From Candidatus Pelagibacter sp. IMCC9063 (lineage in GTDB: Bacteria > Pseudomonadota > Alphaproteobacteria > Pelagibacterales > Pelagibacteraceae), in assembly GCF_000195085.1 (NCBI RefSeq), contig NC_015380.1, forward strand, positions 1,164,001-1,228,000: 64,000 nt of DNA, given 5' to 3'. Position numbers and translations under genes: made by a program. Below are positions 1 to 64,000 of this stretch, in pieces (position 1 is the stretch's first letter; each line of letters starts with the position of its first letter). The notes beneath the pieces are model-generated. The model was not told the origin of the DNA. It did no database searches and saw only the letters and a list, made by a program, of their open reading frames with translations.

Positions 1-390
1 TATGTTAAAATTTGTCACCAAGTCGGATTGGTAGACTTGGTTCCAGAATTGGCATTATCCAATTATTTTTCTCTAGAGTTAAACCTAAAGGAACTGAATG
101 GGGTAAGTTTTAAGAAAGGATGTTTTGTAGGTCAGGAAAATACCGCAAGAATGAATTTGAAAAATAAAATAAGAAAAAGAGTTTTTCCTATTCAAATCAT
201 TCAAGGTTCGGTTGAAATTGGACAGCCTATAAAAGATAATGAAAAGACAATTGGAAAAATAATTTCTTTAGATCCTGCCTGCTTTGGTATTTTAGATGCA
301 GAAGAGAGCAAGCATTTACTTGACCAAACTATTTCTTTGGAGCAATCTAGTATTAAAATTTTAAAACCGTATTGGCTAAACTTAAATTAA
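1..390 (+). CDS. ygfZ: YgfZ/GcvT-family folate-binding protein, 3' part
   Basis: The frame is open from base 1, so the gene begins before the window; 129 C-terminal residues are visible. They contain the family signature KGCFVGQE at visible residues 39-46, with the Cys characteristic of YgfZ (tRNA-modifying GTPase-like, Fe-S cluster repair/maintenance factor). After it comes the usual short beta-barrel tail. YgfZ binds tetrahydrofolate and supports assembly or repair of some Fe-S enzymes, which fits the suf operon a few kb away, though the two are not adjacent. It ends 10 bp before the convergent CMD-family gene. An internal ATG/GTG start (for example base 28) is possible, but homology-like sequence continues upstream of it. 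Confidence 0.85.
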   Translation, partial: YVKICHQVGLVDLVPELALSNYFSLELNLKELNGVSFKKGCFVGQENTARMNLKNKIRKRVFPIQIIQGSVEIGQPIKDNEKTIGKIISLDPACFGILDAEESKHLLDQTISLEQSSIKILKPYWLNLN

Positions 391-400
391 AACTATCTTA

Positions 401-778
401 TTAAGACTTTTGCTCATCTAAAACTTTTTTAGCTACTCTAAAACATTCCATTGCCTGAGGTACACCACAATAAATACCGATCACATGCAAAATAGCTCTT
501 AACTGCTCTTCAGTAACTCCGTTTTTTATTGCACCCTTGCAATGAATTTCCCATTCATGCATTTTTCCTAAAGCTGCAATCATAGTTAAATTCATCATAG
601 ATCTCGTTTTCATATCAATAGACTCATCACCCCAACCAAAGCCCCAACACCATTCTGTCATAGCCTTTTGAAATGTATCGTTTAAGTCAGTGGTATTAGC
701 CATGACCGTTTCGACATACTCTTTTCCAAGAACTTTTTTTCTTTTTTCCAATCCTACTTTAAATAGTTTTTCGTCCAT
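401..778 (-). CDS. carboxymuconolactone decarboxylase (CMD) family protein
   Basis: 125 residues, the normal length for a small CMD/AhpD-fold protein. The middle and C-terminal part (residues 56-115) shows the typical helical CMD pattern: a run like TRSMMNLTMIAAL, then VTEEQLRAILHVIGIYCGVPQA. Members are either 4-carboxymuconolactone decarboxylases (beta-ketoadipate pathway) or AhpD-like peroxidase partners. There is no CxxC pair, so an AhpD-type redox role is unlikely. No other protocatechuate genes are present, so the exact substrate is unknown. It starts 18 bp after the aldehyde dehydrogenase on the same strand, with an AAAGGA-type ribosome site, so the two are probably co-transcribed and may act on the same compound. 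Confidence 0.85.
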   Translation of the reverse strand: MDEKLFKVGLEKRKKVLGKEYVETVMANTTDLNDTFQKAMTEWCWGFGWGDESIDMKTRSMMNLTMIAALGKMHEWEIHCKGAIKNGVTEEQLRAILHVIGIYCGVPQAMECFRVAKKVLDEQKS

Positions 779-796
779 GCCATTCCTTTCATTTGG

Positions 797-2239
797 TTAA
801 AGCCATTTCATATTAATATTCTTTACTCTGCTATAACTTTTTAATTCATCGTAACATTCTTCAACACCAATTCCACTTAACTTCCACCCCCCATAAGGAG
901 CACCTGCATATCTACCTGCCGCATTAATCCATACATACCCACATTCAATTTCTTCTGCAGTTTTCATCGCATTGCTTAATGAATTCGTTACAATTCCTGC
1001 AGTTAATCCGTAATCTGTTGAATTGGCTATGTTCATCATCTCTTCATAATTACCCCAACTCATGACCGATATTACAGGACCAAAAATTTCCTGGTTTGCA
1101 ATGGTCATAGTAGGGGTGACTTTTGAAAAAATAGTGGGATTGATGAAAAAACCATCTTTCAAATCTTCTGTTTTGGGTGAATCTCCACCCAATTCTAATT
1201 TTGCACCCTCTTTAATTCCTGATTGAATAAAACGATGAACACTATCAAATTGCTTTTTGGAAACTACCGGCCCTACCACATTAGTATCAATCCATGGCAA
1301 GCCTACTGGTATTTTTTTTACTTCAGTAATTAATGTTTCTAAGTATTTATCGTGTAATTTTTTATGGACTAAAATTCTAGAAGGAGAGCTGCAAGACTCG
1401 CCCTTAGTGTCAAAACGCATTCCTTTAATAGTTAGATCGACTGCAAAATCAATATCCACATCATCAAAAACAATAAGAGGATTTTTTCCACCCAATTCTA
1501 ATGATATATTCTTTAATAAAGGAGCTGCATCTTTGGCTATAGCAATTCCTGTTTGAACTGATGAAATTACTGCTATTCGTTTGACTAAAGGATGTTTAAC
1601 TAAAAAAGATCCTACATCCGCACCTCCGGTTACTACATTAATAAGTCCATTTGGAAACAAGCCATCCAACAATTCACAAAATTTTAAAGATGAAATAGGT
1701 GCTTGTTCTGAGTTTTTAATGATGACGGCATTTCCCATTAAGATAGGAGCAGCCAATTTTTCAGCACACCATCTAAAAGGGCGATTAAAAGAATTGATTT
1801 TCAAAACTACCCCATACGGTTGTTGTCTCGAAAAATTTAAATGTTTTGGCTCCATGGAGAAGGTCTCCCCTTTTACTTCACGGACTAGTCCTGCAAAGTA
1901 TTTCATATTAGCGACTGCCTGTAAGACATCTTTTCTAGCAAAAGTAATTGCGTTACCTGCATTGTAGGTATCCATCAAGGCGAATTCTTCTACTCGATCT
2001 TCAATTCTTGAGCATAATTTTAAAATTAAATCTGCTCTTTTAGAAATGCTTACTTTGGCCCATTCTTTTTGTGCTTTTGTTGCAGATTGGACTGCAAGTT
2101 CTAACTCCTCATTAGAAGAGACGGGTATCTTTGCTAATACAGAATTGTTGGATGGGTTAATGACTTCATATGTTTTGGGTTCATTAAACCACATTCCATT
2201 CACATATGTTCCTTTAACTTTAAATAAATTCTGATTCAT
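797..2239 (-). CDS. NAD(P)-dependent aldehyde dehydrogenase
   Basis: 480 residues, full length for the ALDH superfamily. Visible catalytic residues are Asn152 (INSFNRP, variant of the PWN motif), Lys175 (KNSE), Glu248 (LELGGKNP) and the nucleophile Cys283 (GESCSSPSR). The family oxidises aldehydes to carboxylates through a thiohemiacetal on the Cys. General appearance resembles betaine-aldehyde or aromatic/semialdehyde dehydrogenases, but the substrate cannot be read from sequence. It is upstream of and probably in one transcript with the CMD-family gene. A divergent 70-bp gap separates it from the DUF2721 gene. Confidence 0.92.
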   Translation of the reverse strand: MNQNLFKVKGTYVNGMWFNEPKTYEVINPSNNSVLAKIPVSSNEELELAVQSATKAQKEWAKVSISKRADLILKLCSRIEDRVEEFALMDTYNAGNAITFARKDVLQAVANMKYFAGLVREVKGETFSMEPKHLNFSRQQPYGVVLKINSFNRPFRWCAEKLAAPILMGNAVIIKNSEQAPISSLKFCELLDGLFPNGLINVVTGGADVGSFLVKHPLVKRIAVISSVQTGIAIAKDAAPLLKNISLELGGKNPLIVFDDVDIDFAVDLTIKGMRFDTKGESCSSPSRILVHKKLHDKYLETLITEVKKIPVGLPWIDTNVVGPVVSKKQFDSVHRFIQSGIKEGAKLELGGDSPKTEDLKDGFFINPTIFSKVTPTMTIANQEIFGPVISVMSWGNYEEMMNIANSTDYGLTAGIVTNSLSNAMKTAEEIECGYVWINAAGRYAGAPYGGWKLSGIGVEECYDELKSYSRVKNINMKWL

Positions 2240-2309
2240 GGAAAAATTACACTCAATATTAAAAAAATCTAATCTATGAAATAAGTTTATGATACAATAA
2301 AATTCATAT

Positions 2310-2711
2310 ATGAATATAAATTATACAGTTACTGCCCTCATGTTTCCAGCAATACCTCTATTAATGACAGTCTATAACAATAGATTTCACAGCTTAAGTG
2401 TCTTAATTAGAAAAATTCATGATGATTATATTTTTGATAAACATGTGCCCGCTCATTGGGAGAAGCAACTAGAAAATTTAGAAGGTAGAATAAAGATTGC
2501 CAAATACACGATGCTTTTTGCTGCGTTAGGATTTTTTTTTAATATGCTGACAGTCTTTGCGCTTTATCTAAATAAGATATTTATTGCTAAAATTATTTTT
2601 GTATCTTGCTGCACTTCTATGTTGATATCTATAGTCTTTTTTATTGTAGAAGTTCAAATTTCAACAAGGGCTCTTAAACTTCATATGTCAGACATGAAAG
2701 ACAAAAGATAA
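2310..2711 (+). CDS. DUF2721 family membrane protein
   Basis: 133 residues with a hydrophobic N-terminal segment (about 5-22), a basic/acidic linker (about 30-65, NNRFHSLSVLIRKIHDDY), then two close membrane segments (about 68-90 and 95-115). The order of an N-terminal segment, an R/H-rich linker and two C-terminal segments is typical of DUF2721 proteins. Their function is not known. The gene is monocistronic or leads into the ABC exporter 68 bp downstream. Confidence 0.75.
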   Translation: MNINYTVTALMFPAIPLLMTVYNNRFHSLSVLIRKIHDDYIFDKHVPAHWEKQLENLEGRIKIAKYTMLFAALGFFFNMLTVFALYLNKIFIAKIIFVSCCTSMLISIVFFIVEVQISTRALKLHMSDMKDKR

Positions 2712-2779
2712 AACTATTACTAAACCACCCCTGCTTTTTTGCCCATAATAAATTATGAATAATCAGGTATATTAAGATT

Positions 2780-4549
2780 ATGAAACAAGGAAAATATATC
2801 AAGACTTTCAAACTGTTGCTTCCTTATTTATGGCCAAAAAAAAGAAGGGACCTAAAGACAAGAGTTAGCTTTGCAGTTATTGCTTTAGTATTGGCAAAAA
2901 TAGCCAACGTTACGACTCCTTTAATATTGGGAGCGTCAGTTAACTCCCTCACAGAACTGAGTTCAGGTATTAATTTATTTATGCTTGTGCCTGTTGCTTT
3001 AATTGTCGGCTACGGCATTGCGAGAATAATTACTTTTGCATTTGTTGAAATTAGGGATGCTTTGTTTTCAAAGGTTTCTCAACACTCTATCAGACAAATA
3101 TCCTTAACCATGTTTCAGCACGTACATAATTTGTCATTGCAATTTCATTTAAATAGACAAACGGGAGCACTTGCAAAATTTATAGATAGGGGAACCAAAG
3201 GAATAGATTTTCTTTTAAGATATGTATTGTTTAATATTGTTCCTACTTTTTTTGAAATTTTTTTAGTTTCAGGAATTTTATTTTATCTTTATGGACCATG
3301 GTATGCAGTTATAACTCTTATAACTGTGGGTTTTTATTCTTACTTAACATTTCAGATCACGGAATGGAGAAATGAATTTAGAAGAAAAATGAATCAAGCT
3401 GACAACGATGTCAGTACAAAAATGATTGATAGCTTGTTAAATTTTGAAACAGTTAAATATTTTAATAATGAAAAATTTGAATTTAATAGGCTTGATAAAT
3501 CCTTAGAGGAATACGAATTAGCTGCTAATCAAACTCGTCATGCTCTATCGTTATTAAATGTAGCCCAAACATTAATCATAACGACTGGAATTACTATCAT
3601 GCTAGTAATGTCTGCTTACGGCATTAAAAGTGGGGACATCGATGTCGGAGGCTTTGTAGTAATTAATGCTTATATGCTTCAATTATACCAACCTTTAAGT
3701 TGGCTAGGTTCAGTCTATAGAGAAATTAGGCAAGCTTTAACTGACATGGAAAACATGTTTAGCTTATTAGAAATATCACCCACAACACAAAATGTTTTTG
3801 ATACTATGCCACAAAGTGATGTTGCTGAAATTAAATTTTCTAATGTTAGTTTTGATTATGACATTCGAAGAACTATCATCAAAAATATCTCATTTGTAGT
3901 TCCCAATGGAAAAAAAGTTGCGATTGTAGGACCTACCGGAGCTGGTAAATCAACAATTAGCAGGTTACTTTTTAAATTTTACGATCCTAAAGTAGGGGGG
4001 ATTTATATCAATAATATTAACATAAACAAAATCTCTCAAGAATCTTTACGAGAAATAATTGGCGTGGTTCCACAGGATACTGTCTTATTTAACGATACAA
4101 TCTATTACAACATTGCTTATGGAAGAACTGGAGCTACTAAAGAAGAGGTGGTTAGTGCTGCTAAAAATGCAGATATACATGATTTCATATCAATTTTACC
4201 GGATGGCTATGAAACAATTGTAGGAGAGAGAGGCTTAAAGCTATCTGGTGGAGAAAAACAAAGAGTAGCTATTGCAAGAACTATTCTAAAAAATCCTAAA
4301 ATATTCTTCTTTGACGAGGCAACCTCTGCCCTAGACACAAGCACTGAAAAAGAAATTCAAAAAAACTTAGAAAATGTCTCTAAAAACAAGACAACTCTAA
4401 TAATTGCGCATCGACTTTCTACTGCTGCAAATGCTGATAATATAATTGTTCTTGATGAGGGCGTTATTATTGAGCATGGAACACATGAAAGTCTATTAGC
4501 GCAAAAAGGGAAATACTTTGAAATGTGGGGAAAGCAAAAACCTAGCTAA
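2780..4549 (+). CDS. Atm1/HMT1-type ABC exporter (fused permease-ATPase)
   Basis: 589 residues: a six-helix transmembrane domain (about 25-320) followed by a nucleotide-binding domain. Walker A GPTGAGKST lies near residue 383, the signature LSGGEKQR near 488, Walker B IFFFDEATSAL near 510, and the H-loop IIAHRLST after it. The TM helices carry Atm1-like sequence (NVTTPLILG, YGIARI, ETVKYFNNE). Atm1 relatives export glutathione-linked sulfur, persulfide or metal complexes from the cytoplasm and link to Fe-S and heavy-metal homeostasis. It acts as a homodimer in the inner membrane. It is convergent with the zapE locus. Confidence 0.92.
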   Translation: MKQGKYIKTFKLLLPYLWPKKRRDLKTRVSFAVIALVLAKIANVTTPLILGASVNSLTELSSGINLFMLVPVALIVGYGIARIITFAFVEIRDALFSKVSQHSIRQISLTMFQHVHNLSLQFHLNRQTGALAKFIDRGTKGIDFLLRYVLFNIVPTFFEIFLVSGILFYLYGPWYAVITLITVGFYSYLTFQITEWRNEFRRKMNQADNDVSTKMIDSLLNFETVKYFNNEKFEFNRLDKSLEEYELAANQTRHALSLLNVAQTLIITTGITIMLVMSAYGIKSGDIDVGGFVVINAYMLQLYQPLSWLGSVYREIRQALTDMENMFSLLEISPTTQNVFDTMPQSDVAEIKFSNVSFDYDIRRTIIKNISFVVPNGKKVAIVGPTGAGKSTISRLLFKFYDPKVGGIYINNININKISQESLREIIGVVPQDTVLFNDTIYYNIAYGRTGATKEEVVSAAKNADIHDFISILPDGYETIVGERGLKLSGGEKQRVAIARTILKNPKIFFFDEATSALDTSTEKEIQKNLENVSKNKTTLIIAHRLSTAANADNIIVLDEGVIIEHGTHESLLAQKGKYFEMWGKQKPS

Positions 4550-4585
4550 AGGTTTTGCAAAAAGAGATTTTTTATTTTTAATAAG

Positions 4586-5655
4586 TTAAATTGCAAAATC
4601 AGGAGAAGTTAGTTCGTGCAATCTGCTAACTGTTCTCTTGAAGGGTGCAGCTAGTTTAAGAGATGAAGTCATATCGTCAATGGAAACTTCGCATGAGACT
4701 AGAATGGGGATTTTTTTTTCATATAAAATATCTATTAAAGTAATAAATCTTTGTTGCTCATTCATATTGTCATTATTGAAATTAGGAATGTTTTCTAGGA
4801 TAATAAATTTAGATTTTTCAGCAATAGCAATATAATCCTCTGCCCCCAAATTTTTAGAACACAGATCATTAAAATGAAACATTGCTGTTCCTTCGTAATA
4901 TTGCTCAATACAAAAAGATCTACCTTTGACCAAAATCTCTGGGGTGGTTAAGGCTTTTCCTTTGGTGATTTCTCTAGTTAGTTGATTGATGTTAAATTTA
5001 GTTTTTTCATTAATAGGATGAAAAAAACGTTCTAAAGTTTTAAAACCAGATGTTCTATAGTCACTTTTAATGACCAGCCCTCGCTCTATGCAAAATTTTT
5101 TAATAGTTTTGATAAATGGCACGAACTGCTCTCTTTGCAATCCATCTTGATAGAGATTGTCAATTTGAATGTTGGAAGTAAATATAGCTTTGATGTTGTG
5201 GTTAAAGATGGTTTGAAATAGTTTTCCTAAAATCATAGCATCTACAATGTTGGTTACTTGGAATTCATCAAAATAAATTAATTCAGTTTTTTTTTTAAAT
5301 TTTTGACAAACAATTCTAACAAATTCTCACTTTTGGATTTTTCTTTGTTTTGATGAATAAAATCATGAACATTGATCATAAACTCATTGAAGTGCAATCT
5401 TTGTTTCGGAATAGTTAGGGAATCGTAAAAAAAATTTAATACCATCGTCTTTCCCACCCCCACGTCACCGTACAAATAGAAGCCAAGTTTGTTTTCTCTG
5501 GGAGAGAATAGTCTAGAAAAAAAATTATTTTCTTTCTCGCTGTCTTTGTAAAATTTTATTAAAAGTTCAATAATTTCTATCTGTTCGTGATTTTTTTTTA
5601 ATTTTAAATCAGAGCAATGTATTAAAAAAGATTTTTTTAAGGATGTAATATTCAT
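4586..5655 (-). pseudogene. zapE: zapE (AFG1-like ATPase), interrupted by a one-base frameshift in a poly-A run
   Basis: Two minus-strand frames together make one AFG1/ZapE ATPase of about 356 residues. The upstream part (5278-5655) has Walker A GDVGVGKT and ends at a stop just after a run of ten A (5287-5296 on the plus strand as T). The downstream part (4586-5236 and further back) reads through Walker B, LIYFDEFQVTN, and continues to the arginine-finger region FKRTVSRLHEL. Changing A10 to A11 would join them exactly: NLKKK, then TELIYFDEF. ZapE is an AAA+-type ATPase tied to cell division and, in mitochondria (AFG1/LACE1), to protein quality control. The break may be a sequencing error, a real mutation or a site corrected by transcriptional slippage. 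All downstream motifs look intact, which argues against an old pseudogene. Confidence 0.85.
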
Positions 5656-5692
5656 TTTTTTTAACTATTTTTATGATATCAGTTTATTAGCT

Positions 5693-6460
5693 ATGGATGA
5701 TCTAAAAATTTGCCTAATCACTGACAATACAAATAAAGCTCTTTCGGCAAAAAAACAAATACTAAAAAGTTATAAGAATTATACACCTAGTAAATGCGAT
5801 ACGATTATTGTGGTTGGTGGCGACGGCTTTATGCTGCAATCCTTAAAAAAATATTATCAATTCAAAAAACCTTTTTATGGAATGAATCAAGGAAATCATG
5901 GATTCTTACTGAACCCATTTTCTATCGGTAAATTAAAAGCCAATATAAAAAAAAGCAATCAGATTATTCTTAACCCTTTGCAAATGACTGTAACTACCCG
6001 AACCAAAACTATTAAAAAAATAATAGCTATTAATGAAGTTTCTATATTTAGACAAAGTAGACAAACAACAAAGTTGGAAGTTTACATAGATGGCAAATTG
6101 CAGATTAAACAATTAACTGGTGATGGTTTACTAATTGCTACGCCTGCAGGTAGCACTGCTTACAATCTTTCAGCGGGAGGACAAATACTCCATTTAGATA
6201 GTAAAAAAATTGCAATGACTCCAATAAGTCCATTTAGACCTAGGGGGTTAAAAGGAAAAGCCATATCGAACAAATCAAAAATTTTAATCAAAAATTTGGA
6301 TTCTAAGAAAAGACCAGTCAGTGCAGTAGCAGACAATAATGAAATCAGGGATGCAAGAATAGTTAAAATAAGTATCAATAATAAAATTAAATTTAAATTA
6401 CTATATAATAAAAAATTTGGTCTTAAAGAAAGAAATTTAGTAGAACAGTCTAAATCTTAA
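5693..6460 (+). CDS. nadK: NAD kinase
   Basis: 255 residues, the usual length for alphaproteobacterial NAD kinase. The catalytic GGDG motif is at residues 42-45, followed by MNQGNHGFLLN. The second conserved block, TGDGLLIATPAGSTAYNLS, is near residues 142-160. It phosphorylates NAD to NADP in the cytosol with ATP. It is divergent from zapE (37 bp). Its last 11 bases overlap the end of the convergent sufA gene. Confidence 0.95.
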   Translation: MDDLKICLITDNTNKALSAKKQILKSYKNYTPSKCDTIIVVGGDGFMLQSLKKYYQFKKPFYGMNQGNHGFLLNPFSIGKLKANIKKSNQIILNPLQMTVTTRTKTIKKIIAINEVSIFRQSRQTTKLEVYIDGKLQIKQLTGDGLLIATPAGSTAYNLSAGGQILHLDSKKIAMTPISPFRPRGLKGKAISNKSKILIKNLDSKKRPVSAVADNNEIRDARIVKISINNKIKFKLLYNKKFGLKERNLVEQSKS

Positions 6461-6788
6461 AAGACTCTCCACAGCCGCAACGTTCCGTCTCGTTAGGATT
6501 GTTAAAAACAAAAGAAGATGAGAATTTATCTTTTTTATAATCCATGACTGTTCCCAAAAGATACATAATTGCCTTAGGGTCAATATAAACTTTGACACCC
6601 TTGTCTTCGATAACTTCATCCCCTGGACTTTTTTCATTTATATAATTCATTTCATAAGACATGCCAGCGCAACCACCTGTAACCACATTCACTCGAACTC
6701 CTTCGATAGTATTATCTTTAGCGTTGGACATTATTTCGTTTATACGTTCTGCTGCAGCATCGGTAATGCTAATAACTTGTGAGCTCAT
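6450..6788 (-). CDS. sufA: A-type Fe-S carrier (SufA/ErpA/IscA family)
   Basis: 112 residues. The three conserved cluster-ligand cysteines are present: Cys40 in GGCAGM, and Cys104 and Cys106 in CGCGESF at the C terminus. A-type carriers receive [2Fe-2S] or [4Fe-4S] clusters from the SufBCD scaffold and pass them to target enzymes. It is the last gene of the suf operon, 2 bp after sufT. Its end overlaps nadK by 11 bp in convergent orientation. Assigning it as SufA rather than ErpA rests on its operon position. Confidence 0.93.
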   Translation of the reverse strand: MSSQVISITDAAAERINEIMSNAKDNTIEGVRVNVVTGGCAGMSYEMNYINEKSPGDEVIEDKGVKVYIDPKAIMYLLGTVMDYKKDKFSSSFVFNNPNETERCGCGESFKI

Positions 6789-6790
6789 CG

Positions 6791-7102
6791 TTATAAATTC
6801 AACTCCAGTTTAGCCGATTCTGACATTTTAGTTTTGTCCCAAGGTGGCTCCCAAACAATTTTTACTTCCACCTCTTCTACTTCAGCAATATCTTCTACTG
6901 CTCTTCGGACTTCCATAGGTAACGATTCTGCAACAGGGCAATGAGGGCTAGTAAGCGTCATGTCCATAGATACCTTCTTATCTTCAATACGGACATCATA
7001 AATTAGTCCCAGCTCATAAATATCCACTGGTATTTCTGGATCATAAACCGATTTAAGTTTTTCAACTATTTTGTCCATCAGTGCTGAATGATTTGCGTCC
7101 AT
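6791..7102 (-). CDS. sufT: SUF-associated DUF59/MIP18-family protein
   Basis: 103 residues from the ATG at 7102. An upstream in-frame start at 7162 exists, but it would overlap sufU by 50 bp, so 7102 is preferred. The DUF59 core is clear: VYDPEIPVDIYELGLIYDV, then MTLTSPHCPVAESLP with the reactive Cys, and WEPPWD near the end. SufT-type proteins help Fe-S cluster maturation and are common in alphaproteobacterial suf operons. It lies between sufU and sufA in the operon. Confidence 0.92.
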   Translation of the reverse strand: MDANHSALMDKIVEKLKSVYDPEIPVDIYELGLIYDVRIEDKKVSMDMTLTSPHCPVAESLPMEVRRAVEDIAEVEEVEVKIVWEPPWDKTKMSESAKLELNL

Positions 7103-7112
7103 TGTATATTTC

Positions 7113-7571
7113 TTATGCGTTAATTTTTTTAGTTTTATTGTGTAATGCCGACTCTGCAGCAATCCATGCTAGTGTAGCACATTTCACTCTCATTGGAAAT
7201 TTAGCTACAGAAATAAAAGAGCTTAATTTTGCTGCTTCAGATTCATTTATGCCAGATAAGGCCGTCTCATCTGCCTTCTCAATAAATTTCATAAAAGAAT
7301 GAATTAGTAAAAAAGCGCTTTTTTCTGATTTATATTTCAAAATTTCAGTCATAATTGAGCTTGAGGCAATGCATATAGCGCACCCCTCTCCCATAAAGCT
7401 TATTTCTTCAATGGTTGAGTTGTCATTTAATTTCATAAATATGTGTGTTCTGTCTCCACACATAGGGTTAAAAATCTCTTTATTTCTATTAAAATAATCT
7501 AACTTTTTATTATTTCTAGGGTTGTTACCATGATCAAGAACAAGGTCTTGATAGAGGTTTTTTACAGACAT
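7113..7571 (-). CDS. sufU: SufU-type Fe-S/sulfur-transfer protein
   Basis: 152 residues of IscU/SufU fold. The metal-site residues are Cys38 and Asp40 (NPMCGD), Cys64 (GEGCAIC) and Cys131 (RVKCATL). The spacing between the first and second Cys matches SufU more than IscU. In SUF systems of this type SufU accepts persulfide sulfur from SufS and delivers it to SufB; SufE does this in enterobacteria, and no sufE is present here. It is 3 bp downstream of sufS. Confidence 0.92.
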   Translation of the reverse strand: MSVKNLYQDLVLDHGNNPRNNKKLDYFNRNKEIFNPMCGDRTHIFMKLNDNSTIEEISFMGEGCAICIASSSIMTEILKYKSEKSAFLLIHSFMKFIEKADETALSGINESEAAKLSSFISVAKFPMRVKCATLAWIAAESALHNKTKKINA

Positions 7572-7574
7572 TAT

Positions 7575-8801
7575 TTATTTTTTTTCAAAAATTTTTTGAC
7601 ACTTTTTTATTCCTTCACACAAAGCATCAATATCATTTTCATCATTATAAACTCCAAAAGAAACTCTAACTGAAGAATTAACATTAAGAACATCATGTAA
7701 AATTTGACAACAATGATGTCCTCCTCTTACTGCAATACCTTCCTGATCAAGTATGGTAGATACGTCATGAGAATGAATTTTATCTATATTAAAAGAAAAA
7801 ACGCCACCTTGATTTTTAGGAGAGGTTAAAACTTTTACCGAATTATTTGTTTTTAATTTTTCTAAAGCTAATTGAGTTAGATCCAATTCATGTTTAATGA
7901 TATTTTTCTTTTCAAGCTTATTAATAAAATTAATAGATTCATTTAAAGCAACAACTTCTGCAGTTGGCATGGTGCCTGCTTCCATTTTCCAAACACCTCT
8001 TGCATAAGCAATATCTTTTTTAGATACATAATCAATCATACCGCCGCCTCCGATAAATGGATCAAAATCATTTAGCCATTTATATTTAATCGCCAACAAA
8101 CCAACGCCAGTAGGGCCATACATTTTATGTCCTGAAAAACTATAAAAATCACAATCTATTTTTTTAATATCAAGATCTAAATGAGCAGCTCCTTGTGTTC
8201 CATCCACTGAAACGGGAATATTATGTTTTTTGGCTATAGCTACTATCTCCTCCAAAGGAGTAATCGAGCCAGTAACATTAGACATGTGCGTAACACTAAT
8301 AATCTTTGTTTTAGGTGTAATTAATTTCTCTAATTCTTCTACTTTTAAATCACCCTGTTCATTAATCGGCAAAAACTTAATAACAACATTTTTTCTTTTT
8401 CTAAGAAAGTGCCAAGGAACATAATTGGCATGATGCTCGAGTTCAGTTAAAATAATTTCATCTCCATCTTTGATGAATTTTTCTGCAAAACAGGTAGCAA
8501 CTAAATTCAAGGACTCTGTAGCATTTTTGGTAAATACTATTTCATAGTCATCACTAGCACCCACAAAAGATTTTAAATTGGTTCTTGTTAATTCATATTT
8601 TTCAGATGCATTAACTGCAAGCGAATAAATTCCCCTACCGACATTTGCAAATTCATTGCTATAAAAATTACTAACTGCATCAATTACAGATTGTGGTTTT
8701 TGAGAGGAATTGGCACTATCTAAATAAACCAGGTCTTTACCATTAGTTTTGTTTTTAAAAATGGGAAATTGATTTTTAATATCTTTAAACATTTTCTGCA
8801 T
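7575..8801 (-). CDS. sufS: Cysteine desulfurase SufS
   Basis: 408 residues, a PLP enzyme of aminotransferase class V, group II. His123 (EHHAN) and Asp200 (VDGTQGAAH) contact PLP, Lys226 (SGHKMYGPTG) forms the Schiff base, and Cys364 (RGGHHC) is the persulfide carrier; these numbers match E. coli SufS. It releases sulfur from cysteine as a protein persulfide for cluster assembly. Its start overlaps sufD by 17 bp. A second ATG at 8792 would reduce the overlap to 8 bp. Confidence 0.95.
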   Translation of the reverse strand: MQKMFKDIKNQFPIFKNKTNGKDLVYLDSANSSQKPQSVIDAVSNFYSNEFANVGRGIYSLAVNASEKYELTRTNLKSFVGASDDYEIVFTKNATESLNLVATCFAEKFIKDGDEIILTELEHHANYVPWHFLRKRKNVVIKFLPINEQGDLKVEELEKLITPKTKIISVTHMSNVTGSITPLEEIVAIAKKHNIPVSVDGTQGAAHLDLDIKKIDCDFYSFSGHKMYGPTGVGLLAIKYKWLNDFDPFIGGGGMIDYVSKKDIAYARGVWKMEAGTMPTAEVVALNESINFINKLEKKNIIKHELDLTQLALEKLKTNNSVKVLTSPKNQGGVFSFNIDKIHSHDVSTILDQEGIAVRGGHHCCQILHDVLNVNSSVRVSFGVYNDENDIDALCEGIKKCQKIFEKK

Positions 8802-10035
8802 CGTGTCCTAATTTTGTAAAAAAGATTTTTTTAAAACGATCGTCTTTAAGTTTGTCAATTACTTCGGCCAAAAAACCTTTAATCATCATTTCTTTTGCAT
8901 CTGTTTCATCAATACCTCTTGATCTTAAATAAAAAATAGATTCACTATCAATACTTCCAGAAGATGAGCCATGAGAACATTTTACATCATCTGCATAAAT
9001 TTCTAATTCTGGCTTAGAAAAAAATCTTGCTTTATCGGACAATAAAAGAGCTCTAGATAGTTGATATCCATCTGTTTTTTGAGCTTGAGAATCTACAAAT
9101 ATCTTTCCTTGAAATGCTGCTGTGGAAGAATCGTGCAAAGCAGACTTTATGAACTGCGAGCTTTCTGTGAATTCTTCATTGTGGTTAATGATTAATTTAA
9201 TTTCATGGTTGTTGTTATCTAACAATGACTGAATTCCACTTACAGAAGCAAAGGAGTTTTTTCCATTTAAATTTACAATAGTTTCATCTCGACATGAATT
9301 GATATTTTTGGAAAAAGTGAAATGCTCTAACTCAGAACCTTCGTCTAGATTTGCTTTAGTGAAATTAAAAATCGTAGAATGTTTATTCTCTTCATTAACA
9401 TTGTATTTTTTTAATTTAGAGTTTTTTGCTAAAAACACTTCTGTATTTGATGTGATCAAGTATTCTTGATCAGAATTATAAATATTTTTTTCAAAAATTG
9501 TAATTTCACTACTCTCATTAATAAGAATAAAATTTTTTGCACTAACAAAGCTGGAGGAAAAATTGTTAGAATAAAAATTATAGACAACAATCGGCTTTGA
9601 TATTGCAGTATTTGGCTCAACTTCTATTAAGTATCCCTCGTCTGCGAAGGCATTGGTAAAATTTAAAACAGGATTTGTACCTTCTTTTTTTACTGATTTT
9701 AAAAATTTTTCATTTTTTACAATTTTAAGTCCGTTTTCTTGAACGTTATCTAGCTGCAAATTTCCATCTATAAAAATAATGGGATAGTGATCGTAATTTT
9801 CTTTTAATTCTTCAGGGAAATTTTGTTCTGCAGATTTACCAAATTCCACACTAAGAAATTTATTTAAATCTTTTGTTAAAGGAGAGTACTTCCATTGTTC
9901 ATCTTTAGCTTTTGGAAAGCCATTGGTTAAAAAATGATTAAATGATTTTTTTCTAAACTCAATATCATCTGGATTGCTTTCTAGGGACTGGATGAAAGAA
10001 TCGAAATTTACTTTAATGTTTTCGTAGTTTTCCAT
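8785..10035 (-). CDS. sufD: Fe-S cluster assembly protein SufD
   Basis: 416 residues. It has the SufB/SufD beta-helix core, with the conserved C-terminal block CSHGSSSGSIDSESIFYLRS and the helix ending RGIDETDAKEMMIKGF. SufD pairs with SufB and two SufC subunits in the SufBC2D scaffold and is needed for iron acquisition. The N-terminal part includes the usual GFPKAKDEQWKYSPL motif. It directly follows sufC with no gap. Confidence 0.93.
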   Translation of the reverse strand: MENYENIKVNFDSFIQSLESNPDDIEFRKKSFNHFLTNGFPKAKDEQWKYSPLTKDLNKFLSVEFGKSAEQNFPEELKENYDHYPIIFIDGNLQLDNVQENGLKIVKNEKFLKSVKKEGTNPVLNFTNAFADEGYLIEVEPNTAISKPIVVYNFYSNNFSSSFVSAKNFILINESSEITIFEKNIYNSDQEYLITSNTEVFLAKNSKLKKYNVNEENKHSTIFNFTKANLDEGSELEHFTFSKNINSCRDETIVNLNGKNSFASVSGIQSLLDNNNHEIKLIINHNEEFTESSQFIKSALHDSSTAAFQGKIFVDSQAQKTDGYQLSRALLLSDKARFFSKPELEIYADDVKCSHGSSSGSIDSESIFYLRSRGIDETDAKEMMIKGFLAEVIDKLKDDRFKKIFFTKLGHDAENV

Positions 10036-10773
10036 TTAATTGATAAACTGCCCATAACCCTCTTTTTCAAGATCCAATGCTAGCTTCCAATCTCCAGTTT
10101 TAACTATTTTTCCATCAGACAAAACATGAACAAAGTCAGGTTTAATATAATTTAAAAGTCTTTGGTAATGAGTAATAATTAAAAAAGATCTATCAGGATC
10201 TCTTAATGTATTTACTCCGTTTGATACAATTTTTAATGCATCGATATCTAGCCCTGAATCTGTCTCGTCCATAATAATAAAGCTTGGTTCTAACAACGAC
10301 ATTTGTAATATTTCGTTTCTTTTTTTCTCTCCTCCAGAGAAACCGACATTCAAAGGTCGAGCGAGCATTTCATCGTCTATCTTTAGCTCTGTAGATTTTT
10401 CTTTAAGAATCTTCAAAAATTCTATTGCATTAAGCTCTGATTTTCCGTTAGCTTTTCTAATGGAGTTTAGGGAGGTTCTTAAAAAATTTTTAGTAAACAC
10501 CCCAGGTATTTCTGTTGGATATTGCAAGGCTAAAAAGACACCTTCTTGGGCTCTTTCCTCTGTATTCAGCTCTAATAAATTTTTTTTATTAAACTTGATT
10601 TCTCCTGAAACATTGTAGCCTTCCTTGCCAGAAAGAGCATAAGATAGGGTGCTTTTGCCAGAACCATTAGGTCCCATGATTGCATGCACTTCTCCTTTTC
10701 CAATACTAAGATTTAGGCCTTTAAGTATCTCTTTTTCATCTACACCAGCTTTTAAATTTGTTATTTCAATCAT
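10036..10773 (-). CDS. sufC: Fe-S cluster assembly ATPase SufC
   Basis: 245 residues, a cytosolic ABC-type ATPase. Walker A GPNGSGKST is at residues 34-42, the signature FSGGEKKR and Walker B FIIMDETDSGLD follow, and the C terminus ends in the usual KEGYGQFI-like tail. SufC drives conformational change of the SufB-SufD pair during cluster assembly. The start codon shares one base with the sufB stop (TAATG), so translation is probably coupled. Confidence 0.95.
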   Translation of the reverse strand: MIEITNLKAGVDEKEILKGLNLSIGKGEVHAIMGPNGSGKSTLSYALSGKEGYNVSGEIKFNKKNLLELNTEERAQEGVFLALQYPTEIPGVFTKNFLRTSLNSIRKANGKSELNAIEFLKILKEKSTELKIDDEMLARPLNVGFSGGEKKRNEILQMSLLEPSFIIMDETDSGLDIDALKIVSNGVNTLRDPDRSFLIITHYQRLLNYIKPDFVHVLSDGKIVKTGDWKLALDLEKEGYGQFIN

Positions 10774-12224
10774 TAACCAACACTTCCCTCCAAACTTATG
10801 CCAACCAATTTCTGAGCTTCCACTGCAAATTCCATAGGTAATTGTTGCAAAACTTCTTTGCAGAAACCATTAACAATCAAACTAACAGCTTCCTCTTGGT
10901 TTAGTCCTCTTTGTCTGCAATAAAATAATTGGTCCTCACTAATTTTTGAGGTAGTTGCCTCATGTTCAATTTCTGAAGAAGCATTTTTATTTTCAATGTA
11001 GGGAATAGTATGAGCTCCACATTTGTTACCAACTAATAATGAATCACACTGTGTAAAGTTTTTTGCGCCGGTAGCCTTTGGATGAATACTAACCATTCCT
11101 CGGTACGTATTGTCAGCATGACCTGCGGATATACCTTTAGAAATTATTTTACTTCTAGTATTTTTTCCTAAATGAATCATTTTGGTTCCAGTATCTGCTT
11201 TTTGATAATTATTAGTAATGGCAACTGAATAAAATTCTCCTTGGGAGTTATCCCCTTGCAAAATACAACTTGGGTATTTCCATGTGATTGCAGAACCAGT
11301 TTCTACTTGAGTCCAAGAAATTTTAGAGTTCTTTCCTCGGCAAGCACCTCTTTTAGTTACAAAATTATAGATTCCACCTTTTCCATCTTTGTCACCTGGA
11401 TACCAATTTTGTACTGTTGAATATTTTATTTCTGCATCATCTAAGGCAACCAACTCTACGTTAGCAGCATGAAGTTGATTTTCATCTCTCATGGGGGCGG
11501 TACAGCCTTCTAAATAACTTACATAACTACCCTTATCAGCAATAATTAAAGTTCTTTCAAACTGTCCTGTATTGGAAGCATTAATTCTAAAATAAGTAGA
11601 TAGTTCCATGGGACAACGAACTCCTGGTGGTATGTAAACAAACGATCCATCTGTAAATACAGCCGAATTTAAAGTTGCAAAGAAATGATCTGACATAGGG
11701 ATAACTGAACCTAGATATTTTTTTACAAGCTCTGGATGCTCCCTAGTAGCTTCTGAAATGGAACAGAAAATAACTCCGATTTCTCCTAGCTTTTCTTTAA
11801 AAGTAGTTGCTACAGAAACTGAATCAAATACAGCATCAACGGCAATACCTGATAATTTTTTTTGTTCTAACAAAGGTATTCCCAACTTGTCATACGTTTT
11901 TCTAATTTCTGGATCAATCTCATCTAGGGATTTGGGTTGATCTTGCAGACTTTTAGGGGCTGAATAATAATAAAGATCTTGATAATCAATTTTTGGGTAT
12001 TTTGGTTTTTGCCAATCTGGCTCTTTCATGGATTGAAGTCTTTCGAATGCTTTCAGTCTCCAATCAAGCATCCACTTTGGTTCTTTTTTTTGTTTAGAAA
12101 TAAATTTAACTACTTCTTCAGATAGTCCCTTAGGAACATCTATCGTTTCAACATCAGTTACAAAACCTTGGGCATACTCAGTGCCCTGATTGTAATTATT
12201 TATAAACTCTTGACCGTTACTCAT
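10773..12224 (-). CDS. sufB: Fe-S cluster assembly scaffold SufB
   Basis: 483 residues. Conserved SufB blocks are seen throughout: [15 protein letters not shown] near the N terminus, [19 protein letters not shown] in the middle, and the C-terminal [20 protein letters not shown] and [20 protein letters not shown]. SufB is the cluster-building scaffold. It is the first gene of sufBCDSUTA. No IscR/SufR/RirA-type regulator gene is adjacent; the promoter must lie in the 118-bp gap to the divergent hydrolase. Confidence 0.96.
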
Positions 12225-12342
12225 TAATTTAACATTTCCTGTTAGCTAAGGCTTAATTGCCTATGAATTATAAGATATTTTTTACCTTATTAATACTATA
12301 GTTATGATATAAGCATTTTTCTAATTTATTCAATTACATCTA

Positions 12343-12999
12343 ATGAAGTATAATAACGCAGAGATATTTATAAATGGCCCTGATGGCAAATTAGAGGCAA
12401 AATATATTCAAAGTAAAAAAGATAGTGCTCCTATAGCTTTAATTTTGCACCCACATCCTGAGTATGGAGGTACAATGAACAATCGAGTGACTTACAACGC
12501 TTACCATGCCTTTTTACAAAACAATTTTTCAGTGTGTCGATTTAACTCTAGAGGAGTTGGAAAAAGTGAGGGAAAATTTGATAATGGCCTGGGAGAACTA
12601 TCGGATGCAGCTGCAGCTTTAGATTTTTTACAAAGAAATAATCAAAGTTCTAATGAAAGTTGGGTGGTAGGTTTTTCTTTTGGTGCTTTGATTTGTATGC
12701 AACTATTAATGAGAAGACCTGAAATTTTTAGATTTGTATCCATCTCTCCTCAACCAAATATATTTGATTTTAATTTCTTGGCTCCCTGCCCAACTTCTGG
12801 TTTAGTTATTCACGGAGACCAAGATCAACTGGTTACTGATGAATCAATGAAAGGCTTGAAAGAAAAACTAACAAGTCAAAAAAAAATTGCTGTAGATTTT
12901 GCTGAAATTAAAAATGCAGATCATTTTTTCTTAAATAAAGATAAAGAATTTATTAAAATTCTCGACACTTACATTAAAAAAGAATCAAGATTTTTTTAA
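12343..12999 (+). CDS. alpha/beta hydrolase (dienelactone-hydrolase-like)
   Basis: 218 residues with an alpha/beta hydrolase fold. The oxyanion strand is LILHPHPEYGGTM (residues 33-45). RFNSRGVGKSEG follows. The nucleophile elbow GFSFG has Ser112, Asp161 is in GDQDQLV and His194 in ADHF, giving a complete triad. There is no signal peptide. Proteins with this HPHPxYGGTMxN pattern are widespread and of unknown substrate. The gene is divergent from sufB and overlaps the end of anmK by 15 bp. Confidence 0.85.
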   Translation: MKYNNAEIFINGPDGKLEAKYIQSKKDSAPIALILHPHPEYGGTMNNRVTYNAYHAFLQNNFSVCRFNSRGVGKSEGKFDNGLGELSDAAAALDFLQRNNQSSNESWVVGFSFGALICMQLLMRRPEIFRFVSISPQPNIFDFNFLAPCPTSGLVIHGDQDQLVTDESMKGLKEKLTSQKKIAVDFAEIKNADHFFLNKDKEFIKILDTYIKKESRFF

Positions 13000-14091
13000 T
13001 AAACGATAAACAACTCCACCCGAAACTGATTTCTTAGATCCTGTAGTATCCTTAAAAGTAATTGGAAGTTTTAAAAGAGATCTAATTGCAAGATAGGCAA
13101 AGGCTTGCGATTCAATAAAATCACCATCTATGCCTATTTTATCCAAGTCCACAATATTTGTTTTGGTAAGCTTTTTAATTACTTTCATGAGACATAAATT
13201 TTTTCTACCCCCTCCTCCAAAATAAACATTTTTAACTTTTGGGTAGCTGTTAATCAAATCTGCAATTAGCTGAGCAGTCAAATAAGATAAAGTTGCAGCG
13301 CCGTCCTCCACACTTAACCCTCGCAATTCTGAAATACTAAAATCTGAAGTATCGTAGGAGACGTTCTTTTTTTTCGAGTGCTCAAGTCTATCTGTAAAAT
13401 TACTTATAAAATGAAAATCTACAATTCCACTTGAAGACATTTTTCCATTTTTGTCATACGGCATACCAGTATGTGAGGAAATCCATTCATCTAAAAGACA
13501 ATTTCCTGGTCCGATATCACTTGCAAACATTTTATTTTTATTGATATAGGTAAAATTAGAAATGCCTCCTACGTTTATAAATAGAGTTGGTTTTTTTTCT
13601 TTGATTTTTTTTGCAAGAGCTCGGTGATATACTGGTATCAAAGGAGCACCTTCACCTCCATTTTTAAGGTCATTCTGTCGAAAGTTAAAAACAATAGGCA
13701 AGTTAATTATTTGTTTTAATAAAAGAGGATCGCCAAGCTGAATTGTTATCTTTTTACTAGGATTGTGATCAATGGTAATTCCATGAAATCCTACTAAGTG
13801 AACTTTTTTTTTATATACTCGTAAAATACTATGTGCAGCTTTGGCATGCAGCATAGTTATAACCCGAGAACTTTCTTTAAATAAGCTTGATTTCAATATG
13901 GTCTTAGAATCTTTATTGCTAAGTTTTTTTTTACAATTGTATAAAAGCTTTTTTATCTTGGAGTCATAAGGATAATAAAAATTTTTCTTTAATCTTAAAT
14001 AATCTTTGCCGTCAGTTTCAATAATAGAAAGATCAATACCATCAAAAGAAGTCCCACTCATCATGCCTAATGCGGTATAAATTGTATTCAT
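12985..14091 (-). CDS. anmK: Anhydro-N-acetylmuramic acid kinase
   Basis: 368 residues, close to the usual length. The N-terminal signature GMMSGTSFDGIDLS is at 9-22, and later blocks include FRQNDLKNGGEGAPLIPVYH, NVGGISNFTYI, SDIGPGNCLLDEW and the C-terminal FGGGGRKN. The enzyme phosphorylates and opens 1,6-anhydroMurNAc from peptidoglycan turnover to give MurNAc-6-phosphate. It sits back-to-back with tyrS (61-bp gap), an arrangement common in Alphaproteobacteria. Confidence 0.94.
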   Translation of the reverse strand: MNTIYTALGMMSGTSFDGIDLSIIETDGKDYLRLKKNFYYPYDSKIKKLLYNCKKKLSNKDSKTILKSSLFKESSRVITMLHAKAAHSILRVYKKKVHLVGFHGITIDHNPSKKITIQLGDPLLLKQIINLPIVFNFRQNDLKNGGEGAPLIPVYHRALAKKIKEKKPTLFINVGGISNFTYINKNKMFASDIGPGNCLLDEWISSHTGMPYDKNGKMSSSGIVDFHFISNFTDRLEHSKKKNVSYDTSDFSISELRGLSVEDGAATLSYLTAQLIADLINSYPKVKNVYFGGGGRKNLCLMKVIKKLTKTNIVDLDKIGIDGDFIESQAFAYLAIRSLLKLPITFKDTTGSKKSVSGGVVYRLLKKS

Positions 14092-14152
14092 AATAAATAT
14101 TTCAAATTAGTAGAATATTGTATAATAAACTTATTAGAGATCATCATATTAA

Positions 14153-15391
14153 ATGAATAAAAAACTTTTAACAGAATTTAAAAATCGTGGGTATTTTTTT
14201 CAATGTACCAATGAAAACTATTTGGAAAAACTACTTGAGAGTAAAAAAATCTCTTTCTACATAGGCTTCGACTGCACAGCATCTAGTCTTCATGTTGGTA
14301 GCTTGATACAAATCATGTGCCTTCGCCTCTTTCAAAAATTTGGACATAAACCCATCGTTTTATTGGGTGGTGGAACTACTATGGTGGGTGATCCCTCTGG
14401 AAAAGAAGAAAGCAGAAAGATTTTAACAGAAGAGCAAATAGAAAAAAATATCCAACAAATCAAAGGAATTTTTTCCAAATTTCTTGATCGAGAAAATATG
14501 GAAAAAGTTGTTTATGTAAATAATAAAAAATGGCTCACTAAGCTTAACTATATTGATTTTTTAAGAACGTATGGAAAGCATTTTACACTCAATAGAATGT
14601 TAACTTTTGACAGCGTTAAAACTAGACTGGAACGTGAACAATCTTTAAGTTTTTTAGAATTTAATTACATGATTTTACAGGCTTATGATTATCTAGAATT
14701 ATTTAAAAATAATGATTGCCTCTTACAAATTGGTGGATCAGACCAATGGGGTAACATTGTAAATGGTGTGGATCTTATAAGAAAAGAAATTCAAGGTGAG
14801 GCGATGGGTTTAACCACTCCACTGATTACAACAGCTCAAGGTAAAAAAATGGGTAAGACAGAAGATGGTGCTGTTTGGCTTAACGAAGATTTGGTCAGTA
14901 CTTATGACTATTGGCAGTTCTGGAGAAATACTGATGACAGGGATGTTATTAGATACCTATATCTTTTTACAGAACTTGAGGTGGAGACTATTAAATCTTA
15001 CGAACAATACACTGGCAACCAATTAAATGGACTAAAAATATTATTGGCAAATGAAGCCACCACTTTACTTCATGGAAAAAAAGCTGCTCAAGAGGCTGAG
15101 GAAACATCACGTTCTACTTTTGAGGAACGCTCTACTGGAAAAGATCTTCCCAGTAAAAAAATAAAAAAAAGTGAAATTGAAAAAGGCATTGCTTTAAAAG
15201 ATGTGTTGTTAGAAATTCAATTTTCTAGTTCTGGGGGAGACTTCAAAAGAAATATGGTGAATGGTGCGTACAGAATTAATAATATTATTGAAACTAATGA
15301 AGAGAAAAAAATAACCTTAACAGATGTGGTTAATAAACAAATTAAGATATCTTTTGGCAAAAAAAAACATTTCGTAATAAATGTTATTTAA
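14153..15391 (+). CDS. tyrS: Tyrosyl-tRNA synthetase
   Basis: 412 residues, class I synthetase. The HIGH-like motif is SLHVGSL (45-51), the tyrosine pocket includes GFDCTASS and LLQIGGSDQWGN, and the KMSKS-like loop is KMGKT (near 231-235). The C-terminal S4-like RNA-binding domain is present (GGDFKRNMVNGAYRIN). It charges tRNA-Tyr. Its TAA stop is interlocked with the convergent AsmA-like gene's stop in a 4-bp TTAA overlap. Confidence 0.96.
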   Translation: MNKKLLTEFKNRGYFFQCTNENYLEKLLESKKISFYIGFDCTASSLHVGSLIQIMCLRLFQKFGHKPIVLLGGGTTMVGDPSGKEESRKILTEEQIEKNIQQIKGIFSKFLDRENMEKVVYVNNKKWLTKLNYIDFLRTYGKHFTLNRMLTFDSVKTRLEREQSLSFLEFNYMILQAYDYLELFKNNDCLLQIGGSDQWGNIVNGVDLIRKEIQGEAMGLTTPLITTAQGKKMGKTEDGAVWLNEDLVSTYDYWQFWRNTDDRDVIRYLYLFTELEVETIKSYEQYTGNQLNGLKILLANEATTLLHGKKAAQEAEETSRSTFEERSTGKDLPSKKIKKSEIEKGIALKDVLLEIQFSSSGGDFKRNMVNGAYRINNIIETNEEKKITLTDVVNKQIKISFGKKKHFVINVI

Positions 15392-17661
15392 TTTTTATTT
15401 TTAAAAAGACCAATAAATCTTTGAATAAACCTAGGTGTTAATGTTTTAATAGGATTGACTGTTGTTTTCAAAGATCCGGGCTGACCTTTAATTTTAAAAC
15501 TAGCACCAAACACGCCGTCGCCTTGCTTACCTGTGATTATTTTTCCAATAATAGGAATGCCTCTTACTAGTCTATTCAGCACGTAAGCTGGAGCCAAACT
15601 TCCTGCAAAACTTACAAATCCATCGGCATTAATTTTACCTTCTAAGATATATCCTAAAGAATCTCCGGTTCCATAAGCATCTACAATTGTCAAAACTCCA
15701 TTTTTCTTTTCAAACTCCAAGTAAGACTTGTCAAAAAAAACGCCCTTTCCTTGTAAAGTATCCACCAAACCAGTGAAGGAAGTTAAGGACAAAAGATTTG
15801 CAAGAACAGGCATTTTTTTTACATAAAATTTATTTAAAATAACTTTAGAAGTGGAATGATCTTTGCTCAGTCGTTCTGAAGAGAAATTAAGTGCTCCGTT
15901 AGAAAAACTATTGGCAAAACTTAATCCTGACAAAAAAGGTCTAGAGCGATCTGAAATTAATACAGTTTCTAAATTATTTCTCTTATTTCTAGAGATTTGA
16001 ATTGATGCTGTTTCTGCATTAGAAAATGAACCAAATGCATTTAAGGATTGATAACTACCATTTTTAATAATGCCAGAAAAAACTGCGTTATTTAATTTGT
16101 CATCTCCTATCAATATATTTTTAATTTTAGCATTAACACTTGCATTAAATTTAGGAGATAAAGCTTTTCTTTTCTTTTTTGTTTTGACAAGAGATTTTAT
16201 AAATTTCCTGAGATCCAAGGAACTTCCTTTAGTAGTAATATTTTTTTTATTCTTAGTTGCAGTAAATGAGTTATTTTCAGTACTCACTTTCATTGATTTA
16301 AAATTATAAATTTTATAATCCTTATCGAGGATTAGGTTAAGAATTTTCACATCCGTATCTTTGCTCGAGTATGTCAAATTAGGAATGCTAATGTTATTTT
16401 TTGATTTGTGAACTATTTGAAAATTAAGATTGCCTTTAATATCTGGTTTTTTTGTATAATTAATTATATCCAATTGAACCAATGATTTTTCCAAATCCAA
16501 TGCAATATCAGTATTTTTTTTATTTAAAGCTTGGCGCACATCTATTTTAAATCCTACCACTCCTTGTATGGCTTTGATTTGTATATAGTTCTTAAAATCA
16601 TTAGTATCAATCTCACCTGAAAAACTAGCTTTAAAATCTTTTGAATTTAACTGGTTGGCTAAAGAAAAAGAGATAGGTTTATTGTTTGCTAAAAATTTTC
16701 CTTTTGTATTCAGATTTTTATTTTTTAATTCAGTGATAAAATTAATTTGCGAAACGATTATTCTATTAGCATCGTTCTTTTTTTTTACATAAAAATCAAA
16801 ACCAGCATCACTTACCTTAATTGTGCTTTGGCTTTTAATATCACGAATTACAAAGCTACTATCGGTCTTTAGATCTATCGACAAAGATATATCAAGATCT
16901 CCTTTTAGCTTTTCTATTCCTGCTGGAAACACTTCGCTGCTAATTTTTTTGAATTCTTTCAAGTTAGCTAAATAATCAACATTTCCTGTGATGGAAATAT
17001 TTGTATTAATTAAAATATTATTTAAATCTTTGTGATTTAAGGAAATCTTTGATTTTACAATATTTAAATCAGATAATTTTCCTTTTTCGACCTTAATATT
17101 CAAATCTGAATTATTATATTCAAATTCAGCATTTATATTGGTTGCATAAAGAACGTTTTCATACACCTGAACTGCAAGATCGCTGATAGTTCCCTGAAAC
17201 AGATTGTTAGATTTTGTTTCAAAATCTATACTTGCACTTCCCTCTAAAGTACCAGAAAGAATTCTTTCTGAAAGTGTTTGATAAACATTAGGGTTAAAGC
17301 CTCTTAGCAAAGGAAGTAAAGTTAACATATCTGTTTTTCCTATTTCTAAAAAAGAAGATTTAAATCTCTTTTCATCTTGAAAAATAGACACCAAGCCTAA
17401 TTGAGTGCTTACATTTATTACTTCAATTTTTTTGTTTTTAAAAGAAAACTCTGGGTCATTCAGTTTTGCATTAATTGCAAAAGTACTGGGGTCTAAAGAA
17501 ATTTTTATATTATAAAAATTTATGACACTACCAGGAAGTCTCTCTTCTATTTTTCCTTTAACAGTTGTATTGAGTGACGATGTGCTAAATCCATTAATTG
17601 AAATTAAAAATAAAATAAAAATAAAGACTAATAGAAAAGATAAAAATTTTATTAATTTCAT
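15388..17661 (-). CDS. AsmA-like/DUF3971 envelope protein
   Basis: 757 residues. It has one N-terminal membrane anchor (about residues 5-23) followed by a long, beta-rich, periplasm-facing region. The C terminus has the AsmA/YhdP-type ending: FAGSLAPAYVLNRLVRGIP, IIGKIITGKQGDGVFGASF, then a PTRF-like tail. Such proteins resemble AsmA/TamB/YhdP bridges, which are implicated in phospholipid transport to the outer membrane. It follows prfB by 3 bp and so is probably in an mrcA-prfB-asmA transcript. Confidence 0.8.
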   Translation of the reverse strand: MKLIKFLSFLLVFIFILFLISINGFSTSSLNTTVKGKIEERLPGSVINFYNIKISLDPSTFAINAKLNDPEFSFKNKKIEVINVSTQLGLVSIFQDEKRFKSSFLEIGKTDMLTLLPLLRGFNPNVYQTLSERILSGTLEGSASIDFETKSNNLFQGTISDLAVQVYENVLYATNINAEFEYNNSDLNIKVEKGKLSDLNIVKSKISLNHKDLNNILINTNISITGNVDYLANLKEFKKISSEVFPAGIEKLKGDLDISLSIDLKTDSSFVIRDIKSQSTIKVSDAGFDFYVKKKNDANRIIVSQINFITELKNKNLNTKGKFLANNKPISFSLANQLNSKDFKASFSGEIDTNDFKNYIQIKAIQGVVGFKIDVRQALNKKNTDIALDLEKSLVQLDIINYTKKPDIKGNLNFQIVHKSKNNISIPNLTYSSKDTDVKILNLILDKDYKIYNFKSMKVSTENNSFTATKNKKNITTKGSSLDLRKFIKSLVKTKKKRKALSPKFNASVNAKIKNILIGDDKLNNAVFSGIIKNGSYQSLNAFGSFSNAETASIQISRNKRNNLETVLISDRSRPFLSGLSFANSFSNGALNFSSERLSKDHSTSKVILNKFYVKKMPVLANLLSLTSFTGLVDTLQGKGVFFDKSYLEFEKKNGVLTIVDAYGTGDSLGYILEGKINADGFVSFAGSLAPAYVLNRLVRGIPIIGKIITGKQGDGVFGASFKIKGQPGSLKTTVNPIKTLTPRFIQRFIGLFKNKN

Positions 17662-17664
17662 AAT

Positions 17665-18757
17665 TTAGTTTAATTTATACAAAGACTCTTCTAAAAAAGG
17701 GTTTAAATGTCCATCTAAAACTTTGTCGGGGTCGGTTCTTTCCAATCCTGTGCGGCTATCTTTTACCATTTGATAAGGTTGTAGTACATAAGATCTTATT
17801 TGGTGGCCCCATCCAATATCAGTTTTGCTTGATTCTACGGACTTGCTTTCTTCTTTTTTCTTTTGAAGTTCTAGCTCATACAATCTAGCTTTTAACATAT
17901 TCATAGCAGTGTCTTTATTTTTGTGTTGCGATCTTTCGTTTTGACATTGCACAACAATATTAGTTGGTTGATGAGTTATTCTCACAGCACTATCAGTCGT
18001 ATTTACGTGCTGGCCTCCCGCACCACTAGACCTGTAGGTATCTATTCTCAAATCTTTGTCGTTTATATCCACCACTACACTTTCATTAACAACAGGATAC
18101 ACCCAGACACTTGCAAAGCTAGTGTGACGTCTTTTGTCAGAATCGAAAGGAGAAATTCTAACTAATCGGTGAACTCCCGATTCATGTCTAAGAAATCCAT
18201 AGGCATATTTTCCTTCGATTTTAATGGTGGAAGATTTAAATCCTACTTCCTCACCTTTTGTTTCACTGATTAAACTAAAAGAAAAAGATTTTTTTTCAGC
18301 CCATTTTATATACATGGTCCTCAGCATTTCAGCCCAATCTTGACTTTCTGTTCCACCAGCTCCTGCGTGAATTTCCACATATACATCCAGCTCGTCATTT
18401 TTTTTAGAGAGAAAGCAAAAGAGCTCTATCTCTCTTATTTTTAATTCAAGTTTTTTTAGACTCATCTCTAGTTCTTTGGTTAAATTTTCATCATTGTCTT
18501 TTGTATTTAATTCTACCAACTCCTTAATATTAGTGAGCTCTTCTTTGTAAGACTTGTAATCATTTAAGATTCTTTCAAGGTGGTTTTTCTCTTTAATAAC
18601 CAATTGAGCGTTCTGATTATCATTCCAAAAATCAGGCTTACTTATTTCAATTTCAATTTCTTCTATTTTCTTAATACAGTGAATTTTGTCAAAGATAACT
18701 CCATATCTTAGATAAAGAATCTTCTAAACTCAAAATAATTTTTTTTTGCTCGAACAT
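17665..18757 (-). CDS. prfB: Peptide chain release factor 2, expressed by programmed +1 frameshift
   Basis: The main frame contains the RF2 stop-recognition motif SPF (RISPFDSDKRRHTSF) and the GGQ motif (SGAGGQHVNTTDSA). It lacks the RF2 N terminus if started at its first ATG (18603). Extending upstream, the +1-shifted frame encodes KPDFWNDNQNAQLV, a conserved RF2 N-terminal block. It joins a 22-codon leader starting with ATG at 18757 and ending YL, then TGA. The junction is CTT TGA C, the classical autoregulatory RF2 frameshift site. The full product is 363 residues. RF2 releases peptides at UGA and UAA; low RF2 allows the shift. The gene starts 2 bp after mrcA. Confidence 0.95.
18689..18707 (-). 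promoter_or_regulatory. prfB: RF2 programmed +1 frameshift site with SD-like stimulator
   Basis: Reading the minus strand, codon 22 is CTT (18694-18692), codon 23 is the in-frame TGA (18691-18689) and the next base is C. A GGAG stretch lies four bases before CTT, taking the place of the internal Shine-Dalgarno element of E. coli prfB. The +1 frame continues GAC AAA and stays open for 341 codons. This is the conserved feedback device that senses RF2 level. Confidence 0.93.
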
Positions 18758-18759
18758 AA

Positions 18760-21117
18760 TTAATAAACTGTACTTAGTTTTTTATTTAAATCTATATGTT
18801 TGTCTTTAGGAAATTCATTTAATTTAAACGCCTCTAAAAAAGTATTGTTTTTTTGTTTTTTATCGCTCAATCCAGACTTTATATTAATAGGAGCTAAGTT
18901 CACAGATGGTGGAATTTTAAAAAAAGAGGAAATATTTTTTTTGGGTAAATTTTGCACAATATCTTGAAATATAGGCAAGGCGGCCTTAGCACCCGTTTCA
19001 AACTTTCCTAATGTTTTGGGATTATCAAAACCAACGTACGTACCAATCACCAAATCTGGTGTAAACCCAATAAACCAGGCATCCATATTTTCATTAGTTG
19101 TACCTGTCTTCCCAGCGAGTGGAATTTGCAAAGCTCTCATTCTTTTTCCGGTACCTCTGTCCACAACCCCTTCTAAGATTGAAACTGACTGATAAGAAGA
19201 TGCTTCGCTTAAAATTCTACTTTCTGTATTTTCTACTCTTGGATATTCTTCCTTATTAATAGAAATTTGGTCACATCCATTGCATTGATAGCTTTCTTTT
19301 TTATAGATCGTTTTTCCATTTTGATCTTGTATTAAATCAACCAAAGATGGACGTGGCATAGTTCCACCATTCACAAATGCTCCGTAGGCATTAGTGAGAT
19401 TTAACAAAGTAGTTTCACCAGCTCCTAATGAAAAAGAAAGTAAATTATCTGGATTTTCATAAATTTTTAATTTTTTAGTTAGGTCCAAAATTTTTTTATT
19501 TCCAACCGATTGCGCTAAACGAATAGTCATAAGATTTCGTGACTTTTCTACTCCAGATCTAAGAGTGCCCATCCCATAAAATCTGTTTCCATAGTTAGAT
19601 GGTTTCCATTTTGCTTGGCTTTTGGTTTGTTGCGAAATGTAAGGAGCATCTAAAAGAAAACTATTGGGTTGATATCCATTTTCAAGGGCTGCTGCATAAA
19701 CAAAAGGTTTAAGAGCTGATCCAGGCTGTCTTTTTGCCTGTGTTGCTCTATTAAATTGACTTAAATCAAAACTATACCCTCCAACCATTGCATAAATTCG
19801 TCCGTTCCAAGGATTTAAAATAATTACCGATCCATTTACTTCTGGAATTTGTCTCAAGTACCAATCGTTATTTTTCTTATTTTTCTCAACCCATATCAAA
19901 TCATTAATTTTCAAAACTTGATTTACATTTGCAATAGCTGGTCCAAGAGCTGTAGTATTAATATGTTGTCGTGCCCATTTGAGATTCTGTAGATTAATTT
20001 TTGCTAGAGTCTTGTCTGAAGTTTCTATTTCGGCAAAGGATTCCTGGACATCGGTAACTATAGCTACCCTCCAATCGCTTAATTTATCATATTTTTTTAA
20101 ATTAATACTTTTCTTCCAGTTATCGGCTGTCTTTACATTTCTTATAGGTCCTCTCCAACCGTGTCTTCTGTCGTAAAGCCGGACATGCTTTCTCAATGCT
20201 GCAGTTGCTATCGATTGAAGGTTATTATCCAATGAAGTTTTGACGTATAGTCCTTGTTTATAAAGAACATCTTCACCATATTTTTCAAACAAAAAACGCC
20301 TCACTTCTTCTGTAAAAAAAAGGGACTCATTGTAAAAATTCAACTTTCTTTTTTTTAAAACAATTTTCTTTTTAATTTCTTTTTCATAACCGTTTTTGCT
20401 TAAAAAATTATTTTCTAGCATTCTTGCTAATACCCAGTCTTTTCTTTTTAAAGTGGTGTTTAGATTTCGATAGGGATTGTAGGTACTTGGAGCCTTTGGA
20501 AGGGTGGCTAACAATGCTGCTTCAGATACGCTCAGTTCTTTTAATGACTTGTCAAAATAAACCATACTTGCAGAAGCTATTCCATAAGCTCTTTCGCCAA
20601 GATAAATTTCATTAAGATAAAGCTCTAAAATTCTTTTTTTACTTAAATATTTTTCAATTCTAAATGCTAAAATTGCTTCTTTTACTTTTCGTGAGAGCGA
20701 GACATCTGAAGTGAGTAAAAAATTTTTTGCTACTTGTTGGGTAATGGTAGAAGCACCCTCCAATCTTTTTCCACTAATAATATTTTGAAGATTATTAAAG
20801 ACAGCTCTAGTTATGCCTCTAGCGTCGATTCCAGGGTGATTAAAAAAGTTTTTATCTTCTGCGGATAAGAAAGCATTAATTACAAAATTTGGAATTTCAT
20901 CAATACTAACAAAGGTTCTTTTTTGAACTGCAAAGTCAGCAGCTATGTCGCCATTATTATTATAAATTTTACTAGATACTGCAGGTTTGTAAGTTTCTAA
21001 AAAACGATAATTCGGTAAATCGTTGGAAAAATACCACAAGATCAAAAAGGCTGTTAAAAAACCTAAAAAAGCAATTGATAAAATACTTAATATTAAAGTT
21101 TTAATCATTTGACCCAT
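18760..21117 (-). CDS. mrcA: Penicillin-binding protein 1A (transglycosylase/transpeptidase)
   Basis: 785 residues. There is one N-terminal membrane helix (about 8-28). A glycosyltransferase family 51 domain follows, with EDKNFFNHPGIDARGITRA and GASTITQQVAKNFLL, then an OB-like insert. The penicillin-binding domain has SxxK in GSALKPFVYA, SRN in GVEKSRNLMT and KTG in LAGKTGTTNENMDAWF. It polymerises and crosslinks peptidoglycan in the periplasm. The order mrcA-prfB with rne on the other side is a known alphaproteobacterial neighbourhood. Confidence 0.95.
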   Translation of the reverse strand: MGQMIKTLILSILSIAFLGFLTAFLILWYFSNDLPNYRFLETYKPAVSSKIYNNNGDIAADFAVQKRTFVSIDEIPNFVINAFLSAEDKNFFNHPGIDARGITRAVFNNLQNIISGKRLEGASTITQQVAKNFLLTSDVSLSRKVKEAILAFRIEKYLSKKRILELYLNEIYLGERAYGIASASMVYFDKSLKELSVSEAALLATLPKAPSTYNPYRNLNTTLKRKDWVLARMLENNFLSKNGYEKEIKKKIVLKKRKLNFYNESLFFTEEVRRFLFEKYGEDVLYKQGLYVKTSLDNNLQSIATAALRKHVRLYDRRHGWRGPIRNVKTADNWKKSINLKKYDKLSDWRVAIVTDVQESFAEIETSDKTLAKINLQNLKWARQHINTTALGPAIANVNQVLKINDLIWVEKNKKNNDWYLRQIPEVNGSVIILNPWNGRIYAMVGGYSFDLSQFNRATQAKRQPGSALKPFVYAAALENGYQPNSFLLDAPYISQQTKSQAKWKPSNYGNRFYGMGTLRSGVEKSRNLMTIRLAQSVGNKKILDLTKKLKIYENPDNLLSFSLGAGETTLLNLTNAYGAFVNGGTMPRPSLVDLIQDQNGKTIYKKESYQCNGCDQISINKEEYPRVENTESRILSEASSYQSVSILEGVVDRGTGKRMRALQIPLAGKTGTTNENMDAWFIGFTPDLVIGTYVGFDNPKTLGKFETGAKAALPIFQDIVQNLPKKNISSFFKIPPSVNLAPINIKSGLSDKKQKNNTFLEAFKLNEFPKDKHIDLNKKLSTVY

Positions 21118-21279
21118 GGTTTTCTTAAATCATTAAAAATTGTCATTTTTTTGATCTATTTATATCTTTTAACTATTACTTCTTTCAAAAGTGAGCAAAT
21201 ACAATATTATCTAAAGATTGAATATTAAAAAGTTTTTTATGAAAATTATTTTAAACAACACAAACTGGAAATTAATAAC

Positions 21280-23205
21280 ATGGAAAAAGAGATTCTTATT
21301 GATGCTTCTCAAGAGAAACAAACGAGAGTTGCTATCAAATCTGATAACGGAGTTGAAGAGTATGAGTATGAAAATGAGCAAAAGAAACAGCTTAAGGGAA
21401 ATATATTCCTAGGCCGAATAAGTAGAATAGAGCCTTCTTTACAGGCAGCTTTTGTTGATTTTGGAAATGAGCGTCATGGCTTTTTAGCATTTAATGACAT
21501 TCAAACTCAGTATTATCAAATACCTCTAGCTGACAAAGAGCTAATTCTTAAAGAAGAAGAAGAATTAAGGAAAGAACTAGAAGAAGAAACTAATGAACTT
21601 AGTCCCGAAGATTCTAATTCGTCCAACGAATCTGAAAGTGATGATTCTGAAGACAATTCTATTGAAAGTACACCAGATGAGGATTTAAAAAATTCTGAAG
21701 ACAGGGAAGACAGCTCTGAAATAGAGAGTCCTGAGTTAGAAAAGAATTCTTACGAAAAAAAAATCAGCGATATTAGAGCTAAGAAGAAATTTAAAAGATA
21801 TAGAATCCAAGAAGTAATCAAACCTGGGCAAATAATACTTCTTCAAATTGTAAAAGAAGAGCGTGGAAAAAAAGGAGCTGCTCTTACTACTTTCTTATCT
21901 CTGGCTGGAAAATATATAGTACTTATGCCAAACACTGCCAAAGGCGGGGGTATTTCTAGAAAAATTTTTAATTCTCAAGATAGAAAAAATATCAGAGGCA
22001 TTATTAAAGAATTAACCATACCGGAAACAATGGGTTTGATTGTGCGAACTGCTGGTGCCAAAAAAACTCAAAATGAAATTAAAAATGATTTAGATGTACT
22101 GGTTCAGATATGGGAGGAGATAAAAGAAAAAACTTTAACGTCCAATGCTCCAACTATGATTCATGAAGAAGGAGATGTTATTTACAGAACAATCAGAGAT
22201 TTTTTTAGCAATGACATAAAGGAAGTGACCGTTGATGGAGCAAAAGGTTTTGATAAAGCAAAAAAATATGCTGAGATTATTGCCAAAGATCAGGTAAAAA
22301 AAATAAAAAAATACAAAGGTAAAATTCCCTTATTCCACTCCAAGGAAATAGAAAAATATCTTAATCAAATTTTTGAACCAAGAATTAATTTAAAATCAGG
22401 CGGTTATTTAATCATCAATCCTACCGAAGCTTTGGTTGCGATCGATATTAACTCTGGAAGATCTACTAAGGAACGAAATATTGAAAAAACAGCCTTGAAT
22501 ACCAATATCGAAGCTGCTGTTGAAATTGCAAGACAGGCAAAACTTAGAGACTTGGCTGGTTTAATTGTAATCGATTTTATTGATATGGAAAACTATTCTA
22601 ATCGAAGGTTAGTTGAAAAAAAATTAAAAGAAGCATTACGAAACGATAAAGCTAGAGTTCAGGTGGGAAAAATAAGTAATTTTGGCCTTCTTGAGATGAC
22701 CAGACAAAGATTGCGGGAAAGCTCTATTCAATGGAAAACAATACTAAGTGTTGAATCCTTTTCTCAAAAGATACTAAAGCTTATAGAAGAAAAAATATTT
22801 TCTATCCCAAAAGTAAAAACAGTAGATGTGGATCTTCCTAAGAAAATTATCGATTTTATTCAAGCCAATATGAAGGATGAAATAGACTTTTTTGAGAAAA
22901 AATTTAAATTTAAAATAAAATTTAATGCTAATCCTGATTTTTTATCTGAAGACTTTAAAATATCTTTTAAAGACAGTAAGAAAAAAGAACTGGAAGAGTT
23001 AAAGAATGAAGAAGAAGTGGCTATTGAAGAGCCATTCAATAAAGAAAAAGCCTTCCATAAGGACACTTCTGATTCTGATGATAAGCCTGGTAAAAAAACT
23101 TTTCATAAAAAAAAGTTTCGTAAAAAGAAGTTTTTTAAAAAGAGAACAGGAAGTAGTTCGACCAATACAAAAGAAAAAGTGGTGGTTAAAAAAGATTCAG
23201 ATTAA
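21280..23205 (+). CDS. rne: Ribonuclease E/G family endoribonuclease, without visible Zn-link
   Basis: 641 residues. The N terminus carries the S1 domain (GNIFLGRISRIEPSLQAAFVD). It is split by an acidic Glu/Ser/Asp-rich insert at about residues 89-165. The catalytic DNase I-like part has the two metal Asp in VAIDINSGRST and IVIDFIDME. After LLEMTRQRLRESS (about 470-482), where the family normally has the CPxCxGxG Zn-link, no cysteine pair is present. The tail (about 575-641) is acidic, then very rich in Lys/Phe/Arg, suggesting RNA or partner binding. It is the main mRNA-decay and rRNA-processing nuclease. It is divergent from mrcA (162-bp gap). Confidence 0.93.
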   Translation: MEKEILIDASQEKQTRVAIKSDNGVEEYEYENEQKKQLKGNIFLGRISRIEPSLQAAFVDFGNERHGFLAFNDIQTQYYQIPLADKELILKEEEELRKELEEETNELSPEDSNSSNESESDDSEDNSIESTPDEDLKNSEDREDSSEIESPELEKNSYEKKISDIRAKKKFKRYRIQEVIKPGQIILLQIVKEERGKKGAALTTFLSLAGKYIVLMPNTAKGGGISRKIFNSQDRKNIRGIIKELTIPETMGLIVRTAGAKKTQNEIKNDLDVLVQIWEEIKEKTLTSNAPTMIHEEGDVIYRTIRDFFSNDIKEVTVDGAKGFDKAKKYAEIIAKDQVKKIKKYKGKIPLFHSKEIEKYLNQIFEPRINLKSGGYLIINPTEALVAIDINSGRSTKERNIEKTALNTNIEAAVEIARQAKLRDLAGLIVIDFIDMENYSNRRLVEKKLKEALRNDKARVQVGKISNFGLLEMTRQRLRESSIQWKTILSVESFSQKILKLIEEKIFSIPKVKTVDVDLPKKIIDFIQANMKDEIDFFEKKFKFKIKFNANPDFLSEDFKISFKDSKKKELEELKNEEEVAIEEPFNKEKAFHKDTSDSDDKPGKKTFHKKKFRKKKFFKKRTGSSSTNTKEKVVVKKDSD

Positions 23206-23209
23206 TCAA

Positions 23210-24388
23210 TTAAGCGTACTGTCCTGCTACATAGCCTGAAGACCAGGCCCACTGAAAATTGTATCCGCCTAAGTGGCCAGTTACATCCATAACCTCACCT
23301 ATAAAAAATAACCCAGGGTACTTTAACGACATCATGGTCTTAGAAGAGATTTCATTCGTATCTACTCCTCCCAAGGTAACTTCGGCTGTTCGGTAACCTT
23401 CTGAACCTGTGGGGTTCACTGTCCAAGCGTTAATGGAATCGCTTAACTGTTGTAACACCTTGTTGGATAGTTCACATATATGTCCACTCACACCCTGCTC
23501 TTTACAAATCATCTGAGCTAATCGTTTAGGAAGTATCTCTGATATACTGCTTTGAATGTCCTGAGTGGGATAGTTTGTTTTAGCATTCTGTAATAAAGAA
23601 AATATATTGGCTTTTGGAGCAAGATTGATCCTTATCTTTTCTCCCAATGTCCAATAAGAAGAAATTTGTAATATCGAAGGTCCACTTAGTCCTCGGTGAG
23701 TAAATAACATTCCCTCTTCAAACAATGTTTTTTTAAAAGAAACTGCAGCCTCTACGGATAGACCACTTAATTCTTTACACATATTTAATAATTTTTCTGT
23801 GAATGTTAAAGGAACCAGTGCTGGTAAAGGTTCGATGATATTCATACCAAACTGCTCTGCTAGATCGTAACCAAATTTACTAGCGCCGATTTTAGGAATA
23901 GATAAACCTCCCGTTGCAACTATTAGAGAATGGCAAAAATGTTTCTTCAAATTGTATTCCACAAAGTATTGCTCCTCTTGCTTGCCTGCGTTTGTAATCT
24001 TAGTATCTTTTAGTATAGTAACCTTGGCTTTTTCACATTCTAGCAATAGCATATCGATAATTTGTTGGGCACTGTCATCACAAAATAATTGTCCTAATTT
24101 TTTTTCATGAAAGGCAATTTTATGTTTCTTAATCAAATCAATAAAGTCGTCTGCCGTGTATTGGCTTAAAGCCGATTTTACAAAATTAGGATTCTTTGAA
24201 ATAAATTTATTAGCGTGGGTGTGAATATTGGTAAAATTACATCGTCCCCCACCCGAGATACGAATTTTTTCTCCAATCTTTTTGGCATGATCTATGACCA
24301 AAACACTTCTTCCTCTTTTGCCTGCTTCGATCGCACTCATTAAACCTGCAGCGCCTGCGCCAAGGATAATTACATCATATTGAGTCAT
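23210..24388 (-). CDS. HI0933/YhiN-family FAD-dependent oxidoreductase
   Basis: 392 residues starting at ATG 24388. An upstream in-frame start at 24409 would overlap the neighbour by 19 bp. The dinucleotide-binding fingerprint is DVIILGAGAAGLMSAIEAG, followed by ISGGGRCNFTN, ATGGLSIPKIGASKFGYDLA, FTHRGLSGPSILQIS, AEVTLGGVDTNEI and the C-terminal DVTGHLGGYNFQWAWSSG. These are all diagnostic of the HI0933 family (BaiN-like). Biological substrate is unknown. It lies 2 bp after the methyltransferase gene and is convergent with rne. Confidence 0.92.
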   Translation of the reverse strand: MTQYDVIILGAGAAGLMSAIEAGKRGRSVLVIDHAKKIGEKIRISGGGRCNFTNIHTHANKFISKNPNFVKSALSQYTADDFIDLIKKHKIAFHEKKLGQLFCDDSAQQIIDMLLLECEKAKVTILKDTKITNAGKQEEQYFVEYNLKKHFCHSLIVATGGLSIPKIGASKFGYDLAEQFGMNIIEPLPALVPLTFTEKLLNMCKELSGLSVEAAVSFKKTLFEEGMLFTHRGLSGPSILQISSYWTLGEKIRINLAPKANIFSLLQNAKTNYPTQDIQSSISEILPKRLAQMICKEQGVSGHICELSNKVLQQLSDSINAWTVNPTGSEGYRTAEVTLGGVDTNEISSKTMMSLKYPGLFFIGEVMDVTGHLGGYNFQWAWSSGYVAGQYA

Positions 24389-24390
24389 GC

Positions 24391-25098
24391 CTAAATATAC
24401 TTCATGCAAGTTAAGGTGTCTTTAAATGCTATGGTAGCTTTGTGCTGATGCTTAAACTCTTGTACCCCTTGATCAATTTCGTCTTGGCTAAGGTCTAAAA
24501 GGCAGGAGATATATCGCTTCTTAATCATGTCAATATATTTGCCTCTTCTAATTTTAACAGGAAAGTGAAATTTATTTTTGGTTAACCCAGATAGAGACTT
24601 TGTTATTATTTTTTGAAGTTTAACATCTCTTTTTAAACCTTGTTGTAACCTTGATTTCATCAATGGAAAACAGGGTATTTGATTGCGATGAGTTTCTAAA
24701 CTAAAAATAAGTATTACCCCATTAGAAGACAGGTTGTTTTTACAAAGTCTTAATAATTTTTTAATTTGGGTGGGGTTAAAAAAATGAATAGTTTGCTTGA
24801 TAAGAATAAGATCAAAAGAATTCTTATTTTTTTCCAAATAACTAAAAATATCTATTTTTTTAAATTTGATATTTTTGTCTTTGTCTGAATGTTTGATAAT
24901 ATCAATTCCTATTGGCTTGTTGAAAACTTTAAAGTTTCTCTTAAAGGCTCCTGCGATTTTACCACGGCCACAGCCAATATCTAAAATTCTCATATCTTTA
25001 TGGAATCGAACTTGCTTGGAGACAAAAACACAGAAAGCATCAATGTATTTTTTGGATGATAACCAGTTATTGTGATCCCAATGTTTTAATAATTTCAT
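24391..25098 (-). CDS. class I SAM-dependent methyltransferase
   Basis: 235 residues. The SAM-binding motif I is MRILDIGCGRGKIAG (about residues 39-53), the acidic end of strand 2 is IGID, and motif IV-like DLILIKQTIHFF is near 95-106. A methyltransferase-11-type domain covers the first two thirds; the rest (CFPLMKSRLQQGL onward) resembles no target domain I can name. The substrate is unknown. It is likely translated with the downstream flavoprotein. Confidence 0.8.
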   Translation of the reverse strand: MKLLKHWDHNNWLSSKKYIDAFCVFVSKQVRFHKDMRILDIGCGRGKIAGAFKRNFKVFNKPIGIDIIKHSDKDKNIKFKKIDIFSYLEKNKNSFDLILIKQTIHFFNPTQIKKLLRLCKNNLSSNGVILIFSLETHRNQIPCFPLMKSRLQQGLKRDVKLQKIITKSLSGLTKNKFHFPVKIRRGKYIDMIKKRYISCLLDLSQDEIDQGVQEFKHQHKATIAFKDTLTCMKYI

Positions 25099-25178
25099 AA
25101 TAATACTTTAATCATGAATAGAATAACATTTCGAATACTTCTATTCAAAAATAGAAACAAACCATGTAAGGTTAATTC

Positions 25179-26123
25179 ATGTTTGATAAATTTCATATTT
25201 TTTTAGGAGCAACTGTTGCAGATGCTGCCGCTAGGCCTTTGCATTGGATCTATGACCAAAAAACCCTACAAAAACATATTAAAGGAAAAAAAGACTTTGC
25301 TTTTTTAAAGGAGAATAAGAGCCCATTTTATTCTATCAAAACAGGCAAAGTGTCAGGATATAATGATGTAGGACAAGTAATGTTCCGCTCTTTGAAAGAA
25401 GATCAAAATGAAAAAGACATACTGTCTGTTTTTAAAAAAAATATAGTAAAAAACTTTGGTCCAGGTTCTTTGTATTGGAAGAACCTAACTTTGCGAAAAA
25501 AATATAAAAAAATTAAATGGAGAAGCAAGATTAAAGGCCCATGGATCCATCAAAATATTATGGAAACTATTAAAAATGTTAAAAAGAAGAAAAAAATTAC
25601 AGGTGGAATTAAAGTAAATGAGTCCGATGGTTACTGTGCAGTACTTCCCTATTTCTTATATTATCAATCATTTAAAAATATAAAGCGCGTAGTGAGTGCG
25701 GTTGCAAATACCAAACTTAGTATGGAGTATGCTTTGGCTAAACTGATGATCATTGATTTGGCAGATAAAGGCTTAAAAAACCCGGTAGATGCTTTTCTTA
25801 AGCAAAATAAAAACAAATCTTATTTCAAAGGAGTAATTGTCAAAATTAAAGAAGTGAAAGCTCTTAAAAAAAAACCGCACAATATGGTGGTCAAAAAAAT
25901 GGGAATGGCCTGCAGCTATCCAGGAACTTTCTGTGGTGCACTTCATGCTATTATTACTTCAAAAAATTACAAAAGCGCAGTGCTGAAGACAATTAAAGCG
26001 GGTGGATGCAATTGTTCTAGAGCTAATTTTGTGGGTGCGTACTTTGCTGCTTTTAAAGGAATTAAATCCATTCCTAAAGAATGGATCACAAAGACAGAAA
26101 ATTCTAAATCCTTTTTACTTTAA
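25179..26123 (+). CDS. ADP-ribosylglycohydrolase/J1-crystallin-like protein
   Basis: 314 residues. The N-terminal signature GATVADAAARPLHWIYD and the glycine-rich GYNDVGQVMFRSL are typical of the J1-crystallin/selenoprotein-J branch of the ADP-ribosylglycohydrolase superfamily. In the C-terminal metal motif the sequence reads AGGCNCSRANFVGA, where relatives usually have GGDNCSR or GGDTDT. The loss of this Asp suggests altered metal binding or a non-hydrolase role. There is no signal peptide. It ends 5 bp before the YeiH gene, so the two are probably co-transcribed. Confidence 0.75.
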   Translation: MFDKFHIFLGATVADAAARPLHWIYDQKTLQKHIKGKKDFAFLKENKSPFYSIKTGKVSGYNDVGQVMFRSLKEDQNEKDILSVFKKNIVKNFGPGSLYWKNLTLRKKYKKIKWRSKIKGPWIHQNIMETIKNVKKKKKITGGIKVNESDGYCAVLPYFLYYQSFKNIKRVVSAVANTKLSMEYALAKLMIIDLADKGLKNPVDAFLKQNKNKSYFKGVIVKIKEVKALKKKPHNMVVKKMGMACSYPGTFCGALHAIITSKNYKSAVLKTIKAGGCNCSRANFVGAYFAAFKGIKSIPKEWITKTENSKSFLL

Positions 26124-26128
26124 TAATT

Positions 26129-27151
26129 ATGAAATACGCCAAAGGCACATCTTTATTTGTAATTACCTTGTTCACATCAGTTATTCTAAGCAATGCTTTC
26201 CTATTAAAAAACTACATAATCTCACCCGCATTTTTCTGCATAGTGATTGGTCTATTGGTGGGTAATGTTATTTCTGTTTCGAAATATACCAATCAATTAA
26301 TAAATTTTGTTTTAACTAACATATTAAAGGTTGGAATTGCTTTGCTAGGAATTGGATTGAGTATTCACGAGCTCTTTAGGTATGGATTAAGCTCTCTGTT
26401 GTTAATTGTTATAAATATTCTTTTAGTTTTTTTTATTCTTCTGTTACTAGGAAAAGTTTTTAAAATTTCAAAAAATTTAATTATTTTAATAACGATGGGA
26501 ACTAGTATTTGTGGGGTGACGGCTATTGCTGCAACTTCCACTATTATTAGATCAAACCAAACTGATACTGGTTATGCAATTGGTGTTGTAACTATTTTTG
26601 GTTTAATTGCAGTTTTAGTTTACCCTCATATGGCTCAATACATTTTTGGTGGAAATGATATAAATGCAGGAATTTTTTTAGGAGCAGCCATTCACGATAC
26701 AGCACAAGTAAGTGCTGCTGGTCTTATTTATCAAGAAACGTTTTCTAGTCCTGTTGCTTTAGAAGCTTCTATGACTACAAAATTATTGAGAAACTCTTTT
26801 TTAATTATTTTAATACCATTGCTTACCTATTTCTATGAAAACAAAAAAAACAAAAATGGCTCGAATTCTGTTTTAAAGTTTTTTCCTTTTTTTGTTTTAG
26901 GCTTTATTTTGATTTCTTTATTTAGAACAGCAGGCGATATCTTTATCGCAAATACTCATTATCAAGAAGAATGGAAAAATTTCATAATAATAATTAAGTA
27001 TATTTCAAAATACATGATTTTAATTTCCATGATCGCTTTGGGGCTAAAAATAAAAATAAATAAATTTAAACAGGTAGGATTTAAGCCGATAATTGCAGGG
27101 TTTGTTGCTGCAGCTGCTGTGGGCGTATCTAGTATAATTTTTTTAAGCTAA
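26129..27151 (+). CDS. YeiH/UPF0324-family putative sulfate exporter
   Basis: 340 residues with about nine or ten hydrophobic segments. The conserved motifs GTSICGVTAIAATSTII (about residues 127-143) and LGAAIHDTAQVSAAGLIYQE (about 185-204) define the UPF0324/YeiH family (PSE transporters). Some relatives are proposed to export sulfate or sulfonate breakdown products, but experimental proof is scarce. It is immediately downstream of the ADP-ribosylglycohydrolase-like gene. Confidence 0.9.
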   Translation: MKYAKGTSLFVITLFTSVILSNAFLLKNYIISPAFFCIVIGLLVGNVISVSKYTNQLINFVLTNILKVGIALLGIGLSIHELFRYGLSSLLLIVINILLVFFILLLLGKVFKISKNLIILITMGTSICGVTAIAATSTIIRSNQTDTGYAIGVVTIFGLIAVLVYPHMAQYIFGGNDINAGIFLGAAIHDTAQVSAAGLIYQETFSSPVALEASMTTKLLRNSFLIILIPLLTYFYENKKNKNGSNSVLKFFPFFVLGFILISLFRTAGDIFIANTHYQEEWKNFIIIIKYISKYMILISMIALGLKIKINKFKQVGFKPIIAGFVAAAAVGVSSIIFLS

Positions 27152-27206
27152 CTTTTTTCCAAAATTTTTTTAACAATTACAGAAAATTCATATATACAAT
27201 TGATTC

Positions 27207-27578
27207 ATGATAAAAAAAATATCTCAAATGTTAACAGATGCAGCGAACATTTTATTTGATGATACTCAAAATGATTTGAGAGCTCTTCCAAAAACAGTAC
27301 GATTACAGCTATTAATTGTGTTGAGTGGTGTGTGGTCTACAGCCTTTAGTTTGTGGGTTTTTACTAATGTGTTTTTTGTAACAGGCTGGGTGATTACTCT
27401 TATATCGCATTTATTAGTTATTTTTGCTGCTTACTACACCTTTAAACAATTTCACAATGCGAAGGAATTTAGAATACATTCGCAATATCATACTCCGACT
27501 AGATCTAGGCAAAACTTATGGATTGCAGGTAAAAAAGTAGAACTACCCAAAGGCGATCCCGGCGGTGAGCACGAGTAA
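27207..27578 (+). CDS. hypothetical membrane protein with two TM helices
   Basis: 123 residues, not recognised. A soluble N-terminal helix-like part (1-40, Asp-rich DDTQNDLRALPKT) is followed by two membrane segments (about 41-60 and 63-82) and a soluble, His/Arg-containing tail (FHNAKEFRIHSQYHTP) ending in KGDPGGEHE. The coding sequence has normal composition and its own 5' gap of 55 bp. I cannot assign a function. It could be a small inner-membrane accessory protein. Confidence 0.6.
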   Translation: MIKKISQMLTDAANILFDDTQNDLRALPKTVRLQLLIVLSGVWSTAFSLWVFTNVFFVTGWVITLISHLLVIFAAYYTFKQFHNAKEFRIHSQYHTPTRSRQNLWIAGKKVELPKGDPGGEHE

Positions 27579-27720
27579 GTATTTAAAAATTAATTTTTTT
27601 TACAAATATACGTTCACGTTATTATTTGCGCATAAAATCATTGAAGTTATTAGGTCAGTAAAGGTATAAAAAAATAGATGCTTATAAGCTATTTTTGCTT
27701 TAAAGCTTTTTTTTAACACT

Positions 27721-28650
27721 ATGATAAATGCAGTTATATTTTTTTTACTTGGGTTTGGTCTTTTATATGTAGGGGGAGAAAGTACCTTACGAGGGACCTT
27801 GGCTTTAGCTCATAAATTAAAGTTATCCAAACTATTAGTCAGTGCTTTAGTGATTGGCTTTGGAACTAGCTTACCAGAATTAACTGTATCTTTAGAGGCG
27901 GTTCTAACTGGTTACCCTGATATTGCGTTGGGAAATATCATAGGAAGTAACACTGCCAATATTTTATTAGTTATAGCTATTGCTGCTATCTTAAGTCCCA
28001 TCTTTACTAGTGAAAAAAGTGCCACTAAAGATGTGATGGTAATGTTGCTGTGCACCTTAGCTCTCATTGTAGTTAAAACTTTAGATTTGTTAAATGGCAT
28101 GGTCGGTATTGCCTTTTTGATTGCCTTGTCTTTGTATGTTTTTTTTTCTTACCGATCAGATGTGGCTGATAAAAATCAACAACATGAACAAGCAAAGAAA
28201 GAAAAGTCTGGAATTAAGATTGCGTGTTACTGCTTAGTGGGAATAGCTTTGTTAATTGCGGGCGGGCATTTATTAATTAACTCTGCAGTGACGATAGCCA
28301 GATCTTTTAATATTTCAGAGGCAGTCATTGGTTTAACAGTGGTGGCTATAGGAACTTCTCTTCCAGAATTAACTACTGCTATACTTGCTTCTATTAAAAA
28401 ACAAAACGACATCATTATTGGAAACATATTAGGAAGTAATATTTTTAATATTTTGGGAATTTTGGGAATTACTATTTTAGTTCAACCTATTCCCATCACA
28501 GAAGCTATGGCGAATAAAGGAATTATTGAAATGACAGTTGCATCTATACTGTTTGCTGGATTAGTATTCTTTCGCGTTCCTATTGGTCGTGTGACGGGAA
28601 CGCTAATGCTATCTAGCTACTTTGCTTACCTATTTTTTATTTTGATGTAG
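27721..28650 (+). CDS. CaCA-family Ca2+/Na+ antiporter (YrbG-like)
   Basis: 309 residues made of two inverted homologous halves of about five membrane helices each. The ion-binding alpha-repeats are GFGTSLPELTVSL with GNIIGSNTANI in the first half, and AIGTSLPELTTAI with GNILGSNIFNI in the second. A charged loop lies between the halves (about residues 147-165). It exchanges sodium or protons for calcium across the inner membrane. A 142-bp AT-rich gap precedes it. Confidence 0.94.
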   Translation: MINAVIFFLLGFGLLYVGGESTLRGTLALAHKLKLSKLLVSALVIGFGTSLPELTVSLEAVLTGYPDIALGNIIGSNTANILLVIAIAAILSPIFTSEKSATKDVMVMLLCTLALIVVKTLDLLNGMVGIAFLIALSLYVFFSYRSDVADKNQQHEQAKKEKSGIKIACYCLVGIALLIAGGHLLINSAVTIARSFNISEAVIGLTVVAIGTSLPELTTAILASIKKQNDIIIGNILGSNIFNILGILGITILVQPIPITEAMANKGIIEMTVASILFAGLVFFRVPIGRVTGTLMLSSYFAYLFFILM

Positions 28651-28692
28651 TTGGCACAATCTAAAGTATCGCTTACTTTTGAGCTATTTGAA

Positions 28693-29619
28693 TTAATTTT
28701 TGTACTTGTTAAAAAAAATAAACGCATAATTAATTGCTTCATTTAATTTTTTTCTATTTCTACCCGAACCAGATTCTTTCGTCATACATTTTTTAATAAC
28801 TTCTTTTCTACTAGTTTGGGCACCGCTAAACCATCTAACCTTTCTATCTATTCCAAAGATTGCAATATCTTTAGAGCACCCATTAAATGCAACACCTTTT
28901 CCAATTTTCCCCTTAGTACTAAAAAAATGATTTACCTTAGGCATAAGAATATATTCAACCTTACTTCCTGTCTGCTTAATCATGTTGGTGTATGTTTCGC
29001 ATGCTTGATAGTAGTAATGACTTTCTTCACCTTTTAAAATTAAAGTAGCAAAATTTACTTTTGTTGGTTCTATGACAGCATTACAACCTGGTTCAGCTGC
29101 AACAATTGCTTTAAAAGGGTATGGATCATTTTTGTAACTCTTGGGATGAAAGTAACCTAAGGTTTTTTCAGCGCCCCAACTAAATCCTGTGTAAAAAAAA
29201 TTATTAGCATCTAATCTGCTATCTTTAGCTAAAATTTTTTTTAATGCTATAGCGTAGTCAGTGCCCTGGGGGAATTTTTTTTTGTCAGTTGGTTTTATAT
29301 TTTTTTTGTAAAACGCATCTATAGCTACGACTGCATAACCTTCCTTTAATCCTCTTTTTATTATTCTTTTAGAATACTCATCTGATTTACCTTTGCTTCT
29401 TTTAAACTTATGTGTGTCTCTTGAGCTGCCGTGCTGAGTTATGATAACTGGTAATTTCTCAGTTGTATTTTTTGGTAAATATAATTCTGCCACGACATCA
29501 TCTTTTCCAGGATATTTTTTGTCAGGGCTTTTAAAGTGAATAGACTCTATAGTTTTCGGAAAGGCCTCAAAGCTAAAAAATAAACAAAAAATAAAGCAAA
29601 AATAAATTTTCATATACAA
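28693..29619 (-). CDS. secreted alpha/beta hydrolase (dienelactone-hydrolase-like)
   Basis: 308 residues. An N-terminal signal peptide (about 1-21, hydrophobic then AFPK) suggests periplasmic location. The hydrolase core has ITQHGSSRDTH (oxyanion region), the nucleophile elbow GFSWGAEKT with Ser147, and a late His in KVNHFF; the acid residue is not certain. Two Met codons at positions 1 and 3 are equivalent start choices. Substrate is unknown. It is convergent with the antiporter gene. Confidence 0.8.
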   Translation of the reverse strand: MYMKIYFCFIFCLFFSFEAFPKTIESIHFKSPDKKYPGKDDVVAELYLPKNTTEKLPVIITQHGSSRDTHKFKRSKGKSDEYSKRIIKRGLKEGYAVVAIDAFYKKNIKPTDKKKFPQGTDYAIALKKILAKDSRLDANNFFYTGFSWGAEKTLGYFHPKSYKNDPYPFKAIVAAEPGCNAVIEPTKVNFATLILKGEESHYYYQACETYTNMIKQTGSKVEYILMPKVNHFFSTKGKIGKGVAFNGCSKDIAIFGIDRKVRWFSGAQTSRKEVIKKCMTKESGSGRNRKKLNEAINYAFIFFNKYKN

Positions 29620-29650
29620 AAAATATATAAAATATTTAATAGAATGTGTA

Positions 29651-30271
29651 CTAGTATTTTTTCTTAATAAATCTAATAATACTTTTTTCTAAGGTTACGC
29701 TCATAACGACGGTACCTTCCCTGTTTGGATGAATACCATCGCTTTGATTAAGCTCAGGTTTCATTGCAACTCCTTCTAATAAGAAAGGAATAAGAGGCAA
29801 TTTATATTGAGTGGCTAAAGAAGGATAAATTCGATCAAAGTTTTTTTTATAGCCTATTCCATGAGTGGTAGGAGCCAGCATTCCGGCCAAGATTATTTTA
29901 ATATTTTTGCCTTGTGCAATTTGAATAATATTATCTAAATTTTTTTTTGTTTCTTGAGGGTCAATACCTCGTAACATATCATTGGCACCCAATCCTAAAA
30001 TCAATAAATCAATATTAGGTTCTTCTAAAGTCCATTTAACTCTATTCAGTCCACCCGAAGAGGTGCTTCCAGAAACACTGCCATTAATAATTTTGATATT
30101 ATAACCTTTTTTTTGAAGATTCTTTTCAAGGACCATTGATAATTGCTGTTCTTTTGGCAAACCGTATCCCGCCATCAAACTATCTCCTACAAGCACTACT
30201 TTATCTTGTGCTGAGGCGGTTATGCTCACTAGACACAGTACAATAATTTTAATAATTAAACTTTTATTCAT
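29651..30271 (-). CDS. tesA: GDSL-type periplasmic esterase/thioesterase I
   Basis: 206 residues from the ATG at 30271. This start is chosen because it puts a signal peptide (about 1-21, ASAQ cut) right before VVLVGDSL, and longer frames would run far into ybbA. GDSL has Ser31, and the other SGNH residues are in INGSVSG, LGANDML and DGIHPN (Asp178, His181). The enzyme family hydrolyses acyl-CoA and other esters in the periplasm. It is back-to-back with ybbA, and the start codons overlap by 2 bp, the same tesA/ybbA/ybbP arrangement as in E. coli. Confidence 0.92.
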   Translation of the reverse strand: MNKSLIIKIIVLCLVSITASAQDKVVLVGDSLMAGYGLPKEQQLSMVLEKNLQKKGYNIKIINGSVSGSTSSGGLNRVKWTLEEPNIDLLILGLGANDMLRGIDPQETKKNLDNIIQIAQGKNIKIILAGMLAPTTHGIGYKKNFDRIYPSLATQYKLPLIPFLLEGVAMKPELNQSDGIHPNREGTVVMSVTLEKSIIRFIKKKY

Positions 30272-30935
30272 GTCTACTCTTCTTAAATTAAAAAAGATCA
30301 ATCTTAAATACCAAACAGGCAAAGAAGTCATAAAAGTTTTACAAAACATTAACTTTGAAACTAAAACCAAAGAAACCATCTCTATTGTAGGCGAAAGCGG
30401 CTCTGGAAAAACTAGTCTCATCATGCTGATTGCAGGATTGGAGAAAGTCACCTCAGGTAAGATCTTTTTTCAAGATCAGGAAATTACGAAATTAAATGAA
30501 GATGAGGTCTCAGAAATTAGAAGAAAACATATAGGAATCATTTTTCAGTCTTTTTATTTAATTCCAAATTATACTGCTGTAGAAAATGTTGCTCTCACTT
30601 TAGAATTAAATAAATTCACCAACCCCAATGAACGAGCGAAAGAATTGTTAGATCGTTTTGGTCTAAAGCATCGTTTGAACAATCTACCCAGTCAATTATC
30701 AGGAGGAGAGCAACAACGAGTTGCTATTGCACGTGCCATTGCCATGAAACCAGAATTGATTTTAGCAGATGAGCCTACCGGAAACTTAGATAGTGACAAC
30801 TCAGCGATGATTGCAGATATTTTATTTAAATATGTCAAAGAAGAAGGCTCTTCTTTAATCATGGTGACCCATGATCCCAAACTGGCCAACCGAGCAAAAA
30901 GAAAAATCAAAATCAAAGATGGGAACATTGCTTAA
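30270..30935 (+). CDS. ybbA: LolD/YbbA-like ABC transporter ATPase
   Basis: 221 residues from ATG 30270. Walker A GESGSGKTS is near residues 41-49, the signature LSGGEQQR near 145, Walker B LILADEPTGNLD follows, and the H-loop is MVTHDP. This is the MacB/LolD subfamily that works with FtsX-type permeases. It partners with the large permease downstream, whose start overlaps its end by 17 bp. By analogy with E. coli YbbAP it may act on hydrophobic compounds or lipids in the envelope, but this is not proven. Confidence 0.92.
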   Translation: MSTLLKLKKINLKYQTGKEVIKVLQNINFETKTKETISIVGESGSGKTSLIMLIAGLEKVTSGKIFFQDQEITKLNEDEVSEIRRKHIGIIFQSFYLIPNYTAVENVALTLELNKFTNPNERAKELLDRFGLKHRLNNLPSQLSGGEQQRVAIARAIAMKPELILADEPTGNLDSDNSAMIADILFKYVKEEGSSLIMVTHDPKLANRAKRKIKIKDGNIA

Positions 30936-33456
30936 ATCCACCGAGCTAGGCTTAATTGTTACATATGCTCTAAGAGATTTGGGCAGAAATTATAAAAAAA
31001 TTTCTAGCATTGTTATTACCCTTTTTATTAGCTTGTTCGTCTTGAGCTCTATCTTGACTATTGAACAGAGTTTAAAAAAAGAACTGAATGATAATTCTAG
31101 AGCTCTACTCGGAGGGGATCTTGAAATTGATTATAATAGAATTCCAGGCAATCTAACTTTAGTAAACAAAGTAAAGGAATTTGCCACCATCTCGCAGATG
31201 GTCGAATTCACCACAATGCTTTCAACTAACAATAAAGAAAATAATCAATCTCTATTTACTATAATTAAAACTGTAGATGAGCTTTATCCTTTATATGGAG
31301 AGGTTATGTATGAGCCTCAAGGAGCTTTACAAAGAATTCACCAAGAACAAAATACCATTTTAGTAAATGAAAATATTTACAAAACATTACAGTTAAAAGT
31401 GAATGACAAGATCAAAGTTCAAGATCAGCTTTTTAGCGTAGTAGGTGTGATTAAATCGGTTCCTGATGTTAGTGGATTTGTTACCTTTGGTGATTTTGCC
31501 TTAGCAGGCAAACAAACTCTAGAACTCCTACAATTAAATAATTTAGGAAGCTTTTTAAATCATGAATATAAAGTGCGGTTTCCAGAAGGGGCAAACACTC
31601 AAGCATTAAGAACTAGAATTCAAAAACTATTTGAAGAGGACAAAAAAGTAAGCTTACGCTATCCAGAAAATTCAGCGAGCGGATTAAAAAGAGTGATTAA
31701 CAATTTTTCTCAGTTCCTGTCTTTAGTTTCTATTAGTGCGATGCTAATTGCTGGAATTGGAATTGCTAATACCCTGCTCTCTTTTATTAATCAAAACAAC
31801 ATGTCCATTGCTGTAAGAAAAGCCCTTGGCTTTAATTCTTTCAGCATTAAGGCAATTTATTATTTACAATTATTTATTTTATTAAGTGTCATTAGTATTT
31901 TTGCTTATGGATTAAGCTTCTTATTGGTTCCTCTTGCAGATGGTTATCTATCTTCCAATCTAGGGCTTAACATTAAACCTATTTTTTCTTTTATTAATTT
32001 TTTTAAAATATTTTTAGTGGGTCTTTTGGTGTTAGTTATTTTTTCGATCCCTACTATTAATGCTATCGACCAAGTTAAAGCTTCTAACTTATTTAGAAAC
32101 GTATTTCAAAATTTGCAGTTTTTTTATACCAAAACATCTATTGCGGTTAGTTTATGTTTATTAGGACTGCTCATTCTTTTATTCACCTTAGGTTCGGCAA
32201 GACCTATTTACAGTTTGGGTTACTTTGCAGCTTTCTTTGTTTGTTTAATAGTTTTTTTCTTATTATCAAAACTTATTGTTTATTTATTAAAAACATTAAA
32301 AAATACTTCTAATATCTCTTTAAAGGTATCCATTAAGAATATTACCCAAACCAAAAGCATTACGCCCATCACTATTATGTCTTTGGGGTTAGGGGTAACT
32401 TTGCTTTTAACTTTGGCTTTGGTGGGTACTAATTTTAAAAGAGAAATTGGTAAATCTATTCCTGATATTGCACCTGATTATTTTTTTCTAGGAATTCAGA
32501 ATGGTGAAGAAAATAAATTTACAAAAGCTATTGTTGCCATGGATCCCAATGTTCATTTGGAAGTAGTTCCTATTATTTCTTCTGGAATTTCTAAAATTAA
32601 TGGAGTAGATCCTGCATCTTATATTACCGCTGATAACGATAGTTCTTGGGTGATCGGCAGAGAGCGCCGTTCCTCTTGGGTTGATGAACCTCCTATAGAT
32701 AATCCAATTGTGGAAGGAAACTGGTGGGACCTTAATAAGCCGGATCAATTACAAATTTCTTTAGACGCAAAAGTTGGGAAAGATTTTGAAATAAAACTAG
32801 GGGATATCTTCACTCTTAATATTTATGGAAGAGAAATCGAAGGCACCATTGTTAACTTTAGAGATGTAGAATATCGAGACCTCAGTATTAATTTTGCTAT
32901 GCTATTTAACCCTCAATTTGCAAAAAACATACCCCATGAATACCTGGCAACTGCAAAATTTAAAGACCCTAAGCAATTTAATGAGGCAAAAATGCTAGAA
33001 GTGCTGCCTAGTCTTTCTATGATTAAAATTGCTGACTACTTAACCAAAGTTACCGATATATTAAATAAAATATTTATTGCTGTTATTCTTATCTCAGCCA
33101 TTACTATTATTATTGGTCTTATCGTAATCTCTAGCGCCATTATGGTTCAGGGGAAAGTAAAAGAGTTTCAAAATTTAGTCTTTAAAATTTTAGGTTTTTC
33201 TAAAAGAGAGGTCGTGATGTCTTCTATTATTGAGTTTGTAATTATCTTTTCATCAGTGATATTAATTGCTGTATTCTTCGCAACGGTTGGATCTAAGTTT
33301 GTCATTCAAACTATTTTTAATTTAGTTTGGTTGTTTGATTTGAAAGTGCTGTTTTATCTTGGTGGTTCAATTGGACTAGTTACCTTAATTCTTATTATGC
33401 TAACCAATTTAAAATATTTAAACCCTAAGGTTTATCCCCTGATTAGAAATCAATAA
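30919..33456 (+). CDS. ybbP: YbbP-like FtsX-family ABC permease
   Basis: 845 residues from ATG 30919; the longer 30871 start would sit inside ybbA. It has one N-terminal membrane helix, a large periplasmic MacB-like domain (about 50-265), four helices (about 268-400), a further core with helix pairs, a second periplasmic domain (about 535-710) and four C-terminal helices with the FtsX signature near 765-780 (FQNLVFKILGFSKREV). Ten-TM permeases of this type occur as single-chain dimer-like proteins. It ends 8 bp from the convergent lipoprotein gene. Confidence 0.9.
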   Translation: MGTLLKSTELGLIVTYALRDLGRNYKKISSIVITLFISLFVLSSILTIEQSLKKELNDNSRALLGGDLEIDYNRIPGNLTLVNKVKEFATISQMVEFTTMLSTNNKENNQSLFTIIKTVDELYPLYGEVMYEPQGALQRIHQEQNTILVNENIYKTLQLKVNDKIKVQDQLFSVVGVIKSVPDVSGFVTFGDFALAGKQTLELLQLNNLGSFLNHEYKVRFPEGANTQALRTRIQKLFEEDKKVSLRYPENSASGLKRVINNFSQFLSLVSISAMLIAGIGIANTLLSFINQNNMSIAVRKALGFNSFSIKAIYYLQLFILLSVISIFAYGLSFLLVPLADGYLSSNLGLNIKPIFSFINFFKIFLVGLLVLVIFSIPTINAIDQVKASNLFRNVFQNLQFFYTKTSIAVSLCLLGLLILLFTLGSARPIYSLGYFAAFFVCLIVFFLLSKLIVYLLKTLKNTSNISLKVSIKNITQTKSITPITIMSLGLGVTLLLTLALVGTNFKREIGKSIPDIAPDYFFLGIQNGEENKFTKAIVAMDPNVHLEVVPIISSGISKINGVDPASYITADNDSSWVIGRERRSSWVDEPPIDNPIVEGNWWDLNKPDQLQISLDAKVGKDFEIKLGDIFTLNIYGREIEGTIVNFRDVEYRDLSINFAMLFNPQFAKNIPHEYLATAKFKDPKQFNEAKMLEVLPSLSMIKIADYLTKVTDILNKIFIAVILISAITIIIGLIVISSAIMVQGKVKEFQNLVFKILGFSKREVVMSSIIEFVIIFSSVILIAVFFATVGSKFVIQTIFNLVWLFDLKVLFYLGGSIGLVTLILIMLTNLKYLNPKVYPLIRNQ

Positions 33457-33464
33457 ATTTTTTT

Positions 33465-33890
33465 TTACTTAGTGGATGAAGTTCCTTTTTTATCCAAGGT
33501 AACTGTCTTGCCCATAATAACCACTAACTGATCTGGATAGGCATACCCAGTTCCCTTATTGTGATCTATGATAGCTCCAATCCCACCTCCAAAAATAACA
33601 TTGCCCCACATATCTCCGCCCGCTCTAGAAATTGCCTTCAACAATCCGCTTGGGTGACCATCTTTTTTACATTCAACTGACAAATCTTTAGATGATCTTG
33701 AAATATTTACAAACTGTGGAGTTTTAGCTTCCCATGCTCCTTTATCATTCAATAATGTACACTTCGCTCCTTCTAAGGAGTTTCCCTTTATATCTTTGGC
33801 TGTAACTGATACAGGCTGAACACTTGATCCAGTTATGCTTGCGCAATTAGCAATAAATAAAAATAAAATAATTGTTGAAATTTTTTTCAT
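33465..33890 (-). CDS. putative lipoprotein of unknown function
   Basis: 141 residues. An N-terminal signal has the lipobox-like sequence FIANC, with Cys16 followed by Ala. The residue before Cys is Asn instead of the usual Gly/Ala/Ser, so lipidation is likely but not certain. The mature part holds a PEGA/carboxypeptidase-regulatory-like stretch (VTAKDIKGNSLEGAKCTL) and a glycine-rich hydrophobic segment near the end (VIFGGGIGAIIDHNKGTG). The family has no function I can name. It is alone on the minus strand, divergent from the tcuA-like gene. Confidence 0.7.
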   Translation of the reverse strand: MKKISTIILFLFIANCASITGSSVQPVSVTAKDIKGNSLEGAKCTLLNDKGAWEAKTPQFVNISRSSKDLSVECKKDGHPSGLLKAISRAGGDMWGNVIFGGGIGAIIDHNKGTGYAYPDQLVVIMGKTVTLDKKGTSSTK

Positions 33891-34023
33891 AAAGTAATTA
33901 TATTTTTTTCAACATACTGCATAAAATGATTGAATCCTAAAGGTTTGTTCTCTAATTAAAAATCAACAGTTCAACTAAAAGTTGTTGAAACTTTAAGAAA
34001 AATTTAGATATAAATTAATTAAT

Positions 34024-35505
34024 ATGTCTAAATACGATGTAATAATTGTTGGAGCAGGTAATGCAGCGCAAGCTGCTGCTTTATCAGCAAAAGAAAGTGG
34101 TGCTGATAAAGTTGTAATTTTAGAAAAAGCACACGAAGAGATGAGAGGTGGAAACACTCATTGGTCTGGTGGAATTTTAAGAATTGCTTTTGATGATTCT
34201 AGAATGCTTAAGCCATTTTTACCTGGTGTGGAAAATAAATTTCTTAATTTTTATGACGGCATTCAACCTTATACCAAAAAAAGATATAAAGAGGATTTGT
34301 TAAGAGTAACGCAAGGCAGGTCTGATCCAGAACTAGCAAATATATTAATAGATAATTCTTACGACACAGTTAAATGGGCTGTAGAAAAAGCTAAAATTGA
34401 ATGTGAACCTGCCTGCTCTGTTTGCGGAGTGTTAGTTAATGGTCAATGGACTTTTCCTGGAGGCGTAGTAATACGAGCAAAACATGAAGGTAAAGGTTTG
34501 TCAGCTTCCTGGTTTGAAGCATCTAAAAATGCTGGAATAGAAATAAGATATGGCTCAGGAGCTTTGGAATTATTACAAAACGATAAAGGGAAAGTGATTG
34601 GAGTTTTATCCAAAGAAAAAGATGGATTAAAAAAATTATATGCAAAGGCAGTAGTATTAGGATGCGGTGGATTTGAAGCGAATTCACAAATGAGAGCTCA
34701 GTACTTAGGTGAGCCTTGGGACCAAGCGAAAGTTAGAGGAACTTCATTTAATCAAGGAGATGGTTTGCGAATGGCCCTATCTATAGGGGCTATGCCTTGC
34801 GGTCAGTGGACTGGCAGACATTCAACACCAATTGATGCTGATTGGCCAGACTTTGCAGATCGTGAAAGAGGAGATCAGTCCAATAGATTGTCCTATTCCT
34901 TTGGAATTATGATCAATAGAAAAGGATTGAGATTTGTTGATGAGGGAGAAGATACAAAACTTTACACATATGCAAAGTTTGGAGCTGAAATATTAAAACA
35001 ACCAGGTGGCAAAGCGTATCAAATTTTTGATCAAAAAACTGTTCAACATCTAGAACCAAGATATAAAACTGGAGAGCCTATTGTTGCTGACACTATTGAT
35101 GAGCTTGTTGAAGGAATGGATATTGATGATAAAGCTCAAGCTCTAAAAACTATCAAAGAATATAACTTGTGCGCACAATCTGCTAATAATTTTGATCCTA
35201 CATGCAAAGACGGCTTGTCGACTGTTGATTTAAGCCTACCAAAAAGTAACTGGGCAACAAAAATTGATGAGCCTCCTTATGAAGCCTACCCTACAACTGG
35301 CGGTATTACTTTTACTTTTGGAGGTTTAAAAATAAATTCTGATGCTCAAGTAATTGGGACGGATTGGAGACCTATTCCAGGATTGTTTACATGTGGTGAA
35401 ATGGTGGGTGGGCTATTTCATTACAACTATCCAGGAGGAGCTGGTTTAGTTTCTGGACAAGTTTTTGGAAGAATTGCAGGAAAAAGCGCTGCAAATGAAA
35501 TATAA
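34024..35505 (+). CDS. tcuA: TcuA-like FAD-dependent dehydrogenase (fumarate reductase flavoprotein family)
   Basis: 493 residues. The FAD fingerprint is DVIIVGAGNAAQAAALSA, followed by the TcuA-typical EEMRGGNTHWSGG. The catalytic-core motif GRHSTPID and the C-terminal YPTTGGITFTFGG and HYNYPGGAGLVSG agree with succinate dehydrogenase/fumarate reductase flavoproteins. TcuA oxidises tricarballylate to cis-aconitate, but tcuB and tcuC are not adjacent, so the true substrate is open. The start is placed by the divergent 133-bp upstream gap. Confidence 0.82.
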   Translation: MSKYDVIIVGAGNAAQAAALSAKESGADKVVILEKAHEEMRGGNTHWSGGILRIAFDDSRMLKPFLPGVENKFLNFYDGIQPYTKKRYKEDLLRVTQGRSDPELANILIDNSYDTVKWAVEKAKIECEPACSVCGVLVNGQWTFPGGVVIRAKHEGKGLSASWFEASKNAGIEIRYGSGALELLQNDKGKVIGVLSKEKDGLKKLYAKAVVLGCGGFEANSQMRAQYLGEPWDQAKVRGTSFNQGDGLRMALSIGAMPCGQWTGRHSTPIDADWPDFADRERGDQSNRLSYSFGIMINRKGLRFVDEGEDTKLYTYAKFGAEILKQPGGKAYQIFDQKTVQHLEPRYKTGEPIVADTIDELVEGMDIDDKAQALKTIKEYNLCAQSANNFDPTCKDGLSTVDLSLPKSNWATKIDEPPYEAYPTTGGITFTFGGLKINSDAQVIGTDWRPIPGLFTCGEMVGGLFHYNYPGGAGLVSGQVFGRIAGKSAANEI

Positions 35506-35530
35506 TAAAATTTATAAGAAAATTTTTTAA

Positions 35531-36055
35531 TTAATCTTTTTGTTCAGTCGCTTCCGATTCGTATCTTTTGGAATTCTGAATATATCTTTGTGCATTCTCA
35601 TGAATAGCTTTGATCTCTTCATCTGTTACTTCACGAATTACTTTTCCAGGAGAGCCCATTACTAAAGATCGTTCAGGTATTTTTTTTCCTTCAGTAATTA
35701 AAGAGTTCGCACCAATGATAGAATTTTTACCAATATGAGCTCCATTTAAAATAGTAGCACCCATTCCAATTAAAGAATCATCTTCAATACTACATCCATG
35801 TAAAATGACAGAGTGGCCTACGGTAATTCTTTTGCCGATTATTAATTTGCAATCTTTGTCTGTATGTAAAACACTGTTGTCTTGAATGTTAGTTCCTTCA
35901 TCAATGGAAATCGTTTCAATATCTCCTCGCAATACTGCTCCGTACCAAATATTAACATCATTTTTTAAAACAACATCTCCAGTTACAATTGCTGTGGGGG
36001 CAATCCAAACCCTACCCTCTCTTTTAACCTTTACGCTTCCTAAGGAATAAATCAT
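35531..36055 (-). CDS. Gamma-carbonic-anhydrase-like hexapeptide protein
   Basis: 174 residues with left-handed beta-helix repeats, as in VWIAPTAIVTGDV, NVNIWYGAVLRGD, ITVGHSVILHGCSI and IGMGATILNGAHIG. The three metal-ligand histidines of gamma-CA/YrdA proteins are present (His64, His81, His86). The C-terminal helix (residues about 145-174) is typical of the YrdA/Caiman-like branch. Trimers bind Zn or Fe; carbonic anhydrase activity varies in this branch. It is divergent from the thioredoxin-like gene (54 bp). Confidence 0.88.
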   Translation of the reverse strand: MIYSLGSVKVKREGRVWIAPTAIVTGDVVLKNDVNIWYGAVLRGDIETISIDEGTNIQDNSVLHTDKDCKLIIGKRITVGHSVILHGCSIEDDSLIGMGATILNGAHIGKNSIIGANSLITEGKKIPERSLVMGSPGKVIREVTDEEIKAIHENAQRYIQNSKRYESEATEQKD

Positions 36056-36109
36056 GGTTCATTCATAGCAAAGTTTGTAGTATTAAGTAAATAAAATGTT
36101 CTTAGTATT

Positions 36110-36661
36110 ATGTCCTTAATCGAAACTCCTATTTGTAATTTTAACGAGCCTATCCAAGAATTTTCCTTGCTATCTACGAAAGAAATCACTGTAAGCTTAA
36201 AGGATATTCAAGGTCCGGGAGGAACATTGATTATGTTTATTTGTAATCACTGTCCTTATGTCCAAGCAATCATGAAAGAAGCTGTAACCATTAGCAATAC
36301 GATTAAGGGTCTTGGTATTCATACCGTTGCCATCATGCCAAATGATACTGAGTATGAATCTGAGGATAGCTTTGATAATATGAAATTGTTTTCAAAAAAA
36401 AATCATTTTTCTTTTCCTTACCTGCTAGATGAAACTCAAGAGATAGCAAAAAAATTTGGTGCAGTCTGTACCCCTGATTTTTTTGGCTATAATAACAAAG
36501 GGCAACTTCAATATCGAGGTAGAATAAGAAGACTCAATCATTTAACCCCTGTTATGGAAGGTGAAAGTGAATTATTGTCAGCAATGAAATTAATTGCTAG
36601 CAATGGACAAGGGCCTAAAAAACAGTTTGCTAGTATGGGCTGTAGTATAAAATGGAAATAA
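36110..36661 (+). CDS. thioredoxin-like/AhpC-TSA-type redoxin
   Basis: 183 residues with a thioredoxin fold. The active-site motif is CNHC at residues 45-48 (FICNHCPYVQAIM), followed by GIHTVAIMPND and the cis-Pro region GAVCTPDFFGY, with RGRIRR later. This ICNHCPYV subgroup is widespread in bacteria and described only as a thioredoxin-family protein. There is no signal peptide. It ends one base before the glycosyltransferase gene, so they may be co-transcribed. Confidence 0.85.
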   Translation: MSLIETPICNFNEPIQEFSLLSTKEITVSLKDIQGPGGTLIMFICNHCPYVQAIMKEAVTISNTIKGLGIHTVAIMPNDTEYESEDSFDNMKLFSKKNHFSFPYLLDETQEIAKKFGAVCTPDFFGYNNKGQLQYRGRIRRLNHLTPVMEGESELLSAMKLIASNGQGPKKQFASMGCSIKWK

Positions 36662-36662
36662 T

Positions 36663-37757
36663 ATGTTTGTCATAACCACTAGAAGTTTTCCTCCAGAAGT
36701 CGGTGGAATGCAGACGCTACTAGGTGATCTGGCTCACAATCTTACTAGGCATGGAAAGGTTCAAGTGTTTGCTGACTCTGCTGATGGAGATTCTGATTTT
36801 GATAATCAGCAAATCTATAGAATAGAACGTATTAAAGGTTTTAAATTTCTTCAAAAATATAGAAAAAAAAATCAAGTAGAAATATTTTGCAGTGAACAAA
36901 AAGATATACGAGCATTAATTGCAGACCACTGGAAAAGTATTGAAAAAGTATCTGAAAATCTATGTAAAAAAATACCCACCCTATGCTTAATTCACGGAAA
37001 AGATATCAACCAACCGCTACGAAGCTTACGCCATACAAGAATGCTTAATAGTTTAAAAAAAACAAAATACATTATTGCCAATTCTCAATTCACAAAAAAT
37101 CTTGCTATAGAAAAAGGAGTTCCTTCTAATAAAATTAAAGTAATTAATCCTGGAATTACCGCTCCTCTAAAAACAGATTCAGATGCAAAAGCACAGGCCT
37201 TGGAATTGTTTGGTAACACGAGTCCTAAGTTGATTAGCGTGACTAGACTGGAGCGAAGAAAAGGACTTCATTCAGTTATTTTGTCTTTAAAAAATTTACA
37301 AGCGATCCATCCTAATTTTTTATACTTAATTGTAGGAGAAGGTGAACAGGAAGAAGATCTACGTTCCATCACTAGTCATATGGATTTAGAGACTAATGTA
37401 ATTTTCTTAGGAGATGTAAGAGAAGAATTAAAGAATGCTTTATTGGAAGCTGCGGATATATTTTTAATGCCCTCTATTGAAGATAAAGCTTCTGTAGAAG
37501 GATTTGGTATTTCTTTTTTAGAAGCTTCTTGCTTTAAAACTCCCAGCATAGGTGGGTTAGTTGGTGGGGCTGCTGATATTATTAAGAACAATCAAACAGG
37601 TTTACTTTGCGACGGAACAGATCATGATGCTATTTACAATTGCTTACAGAAAATGCTTAAAAACGATAAACATTTAGAAATGGGACAGGCCGCAAAAGAA
37701 TATTCCAAGGAATTTTACTGGAACAATCAAATTAAAAAATATTTACAATTAATCTAA
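36663..37757 (+). CDS. glycosyltransferase family 4
   Basis: 364 residues with a GT-B fold. The N-terminal domain starts ITTRSFPPEVGGMQTLLGDLA. The C-terminal domain has ISVTRLERRKGLHSVI, IVGEGEQEEDL and the E-x7-E nucleotide-sugar site in SVEGFGISFLEAS. It probably transfers a sugar to a cell-envelope glycan; donor and acceptor are unknown. It is followed after 16 bp, with a good AAAGGAG site, by a small membrane protein, and convergent with a GT9 gene. Confidence 0.9.
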   Translation: MFVITTRSFPPEVGGMQTLLGDLAHNLTRHGKVQVFADSADGDSDFDNQQIYRIERIKGFKFLQKYRKKNQVEIFCSEQKDIRALIADHWKSIEKVSENLCKKIPTLCLIHGKDINQPLRSLRHTRMLNSLKKTKYIIANSQFTKNLAIEKGVPSNKIKVINPGITAPLKTDSDAKAQALELFGNTSPKLISVTRLERRKGLHSVILSLKNLQAIHPNFLYLIVGEGEQEEDLRSITSHMDLETNVIFLGDVREELKNALLEAADIFLMPSIEDKASVEGFGISFLEASCFKTPSIGGLVGGAADIIKNNQTGLLCDGTDHDAIYNCLQKMLKNDKHLEMGQAAKEYSKEFYWNNQIKKYLQLI

Positions 37758-37773
37758 ACCTAAAGGAGACCCT

Positions 37774-37998
37774 ATGACGTTTTTAAAACAGTATTTAAAA
37801 TGGATTAGTACCGCACTGGTATTAACAGGAATTTTACTCACAAATCTTAACATCTATCCTCTCAATATTTTTTTTCATGGGTTGGGGGTCGTAGGCTGGA
37901 CTATTTCTGGGATCTTAAACAAAGACAAAGCGATCATAACTAACTTCGGTTTGCAAATACCTCTTTTTTTATTGGGCTTTTACAAGTTAGCTTTTTAA
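37774..37998 (+). CDS. small membrane protein (DUF6552-like), unknown function
   Basis: 74 residues, almost entirely three hydrophobic segments (about 9-25, 31-46, 53-72) separated by NLNIYPLN and NKDKAIITN. An AAAGGAG ribosome site at 37762-37768 supports translation. It resembles short alphaproteobacterial proteins annotated as DUF6552, but I am recalling that from general appearance only. Its last 12 bases overlap the convergent GT9 gene. Confidence 0.65.
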   Translation: MTFLKQYLKWISTALVLTGILLTNLNIYPLNIFFHGLGVVGWTISGILNKDKAIITNFGLQIPLFLLGFYKLAF

Positions 37999-38910
37999 TA
38001 AAGGCTGCACATTGTCCCATACGGATGAGGCAGTGAGGTCTTCTAGATTCTCTGACATAATTGCTTTAAAATTTTTCGTTTCAATACTTACTTTTTGCGG
38101 AGAAGTGTGGGCTCCGAATAAAACTACCCCTTTGCATCCTAGATGAGCAGCTATATGAGCAGGTCCTGTGTCATTAGCAATGACAACGTCCGCATGCTGA
38201 ATAATACTTGCTAGTTGAGAAAAGTTAGTAGGACGATCTCCATCTAGCAATACAGTTGTACTCAACTCTTTGCATAATTCTATTTCTCCAGGACCGGGTG
38301 CTACTACCATACTTATATCTGGTCTTTTATTTTTTATAATCTGAATAAGCTCCTGGTAATGTGGCCATCTTTTATGAGGTAATTTAGAAGAAGAAAAAGG
38401 AGATAAAAATATATACGGTTTAGAAGGTAAGTTGGAAAAATTTTTATCTACTGCCCATGAAAAATCTGGTGTTAGAGTATGTTCTGTAGAAATCGAACTA
38501 CGTTGCAACTGAACTTGAAACCGTTTCAATACTCCATCTTGATCAAATGCTTCTTTGGTCTCCCCTGGTTGTAAAATAGTATATGAGGAAGACCATTGTT
38601 GAACATTAAACAAATACTTTCGGTAAAATTCTGTACGTGAAGAATTTTGCAAATCAATCACTTGAGAAAATTGTTGTTTAACAATTTTAGACATAAGCTC
38701 GTAAAGATAAAAAAAATTCCATCTAGCCTTTCTCTCATCTAACAATACATGATCCACATATGGACATTGCTCAAACAAAGATTGGTATGGTTTAGAGGTA
38801 AGAATAGAAATGGAACTAGCAGAAAAATGATTTCTAATATCTTTTAAAATACCTGAGATTTGAACTATATCTCCCAGAGAACCGTGTTTGATGATTAAAA
38901 TATTTGACAT
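37987..38910 (-). CDS. glycosyltransferase family 9 (ADP-heptose:LPS heptosyltransferase-like)
   Basis: 307 residues. The N-terminal signature ILIIKHGSLGDIVQISGIL and the C-terminal donor-binding block VIANDTGPAHIAAHLGCKGVVLFG are diagnostic of GT9. Such enzymes add heptose or related sugars to the LPS core in the cytoplasm. It is alone on the minus strand, with the DUF6165 gene divergent and only 29 bp away; DUF6165 is often found with GT9 genes in marine bacteria. Confidence 0.9.
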   Translation of the reverse strand: MSNILIIKHGSLGDIVQISGILKDIRNHFSASSISILTSKPYQSLFEQCPYVDHVLLDERKARWNFFYLYELMSKIVKQQFSQVIDLQNSSRTEFYRKYLFNVQQWSSSYTILQPGETKEAFDQDGVLKRFQVQLQRSSISTEHTLTPDFSWAVDKNFSNLPSKPYIFLSPFSSSKLPHKRWPHYQELIQIIKNKRPDISMVVAPGPGEIELCKELSTTVLLDGDRPTNFSQLASIIQHADVVIANDTGPAHIAAHLGCKGVVLFGAHTSPQKVSIETKNFKAIMSENLEDLTASSVWDNVQPLLKS

Positions 38911-38939
38911 AAACTAGTAATAAAATAACTAATAAACTT

Positions 38940-39338
38940 ATGAATACCACAAATAAAATACTTTCGGAAATTTCTGCAGGCGAATTAATGGACAAAATAA
39001 CTATTTTAGAAATTAAAAAAGTTAAGATTCCCGACCCTGAAAAGCAGGTTATTATTAATAAAGAATTAAATAGTTTGCATAGCACCTACCAAACCTCTCT
39101 AACGCCTAGTCCAGAATTACAAGAACAAATCACTAAGCTCAAAACCATTAATCTTAAACTATGGGATATAGAAGAGAGAAAAAGAGAATGTGAGCGACAA
39201 AAAAATTTCGGTGACAGTTTTGTTCAATTGGCCAGAAGCGTTTATATTGAAAATGATAATCGAGCTAAGATCAAAGCAGAAATTAACCGCCTCACCAACT
39301 CTACTATTTCAGAAGTTAAAAGCTATAAAGCTTATTAA
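38940..39338 (+). CDS. DUF6165 family protein
   Basis: 132 residues, highly charged and predicted to be mostly helical. The N-terminal motif ISAGELMDKITILEIKKVKI and the later LWDIEERKRECE with ARSVYIENDNRA are the usual landmarks of DUF6165. Function is unknown; the family is found near glycosyltransferase genes, as here. Its TAA stop is interlocked with the nitrilase stop codon (TTAA overlap). Confidence 0.78.
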   Translation: MNTTNKILSEISAGELMDKITILEIKKVKIPDPEKQVIINKELNSLHSTYQTSLTPSPELQEQITKLKTINLKLWDIEERKRECERQKNFGDSFVQLARSVYIENDNRAKIKAEINRLTNSTISEVKSYKAY

Positions 39339-40135
39339 TCTAAATTTAAACTTGGGATGCGTGCTCTTAGTTTTGTAGGAAGCTCACTATCAATTTCAGC
39401 TATTACAAAACCAGTTCCTGTTTTTTTTTCTGCCAAAATAGCTCCATCTGGAGAAATGATAAGAGAATGTCCGTACGTTTCTCTTTGGTTTGGATGAGTT
39501 CCCACTTGTGCTGGAGCAAATACATAGGAAAAGTTTTCAATGGATCTTGCTTTTAACAAGCTATGCCAATGCTTCTCTCCTGTCGTTTTGGTAAAGGCTG
39601 CTGGAACACTTAAATAATCGCAACCAAGTTTGGCCAATTTTCTATACATTTTTGGAAAGCGAACGTCATAACAAATACTTAAACCTAACTTGCCCCAAGG
39701 AAGTTCTGCATGGACCAAATCTTTTCCGGCTAGAAACTTTTTAGACTCTTCGTATTTTTCTACTTTAGATAAGACTACATCAAACATATGTATTTTATCA
39801 TAAAACGTAACAATTTCTCCTTTTGAATTAATTAGTAATGATCGATTAGCTAACTTGGTCGAAGAAATTTTAATAGGCATTCCTCCAATCAAGAACCACT
39901 TTTTCTTTTCTTTGCAAAAAACTTGGATCGTTTTTATGAAAGAATTATTTTCATATCCTTCTGACTTGGATAAAAGTTCTTTTGAATTGGAGGAAAAAAT
40001 AGATGAATTTTCAGGAGTGACAATAAAGTCTGCTTTCGCTTGAATTGCTTGATTGGAAAAATTTAAGATACTTTGGGTATTTTGATCAACATCACTGCCA
40101 CAGGTTAACTGCAAGCAAGCAACATTAAATTTCAT
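39335..40135 (-). CDS. Nit1-type carbon-nitrogen hydrolase
   Basis: 266 residues, nitrilase superfamily. The catalytic triad is complete: Glu42 (VTPENSS), Lys114 (YDKIHMFDV) and Cys155 (LSICYDVRFP). The DKIHMFDV and SICYDVRFPKMYR motifs match the Nit1/YafV-like branch; Nit1 enzymes hydrolyse deaminated glutathione. It lies 6 bp downstream of the speD-speE fusion gene and is probably co-transcribed with it. Confidence 0.9.
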   Translation of the reverse strand: MKFNVACLQLTCGSDVDQNTQSILNFSNQAIQAKADFIVTPENSSIFSSNSKELLSKSEGYENNSFIKTIQVFCKEKKKWFLIGGMPIKISSTKLANRSLLINSKGEIVTFYDKIHMFDVVLSKVEKYEESKKFLAGKDLVHAELPWGKLGLSICYDVRFPKMYRKLAKLGCDYLSVPAAFTKTTGEKHWHSLLKARSIENFSYVFAPAQVGTHPNQRETYGHSLIISPDGAILAEKKTGTGFVIAEIDSELPTKLRARIPSLNLD

Positions 40136-40141
40136 ATAAGA

Positions 40142-41182
40142 TTATCTGTTAATAGAACTTACAAAATTCCAATTACAATCAAAACTTGGAATATACACTT
40201 CTGAAATTTTTGAGTTTCCAAAGTTTTTTTCTAAAGTGCTAATCCACTCATCTACTTGTTTTGGTTTTTTATTTTTAGAACCCACTTGCACTGTAATTAC
40301 ACCATCTTTTTTAACAATTCTTTTGACGTTATCTATATTTTTTTCCGCTAGGTTAATGCAGTAAGGATCGTCATTTAGATCTATGAACAAATGGTCATAT
40401 TTTTGATCTTCACAATTAATAATATTTTTAAAGGCATCTCCCCAGATACAATTAACGTTGTTACTTTTGTTTATATTCTTAAAGACTTCTGGAAGATACT
40501 TTTGGCAAGCCTCTACCACTTCTCGGTCTAATTCAAACCAATCAACAAAGTTAAAACCATTTTTAATACATTCTCTCGCCACTCCTCCATCACCACCACC
40601 TATAATAGCTGCAGAACCATTGTTTGCAGATAAGGCTAGTGAAGAATTTACAAAGGTAGAAGAATATAAAATCTCATCACTTTCAGCCACTTGGATTTCA
40701 TTGTCGATAAATAGTGCGTTCCCAAATTCTTTTAGCTTTAAAATTTCAATAAATTGACCCTGTTCTGATTTGAAGCTTTTAATAAACTCTTCCACCATGT
40801 AACTTTTTTGATGACCTTCTGAACTATAAATATCATGATAGGGATGAATAGTGTCTCGCGGAAATTCCTTTTTAACTACACTTGTGTGCTCAATTTCTTG
40901 CTTTAGAATATCATGAGCAACCATGGGACTAACTTTACCGCAGGTAAAAAAATCAAAACTAACAATCCCATTTTCAGGAAAGGTATGAAAGCTCATATGA
41001 CTCTCTTTTAATAGGGCAATCATAGTAAGACCTTGGGGGCTAAATTCGTATTTAGAAATATTTACAATGCCAACTTTCGCAGCTTTGGCAATTTTATTAA
41101 TAACATTCTCGTAAAACTCAGGGCTATATTCCTTCTTAACTCCTAGAAAATCTAGAGTAACGTGATCTCCTACTTTAACCAT
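40142..41182 (-). CDS. Fused S-adenosylmethionine decarboxylase-spermidine synthase
   Basis: 346 residues in two domains. Residues 1-115 are a prokaryotic AdoMetDC: the self-cleavage site is Glu60-Ser61 in KESHMSFHTFPE, with His66 and Cys81 (FFTCG) matching T. maritima SpeD numbering minus two. Residues about 140-346 are a spermidine-synthase-like domain with IIGGGDGGVAREC (195-206), ELD at 217-219 and FIDLNDDP (267-273). The usual YHE motif after DE is replaced (DEILYSSTF). The fusion would both make and use decarboxylated AdoMet for aminopropyl transfer. The nucleosidase and apt genes that would recycle the methylthioadenosine product lie next door. Confidence 0.9.
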   Translation of the reverse strand: MVKVGDHVTLDFLGVKKEYSPEFYENVINKIAKAAKVGIVNISKYEFSPQGLTMIALLKESHMSFHTFPENGIVSFDFFTCGKVSPMVAHDILKQEIEHTSVVKKEFPRDTIHPYHDIYSSEGHQKSYMVEEFIKSFKSEQGQFIEILKLKEFGNALFIDNEIQVAESDEILYSSTFVNSSLALSANNGSAAIIGGGDGGVARECIKNGFNFVDWFELDREVVEACQKYLPEVFKNINKSNNVNCIWGDAFKNIINCEDQKYDHLFIDLNDDPYCINLAEKNIDNVKRIVKKDGVITVQVGSKNKKPKQVDEWISTLEKNFGNSKISEVYIPSFDCNWNFVSSINR

Positions 41183-41236
41183 ATCTTGCCCCTTTTAATT
41201 GAAAATTTTTTATATAGAAGTGAGAAAAAAAATCAA

Positions 41237-41773
41237 CTACTTAACCCAAGAAAAATTTTTAGCCTTTTCTAGAAAAAGTTGAGAACCTTTTTTGCAATTT
41301 TCTAACCAATCATTGCTGGCATTTTCATCTGCATTGTCTGATATAAATTTAAAACACTTAAAACGAACATTGTGAAGCTTGCAAATTTTAGCTAGAGCAT
41401 ACGCTTCCATGTCTACCACATCTACATTCATTTCAATTTTACCTTGGACAAAGCTATCTCCTGTTCCACATGAGCATCCAGCGTCATTGGTGATGATCTC
41501 ATGAATAGAATCAAAAGGAGTTTCTCCTAACTTTAAATTCATTAATCCTCTCACATCCATATCTCTTTGATAAAATTTAGTAACTTCAATCAAGCCTTTT
41601 ATTTCCTTGTTGAGAGAGCCGACACTGCCAAAATTAACAATTTCTTCAGGCTTATGTTTTAAAATTAGCTGTGTAATGGCATGGGTTGCATTAATTTTTC
41701 CCACTCCGGTAAAATGAAAAAAATCTAAATTTGGAACCTCTTCTTTTAGTGCCGCTACAAATAATCTTTTCAT
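41237..41773 (-). CDS. Methylthioadenosine/S-adenosylhomocysteine nucleosidase-like protein
   Basis: 178 residues, shorter than canonical Pfs/MTAN (about 230). Nucleoside-phosphorylase-like landmarks are FTGVGKINATHAI, VNFGSVGS, the substrate-site VDMEAYALAKIC and SDNAD near the C terminus, corresponding to the DMEGAA and SDxAD motifs. It would cleave MTA, the by-product of spermidine synthesis, to adenine and methylthioribose. It starts in the 32-bp gap shared with apt on the other strand, and lies directly upstream of the SpeDE fusion, supporting this role. Confidence 0.8.
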   Translation of the reverse strand: MKRLFVAALKEEVPNLDFFHFTGVGKINATHAITQLILKHKPEEIVNFGSVGSLNKEIKGLIEVTKFYQRDMDVRGLMNLKLGETPFDSIHEIITNDAGCSCGTGDSFVQGKIEMNVDVVDMEAYALAKICKLHNVRFKCFKFISDNADENASNDWLENCKKGSQLFLEKAKNFSWVK

Positions 41774-41805
41774 AATACTTGAATAATATAGTAATAATTT
41801 AAAAT

Positions 41806-42333
41806 ATGAATTTAAAAAAATATATCAGATCTATTCCTAACTATCCTAAAAAAGGAATTTTATTTAGAGACATAACTACCTTGCTCGAAGACCCCAAGGC
41901 ATTTAGCTATGTTATTAAAAAAATGCACGCCATTTCAAAAAAAATACCTCATACTAAAATTGCCGCTATTGAAGCAAGAGGGTTTGTGTTTGCCGCAACT
42001 CTTGCTTATCTAAACAAAAAACCTTTAGTTTTATTAAGAAAAAAAAACAAATTACCAGGAGCTACTATCTCTCAAAAATTCAAACTTGAATATGGAACAG
42101 GTATTATCGAAGTTCATAAAAATTCTCTCAACAAAAATGATAAAGTGATTATTGTAGATGACTTAATTGCAACTGGGGGTACCGCACTTGCTTCCGCAAA
42201 AATAGTAGAAAAATGCAAAGCTAAAGTATCTGCTTTTTTATTTTTAATTGATTTATTTGATTTGCCAGGAAATAACAAATTGCTTGCTCGGGGCTATAAG
42301 ACGTTTAAATTAATTGATTTTCCAGGTCACTAA
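41806..42333 (+). CDS. apt: Adenine phosphoribosyltransferase
   Basis: 175 residues. Conserved APRT blocks are IPNYPKKGILFRDITTLL at the N terminus, IEARGFVFAA, the PRPP-binding loop VIIVDDLIATGGTA and the C-terminal FDLPGN. It converts adenine and PRPP to AMP. It is divergent from the MTA nucleosidase gene, so adenine released there could be salvaged here. Its TAA stop overlaps the stop codon of the convergent EamA gene by 4 bp. Confidence 0.95.
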   Translation: MNLKKYIRSIPNYPKKGILFRDITTLLEDPKAFSYVIKKMHAISKKIPHTKIAAIEARGFVFAATLAYLNKKPLVLLRKKNKLPGATISQKFKLEYGTGIIEVHKNSLNKNDKVIIVDDLIATGGTALASAKIVEKCKAKVSAFLFLIDLFDLPGNNKLLARGYKTFKLIDFPGH

Positions 42334-43229
42334 TTAATAATTCCAATTTTTTTCTGTCGGTAAATAATAAACAGACCACTTGCTATCACAATAGAAGCTC
42401 CTGCTATCATATGGTACGAGGGAATTTCTTGAAAAAATAAATATCCAAATAACAAACCCCAGATAATCACGGTATATCTAAAAGTGGAGGTGGAAGAGAT
42501 GGACGCAATCTTAACCGTAGCAACAGAACAAATATAAGCACAGGAAAGTAGAATAGCTGAAATTAAAATCAAGATTAATTCATTTAAAAGAATAGGCTTT
42601 AAATGAAACAGCATATAAATTCCGTAGCAAATACACACTACAAAACAAGTGACAAAAGCAATTTGAATACTATCAAACTTATCTTGGAAGGTTCTGGTGT
42701 ACGTGTCTCTATAAGTAATTAAAATCGCTGCTATGAGTGGAAAAGCAAAGGCATAGCCAAATTCTAATTCTCCTGGGTTCACTACAACCAGTACTCCCAC
42801 AAATCCTAAAATGACAGCACTCCATCTTCTCCAGCCTACTACTTCTTTTAATAAAATAGCACCTGATGCTGTGATTAAAATTGGTGCTAGATTCAACAAT
42901 ACATACAAATCTGCAAAAGGTAGGGATGCTAGACCAAGAAAAAAAAATATTCCACAAACAGCTTCTATCAGCCCTCTAGTAAGAAGATGTTTTGATGTAA
43001 GCATTCTTTTTAACTCTAATTGTTTTTTTACAAACAAAATCAAGCCAATAAACAACGTTGCAAATACTCCACGAATAAAAACTATCTGACCTAAAAAAGA
43101 GATATCATTATTATGAATTAAAAGAACATATTTAACAAAACCATCGTTGGCAGCAAAAAAAAATTGGGACAAGATCATAAATATAATCCCTTGTGTTTCT
43201 AAAGATTGTTTTTTGAATTGCTTCAGCAT
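42330..43229 (-). CDS. EamA/DMT-family transporter
   Basis: 299 residues with about ten membrane helices, in two EamA halves. Landmarks are ILSQFFFAANDGFVKYVLL near the start, SLPFADLYVLLNLAPILITA at the end of the first half and VAPxxRY-like sequence SSTSTFRYTVIIWGLLFG in the second. It is a drug/metabolite-type exporter; the substrate cannot be predicted. The gene stands alone between apt and a divergent cytochrome c. Confidence 0.9.
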   Translation of the reverse strand: MLKQFKKQSLETQGIIFMILSQFFFAANDGFVKYVLLIHNNDISFLGQIVFIRGVFATLFIGLILFVKKQLELKRMLTSKHLLTRGLIEAVCGIFFFLGLASLPFADLYVLLNLAPILITASGAILLKEVVGWRRWSAVILGFVGVLVVVNPGELEFGYAFAFPLIAAILITYRDTYTRTFQDKFDSIQIAFVTCFVVCICYGIYMLFHLKPILLNELILILISAILLSCAYICSVATVKIASISSTSTFRYTVIIWGLLFGYLFFQEIPSYHMIAGASIVIASGLFIIYRQKKIGIIN

Positions 43230-43317
43230 ATTTCTGCTTATATGCTCAAATTAAATAAAAGCTATATTCATAATTCATATTCAATTTCCTCTTAAAATGA
43301 GTATAGTCAATCTTTCT

Positions 43318-43755
43318 ATGAAGAAAGTTCTGCTCACTATATTACTTGTAATGCTTTTCCAAAATAACTCTCCAGCTAATCATCATTTTCCTATTTCCAG
43401 AGATTCTAAGGCAGCAGTAGAACAAGGAAAATTTCTATACAATCAGAATTGTGCTTCTTGCCATCAAGTTAACTTGTCAGGTGCTAAAGGTTGGAATATG
43501 AAATTAGATGAAGATGGTCAGCGACTAGCTCCTCCTTTAAATGGAACTGCACACACTTGGCATCACCCAGATTCTATGCTGCACAATGTAATTAAATATG
43601 GGTATACTAAAACAATTAAAGATTACAAAGGTAAGATGCTAGGCTTTGGAGATAAGCTAACAGATCAAAATATTGATCATATTCTTGCTTATATAAAATC
43701 TACTTGGAATGACGAAATATACCAACGTCAAATGCAAATAAGCTCTCCAAACTAA
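43318..43755 (+). CDS. secreted c-type cytochrome
   Basis: 145 residues from ATG 43318 (an upstream ATG at 43297 would add seven residues before the signal peptide). After a hydrophobic signal peptide (about 1-22) there is one haem-binding site, CASCH, in LYNQNCASCHQVNLSGAKGW. A late Met pair (KMLGFGDKL) can supply the sixth ligand. Class I cytochrome domains of this type act in the periplasm as electron carriers or oxidase subunits. It precedes the DUF4396 gene by 5 bp. Confidence 0.85.
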   Translation: MKKVLLTILLVMLFQNNSPANHHFPISRDSKAAVEQGKFLYNQNCASCHQVNLSGAKGWNMKLDEDGQRLAPPLNGTAHTWHHPDSMLHNVIKYGYTKTIKDYKGKMLGFGDKLTDQNIDHILAYIKSTWNDEIYQRQMQISSPN

Positions 43756-43760
43756 TAAAT

Positions 43761-44204
43761 ATGGATACCACCAACACTTCCTTTCATTGGGGCTGCAAAC
43801 ATACTTGGAAAAGAAGCGCTAACAATACCATGTGGTGCGTGATTGGTTGTTCGATTGGAGATTTTGGAACTATTTTATTTTTTCAACTAAGCCAAATTTC
43901 TTTTCCTACTTTAGGTATTATGATTTTAGCTATTATAAACGGTTTGCTGACTAGCATCATGCTAGAGACTTATATTTTAATAAGGCAGAAATTTTCTTTT
44001 TCTAGAGCTTTAAAAACTGCTTGTGGGATGAGTTTTATTTCTATGGTTAGTATGGAAATTGCCATGAATATAACCGACTATGCTTTCACCGGAGGCGCAA
44101 TGCTCGTTTGGTGGGTTGTGCCGATTATGTTATTGGTTGGGTTTGTAACTCCTTGGCCTTATAATTATTGGAGACTAAAAAAATTCAATCAAGCTTGTCA
44201 CTAA
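43761..44204 (+). CDS. DUF4396 domain-containing membrane protein
   Basis: 147 residues. The N-terminal HWGCKHTWKRSANNTMWC and GCSIGDFGTILFFQL are characteristic of DUF4396. Three or four membrane helices follow, with EIAMNITDYAF and a C-terminal WPYNYWRLKKFNQACH that contains the potential metal-binding Cys and His. Function is unknown; relatives often occur near cytochromes or metal-handling genes, consistent with its position 5 bp after a cytochrome c gene. Confidence 0.82.
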   Translation: MDTTNTSFHWGCKHTWKRSANNTMWCVIGCSIGDFGTILFFQLSQISFPTLGIMILAIINGLLTSIMLETYILIRQKFSFSRALKTACGMSFISMVSMEIAMNITDYAFTGGAMLVWWVVPIMLLVGFVTPWPYNYWRLKKFNQACH

Positions 44205-44256
44205 CCTGTTATTTTAGTGTTGAACTTTACTTTTAATTAAATTGTTTTGACAAATT

Positions 44257-44724
44257 ATGACTTTTTGTAAATTTCTTTTTTTAAGTATCTTGCTATTTAC
44301 TAGTAGCGCCTTTTCTCAAGAAAAAGTTTATGTAGTTGATGGGGATACTATTCATATTGGTTTTAACAAGTATCGCTTCTCAGGAATAGATACGCCTGAA
44401 ATGAAACAAATCTGCAGTAAAGATAATAAAACTATTATGTGTGGTGTGTTAGCCAAAAATGCCTTAATCAAAAAAATTAATAACCGTCATGTTGTTTGCA
44501 AAAAAGAAACGATTGATCGATATAAAAGAATTGTTGCTGAATGTTTTGTAAATAACGAAAGCTTATCTAAATATTTGGTTCGAAATGGATATGCATTTGC
44601 CTACCGTAAGTATTCTAAAAAATTTATCGAAGACGAGCGCTATGCACAAGAAAACAAGCTAGGCTTGTGGTCCATGACTTTTGAATATCCTTGGGAATAC
44701 CGAAGAAAATTAAGATCTAAATAA
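44257..44724 (+). CDS. secreted thermonuclease-like (SNase) protein
   Basis: 155 residues with a signal peptide (about 1-20, cut after FS). The staphylococcal nuclease fold shows YVVDGDTIHIGF, YRFSGIDTPEMKQ, RYKRIVAECFVN and ENKLGLWS, with the catalytic Arg/Glu region around the GIDTPE and RY positions. It would be a periplasmic or secreted nuclease, useful for DNA-derived phosphate and nucleotides. Its end overlaps the convergent proW by 8 bp. Confidence 0.88.
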   Translation: MTFCKFLFLSILLFTSSAFSQEKVYVVDGDTIHIGFNKYRFSGIDTPEMKQICSKDNKTIMCGVLAKNALIKKINNRHVVCKKETIDRYKRIVAECFVNNESLSKYLVRNGYAFAYRKYSKKFIEDERYAQENKLGLWSMTFEYPWEYRRKLRSK

Positions 44725-45553
44725 ATTTTTGAGAAATACGGTCAAAAATAATAGCAATCAAAACAATTCCTATTCCACCAACGAGAGCCTGACCAATATC
44801 CAATCTTCCTAAACCTACATAAACTGTAAGTCCTAAACCACCTGCTCCAATCAAAGCTGCAATCACTGCCATAGATAAAGATAACATAAGGGTTTGATTT
44901 ACCCCTGCCATAATAGTTTTTAGCGCTAACGGTAGTTCAATTTTGTAAAGTACTTGCCACTTATTACAGCCTAAGGCTCTTGCTGCATCTTTAAATCTTT
45001 TTTCTACCTGTCTTAATCCTAAATTAGTCAGACGGATCACAGGTGCAATCGAGAAAATAATAATAGCAATTACTCCTGGAGTAATTCCAATTCCAAATAA
45101 CATCACCACAGGAATTAAATAAACAAAACTAGGTATAGTCTGCATCACATCCAAGATCGGCCTTAATATTTTTTCAAATAAATTACTTCTAGATGCGGCA
45201 ATACCAATAGGAATTCCAATCACAGAACAAAATAAAACAGCTGTAATAATCATGGCCATGGTTGTCATGGTTTCTTCCCAGACATCAACTAGATCAATAA
45301 AAATTAAACTGCAAAAAGTAAAAATGGAAAATTTAATTCCATTGGTTCTAAAAGCAAAATAAGCAAAGAAAAAAATAACGATAGGTAAAGGAACTAAATT
45401 AAAAAAATAATCCAAACTATTTAAAACACTATCGATGGGAACAGATAACTTCTTAAAGAGTGGTCGTTGATCAAACAACCACTCTTTGAAGTATTTTTCT
45501 ACCCATTCCGATAATGGAATGTAAGCGTACGTCGATGGATTAAAAATGTTCAA
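44717..45553 (-). CDS. proW: Glycine betaine/proline ABC transporter permease
   Basis: 278 residues with about seven membrane segments. The permease EAA loop is ALGCNKWQVLYKIELPLA. Other ProW-like blocks are IPSFVYLIPVVMLFGIGITP and the C-terminal GAGGLGLTVYVGLGRLDIGQAL. It forms the channel for the ProX-bound compatible solute. It follows proX by 4 bp. The ATPase proV, normally the first gene, is not adjacent. Confidence 0.93.
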   Translation of the reverse strand: MNIFNPSTYAYIPLSEWVEKYFKEWLFDQRPLFKKLSVPIDSVLNSLDYFFNLVPLPIVIFFFAYFAFRTNGIKFSIFTFCSLIFIDLVDVWEETMTTMAMIITAVLFCSVIGIPIGIAASRSNLFEKILRPILDVMQTIPSFVYLIPVVMLFGIGITPGVIAIIIFSIAPVIRLTNLGLRQVEKRFKDAARALGCNKWQVLYKIELPLALKTIMAGVNQTLMLSLSMAVIAALIGAGGLGLTVYVGLGRLDIGQALVGGIGIVLIAIIFDRISQKFI

Positions 45554-45557
45554 TTAA

Positions 45558-46511
45558 CTATTTTGCAGCTGCAATCCAGCTATCAAATGTTTTTTGATTT
45601 ATTTTAACCCATGCTTTGGCATGATCTTTTACTTGTCTCTCACTTTTTTCACCTTTATTCATCTGCATATTTTGTGCTGCGATATCAGTTAAAGGAATAG
45701 ACGCTACTTTTAATAGCTTTTCCACTTTTGGATTTTTTTTCAAAAATGCCACGTTTGCAGCTGGACGAATATCATCCGCACCAAAACCTAAATTAATAGA
45801 AGGTTTTGTTGCATTAGCCACTTCTGTAACTTTTGTTTTTGAGTAAGGAACTTCAATCCAAACTACATCCGTACCAAGTTTAAATGCACCAACAGTCCAG
45901 TTAGGAGTCCAAGTATAAAATAGAACTGATTTTCCATTTTTATATCTCGCTAAAGCATCAGCCATCGAAGCAGAGTATTCTGCTTGAATAGGATTGATGA
46001 ATTCTCCCAATTTAAGTTCTGCAAAATGCTTCGTAATTTGCTTTTCACATCCCCATCCTGGAGGACACGCAACCATATCTGCTTTGCCATCATTGTTGGC
46101 ATCAAATTGTTTTGCATGTTTCTTAATATCTAGAACGCTTTTGATGTTAAGACGGTCAGCCGTTTTTTTGTCTACCAAATATCCTTGAAGACCACCCTTT
46201 TTCATAACATAGCCAACTTTTTTAACTTTTCCCTTAGTTTCAGCTAGATACGTATCGTGGGTTCCAAACCATCCATTGACCCACAAGTCTAAATCCCCTT
46301 GGGCAGCTGCCACATAAAAGATAGAGGGCTTGATAGCCTTTGGTTCTGTAACTTTATAACCTAGCTCTTCTAAGGCCATTTTATAAACTTCAGCCTGGAA
46401 ATATCCTGTATCCCAGTTAGCCTTAGCCATCTTAACTTCCTTATTGTCTTGGCCAGAACATGCTGCCAAAACAAACAAAGACAGATAAATTATTGATTTT
46501 AGTGTTTTCAC
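45558..46511 (-). CDS. proX: Glycine betaine/proline-betaine-binding lipoprotein
   Basis: 317 residues from a GTG start with GGAAGGA upstream. A lipoprotein signal ends LAAC (Cys18). The OpuAC/ProX domain has the characteristic WVNGWFGTHDTYL, CPPGWGCEKQI and YTWTPNWTVGAF aromatic motifs that form the betaine cage. It captures glycine betaine or related osmolytes (for example DMSP) in the periplasm. It is the first gene of the proXW pair. A -35-like TTGACA is located about 56 bp upstream. Confidence 0.94.
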   Translation of the reverse strand: MKTLKSIIYLSLFVLAACSGQDNKEVKMAKANWDTGYFQAEVYKMALEELGYKVTEPKAIKPSIFYVAAAQGDLDLWVNGWFGTHDTYLAETKGKVKKVGYVMKKGGLQGYLVDKKTADRLNIKSVLDIKKHAKQFDANNDGKADMVACPPGWGCEKQITKHFAELKLGEFINPIQAEYSASMADALARYKNGKSVLFYTWTPNWTVGAFKLGTDVVWIEVPYSKTKVTEVANATKPSINLGFGADDIRPAANVAFLKKNPKVEKLLKVASIPLTDIAAQNMQMNKGEKSERQVKDHAKAWVKINQKTFDSWIAAAK

Positions 46512-46551
46512 TGTATTCCTTCCATTGAATATTGATTGATTTTGTTAGGTT

Positions 46552-46572
46552 TTAACATGCATGTCATGTCAA
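46552..46572 (-). promoter_or_regulatory. candidate proX promoter element with a palindrome
   Basis: On the minus strand TTGACA occupies 46572-46567, matching the sigma-70 -35 consensus. A 10-bp perfect palindrome, ACATGCATGT, lies at 46555-46564. The best downstream -10 candidates (TAACAA at 19-bp spacing) are weak. The palindrome could be an operator. The evidence is position and motif only. Confidence 0.3.
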
Positions 46573-46755
46573 TGTAACCGTGATTCAACTAAAAGGTGTA
46601 ATATAATTATTTTTTTACTTAGTTTTTAAATTATTTATTGCTCACAAGTTATAATATTGTTCAATTAAACGCTTAAATAGATTTTTTAAACTTATTTTAT
46701 TTTAATTTTTTTGAGTTTATCTAGAGATAATATGAGAAAAACAACGATTCAGTAG
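46573..46755. other. AT-rich non-coding stretch
   Basis: This 183-bp part of the long gap between proX and znuB shows no credible reading frame on either strand. It is composed mostly of A/T runs. No tRNA, riboswitch or terminator with a clear GC-rich stem could be recognised. Confidence 0.6.
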
Positions 46756-46983
46756 TTATTTAAAAATAATCTTATCTACTATTTTTTTGGCCAATGGTGC
46801 CACTATAGAACCTGCTACGATCGCTACCGGAAAACTAAATTTCCAAGCAGAGAGAAATCTACCAATATAACCATTGTTAATTCCCGTATTGATCGCAGTA
46901 ATTACTAAGGTCATAACCATACTTAATCCAAAAGCTAAGACTAAGGTATACCAAATTTGATAGTATTTTTTAGGAAGCCTTAT
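46756..46983 (-). CDS. DUF2798-like small membrane protein, no standard start codon
   Basis: A 75-codon minus-strand frame runs from the codon at 46983 to TAA at 46756-46758. The product has two membrane helices (LVLAFGLSMVMTLVITAI and FSFPVAIVAGSIVAPLA) with NGYIGRFLSAWK between, the pattern of DUF2798. At the place where family members begin (M-x-LPKKY) the codon is ATA; the nearest in-frame ATG lies far inside the first helix, and an in-frame stop precedes the ATA by about 24 bases. It may start at ATA or ATT, or be a gene that lost its start. No Shine-Dalgarno sequence is evident. Confidence 0.55.
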   Translation of the reverse strand: MRLPKKYYQIWYTLVLAFGLSMVMTLVITAINTGINNGYIGRFLSAWKFSFPVAIVAGSIVAPLAKKIVDKIIFK

Positions 46984-47072
46984 TTTATAAATGTAAATCT
47001 GGGTTTAATAATTGTTTCGCTGCATGTTTTTAATCTTTCTAATAACAATATTTAAAACTACTTTAAAAGTCA

Positions 47073-47858
47073 TCATTTTTTTAATCTAAATAAGGAAAGT
47101 ATAAAAAATAACAACGATGTAGTGATTATTGAAGGACCGGAGGGAGTATTTATCTCAAGTGATGCATAGAGACCTATTAAGACTGACAACAATCCAAATA
47201 TTATTGATATTATAACCATTTGCTTAGGACTGTTTGAAAGATTTCTTGCAGCTGCAGCAGGAATAATCATCATGCCAGTTATCAATAACAAACCTACCAT
47301 TTTAATTGAAATTGCAATTATGGCTGCCATTAATATTGTAAATAAAATATTATATTTTTCAGGGCTTAATCCTTCAGCTTCTGCTATTTCATAATTAACA
47401 GTAGATGCAAATAAAGGTTTCCAAATTAATGATAAAATTAGAATTATTACTGCACCACCTATCCATATAATAAGTAAATCACTCAATGTTACTGAAAGTA
47501 TATCACCAAACAATAACCCCATAATATCAAATCTTATAAAAGATAGAAAACCTAGAACAACCAATCCAATCGCTAAAGACGAATGAGCCAAAAGTCCCAA
47601 CAAAGCATCTCCGGCTAAATTGGTATTTTTTTGCAACCTTATTAGGATTATTGCAACTATAGATGAAACAATAAACACAGATAAGGAAATATTTATGTCG
47701 AAAGAAATTGAAAAAGTAACACCCAATAAAGCTGCATGGGAAAGGGTATCTCCAAAAAAAGACAATCGCCTCCAAATAACAAAGCAACCCAAGGGCCCTG
47801 TAACAAGCGCTATCCCAACACCTGCAATTAAAGCCCTTATAAAAAAATCATCAATCAT
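47073..47858 (-). CDS. znuB: Zinc ABC transporter permease
   Basis: 261 residues with about eight membrane helices, ABC-3 family. Typical blocks are LVTGPLGCFVIWRRLSFFGD near the N terminus, HAALLGV, and the C-terminal LLITGMMIIPAAAARNLS. It is the last gene of zur-znuA-znuC-znuB, 6 bp downstream of znuC. It moves zinc (or manganese) delivered by ZnuA across the inner membrane. Confidence 0.93.
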   Translation of the reverse strand: MIDDFFIRALIAGVGIALVTGPLGCFVIWRRLSFFGDTLSHAALLGVTFSISFDINISLSVFIVSSIVAIILIRLQKNTNLAGDALLGLLAHSSLAIGLVVLGFLSFIRFDIMGLLFGDILSVTLSDLLIIWIGGAVIILILSLIWKPLFASTVNYEIAEAEGLSPEKYNILFTILMAAIIAISIKMVGLLLITGMMIIPAAAARNLSNSPKQMVIISIIFGLLSVLIGLYASLEINTPSGPSIITTSLLFFILSLFRLKK

Positions 47859-47864
47859 TAAGGG

Positions 47865-48623
47865 TTATAGTTTTTTTTTTAACAATACCCCATCCGAAGA
47901 ATGGGCATGGTCATGTCGGTGTTCGTAAACAGATAATATTTTTGAAGCCTGTTCACCAAATAATTCTTGATAATTTTTATTTTGGGCAACGTCATTGGGT
48001 GTTCCAGAACAGCAAATATGGCCATTAAGACAAACTACGTAATCCGTAGCAGACATAACCACATGTAAGTCATGAGAAATTAAAAGTATTCCACATTGCA
48101 ACCTATCAGATATCTTTTTGATAACTTCATACAAAGCAACTTCACCTGCAAAGTCTACTCCCTGAACTGGCTCATCTAAAATTAATAAGTCAGGTTTTTT
48201 ACCAATTGCTCGAGCTAACAATACTCGTTGAAATTCTCCACCAGAAAGACTTCTTAAATTTCTATTCTTAAGATGTGTTACTTCGGTTAATTTTAAAGCT
48301 TGATCAATATCTTCATCAGTCAATTCTTGTGTAAGGATCATAAAATCTTTTACCCGAATGGGCAAAGTCCAATCGATATTAATCTTTTGGGGTACATAGC
48401 CAATATTCTTTGCAAATGACGTGACCTCACCTTCTATGTTTTTGTGAATTCCTAATACGATTTTAGCTGTTGTAGTTTTTCCTGATCCATTTGGACCTAT
48501 CAAAGTTAATATCTTGCCTCTGTGAATTTCAAAACTAACATCCCTTACTAGCCACTTGTTATCTTTACAAATTCCAGCTTTAACTAATTTTATAAGAATT
48601 TTTTTATTATTAAAATCCGTCAT
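47865..48623 (-). CDS. znuC: Zinc ABC transporter ATPase
   Basis: 252 residues. Walker A GPNGSGKTT, signature LSGGEFQR and Walker B LLILDEPVQGVD are present; NIGYVPQKINIDWTLPI is typical of metal-type ATPases. The C terminus is His-rich (YEHRHDHAHSSDG), a feature seen in ZnuC proteins and perhaps a zinc-sensing tail. It follows znuA by 47 bp. Confidence 0.94.
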   Translation of the reverse strand: MTDFNNKKILIKLVKAGICKDNKWLVRDVSFEIHRGKILTLIGPNGSGKTTTAKIVLGIHKNIEGEVTSFAKNIGYVPQKINIDWTLPIRVKDFMILTQELTDEDIDQALKLTEVTHLKNRNLRSLSGGEFQRVLLARAIGKKPDLLILDEPVQGVDFAGEVALYEVIKKISDRLQCGILLISHDLHVVMSATDYVVCLNGHICCSGTPNDVAQNKNYQELFGEQASKILSVYEHRHDHAHSSDGVLLKKKL

Positions 48624-48670
48624 ATAAGAATCTTTTTTATTTATTAGTTAACAATCTTTTTATTTACTAG

Positions 48671-49831
48671 TTAACAATTTTTAAAAGAAAGAGCGATATT
48701 TTTAATAAGCTGAAAATACAAATCTTTAGAGGCATTAAGTTTAGCTCCCAATGGATCTAAAACTGCAATTTTCACACCTGTATCTTTCGCAATAGCTTTA
48801 GCAATGCTAGGATTAAACTGAGGTTCTGAAAATAAACATTTTACTTTTTCATGCTTAATTTCTTTTCTTATTTCAGTTAGCTGTTTAGCTCCTGGCAAAA
48901 CCTCAGGATTTACAGTTAAAGCGCCCACAGCATCAATATTAAATCTTTTTTCAAAATATTGGTAAGCATCATGAAATACTACAAAAGCCGCATCTTTGTT
49001 TATTTCTTTTTTAATTTCTTTCATTATTTTATTAATTTTAAAAGATACTTTTTTTGCATTACTTTCATAAATTAATTTATTTTTTGGATCAATTTTTGAT
49101 AACTCTTTCGCAATTTCCATAGACATAGTCTTTGCATTTTCAGGGTCTAACCAAATATGAATGTCAAATTCTCCATGAGCATGTTCTTTATGACCTTTGT
49201 GATCGTCATGTTCTTTATGACCTTTGTGATCGTCATGTTCTTTATGACCTTTGTGATCGTCATGTTCTTTATGACCTTTGTGATCGTCATGTTCTTTATG
49301 ACCTTTGTGATCGTCATGTTCTTTATGACCTTTGTGATCGTCATGTTCTTTATGACCTTTGTGATCGTCATGTTCTTTATGACCTTTGTGATCGTCATGT
49401 TCTTTATGACCTTTGTGATCGTCATGTTCTTTATGACCTTTGTGATCGTCATGTTTTTCAACGAAAATATTTTTTTCTCTAAATTTCAATTTTTTGATAC
49501 TATTTATTTCCATTAAAGATATTTTTTTCGATTTTTTAGCAATTGAACTTAGTGGTTTTACTAAAAAATTTTCCAAATCTTTATCTATCCAAAAAATTAT
49601 ATCTGCATTTTGTAATAATTTTGCATGTGAGGGTTTAAGCTGAAAAGTGTGTGGGGAAGCATTACCATCAACTATTAAGCTGGGCTCTCCCACTCCATCC
49701 ATTACTGAAGCTACAAGTGAATGAATTGGTTTAATTGAAGCTACTACGTTTATCTTTGCTTGTATTGATGAAGAAAACGTAAGTATTGAAAAGACTATCG
49801 CTGCAAATTTTAATTTATTATTATTTTTCAT
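48671..49831 (-). CDS. znuA: Zinc-binding protein ZnuA with long His/Asp repeat
   Basis: 386 residues. A signal peptide (about 1-24) is followed by the cluster A-I solute-binding domain. Zinc ligands are His in KPIHSLVASVM, His in WLDPEN's preceding IHIW motif, and a C-terminal acid/His site (VFHDAYQYFEKRF). The His-rich loop that normally lies between the first two ligands is here about 90 residues long and made of ten identical nine-residue units HDDHKGHKE. It captures Zn(II) in the periplasm. It is 18 bp downstream of zur. Confidence 0.95.
   Translation of the reverse strand: MKNNNKLKFAAIVFSILTFSSSIQAKINVVASIKPIHSLVASVMDGVGEPSLIVDGNASPHTFQLKPSHAKLLQNADIIFWIDKDLENFLVKPLSSIAKKSKKISLMEINSIKKLKFREKNIFVEKHDDHKGHKEHDDHKGHKEHDDHKGHKEHDDHKGHKEHDDHKGHKEHDDHKGHKEHDDHKGHKEHDDHKGHKEHDDHKGHKEHDDHKGHKEHAHGEFDIHIWLDPENAKTMSMEIAKELSKIDPKNKLIYESNAKKVSFKINKIMKEIKKEINKDAAFVVFHDAYQYFEKRFNIDAVGALTVNPEVLPGAKQLTEIRKEIKHEKVKCLFSEPQFNPSIAKAIAKDTGVKIAVLDPLGAKLNASKDLYFQLIKNIALSFKNC
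49181..49450. repeat. ten perfect 27-bp tandem repeats inside znuA
   Basis: The unit (27 bp, beginning atgttctttatgacctttg on the plus strand) occurs ten times without a single substitution. Copies run head to tail with no spacer, so it is a coding minisatellite, not a CRISPR array. Being a multiple of three it keeps znuA in frame. It corresponds to residues 128-217 of ZnuA and also leaves meaningless long open frames on both strands. Perfect identity suggests recent expansion or ongoing slippage. Confidence 0.95.
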
Positions 49832-49849
49832 TTTTCCTTTTTCCTTTTT

Positions 49850-50215
49850 TTAGTTACAGTTTGAACAGATTGTTGAGACTTCGACTTGAAATTTTTTAAA
49901 ATCAAATTTTTTAATATTATATTTTTTAAGAAAATTATTGAATAAACTAGATTCTAGCTCTTCAGTATCACCACATTTTTTACAAATAGCTATAGATGGA
50001 TTATGTTCTATTGCGTGAGAATGATTGCATAATAAAAAAGTTTTATTTTGATTAGATTTGTGTATCTCACCTTTATCCATCAATTCATTCAAAGCCCTAT
50101 ACACAGTCATTGGCTGAACTATTTTCTTTTTTTTAAACAATTCCAAGATTGCATAAGCTGTTAGAGGTTGATTTGATTTTTTTATAATATTAAAGACTAT
50201 TTCAGTATTATTCAT
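49850..50215 (-). CDS. zur: Fur-family zinc uptake regulator Zur
   Basis: 121 residues. A winged-helix half (1-70, LTAYAILELFKKKKIVQPMTVYRALNELMDKGEIHK) is followed by a dimerisation half with two CxxC pairs: CKKCGD near 88-93 and CSNC at the end, giving the structural zinc site. Operon position with znuACB identifies it as Zur rather than Fur. It would repress the operon when zinc is bound, through the palindrome located 3 bp before its start codon. Confidence 0.9.
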   Translation of the reverse strand: MNNTEIVFNIIKKSNQPLTAYAILELFKKKKIVQPMTVYRALNELMDKGEIHKSNQNKTFLLCNHSHAIEHNPSIAICKKCGDTEELESSLFNNFLKKYNIKKFDFKKFQVEVSTICSNCN

Positions 50216-50217
50216 TA

Positions 50218-50235
50218 GTTATGTTATAACATAAC
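50218..50235. promoter_or_regulatory. Zur box (18-bp perfect palindrome) at the zur start
   Basis: The sequence GTTATGTTATAACATAAC is a perfect inverted repeat and strongly resembles the known Zur operator core (ATGTTATANNATAACAT). It ends 2 bp before the zur start codon at 50215. A -35-like TTTACT lies 16 bp upstream of the TATAAC inside the palindrome, so the operator would cover the -10 and the zur transcript could be nearly leaderless. This implies autoregulation of zur-znuACB. Confidence 0.8.
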
Positions 50236-50288
50236 ATATTTAAAAGTAAAGAGTTTATTTTAAATTAATTCAAATTATAAATTTTTTT

Positions 50289-51353
50289 TTATTTTTTACT
50301 TAAAGACCATAAGAAACCCTGGTCTGTTAACATTAAGACTTTTCCACTTAAGTCTATTTTTATATCTCTAATTCTTCCAATTTTTTTCTTTAAAATTATA
50401 GTTTGGTTAAGAAGCTCATTTTTATTAAATTCTAGTTTGCGCAGAGATTGTTCCTTTAAGGATGCAACTAAAGCATGACCATTCCATTCTGGAAATTCTT
50501 TACCTTTGTAAATTAAACAAGCAGATGTAGCAATTGAAGGAACGTAGTATGTGATTGGTTTATCAAAGCCTGGTAACCATTTGGGTCCTCCTGCAAGTCC
50601 AGAGTATTTAGTGCCTCCCCAATATAAAGTGTCCCAACCATAATTACCTGCAAAATTCACTTTGCCAAACCAATCCCCTCCTCTAGCTCCATGATTGGTC
50701 ATGTAAACCTCATTATCTATAGGAGATAAAGCCATTCCTTGAACATTTCTAATTCCAATTTGATAAATCTCAGGTAACCAATTTGGCTTTCCTTTAAATT
50801 TGGGATTATCTTTTGGAATGGTTCCATCTAAATAAACACGAATAATACTACCAGGATGCTTACTGGAATCTTGAGCAATACTATCTCCTCCACGCTCTCC
50901 TGCGGATATATAAAGATGCTCACCTTTAATCACTAATCTAGAACCAAAATGATAGCCGCTATTAATGGGAGGATTAGCTTGAAAAATATTTATAAAGTTT
51001 AATTTTTCTTTATTAAATTTTGCTTTAGCAGCTGAAGTGCTTGATGCTCCAGATCCTCTATCCTCTGAATAAGAAACATAAACATACCCCTGATAATACA
51101 AAACATCGAGGAGACCTCCTTGACCATCTTCTAAAATATTTAAATTATGTTTAATGTTTTTTCTAGTATTGTTGGCTTTGTCAAACAAAACTAAATTTCC
51201 AGACTTTTCTGTAATAAGATAAGTCTGCTCTTCAACTATAGTTAGGGACCATGGTGAATTTAGTTGGTCTAATAATTTAGTAAGTTTAACTTCTGAAAAT
51301 GATGAACTTGAAAAGAAAAGAAAAAAAACAAAGGATAATAAGCACTTTTTCAT
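50289..51353 (-). CDS. secreted PQQ-dependent sugar dehydrogenase-like beta-propeller
   Basis: 354 residues with a signal peptide (about 1-20). Soluble aldose dehydrogenase/YliI-type motifs are LDQLNSPWSLTIV, EDGQGGLLDVLYYQGYVYVSY, SSKHPGSIIRVYLDGTIPKDNP, IGIRNVQGMAL and GGDWFGKVNFAGNYGW. The six-bladed propeller binds PQQ and calcium and oxidises sugars in the periplasm. It is 61 bp downstream of katG on the same strand, with an inverted repeat between. Confidence 0.88.
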   Translation of the reverse strand: MKKCLLSFVFFLFFSSSSFSEVKLTKLLDQLNSPWSLTIVEEQTYLITEKSGNLVLFDKANNTRKNIKHNLNILEDGQGGLLDVLYYQGYVYVSYSEDRGSGASSTSAAKAKFNKEKLNFINIFQANPPINSGYHFGSRLVIKGEHLYISAGERGGDSIAQDSSKHPGSIIRVYLDGTIPKDNPKFKGKPNWLPEIYQIGIRNVQGMALSPIDNEVYMTNHGARGGDWFGKVNFAGNYGWDTLYWGGTKYSGLAGGPKWLPGFDKPITYYVPSIATSACLIYKGKEFPEWNGHALVASLKEQSLRKLEFNKNELLNQTIILKKKIGRIRDIKIDLSGKVLMLTDQGFLWSLSKK

Positions 51354-51369
51354 AAGTGTCTTAAGCTAG

Positions 51370-51401
51370 AAGTGCCAAATTCAATAACGAACATGGCACT
51401 T
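51370..51401. terminator. 8-bp inverted repeat between katG and the sugar dehydrogenase gene
   Basis: AAGTGCCA at 51370-51377 pairs with TGGCACTT at 51394-51401 across a 16-base loop. It stands 13 bp after the katG stop on the minus strand. There is no U-tract after it on that strand, so it is not a textbook intrinsic terminator and could instead protect the katG mRNA end or bind a regulator. Confidence 0.45.
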
Positions 51402-51414
51402 ACTATAAAAATAA

Positions 51415-53595
<2,181 letters not shown>

Positions 53596-53665
53596 TTAAA
53601 AAAATTTATTAAATTTTAAAACTTCTATACAAATATTACAATTTGTTTTTTTTTAATAGCGATAA

Positions 53666-54739
53666 TTAGAAGCAGACCAGATGATCAATAAAAATTGGTT
53701 TTTTGATACCAAACTTTTCATTTTCTTGATGTAGATGTTCGTGATGGGAATGTACGAAAACTGGTAATAAATTATTTGAACCTGTTTTTAAGGTATAAAC
53801 AAAATTTGTACCCCTAAATTTTTTATCCACAACCTCAAGTTTTAAATCACTTTCGTCATCATGGATTAGGTCTTCTGGCTGTATTAGAAGCTCAACCTGC
53901 TCGTTAAGAGGATAATCTTTTGAAAACTCTCCCTGAATCTCTCCAAGCTCTTCATTGAAAAGCTTATTTTTTCCTATAACTTTTGCAGAAATTAAAACAC
54001 CCCTATTAAAAAAATCAACTACTTCTTTGGAATTTGGCTTATGATGTATGTTATATGGTTTATCAAACTGGACCATTTTTTTATCAAGTAAGATTCCACA
54101 ATAATCAGCAAGATAAAAAGCTTCATACTTATCGTGTGTAACTATTATAGAAGTCATCCCTGCTTCTTTTAGAATTTCCTTTAAATTGATTTGCACTTTT
54201 TCTGTTAAATTTTGGTCCAAATTTGCAAAAGGTTCATCCAGAAGTAAAAGATCTGGATTGTGAATAATTGATCTTACAACACACACTCTTTGGGCTTGGC
54301 CGGCACTAATCTCATGTGGATATTTTTTCTTTAAATTGCTTATAAAAAATAAATCCAATAATTCTTCCATACTAAATTTCAATGGTCCGTTCTTATTTTT
54401 TGAGCAAAACAAGGATCTTTGAATTCCAAATTTTATATTCTCCTCTACTGTGAAGTGAGGAAAAAGTGCATTTTCTTGAAAACTTAAAGAAACATTTCTT
54501 TCTTCGGGCTCAACAAAAATATTGTTATTATTTAAAATCTTCTCTTTTAAAATGATGGAGCCGCTTGGTATTTTAATCAATCCAGCAATAGCTCTAAGAA
54601 CAGTTGTTTTTCCAATGCCAGAAGGACCCAATAAACAAATACAGTCGCCCTTTTTAGGAATTGAGAGGGAAATATTCTCCAAAACCAGACTGTCGCCAGC
54701 AAAAAAATCTACATTATTAATATCTAAATAATTTTTCAT
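53666..54739 (-). CDS. fbpC: Iron(III) ABC transporter ATPase
   Basis: 357 residues. Walker A GPSGIGKTT, a degenerate signature ISAGQAQR, Walker B LLLLDEPFANLD and H-loop IVTHDK are present, followed by a TOBE-like C-terminal domain that ends with a His-rich stretch (HSHHEHLHQE). It pairs with the FbpB-type permease upstream. A candidate Fur box lies 19 bp before its start, so it may have its own promoter in the 58-bp gap. Confidence 0.9.
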   Translation of the reverse strand: MKNYLDINNVDFFAGDSLVLENISLSIPKKGDCICLLGPSGIGKTTVLRAIAGLIKIPSGSIILKEKILNNNNIFVEPEERNVSLSFQENALFPHFTVEENIKFGIQRSLFCSKNKNGPLKFSMEELLDLFFISNLKKKYPHEISAGQAQRVCVVRSIIHNPDLLLLDEPFANLDQNLTEKVQINLKEILKEAGMTSIIVTHDKYEAFYLADYCGILLDKKMVQFDKPYNIHHKPNSKEVVDFFNRGVLISAKVIGKNKLFNEELGEIQGEFSKDYPLNEQVELLIQPEDLIHDDESDLKLEVVDKKFRGTNFVYTLKTGSNNLLPVFVHSHHEHLHQENEKFGIKKPIFIDHLVCF

Positions 54740-54757
54740 TACAGTGCTTTAAGTATT

Positions 54758-54776
54758 GAGAGTGATTATCAATGTC
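54758..54776 (-). promoter_or_regulatory. Fur-like box upstream of fbpC
   Basis: The 19-bp sequence GAGAGTGATTATCAATGTC matches the classical Fur consensus (GATAATGATAATCATTATC) at 14 of 19 positions. It ends 19 bp before the fbpC start. Strand is given for the gene it would control. Confidence 0.5.
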
Positions 54777-54797
54777 AATCAATAACACAAATTAAAT

Positions 54798-56432
54798 TTA
54801 GAAACCCTTTAAAATGTGTTTTTTTGAAATCAAGATAAAAAAACTGGCAAAAAGTATTAAGAACAAGCTAGGTAAAGCTGTGTATTCCAACATGTCTTGA
54901 GAGGCAAAATTATAGGCTTGGGTAGCAAATGTTTCAAAATTATAGGGTCTTAAAATTAAGGTAATTGGCAATTCTTTAATAAGATCAATTGATAGCAACA
55001 TACAAATTAAAATTAAGTTATTTTTTAGGAAAGGAATATGCACTTTTGCAAAAGTTCCAATTTTTGAATACCCCATTAAATAACTAGCATCGTCTAAAGA
55101 GTGATTTAATTTTTCATAACCACTTCTTATTCCATTAACTGCCAGTGAAAAAAATCTTATAAAGTAAGCAACAATCAAGCCGAAAATAGTTCCTATAATA
55201 AGTGTTTTAAAACCAAGAATAAAAAAATATTCTGATAAAAACTGATCTGCATAAGAAGAGAATGTTAAAATTGTAACTGAAAGAATAATACCGGGTATTG
55301 CATATCCTGATATTGAGAAGTTGGTTAGGGCTTTTAGATATTTGTTATCAGTTACGCGAATTCCATAATTTACAATAAAAGAAAGAAATATTAAAACCGA
55401 ACAGGTAATTATAATAACGGTTATTGAATTATATGAGAGGCTAAAAAACATTCCTAGGTCAAAAGAATTGGGAAATTTAATTAACCAATAAATCATTTGC
55501 AAAAGAGGAAATATAAAAGAAAGAAAGAAAATTAGGAAACAAAAAATAAAAACAAAAAATGCTTTTTTTCCAACGAGTTTAGTTTTTTCAATCTTAGAAA
55601 AGCCTTTTGAGGGAATATTAAATCTAGATTTGCTTCTTGAAAGTCTTTCCAGAGAAAAAAATATTAGAATAAAAATAAGCAAATAAAAAGAAAGTATATT
55701 AGCTGTATTTAAATCTTCAAATGTAATCCAACTATCATAAATAGCAGTAGTAAGAGTTTCAACATTAAAAAACTCCACTGTTCCAAAATCAGAGATACAT
55801 TCCATAGCAACAAGAGATAATCCAGCGACTATTCCTGGCTTGGCTGAAGGTAAAATAATTTTTTTAAAAATATTGTATGAGCTAAAGCCCATATTTCTTC
55901 CAGCATCAATCATATTTTGAGACTGGTATCCAAAAAGAGCTCTTGTTAATAAATATACATAGACAAATAGAGAAAAAGAAATTGAGAAAATGCTTCCTAA
56001 CAGACTATCAATTCTTGGAATATAAATATTGTAATTTGCCTCTCCAAAAAAAAAAGTGAGCAAGGAAAAAAGAGTTCCATAATTCTCAAAAAAAGCTGTT
56101 AAGGAATATGCATAAATATACCCGGGCACTGCAAAAGATAAAATTACTGCCCAAGTAAAAAATTGTGAACCTGGAAAAGTGTAAAAGGAAACGAAATAGG
56201 CAATACCAACTCCAAAAACAAATGTTAAAAACAAAACGCCAACTAATAAAATAATGGTATTAAAAATATACTTGAATAAAAAAGTTTCACTCAAAAGAGC
56301 CAAATAACTAGACGTTTCACCAAAAAAACTTGAAAATATTACAAAAATTGGGATAGCTACTAATAACGAAATACAGATTGAACTAATTAACCATAAATTT
56401 ATATTTTTCAAAGCTGAGAATATTTTTTGCAT
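54798..56432 (-). CDS. fbpB: Iron(III) ABC transporter permease
   Basis: 544 residues with about 12 membrane helices, a tandem binding-protein-dependent permease. Two EAA-type loops are present: GRNMGFSSYNIFKKIILPSAKPG in the first half and DASYLMGYSKIGTFAKVHIP in the second. FbpB/CysW-type proteins form both channel halves of the iron(III) importer. It is downstream of fbpA with a doubtful small frame between, and upstream of fbpC. Confidence 0.92.
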   Translation of the reverse strand: MQKIFSALKNINLWLISSICISLLVAIPIFVIFSSFFGETSSYLALLSETFLFKYIFNTIILLVGVLFLTFVFGVGIAYFVSFYTFPGSQFFTWAVILSFAVPGYIYAYSLTAFFENYGTLFSLLTFFFGEANYNIYIPRIDSLLGSIFSISFSLFVYVYLLTRALFGYQSQNMIDAGRNMGFSSYNIFKKIILPSAKPGIVAGLSLVAMECISDFGTVEFFNVETLTTAIYDSWITFEDLNTANILSFYLLIFILIFFSLERLSRSKSRFNIPSKGFSKIEKTKLVGKKAFFVFIFCFLIFFLSFIFPLLQMIYWLIKFPNSFDLGMFFSLSYNSITVIIITCSVLIFLSFIVNYGIRVTDNKYLKALTNFSISGYAIPGIILSVTILTFSSYADQFLSEYFFILGFKTLIIGTIFGLIVAYFIRFFSLAVNGIRSGYEKLNHSLDDASYLMGYSKIGTFAKVHIPFLKNNLILICMLLSIDLIKELPITLILRPYNFETFATQAYNFASQDMLEYTALPSLFLILFASFFILISKKHILKGF

Positions 56433-56733
56433 TTTTTTGTACTTTATCTTCTTTTTCCAAATAGTTTAGAATAAAATTAATCAATTCTTCTTTATTTTTA
56501 TTTAAATATAAAAGATCCGTATATGTTAATGGTTTGATTTTAATATTTGTAGAGTTGTTACAGAAATATAAAAAAGAATGACCGTTGTAATTAAAACTTT
56601 TTTTCATACTCAGTAGAAATAATTGAATTTTTAACGTTTTTGATCTTATTAAATTCATTTTTTGAGCTACTGATTGAACACTGACATGTTCTTCTTTTGC
56701 TTTTGTATACTTTGAAATGAATCCAATTAGCAA
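56383..56733 (-). CDS. doubtful small protein between fbpA and fbpB
   Basis: A frame of 116 codons starting with TTG reads a hydrophobic start (LLIGFISKY) and then KAKEEHVSVQSVAQKMNLIRSK. It overlaps the fbpB start by 50 bp. In a second frame an ATG at 56776 gives MKKILNLIY, which would complete a signal-peptide-like start if joined to this frame by a +1 shift at about 56740-56755. It may be a small secreted protein interrupted by a frameshift. I recognise no family. Confidence 0.35.
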   Translation of the reverse strand: MLIGFISKYTKAKEEHVSVQSVAQKMNLIRSKTLKIQLFLLSMKKSFNYNGHSFLYFCNNSTNIKIKPLTYTDLLYLNKNKEELINFILNYLEKEDKVQKNAKNILSFEKYKFMVN

Positions 56734-56777
56734 AACTGTCGATACATAAATAAATTAGGTTTAGTATTTTTTTCATT

Positions 56778-56806
56778 TTTATCTTAATTTTTTGGAGACT
56801 TGTCAA
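56778..56806 (-). promoter_or_regulatory. candidate sigma-70 promoter between fbpA and fbpB
   Basis: On the minus strand TTGACA (56806-56801) is followed after 17 bp by GATAAA (56783-56778). The -35 matches the consensus exactly; the -10 is weak. Transcription would begin near 56770 and could serve the small frame, fbpB and fbpC. Supported by motif and spacing only. Confidence 0.35.
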
Positions 56807-56869
56807 ATAACAGTTTCTCGGGGGAGAAAAAATATTTAGAACAAGCCTCCATATAAATTAACTTAATTA

Positions 56870-57886
56870 TTACCAACCAGCTTTTTTCATTAACGTTAAG
56901 GCTTTCTTTTGGTTGCTATAATAAGTCGTCACTTTAGTTTTGTTATCTTGTTTAAAAGATGTACCAAACTGAGCGATTAATTTATTCGGTTCTACTCCTG
57001 CAATCATTGGATATTCAAAAGAATTATTAACAATGTGTTCTTGTGCCTCTTTTGTTAATAAAAATTCTAAAAATTTAATTGCATTTTCTTTGTTAGGTGC
57101 ATACTTGGCAACTCCACCTCCACTAATATTCATATGAGTTCCCCTGTTAGATTGGTTAGGAAACACAGGACGAACTTTTTTGGCAGCAGCTTGTTGCTCA
57201 GGACCTTTTTTTCCTGATAGCATCAAAGCAATGTAGTATGAATTAGCTACAGCTAAATCAGCCTCACCTGCTGCGACAGCCAGAATTTGCGCTCTATCAT
57301 TTCCTTTTGGTTTACGAGCCATATTAGATACCAAGCCCTTTGCCCATTTTGAAGTTTTTGAAACCCCGTTATTAGCAACTAAAGAAGAAACTAAAGATTG
57401 GTTATAAACATTGCTTGATTTTCTAATCACCACTCTTTTCTTGAACATTGGATTAGCCAAATCTTCATAATTTAAATTTTTGGCAACTTCAGGCGAAAAA
57501 GTTTCTGGATTAAAATAAATTAATCTTGCTCTTTTGGCGATTCCGTACCAATGAGCTGATCTAAAATTAGATGGAATTTTAGAATTTAAAGTCTCTGATT
57601 TGATTTTTTGAAAAATTCCTTTTTTTGTAGCAGAACCTAGCGCACCTGCATCAACCGTAATTACAACATCAGCTTTTGAGGATTTTCCTTCTGACAAAAG
57701 TCTTTTTTCTAAGACTTTGTACTTTGCTTTGATCACATTAACCTTGATACCTGTTTTGTTGGTAAATTTTTTATACAACTCCACATCTGAACTATAGTGC
57801 CTAGAGGTAAATAAATTAACCTCAGCAGCAAAAGAGGAGCAAATTGTTGAAAGAACAAAAAGTCCTGTAAATATTATTTTTTTCAT
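56870..57886 (-). CDS. fbpA: Iron(III)-binding periplasmic protein
   Basis: 338 residues with a signal peptide (about 1-20, SFAAEV). The mature part starts VNLFTSRHYSSDVELYKKFTNKTG and has the FbpA-type features KAKYKVLEKRLLSEGKSSKADVVITVDAG, AHWYGIAKRARLIYFNPE, and late tyrosines of the iron site (NSYYIALML). It binds ferric iron in the periplasm. It is the first gene of fbpA-fbpB-fbpC, and two Fur-like boxes stand upstream. Confidence 0.93.
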   Translation of the reverse strand: MKKIIFTGLFVLSTICSSFAAEVNLFTSRHYSSDVELYKKFTNKTGIKVNVIKAKYKVLEKRLLSEGKSSKADVVITVDAGALGSATKKGIFQKIKSETLNSKIPSNFRSAHWYGIAKRARLIYFNPETFSPEVAKNLNYEDLANPMFKKRVVIRKSSNVYNQSLVSSLVANNGVSKTSKWAKGLVSNMARKPKGNDRAQILAVAAGEADLAVANSYYIALMLSGKKGPEQQAAAKKVRPVFPNQSNRGTHMNISGGGVAKYAPNKENAIKFLEFLLTKEAQEHIVNNSFEYPMIAGVEPNKLIAQFGTSFKQDNKTKVTTYYSNQKKALTLMKKAGW

Positions 57887-57923
57887 TTTTTTTCCTGTTT
57901 TATTGATTTAATATTTTAATATT

Positions 57924-57942
57924 GATAATGATTATCATTGTC
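57924..57942 (-). promoter_or_regulatory. Fur box upstream of fbpA
   Basis: GATAATGATTATCATTGTC matches the classical 19-bp Fur box at 17 of 19 positions and is nearly palindromic. It lies 38-56 bp before the fbpA start, where it would cover the promoter. Confidence 0.8.
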
Positions 57943-57951
57943 AAGTTAATT

Positions 57952-57967
57952 GATAACGATTCTTATC
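57952..57967 (-). promoter_or_regulatory. second Fur-like half-site pair upstream of fbpA
   Basis: GATAACGATTCTTATC contains GATAA and its complement TTATC around a 6-base centre. It is 10 bp away from the first Fur box, so both could be bound by adjacent dimers. The match to consensus is weaker than that of the neighbouring box. Confidence 0.5.
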
Positions 57968-58002
57968 TAGGAAGTAAATGTAATTTTACGTTAAACTTTA
58001 GT

Positions 58003-59499
58003 TTAATTAGTATTTTGATGAATAAACTCATCTGCTTTAGAAAATATTCTTTTTTTTCTTACGCTATCCATTTTTTCTAAAAGTTTTGCCATCATGGCTA
58101 ATCTGTAGTTTTTTAAAAAGAAATCCTTGTGGTCTTGAATAAACTTCCAATACAACCCATCCATCACCTCACACCACTCTCCTTTAGGATAGTCGCTCAT
58201 TTTTAAAATATAGCTAGATCCGCAAATATAAGGCTTGGTTGCAAAGATACCTCCATCACTAAATAGCCCCATACCCATAACATTGGGTGCCATGACCCAG
58301 TCAGAAGAATCCACATACATTTCCATAAACCATTTGTATACTTGCACGGGTTGTATTCCTGATAAATTCATTAAATTACAAACAACCATCAATCGTTCTA
58401 TGTGATGAGTATATCCAAACTGCAAACAGTTTTTAATAGCATGATCCAAAGGAACAATGCCCGTAGTTCCATCATACCAACTCTTGCTTAATTTTCTTTG
58501 ATGATTAAAAAAATTAGTATTTAACAAACGCTTTTCGTAATTTTGATAAATTCCTCTCATAAATTCTCTCCAGCCAATTATTTGCCTGACATATCCCTCC
58601 AATGAGTTTAATGGAATTTTATTTGCTTTGGCAAAATCTAAAGTTTCCCTAATCAGGGTGGCAGGAGTAATTAGCCCTAAATTAATAATCGGACTTAACA
58701 TGCTGTGAAATACAGTGTGTGACTTTACAGTCATCGAATCTTCATAATCGCCAAATAGTGCAAATTTCTCTTTTAAAAAATTAAGATATAATTTAATGGC
58801 ATCTTTTCTGGTAGTGGGATGATTAAAAGAATCTAAGATACCAGGGTGTGAAGAAAAATTTTTCTCAATGAAAGGTTTTAATTTTTTTGTATGCTCAGAC
58901 ATCTTAAAAGATTGAACTTTAGGTATGGTTATAACTTTGGGTAATTTTTTTCTATTTTCTTCGTCAAATGACCACTTACCCCCTACTGGTTTATTTTTAT
59001 CTTGGATGAGCACATTCATTTTTGTTCTTTGCAATTTATAAAAAGTTGCCATGAACGGCTTCTTATTGCTTTGTAAATAATCTGTGAAATCTTTTCTAGT
59101 TGTAACAAACATAGGTGATTTAATGGTTTGGTACGAAACTTTATTTTTTAAAAAAAAAGAATGTAATCTCTGTTCTAAAAACTTATCTTCTACTTCAAAG
59201 CTAACCATTTCTTTAATAGAATTTTTTTTAATAAATTCTAATAGTTTGGTTTCATAGCTTTTTTTAAATAAAGGGTGATTACAATCGTAATAAGTAACTT
59301 GGTACTTAGCGGCAGATAATTCCTCTGCATAAGAACGCATGGCAGATAAAAAAAGTAAAATTTTTTGTTTATGATGCTTTTCATAAGTGCAAAGGCCGTA
59401 ATCCTCTGCCATAAAAAAATGGTGCTTTTTATAATCTTTAATATGTTCTTTGGGAAAAAGCTGGTTTCCTAATGACAAAAATCCTTTAGACGAGCTCAT
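58003..59499 (-). CDS. cryptochrome/photolyase-related protein (DPRP family)
   Basis: 498 residues. The N-terminal alpha/beta antenna domain starts KGFLSLGNQLFPKEH and contains FFMAEDYGLCTYEKHHK. The FAD-binding helical domain has LEGYVRQIIGWREFMRGIY, HHIERLMVV, SDWVMAPNVMGMGLFSDGG and ATKPYICGSSYI. These are landmarks of FeS-BCP/(6-4) photolyases (PF04244). However, where those have CxxC and a later Cys, this protein reads MSDYPKGEWCEVMDGLYW, with only the last Cys plus Cys355, so a [4Fe-4S] cluster is doubtful. Probably repairs UV lesions with light. It is 116 bp upstream of fbpA. Confidence 0.88.
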   Translation of the reverse strand: MSSSKGFLSLGNQLFPKEHIKDYKKHHFFMAEDYGLCTYEKHHKQKILLFLSAMRSYAEELSAAKYQVTYYDCNHPLFKKSYETKLLEFIKKNSIKEMVSFEVEDKFLEQRLHSFFLKNKVSYQTIKSPMFVTTRKDFTDYLQSNKKPFMATFYKLQRTKMNVLIQDKNKPVGGKWSFDEENRKKLPKVITIPKVQSFKMSEHTKKLKPFIEKNFSSHPGILDSFNHPTTRKDAIKLYLNFLKEKFALFGDYEDSMTVKSHTVFHSMLSPIINLGLITPATLIRETLDFAKANKIPLNSLEGYVRQIIGWREFMRGIYQNYEKRLLNTNFFNHQRKLSKSWYDGTTGIVPLDHAIKNCLQFGYTHHIERLMVVCNLMNLSGIQPVQVYKWFMEMYVDSSDWVMAPNVMGMGLFSDGGIFATKPYICGSSYILKMSDYPKGEWCEVMDGLYWKFIQDHKDFFLKNYRLAMMAKLLEKMDSVRKKRIFSKADEFIHQNTN

Positions 59500-59521
59500 T
59501 ATGTTAAAAATTCAAAAGAAA

Positions 59522-59911
59522 TTAAAGATCGTTTTTATCTAGTTCAACCTTGATCATTTTACTTCTTCTAAGTCGTAAAATTAGAATAGCTATAGCCATA
59601 ATCAAGATGGCACCGGATTCATAGATTAAAGAAACAGCCTCTAAGTCTTTTTTTTGCAAGATAATTAAACGAGCAATGGCTGTGATGGCAATAAAAAGAG
59701 GATATGTTAAACGAATTTTTTGAGCACCCCAGTAACTTGTCACCATTCCCAGAACTTCTAAATAGATAAATAAAAGCAATATATCAGCAAGATTAATCTC
59801 TTTAGTTACAACCATTTCTTTGATCTCAACCCCAAAAGCAACAACTGTTGCAATCATGATCAATACAGCACCTGTTAACTGAATATTTCTTAAAACTTTA
59901 CCCATAAACAT
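59522..59911 (-). CDS. psiE: PsiE-family membrane protein
   Basis: 129 residues with four hydrophobic segments, roughly 9-29, 43-62, 67-87 and 92-112. FIYLEVLGMVTSYWGAQKIRLTYPLFIAITAIARLI is the recognisable PsiE stretch (quoted in two parts: FIYLEVLGMVTSYW and RLTYPLFIAITAIARLI). PsiE is phosphate-starvation inducible in E. coli; its role is unknown. Located between a DMT transporter and the photolyase on the same strand. Confidence 0.8.
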   Translation of the reverse strand: MFMGKVLRNIQLTGAVLIMIATVVAFGVEIKEMVVTKEINLADILLLFIYLEVLGMVTSYWGAQKIRLTYPLFIAITAIARLIILQKKDLEAVSLIYESGAILIMAIAILILRLRRSKMIKVELDKNDL

Positions 59912-59948
59912 ATCCTATACTGATTTGCCAAAATAAAAAAACTAAGTT

Positions 59949-60794
59949 TTATGATTTAAAACTTTTGAGAAGAATGGCTAAAAAAATCATACTTCCTCCT
60001 ATTAAAACTCCCAATGGTGGAACTTCGTTAATAAATAAATAGGCCCAAACAGGACCGGCAATGGCTTCGGTGAATGCAAAAATACCCACTTTTGCTGCAG
60101 GAGTTTTTCTAGACCCAAGAGTTAAACAAATAAATCCTGGCGCATACTGCAAAGCTCCAAAAAAAAAGACTAATAGAAGATCGTGGGGAGTAATCGCAAT
60201 GGTGTCGCTTAATAAAAATCCGGCTGTTAAAGCAAATACACCTGACAAGCCAACAGCAGGAACCATATCAATATGATTAAATTTTCTAATAAGAATAACT
60301 ACCGCAGTAAAAGCAATTGGTATGATAAAGGCATACGTATTTCCAAGAGCTGTTCCCCCTGAAATATTAGTACCAATCATGACATACAAACCCGCTGCTG
60401 CCAAAATAATAGCAACTAAAGTAGAAAAATTAATTTTTTCTTTTAAAAAAAAATAGCCCATGATGGCAAGAAAAAAACTTTGAATACTGATAATAAAGAC
60501 AACATTAGCAACAGTGGTATGCTTTAGAGCAAACATAAAAGCAGCACTTCCAGAAGCATAAAGAGCTGCGCAAACAATTCCAATTATTCCTAAGTTTCTA
60601 AATTTATTAACAAATTCAGATTTTTCTGTTGCAAAAATAAAAAGTAATACGGCTGGTGTAAAAAAAACAGATCTCCAAAAATAGATAGCCCACGGATCCG
60701 CCATTTCAAAAGATCGAAAAATAGTTCCTCCAGAGCTTAAAAACAATCCTCCCATTGCAATTAACAAAGGTCCTGGGATTTTATAAATAGACAT
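59949..60794 (-). CDS. EamA/DMT-family transporter
   Basis: 281 residues with about ten membrane helices in two EamA halves. Landmarks are GGLFLSSGGTIFRSFE and the WAIYFWRSVFF motif in the first half, and VANVVFIISIQSFFLAIMGYFFLKE at the end of it; the second half has FTEAIAGPVWAYLFINEVPP. Substrate unknown. It is divergent from the proC-like gene with only 29 bp between. Confidence 0.9.
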   Translation of the reverse strand: MSIYKIPGPLLIAMGGLFLSSGGTIFRSFEMADPWAIYFWRSVFFTPAVLLFIFATEKSEFVNKFRNLGIIGIVCAALYASGSAAFMFALKHTTVANVVFIISIQSFFLAIMGYFFLKEKINFSTLVAIILAAAGLYVMIGTNISGGTALGNTYAFIIPIAFTAVVILIRKFNHIDMVPAVGLSGVFALTAGFLLSDTIAITPHDLLLVFFFGALQYAPGFICLTLGSRKTPAAKVGIFAFTEAIAGPVWAYLFINEVPPLGVLIGGSMIFLAILLKSFKS

Positions 60795-60823
60795 TCTTTG
60801 GTTTTTGGTTAAAAATTACAATA

Positions 60824-61596
60824 ATGAACATAGGATTTATAGGTACCGGTAAAATAACTACATCCGTTATACAGGGATTGTTTAGATCAAACATTAAACT
60901 TAAGCAAATTCTAATTTCTGAGCGTAATAAGAAGAATTCTTTGGCTTTATCTAAAAAATTTAAAAAGTAAAAGTCGTAAAAGACAATCAGGAAATTATTA
61001 AAAGATCATCTTGGGTCTTTATTGCAGTAGTTCCAGGTGTTGCTAAAAAAATATTAAAAGAACTCACCTTTAAAAAAAATCAGACAGTTGTTAGCTTTGT
61101 TTCTACTCTGAATATGACTTATTTAAAAAAAACACTTCGACCTGCAACAAGTATTATCAAAGCAGCTCCTTTGCCCACGATTGCAAGCAAGCTCGGTCCA
61201 ATCGTATTATTTCCTAAGAATAAAAAAGTAACTAATTTTTTTAATCATCTAGGTATAGCGATTGTTGCTAATAACGAAAAAGAGAATAATCATTTATGGA
61301 CCATGACCTCCACGATGGCGACTTATTTTGAATACTGCAATACTCTAGAAAATTGGTTAGTAAAAAGAAAGGTATCTTCTGCTAAAGCAAAAGATCTTGT
61401 TGCAAGCTTAATGTTTGGTCTTTCTCACTCTATGCTTTTATCTAAAAATAAAACTAAAGAGCTAGTTACCGACTATCAAACCAAAAAAGGAATTAACGAA
61501 GAACTTCTTAAACGATTAAAACAAGAAAAAATTTTTAGTTCAATTGATCTTAATTTGACTAAAATATTTGATCGTATTAAAAAAGCTAATGACTAA
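60824..61596 (+). pseudogene. proC-like NAD(P)-dependent reductase, frameshifted
   Basis: From ATG 60824 the sequence reads NIGFIGTGKITTSVIQGLF, the Rossmann start of pyrroline-5-carboxylate reductases, until TAA at 60968-60970. In another frame the product resumes immediately: VKVVKDNQEI, then VFIAVVPGVAKKIL, AAPLPTIASKLGPI and a helical C-terminal domain ending at 61596. Inserting one A in the five-A run at 60963-60967 would join the parts to about 257 residues. It is a P5C-reductase-like protein, not necessarily ProC itself. Its end overlaps the start of the first glyoxalase gene by 8 bp. Sequencing error or real inactivation cannot be told apart here. Confidence 0.8.
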
Positions 61597-62098
61597 TTTT
61601 AAAGATATTGAGGGTAATTGTCTAACACCAGACCAGGAAACGAGAGAGTTTGTACTTAACCATACTATGCTGCGAGTAAAGGATCCAAAAAAATCTTTAG
61701 ATTTTTATACTAGAGTGATGGGAATGAGATTGGTACGTAAAAATGATTTTCCCGGAGGTAAATTTTCTTTATATTTTTTAGGAACCTTCAATAAAGAGGA
61801 GATAAAAACTATTCCGCAAAATAATGATGACATGAGAGGCTGGGCGCTATCGCAAAAATCTATTTTGGAATTAACTCATAATTGGGGGACTGAGAATGAT
61901 TCTAACTTTACATACCATGATGGAAATCAGGAACCACGTGGCTTTGGGCATATTGCTTTTAAAGTTCCGGATGTGGCAAAAGCTTGTGAACGATTTGAAC
62001 AACTGGGCGTTACCTTTCAAAAAAAACCAAGCGACGGCTCTATGAAAAGTATTGCTTTTATAAAAGATCCTGACGGCTACTGGATTGAAATTCTTTAA
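61589..62098 (+). CDS. gloA: Glyoxalase I-like protein (first paralogue)
   Basis: 169 residues from ATG 61589; an upstream in-frame start at 61568 would overlap the preceding gene more. All four metal ligands of the Zn/Ni glyoxalase I fold are present: His25 ([10 protein letters not shown]), Glu94 (LELTHNWG), His121 (GFGHIAF) and Glu167 (YWIEI). GloA converts the glutathione hemithioacetal of methylglyoxal to lactoylglutathione. It is followed by a cytochrome c and a second paralogue with which it aligns without gaps. Confidence 0.92.
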
Positions 62099-62146
62099 AG
62101 ATATGAAATTGACTGTTAATTTAAATTTTGGTTAATTAGTTTAATA

Positions 62147-62467
62147 ATGAAAAAAATAATATTTGTACTGATTTTAAATATCATCTTTGCATCATCGTCT
62201 TTTGCTGATGCTGCTAAAATGAATGCGGGTAAAGAAATTTTTACAGGTAAAGGAATGTGCGCAAGCTGCCATGTTTTAAAAGCAGCCGATTCTCTAGGAC
62301 AGGTCGGACCAAACCTAGATGAGCTAAAACCAGATATAAAAAAAGTCCTCCTCTCTGTTACTAATGGAAAGGGAATAATGCCAGCATTTGGAAAATTAGG
62401 AATGTTGAATAAAACTGAAATTGATATTGTGTCATTTTACGTTGCAAGCAGTGCAGGTAAACAATAG
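62147..62467 (+). CDS. small secreted cytochrome c
   Basis: 106 residues. A signal peptide (about 1-20, SFADA) is followed by one haem site, CASCH (38-42), in KGMCASCHVLKAAD, and GQVGPNLDEL. Met79 (GIMPAFG) is the likely sixth ligand. A periplasmic electron carrier, probably accepting electrons from the flavoprotein cluster downstream (inferred from position). It lies between the two glyoxalase paralogues. Confidence 0.9.
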   Translation: MKKIIFVLILNIIFASSSFADAAKMNAGKEIFTGKGMCASCHVLKAADSLGQVGPNLDELKPDIKKVLLSVTNGKGIMPAFGKLGMLNKTEIDIVSFYVASSAGKQ

Positions 62468-62525
62468 TTTTTTTTTTACAAAGCTAACTCTTTTCTTTTT
62501 TAAAGAAGACAAGTTAAATAAAAAC

Positions 62526-62555
62526 TTGACGAAAGTACTCTTTTTAAAATAGATT
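62526..62555 (+). promoter_or_regulatory. candidate promoter of the second glyoxalase gene
   Basis: TTGACG at 62526-62531 is followed after 18 bp by TAGATT at 62550-62555. Transcription would start only a few bases before the ATG at 62567. The -35 is close to consensus, the -10 moderate. Confidence 0.35.
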
Positions 62556-62566
62556 ATGTACATTCT

Positions 62567-63121
62567 ATGACTCACGCAGAAAAAGCAGAAGGGCTAGCAA
62601 ATTCTATCGACAAAGAGACGGATGGTTATGTTTTTAACCACCTGATGCTTAGAATTAAAGATCCTAAAAGATCTTTAGATTTTTATTCAAAAATTATGGG
62701 CATGAGACTTGTAAAAAAACTTGATTTTCCTTCTATGAAATTTTCTCTTTATTTTTTAGGAAAATATAATGACAAAGAAATTAAAGAAATTCCAACAGAT
62801 AGCTTCGAAAGAACCGTGTGGACCTTTAGAGAAAAAGGTTTACTTGAACTAACTCACAATTGGGGGGCCGAAAATGATGATTCTGTTAAATTTCATGATG
62901 GGAATACAGACCCAAAAGGCTTTGGTCACATAGCTTTTTCAGTTCCTGATGTACATGCTGCATGTAATCGTTTTGAAAAACATGGAGTTGAATTTGTAAA
63001 AAAAGCAGATGATGGATCTATGAAGCCACTTGCTTTTATTAAAGATCCGGATGGTTACTGGATCGAAATTATGGGTGCAGAGGATACCGCTAAAATTGCC
63101 AAAGAATTAGGTACTATTTAA
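62567..63121 (+). CDS. gloA: Glyoxalase I-like protein (second paralogue)
   Basis: 184 residues. The ligands His25, Glu94, His121 and Glu167 occupy exactly the same residue numbers as in the first paralogue, and the two proteins align end to end without gaps; this one has a 15-residue C-terminal extension (GAEDTAKIAKELGTI). The N-terminal parts differ most. It probably arose by tandem duplication around the cytochrome gene. Both copies retain all ligands, so both should be active. The TAA stop overlaps a 7-bp inverted repeat. Confidence 0.92.
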   Translation: MTHAEKAEGLANSIDKETDGYVFNHLMLRIKDPKRSLDFYSKIMGMRLVKKLDFPSMKFSLYFLGKYNDKEIKEIPTDSFERTVWTFREKGLLELTHNWGAENDDSVKFHDGNTDPKGFGHIAFSVPDVHAACNRFEKHGVEFVKKADDGSMKPLAFIKDPDGYWIEIMGAEDTAKIAKELGTI

Positions 63122-63134
63122 GAATCATTCTTAA
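63118..63134. terminator. 7-bp inverted repeat at the end of the second glyoxalase gene
   Basis: TTAAGAA (63118-63124) pairs with TTCTTAA (63128-63134) over a 3-base loop and includes the stop codon. It is AT-rich, and no T-run follows directly, so its strength as a terminator is doubtful. Confidence 0.3.
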
Positions 63135-63160
63135 GTTCTACTAATGGGCGAATTATAAAT

Positions 63161-63249
63161 CTTTTTTTTATATTAATTTTTTTAAATGAATTTTTAATTT
63201 TTTTAATTTTTTTTAATTTATTTTTTTTTCTTTTATTTTTTTTAATTTC
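63161..63249 (+). repeat. T-rich low-complexity tract before the Tat-protein gene
   Basis: In these 89 bases nearly all are A or T and most are T, in runs of up to about nine. It starts 40 bp after the glyoxalase gene and ends 46 bp before the next start codon. It may give a bent or easily melted promoter region, or act with the preceding inverted repeat as a terminator. Confidence 0.7.
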
Positions 63250-63283
63250 AAGTTATGTTTTGTTTGATCAAATAACATAATAA

Positions 63284-63293
63284 AGGGGGAGAG
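63284..63293 (+). promoter_or_regulatory. unusually strong ribosome binding site
   Basis: The purine stretch AGGGGGAGAG ends 2 bp before the ATG at 63296, with the AGGGGGA core at 5-bp spacing. It is stronger than most sites in this window and suggests high translation of the Tat protein and its operon. Confidence 0.65.
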
Positions 63294-63295
63294 TT

Positions 63296-63841
63296 ATGAG
63301 AATCTTGGATAAAAAATCTGTATCTAGACGTTCTTTTTTAAAAGGAGGAGCAGCCACAGCACTTGGGCTTAGCATTGTTGGAAATTTAGTGTTAGGAAAA
63401 AGTTCTGCATGGGCGGCAACATTTAACAACATAGGCGGAGATAATGGAGCAACTCTTGTTCAAATGGCAAGGGATATATTTCCACATGATCACCTGGCAG
63501 ATAAATATTATGCAAAGGTCATTGAAGGCTACAATACTGCAGCCAAAAAAGATGCAGGATTAAAAAAAATGATTCAATCTGAATTGAAAAAAATTAATGC
63601 TGCTTCTAAATCAAAATATGGAAGAGATTATAAAAATATTAACCGAGAACTTGAGCGAGTAAATATTTTAAAAGCTAATACTTCTTCACCTTTGTTTTCA
63701 AAATTGCGAGGTGACCTAGTAACGGGTTTGTATAATAATCAAGAAGTCTGGCCTAAGTTTGGTTATGAAGGAGCTTCTGCTGATAAGGGTGGTTACCTCA
63801 ATAGAGGTTACAATGATATCAACTGGTTAGAGAAAGCATAG
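63296..63841 (+). CDS. Tat-exported small subunit, gluconate 2-dehydrogenase subunit 3 family
   Basis: 181 residues. The twin-arginine signal is SRRSFLK (10-16), with a hydrophobic stretch and an AWA cut site after residue 40. The mature domain starts NIGGDNGATLVQMARDIFPHDHLADKYYAKVIEGY, quoted here as MARDIFPHDHLADKYY, the landmark of this family of GMC-dehydrogenase partners. Such subunits help fold and export the FAD-containing catalytic subunit across the inner membrane. It is followed after 9 bp by the GMC gene. Confidence 0.88.
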   Translation: MRILDKKSVSRRSFLKGGAATALGLSIVGNLVLGKSSAWAATFNNIGGDNGATLVQMARDIFPHDHLADKYYAKVIEGYNTAAKKDAGLKKMIQSELKKINAASKSKYGRDYKNINRELERVNILKANTSSPLFSKLRGDLVTGLYNNQEVWPKFGYEGASADKGGYLNRGYNDINWLEKA

Positions 63842-63850
63842 GAGAAATCA

Positions 63851-64000
63851 ATGGCAAAATTTAATAAAAATGACGATAGTTTAGTAGTAATCATTGGATC
63901 GGGTGCTGGTGGTGGAACACTAGGATACGAACTAGCAAAAAAAGGAGTTAAGTCTGTAATCTTAGAAGCTGGTGCAAGACACGAGATTAAAGACTTTAGT
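63851..64000 (+). CDS. GMC oxidoreductase, N-terminal fragment at window end
   Basis: The gene begins at ATG 63851 behind a GGAG site and runs off the window after 50 codons. The FAD-binding fingerprint VVIIGSGAGGGTLGYELAKKG and the ILEAG motif at the end of the second strand match GMC-family dehydrogenases (sorbitol, gluconate, glucose or choline type). With the preceding Tat-exported subunit and the cytochrome c upstream it fits a three-component, membrane-associated periplasmic dehydrogenase. The substrate cannot be predicted from this part. Confidence 0.88.
   Translation, partial: MAKFNKNDDSLVVIIGSGAGGGTLGYELAKKGVKSVILEAGARHEIKDFS

Follow-up and report, generated by a model that had tools for sequence, protein, structure and literature searches.

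The speD-speE locus of Candidatus Pelagibacter sp. IMCC9063 most probably makes polyamines and clears the by-product of their synthesis, and does so in the window's lineage through a one-gene nucleosidase form (the window being the whole stretch of 64,000 nucleotides that was analysed). The enzymes are known and the comparative pattern around them is modestly new. Less expected is that a few SAR11 genomes, the window's included, have one small gene where most relatives have a three-step recycling set: most of the genomes examined combine polyamine synthesis with a complete-looking set for MTA recycling, and some with a one-gene disposal. SAR11 bacteria, which rank with the ocean's most abundant groups, need reduced sulfur, and the forms taken by the slot that separates apt from the fusion gene predict, in a testable way, which strains recycle and which release methylthio sulfur.

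Organization of the locus

The domains, motifs, gene order and distribution reported here are read directly from sequence. The features of the locus are the following:

39335..40135, minus strand: carbon-nitrogen hydrolase (nit), deaminated-glutathione-amidase-like (PF00795), 6 bp downstream of the fusion
40142..41182, minus strand: speD-speE fusion, 346 aa, class 1b AdoMet decarboxylase plus aminopropyltransferase (Pfam PF02675, PF01564, PF17284)
40163..40816, minus strand: aminopropyltransferase domain of the fusion, residues ~123-340, with the GGGDGG motif and D268-L-N-D271
40856..41164, minus strand: AdoMet decarboxylase domain of the fusion, residues 7-109, with the Glu60-Ser61 cleavage site, His66 and Cys81; passes TIGR03330
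41237..41773, minus strand: short MTA/SAH-nucleosidase-like protein, 178 aa, assigned by PNP_UDP_1, model with Foldseek, and alignment
41806..42333, plus strand: apt, adenine phosphoribosyltransferase, 175 aa, divergent from the nucleosidase (TIGR01090)

The open reading frames of the fusion, the nucleosidase and apt are all present where the initial annotation had placed them, and intact full-length frames in many relatives indicate that the three are not chance frames. The fusion and the nucleosidase lie 54 bp apart, and the divergent starts of the nucleosidase and apt are separated by 32 bp. The genome belongs to SAR11 (Pelagibacteraceae) and probably to subclade IIIa; the fusion shares 99% identity with its counterpart in the Pelagibacteraceae MAG CP.1 and 84% with the one in CP.31, and CP31 is listed among subclade IIIa genomes in a published study (PMC10030771).

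The nit gene is context and not clearly part of the module. It scored 201.5 bits against NF043013, under the cut-off of 500, and a role as carbamoylputrescine amidase was rejected (AguB, 71.9 against a cut-off of 410.25); in several relatives it keeps its place beside DUF6165/GT9, with other genes parting it from the fusion. No Rfam RNA, known riboswitches included, was matched in the window at gathering thresholds. Elsewhere in the window (44717-46511), a permease and a substrate-binding protein resemble by eye a glycine betaine/proline transporter.

The fusion enzyme

One open reading frame encodes an AdoMet decarboxylase domain followed by an aminopropyltransferase domain, the architecture of AdoMetDC-APT fusions. 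Pfam places AdoMet_dc at residues 7-109 (E 3.4e-25) and Spermine_synth at residues 171-340 (E 2.4e-24), with a tetramerisation domain at residues 122-167 barely above its cut-off. The decarboxylase domain exceeds the equivalog cut-off of TIGR03330 (87.2 vs. 75.65 bits), and E60, S61, H66 and C81, claimed in the initial annotation, are indeed there and invariant in all 25 SAR11 fusions of an alignment made of the window sequence and 24 selected loci (from L001-L163). In the same alignment G195-G196-G197-D198 and G200 of the aminopropyltransferase motif are invariant and G199 nearly so, and D268-L-N-D271-D272 is invariant as well. The AlphaFold2 model of the fusion (mean pLDDT 87.0, pTM 0.66) retrieved with Foldseek human spermine synthase as top PDB match (3c6k, E 6.8e-23, TM 0.56, rmsd 8.9), followed by spermidine synthases covering the C-terminal part.

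Since the protein falls under the spermidine synthase equivalog cut-off (TIGR00417, 104.5 vs. 249.55 bits), it is filed here as an aminopropyltransferase and not as a strict spermidine synthase. Homologues of the fusion from HTCC1062 and HTCC7211 were reported to make spermidine in an E. coli speD deletion strain, spermine/thermospermine in a speE deletion strain, and norspermidine from diaminopropane (PMC11107197). The proposal that this gene makes spermidine thus stands as far as polyamine synthesis goes, and is too narrow as to the product; annotating the fusion simply as a spermidine synthase should be avoided. The idea of a new enzyme was rejected, the SAR11 homologues of that report having already been expressed and tested. 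SAR11 SpeE has also been proposed to run in reverse, in a paper that refers to Green et al. 2011 on the gene fusion and its broad substrate range (PMC8437039); Green et al. 2011 is cited in PMC12803844 as well.

A fusion match (E <= 1e-30) occurs in 200 of 247 genomes of the family, a few of them partial, and in 89 of the 102 good genomes. None of the 200 positives belongs to genus g6, which is LD12-like; its genomes G010, G023 and G031 (locus L156 among the stretches examined) have no fusion match. Two genomes of family f2 (G050, locus L140; G039, locus L141) lack the fusion and have SpeD as a separate protein of about 126-130 aa.

The nucleosidase and apt

The assignment of the short neighbour as an MTA/SAH nucleosidase fits: it matches PNP_UDP_1 with 54.2 bits (Pfam cut-off 25.1, E 1.7e-14), and the structure predicted for it (mean pLDDT 82.2, with two segments below 50) has the nucleosidase fold, Foldseek returning MTA/SAH nucleosidases with that of Brucella melitensis as the best (4pr3, E 6.4e-12, TM 0.72 by query). 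It falls under every NCBIfam equivalog cut-off among the matches listed (best PRK05634, 92.5 vs. 129 bits; TIGR01704, 40.1 vs. 73.8), so that its substrate is deduced and the protein is described as working like MtnN and not filed as an equivalog. Residues E12, E123 and D146 are invariant in eight of eight aligned homologues; E123 and D146 align to MTAN residues, and E12 is matched by position only. PDB titles among the structure matches name Glu12 and Asp197 mutants; the catalytic residues of MtnN are Glu12, Glu174 and Asp197 in E. coli numbering. A need for the nucleosidase in handling SAH was rejected, SAH hydrolase being present in 35 of 37 genomes, the window's (G000) included. In one relative (L170, G239) the nucleosidase match contains one in-frame TAA, which may be decay or a sequencing error. 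The divergent gene was correctly taken for apt (TIGR01090, 194 bits vs. a cut-off of 185.85).

Gene order and distribution in relatives

In 66 of 80 loci from named records, the fusion is linked to apt and to an enzyme that cleaves MTA. The order apt-mtnP-mtnA-aldolase-fusion accounts for 61 of the 80, a form with a dehydrogenase for four (one without apt), apt-nucleosidase-fusion for two and partial orders for 13. Ten of these 13 (ten of the 19 loci outside the usual order) end too near, with little upstream sequence; L075, L083 and L107 have a 6 kb flank, yet apt, or apt together with mtnP or mtnA, is missing within it. Among 40 stretches of family f1, 24 span the slot from apt through to the fusion: 13 slots carry mtnP-mtnA-class II aldolase (counting G002 with its separately found mtnP, and G033 with a broken mtnA), seven carry mtnP-mtnA with an oppositely oriented aldolase/short-chain dehydrogenase, three the nucleosidase and one mtnP alone. 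The break in the G033 locus (L133), otherwise complete for mtnP-mtnA-aldolase, consists of two stops in mtnA.

Three forms coexist in genus g1: the nucleosidase in G000 and G003, with its tail in G001, mtnP-mtnA-aldolase in G002, and mtnP alone in G005. The G005 locus (L150) looks like a half-way form: its slot lacks both mtnA and an aldolase, and the rest of the genome gave no mtnA either. In family f2, G041 carries apt-mtnP-mtnA-aldolase/dehydrogenase in one direction and no fusion. The mtnP and mtnA examples scanned pass their equivalog cut-offs. The small aldolase of SAR11 scores best as fuculose-phosphate aldolase (206.1 vs. 264) and lower as MtnB (69.5 vs. 137.05), in both cases below the cut-off, so that its role is deduced from context. 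Directly after the fusion, several SAR11 genomes have an ABC transporter (e.g., L128 of G029, 3342-5617) that possibly feeds putrescine synthesis; its binding protein resembles the lysine/arginine/ornithine type (220.6 bits vs. a cut-off of 256.35).

A model search found the nucleosidase in ten of the 247 genomes and nine of the 102 good ones, and MTAP in 188 of the 247, in 183 above the cut-off. No genome has both by these searches (hypergeometric 3e-7, a figure that ignores relatedness and is not a formal test), and neither enzyme was found in 49 of 247, many of them incomplete. A further genome, G001, was missed by the nucleosidase search as its contig begins inside the gene: the tail stands just before the fusion at the contig start, and an MTAP lies on another contig of 3.5 kb, which may mean that this genome has the two forms together or that a contig was binned wrongly. 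Matches to mtnA are absent from ten of the 11 nucleosidase genomes (the ten plus G001); the remaining one, G015, has both the nucleosidase and mtnA, and is 8% contaminated.

Seven of the ten nucleosidase genomes have the order apt-nucleosidase-fusion; in G031 the gene stands at a contig edge, and G015 shows a different arrangement. Family f2 has nucleosidases in G043 and G049 that do not adjoin apt. In G010, presumably the LD12 isolate LSUCC0530, apt and the nucleosidase stand side by side with no fusion, which indicates that this pair does not depend on polyamine synthesis. Conservation of the three-gene order, as expected from the initial annotation, is therefore found in part: linkage of apt and the fusion with an MTA-cleaving enzyme is common, and the nucleosidase version is rare among the 247 genomes. 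As the general form of the family the three-gene order was rejected, most relatives carrying MtnP-MtnA-aldolase in the slot, and the suggested module of streamlined marine bacteria turns out to be a reduced form of the family's usual one.

Proposed pathway

The fusion would process itself at Glu60-Ser61 into a pyruvoyl enzyme and then decarboxylate AdoMet; its C-terminal domain would transfer the aminopropyl group to putrescine, with release of MTA, and further transfer to give spermine/thermospermine is probable. The nucleosidase would split MTA (probably 5'-deoxyadenosine too) into adenine and methylthioribose, and Apt would convert adenine into AMP. An ODC/LDC-like protein encoded at G000:C1:285904-287088, whose closest PDB structures are lysine/ornithine decarboxylases, could be the source of putrescine for the fusion. 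The earlier scheme of spermidine synthesis, MTA cleavage and adenine salvage agrees with these gene assignments once polyamines are read for spermidine.

The window genome gave no match to MTAP, MtnA or MTR kinase (MtnK), so that methylthioribose would be an unused dead end, probably excreted; accordingly, the set that makes up the DHAP shunt, a class II aldolase together with MtnA and either MtnP or a nucleosidase with MtnK, was not found complete in it. In the usual SAR11 slot MtnP, MtnA and the class II aldolase, the last in a putative role, would yield adenine, DHAP and methylthioacetaldehyde from MTA. A study of R. palustris describes MtnP, MtnA and Ald2 as leading from MTA to methanethiol (PMC5893883), and the usual SAR11 form would lead there too, provided that its aldolase works as Ald2 does. 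Strains of subclade IIIa depend on reduced sulfur and do not use DMSP (PMC10030771), and a discarding of the methylthio group would therefore be unexpected.

History of the slot

We tentatively propose that the slot alternates between two contents, a three-gene route from MTA to DHAP/methanethiol and a lone nucleosidase, which recombination has swapped several times, and that the window's lineage discards the methylthio group. If true, the slot would act as a natural switch by which bacteria that depend on reduced sulfur save or discard this group. No description of the alternation was found in the openly licensed literature searched, and its novelty is provisional; the SAR11 polyamine paper PMC8437039 is indexed once each for mtnA and nucleosidase, words that its main text lacks, and may show these genes in a figure or supplement.

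On a tree of 114 fusions with nine nucleosidase rows, all rows without a visible nucleosidase being labelled MTAP-type, cut loci included, the slot changes state eight times at the simplest, and at least four changes are forced by well supported branches; smaller trees give three (fusion, 32 rows) and four (apt, 30 rows). Together with the nucleosidase lying exactly between apt and the fusion in seven of ten genomes, these counts speak for a swapped cassette, in which SAR11 lineages would repeatedly have exchanged the one-gene nucleosidase and MtnP-MtnA-aldolase by recombination across the conserved apt and fusion flanks, a sulfur-wasting against a sulfur-saving form of MTA disposal. We give this account about an even chance; being one of how the slot came about, it can hold together with the polyamine and by-product function. 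The small number of nucleosidase rows and the cut contigs among the others weigh against it, as does the shuffling of labels, which averages 8.8 changes and reaches eight or fewer in 109 of 500 shuffles, so that the nucleosidase label appears scattered and not clearly clustered. Two ancestral copies followed by many losses would also leave scattered states, and this second history, in which ancestral SAR11 had both enzymes and lineages dropped one or the other, is possible, if rather doubtful. In its favour, nucleosidase identity between the window genus (G000/G003) and a set of five g4 genomes plus SAG-MED48 is 60-68%, about the level of the fusion (61-64%) and, for the window genus against g4, of apt (61-65%), and G001 may carry both forms. 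It fits poorly with the lack, G001 apart, of any genome with both enzymes among the 247 searched, and with both forms sitting in the same slot.

Within g4 the nucleosidase also tracks the fusion poorly: for distant pairs inside the set of g4 and SAG-MED48 (those with G029 or G101), fusion identity rises to 83-87% and nucleosidase identity only to 66-71%, and over 28 pairs from eight genomes identities correlate at 0.99 between apt and fusion and at 0.77 between nucleosidase and fusion. Taken together, the identities of the three proteins favour a putative exchange between lineages, although quicker evolution of the nucleosidase could also depress its identities, and the protein is short and its tree weak, with three of eight branches starred. 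The neighbourhood could be an accident, with a nucleosidase that mainly clears 5'-deoxyadenosine, the by-product of radical-SAM enzymes; G010, which keeps apt and the nucleosidase without the fusion, is consistent with this, but it is made improbable by the 66 of 80 loci where the fusion occurs together with apt and an enzyme cleaving MTA. Repeated replacement of the slot's content in place appears likely, short of proven, with its direction presumptive.

Comparison with known systems

The fusions of Ca. Pelagibacter ubique HTCC1062 and Ca. Pelagibacter sp. HTCC7211 share with the window's the same fused architecture and a class 1b AdoMet decarboxylase. The window fusion is 63% identical to that of G029, which we take to be HTCC1062 and which has the same apt-nucleosidase-fusion order; with 37% divergence, the profile of spermidine, spermine and thermospermine may differ between the two. 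Human spermine synthase (3c6k) likewise joins an AdoMetDC-like N-terminal domain to an aminopropyltransferase domain, but in the animal enzyme the N-terminal domain has lost decarboxylase function (PMC12803844), whereas the window fusion keeps the Glu-Ser pair, the His and the Cys. With the Brucella MTAN (4pr3) and the MtnN family the window nucleosidase shares the fold and the aligned VDME and ISD stretches, and it differs in being shorter (178 aa vs. 233 in the 4pr3 chain) and in scoring below NCBIfam cut-offs. As for the DHAP-methanethiol shunt of Rhodopseudomonas palustris (MtnP-MtnA-Ald2), the slot in relatives of the window genome likewise holds MtnP and MtnA with a class II aldolase, the SAR11 aldolase being a putative counterpart that scores best as fuculose-phosphate aldolase, whereas the window genome, with no match to MTAP or MtnA, has the nucleosidase in their place.
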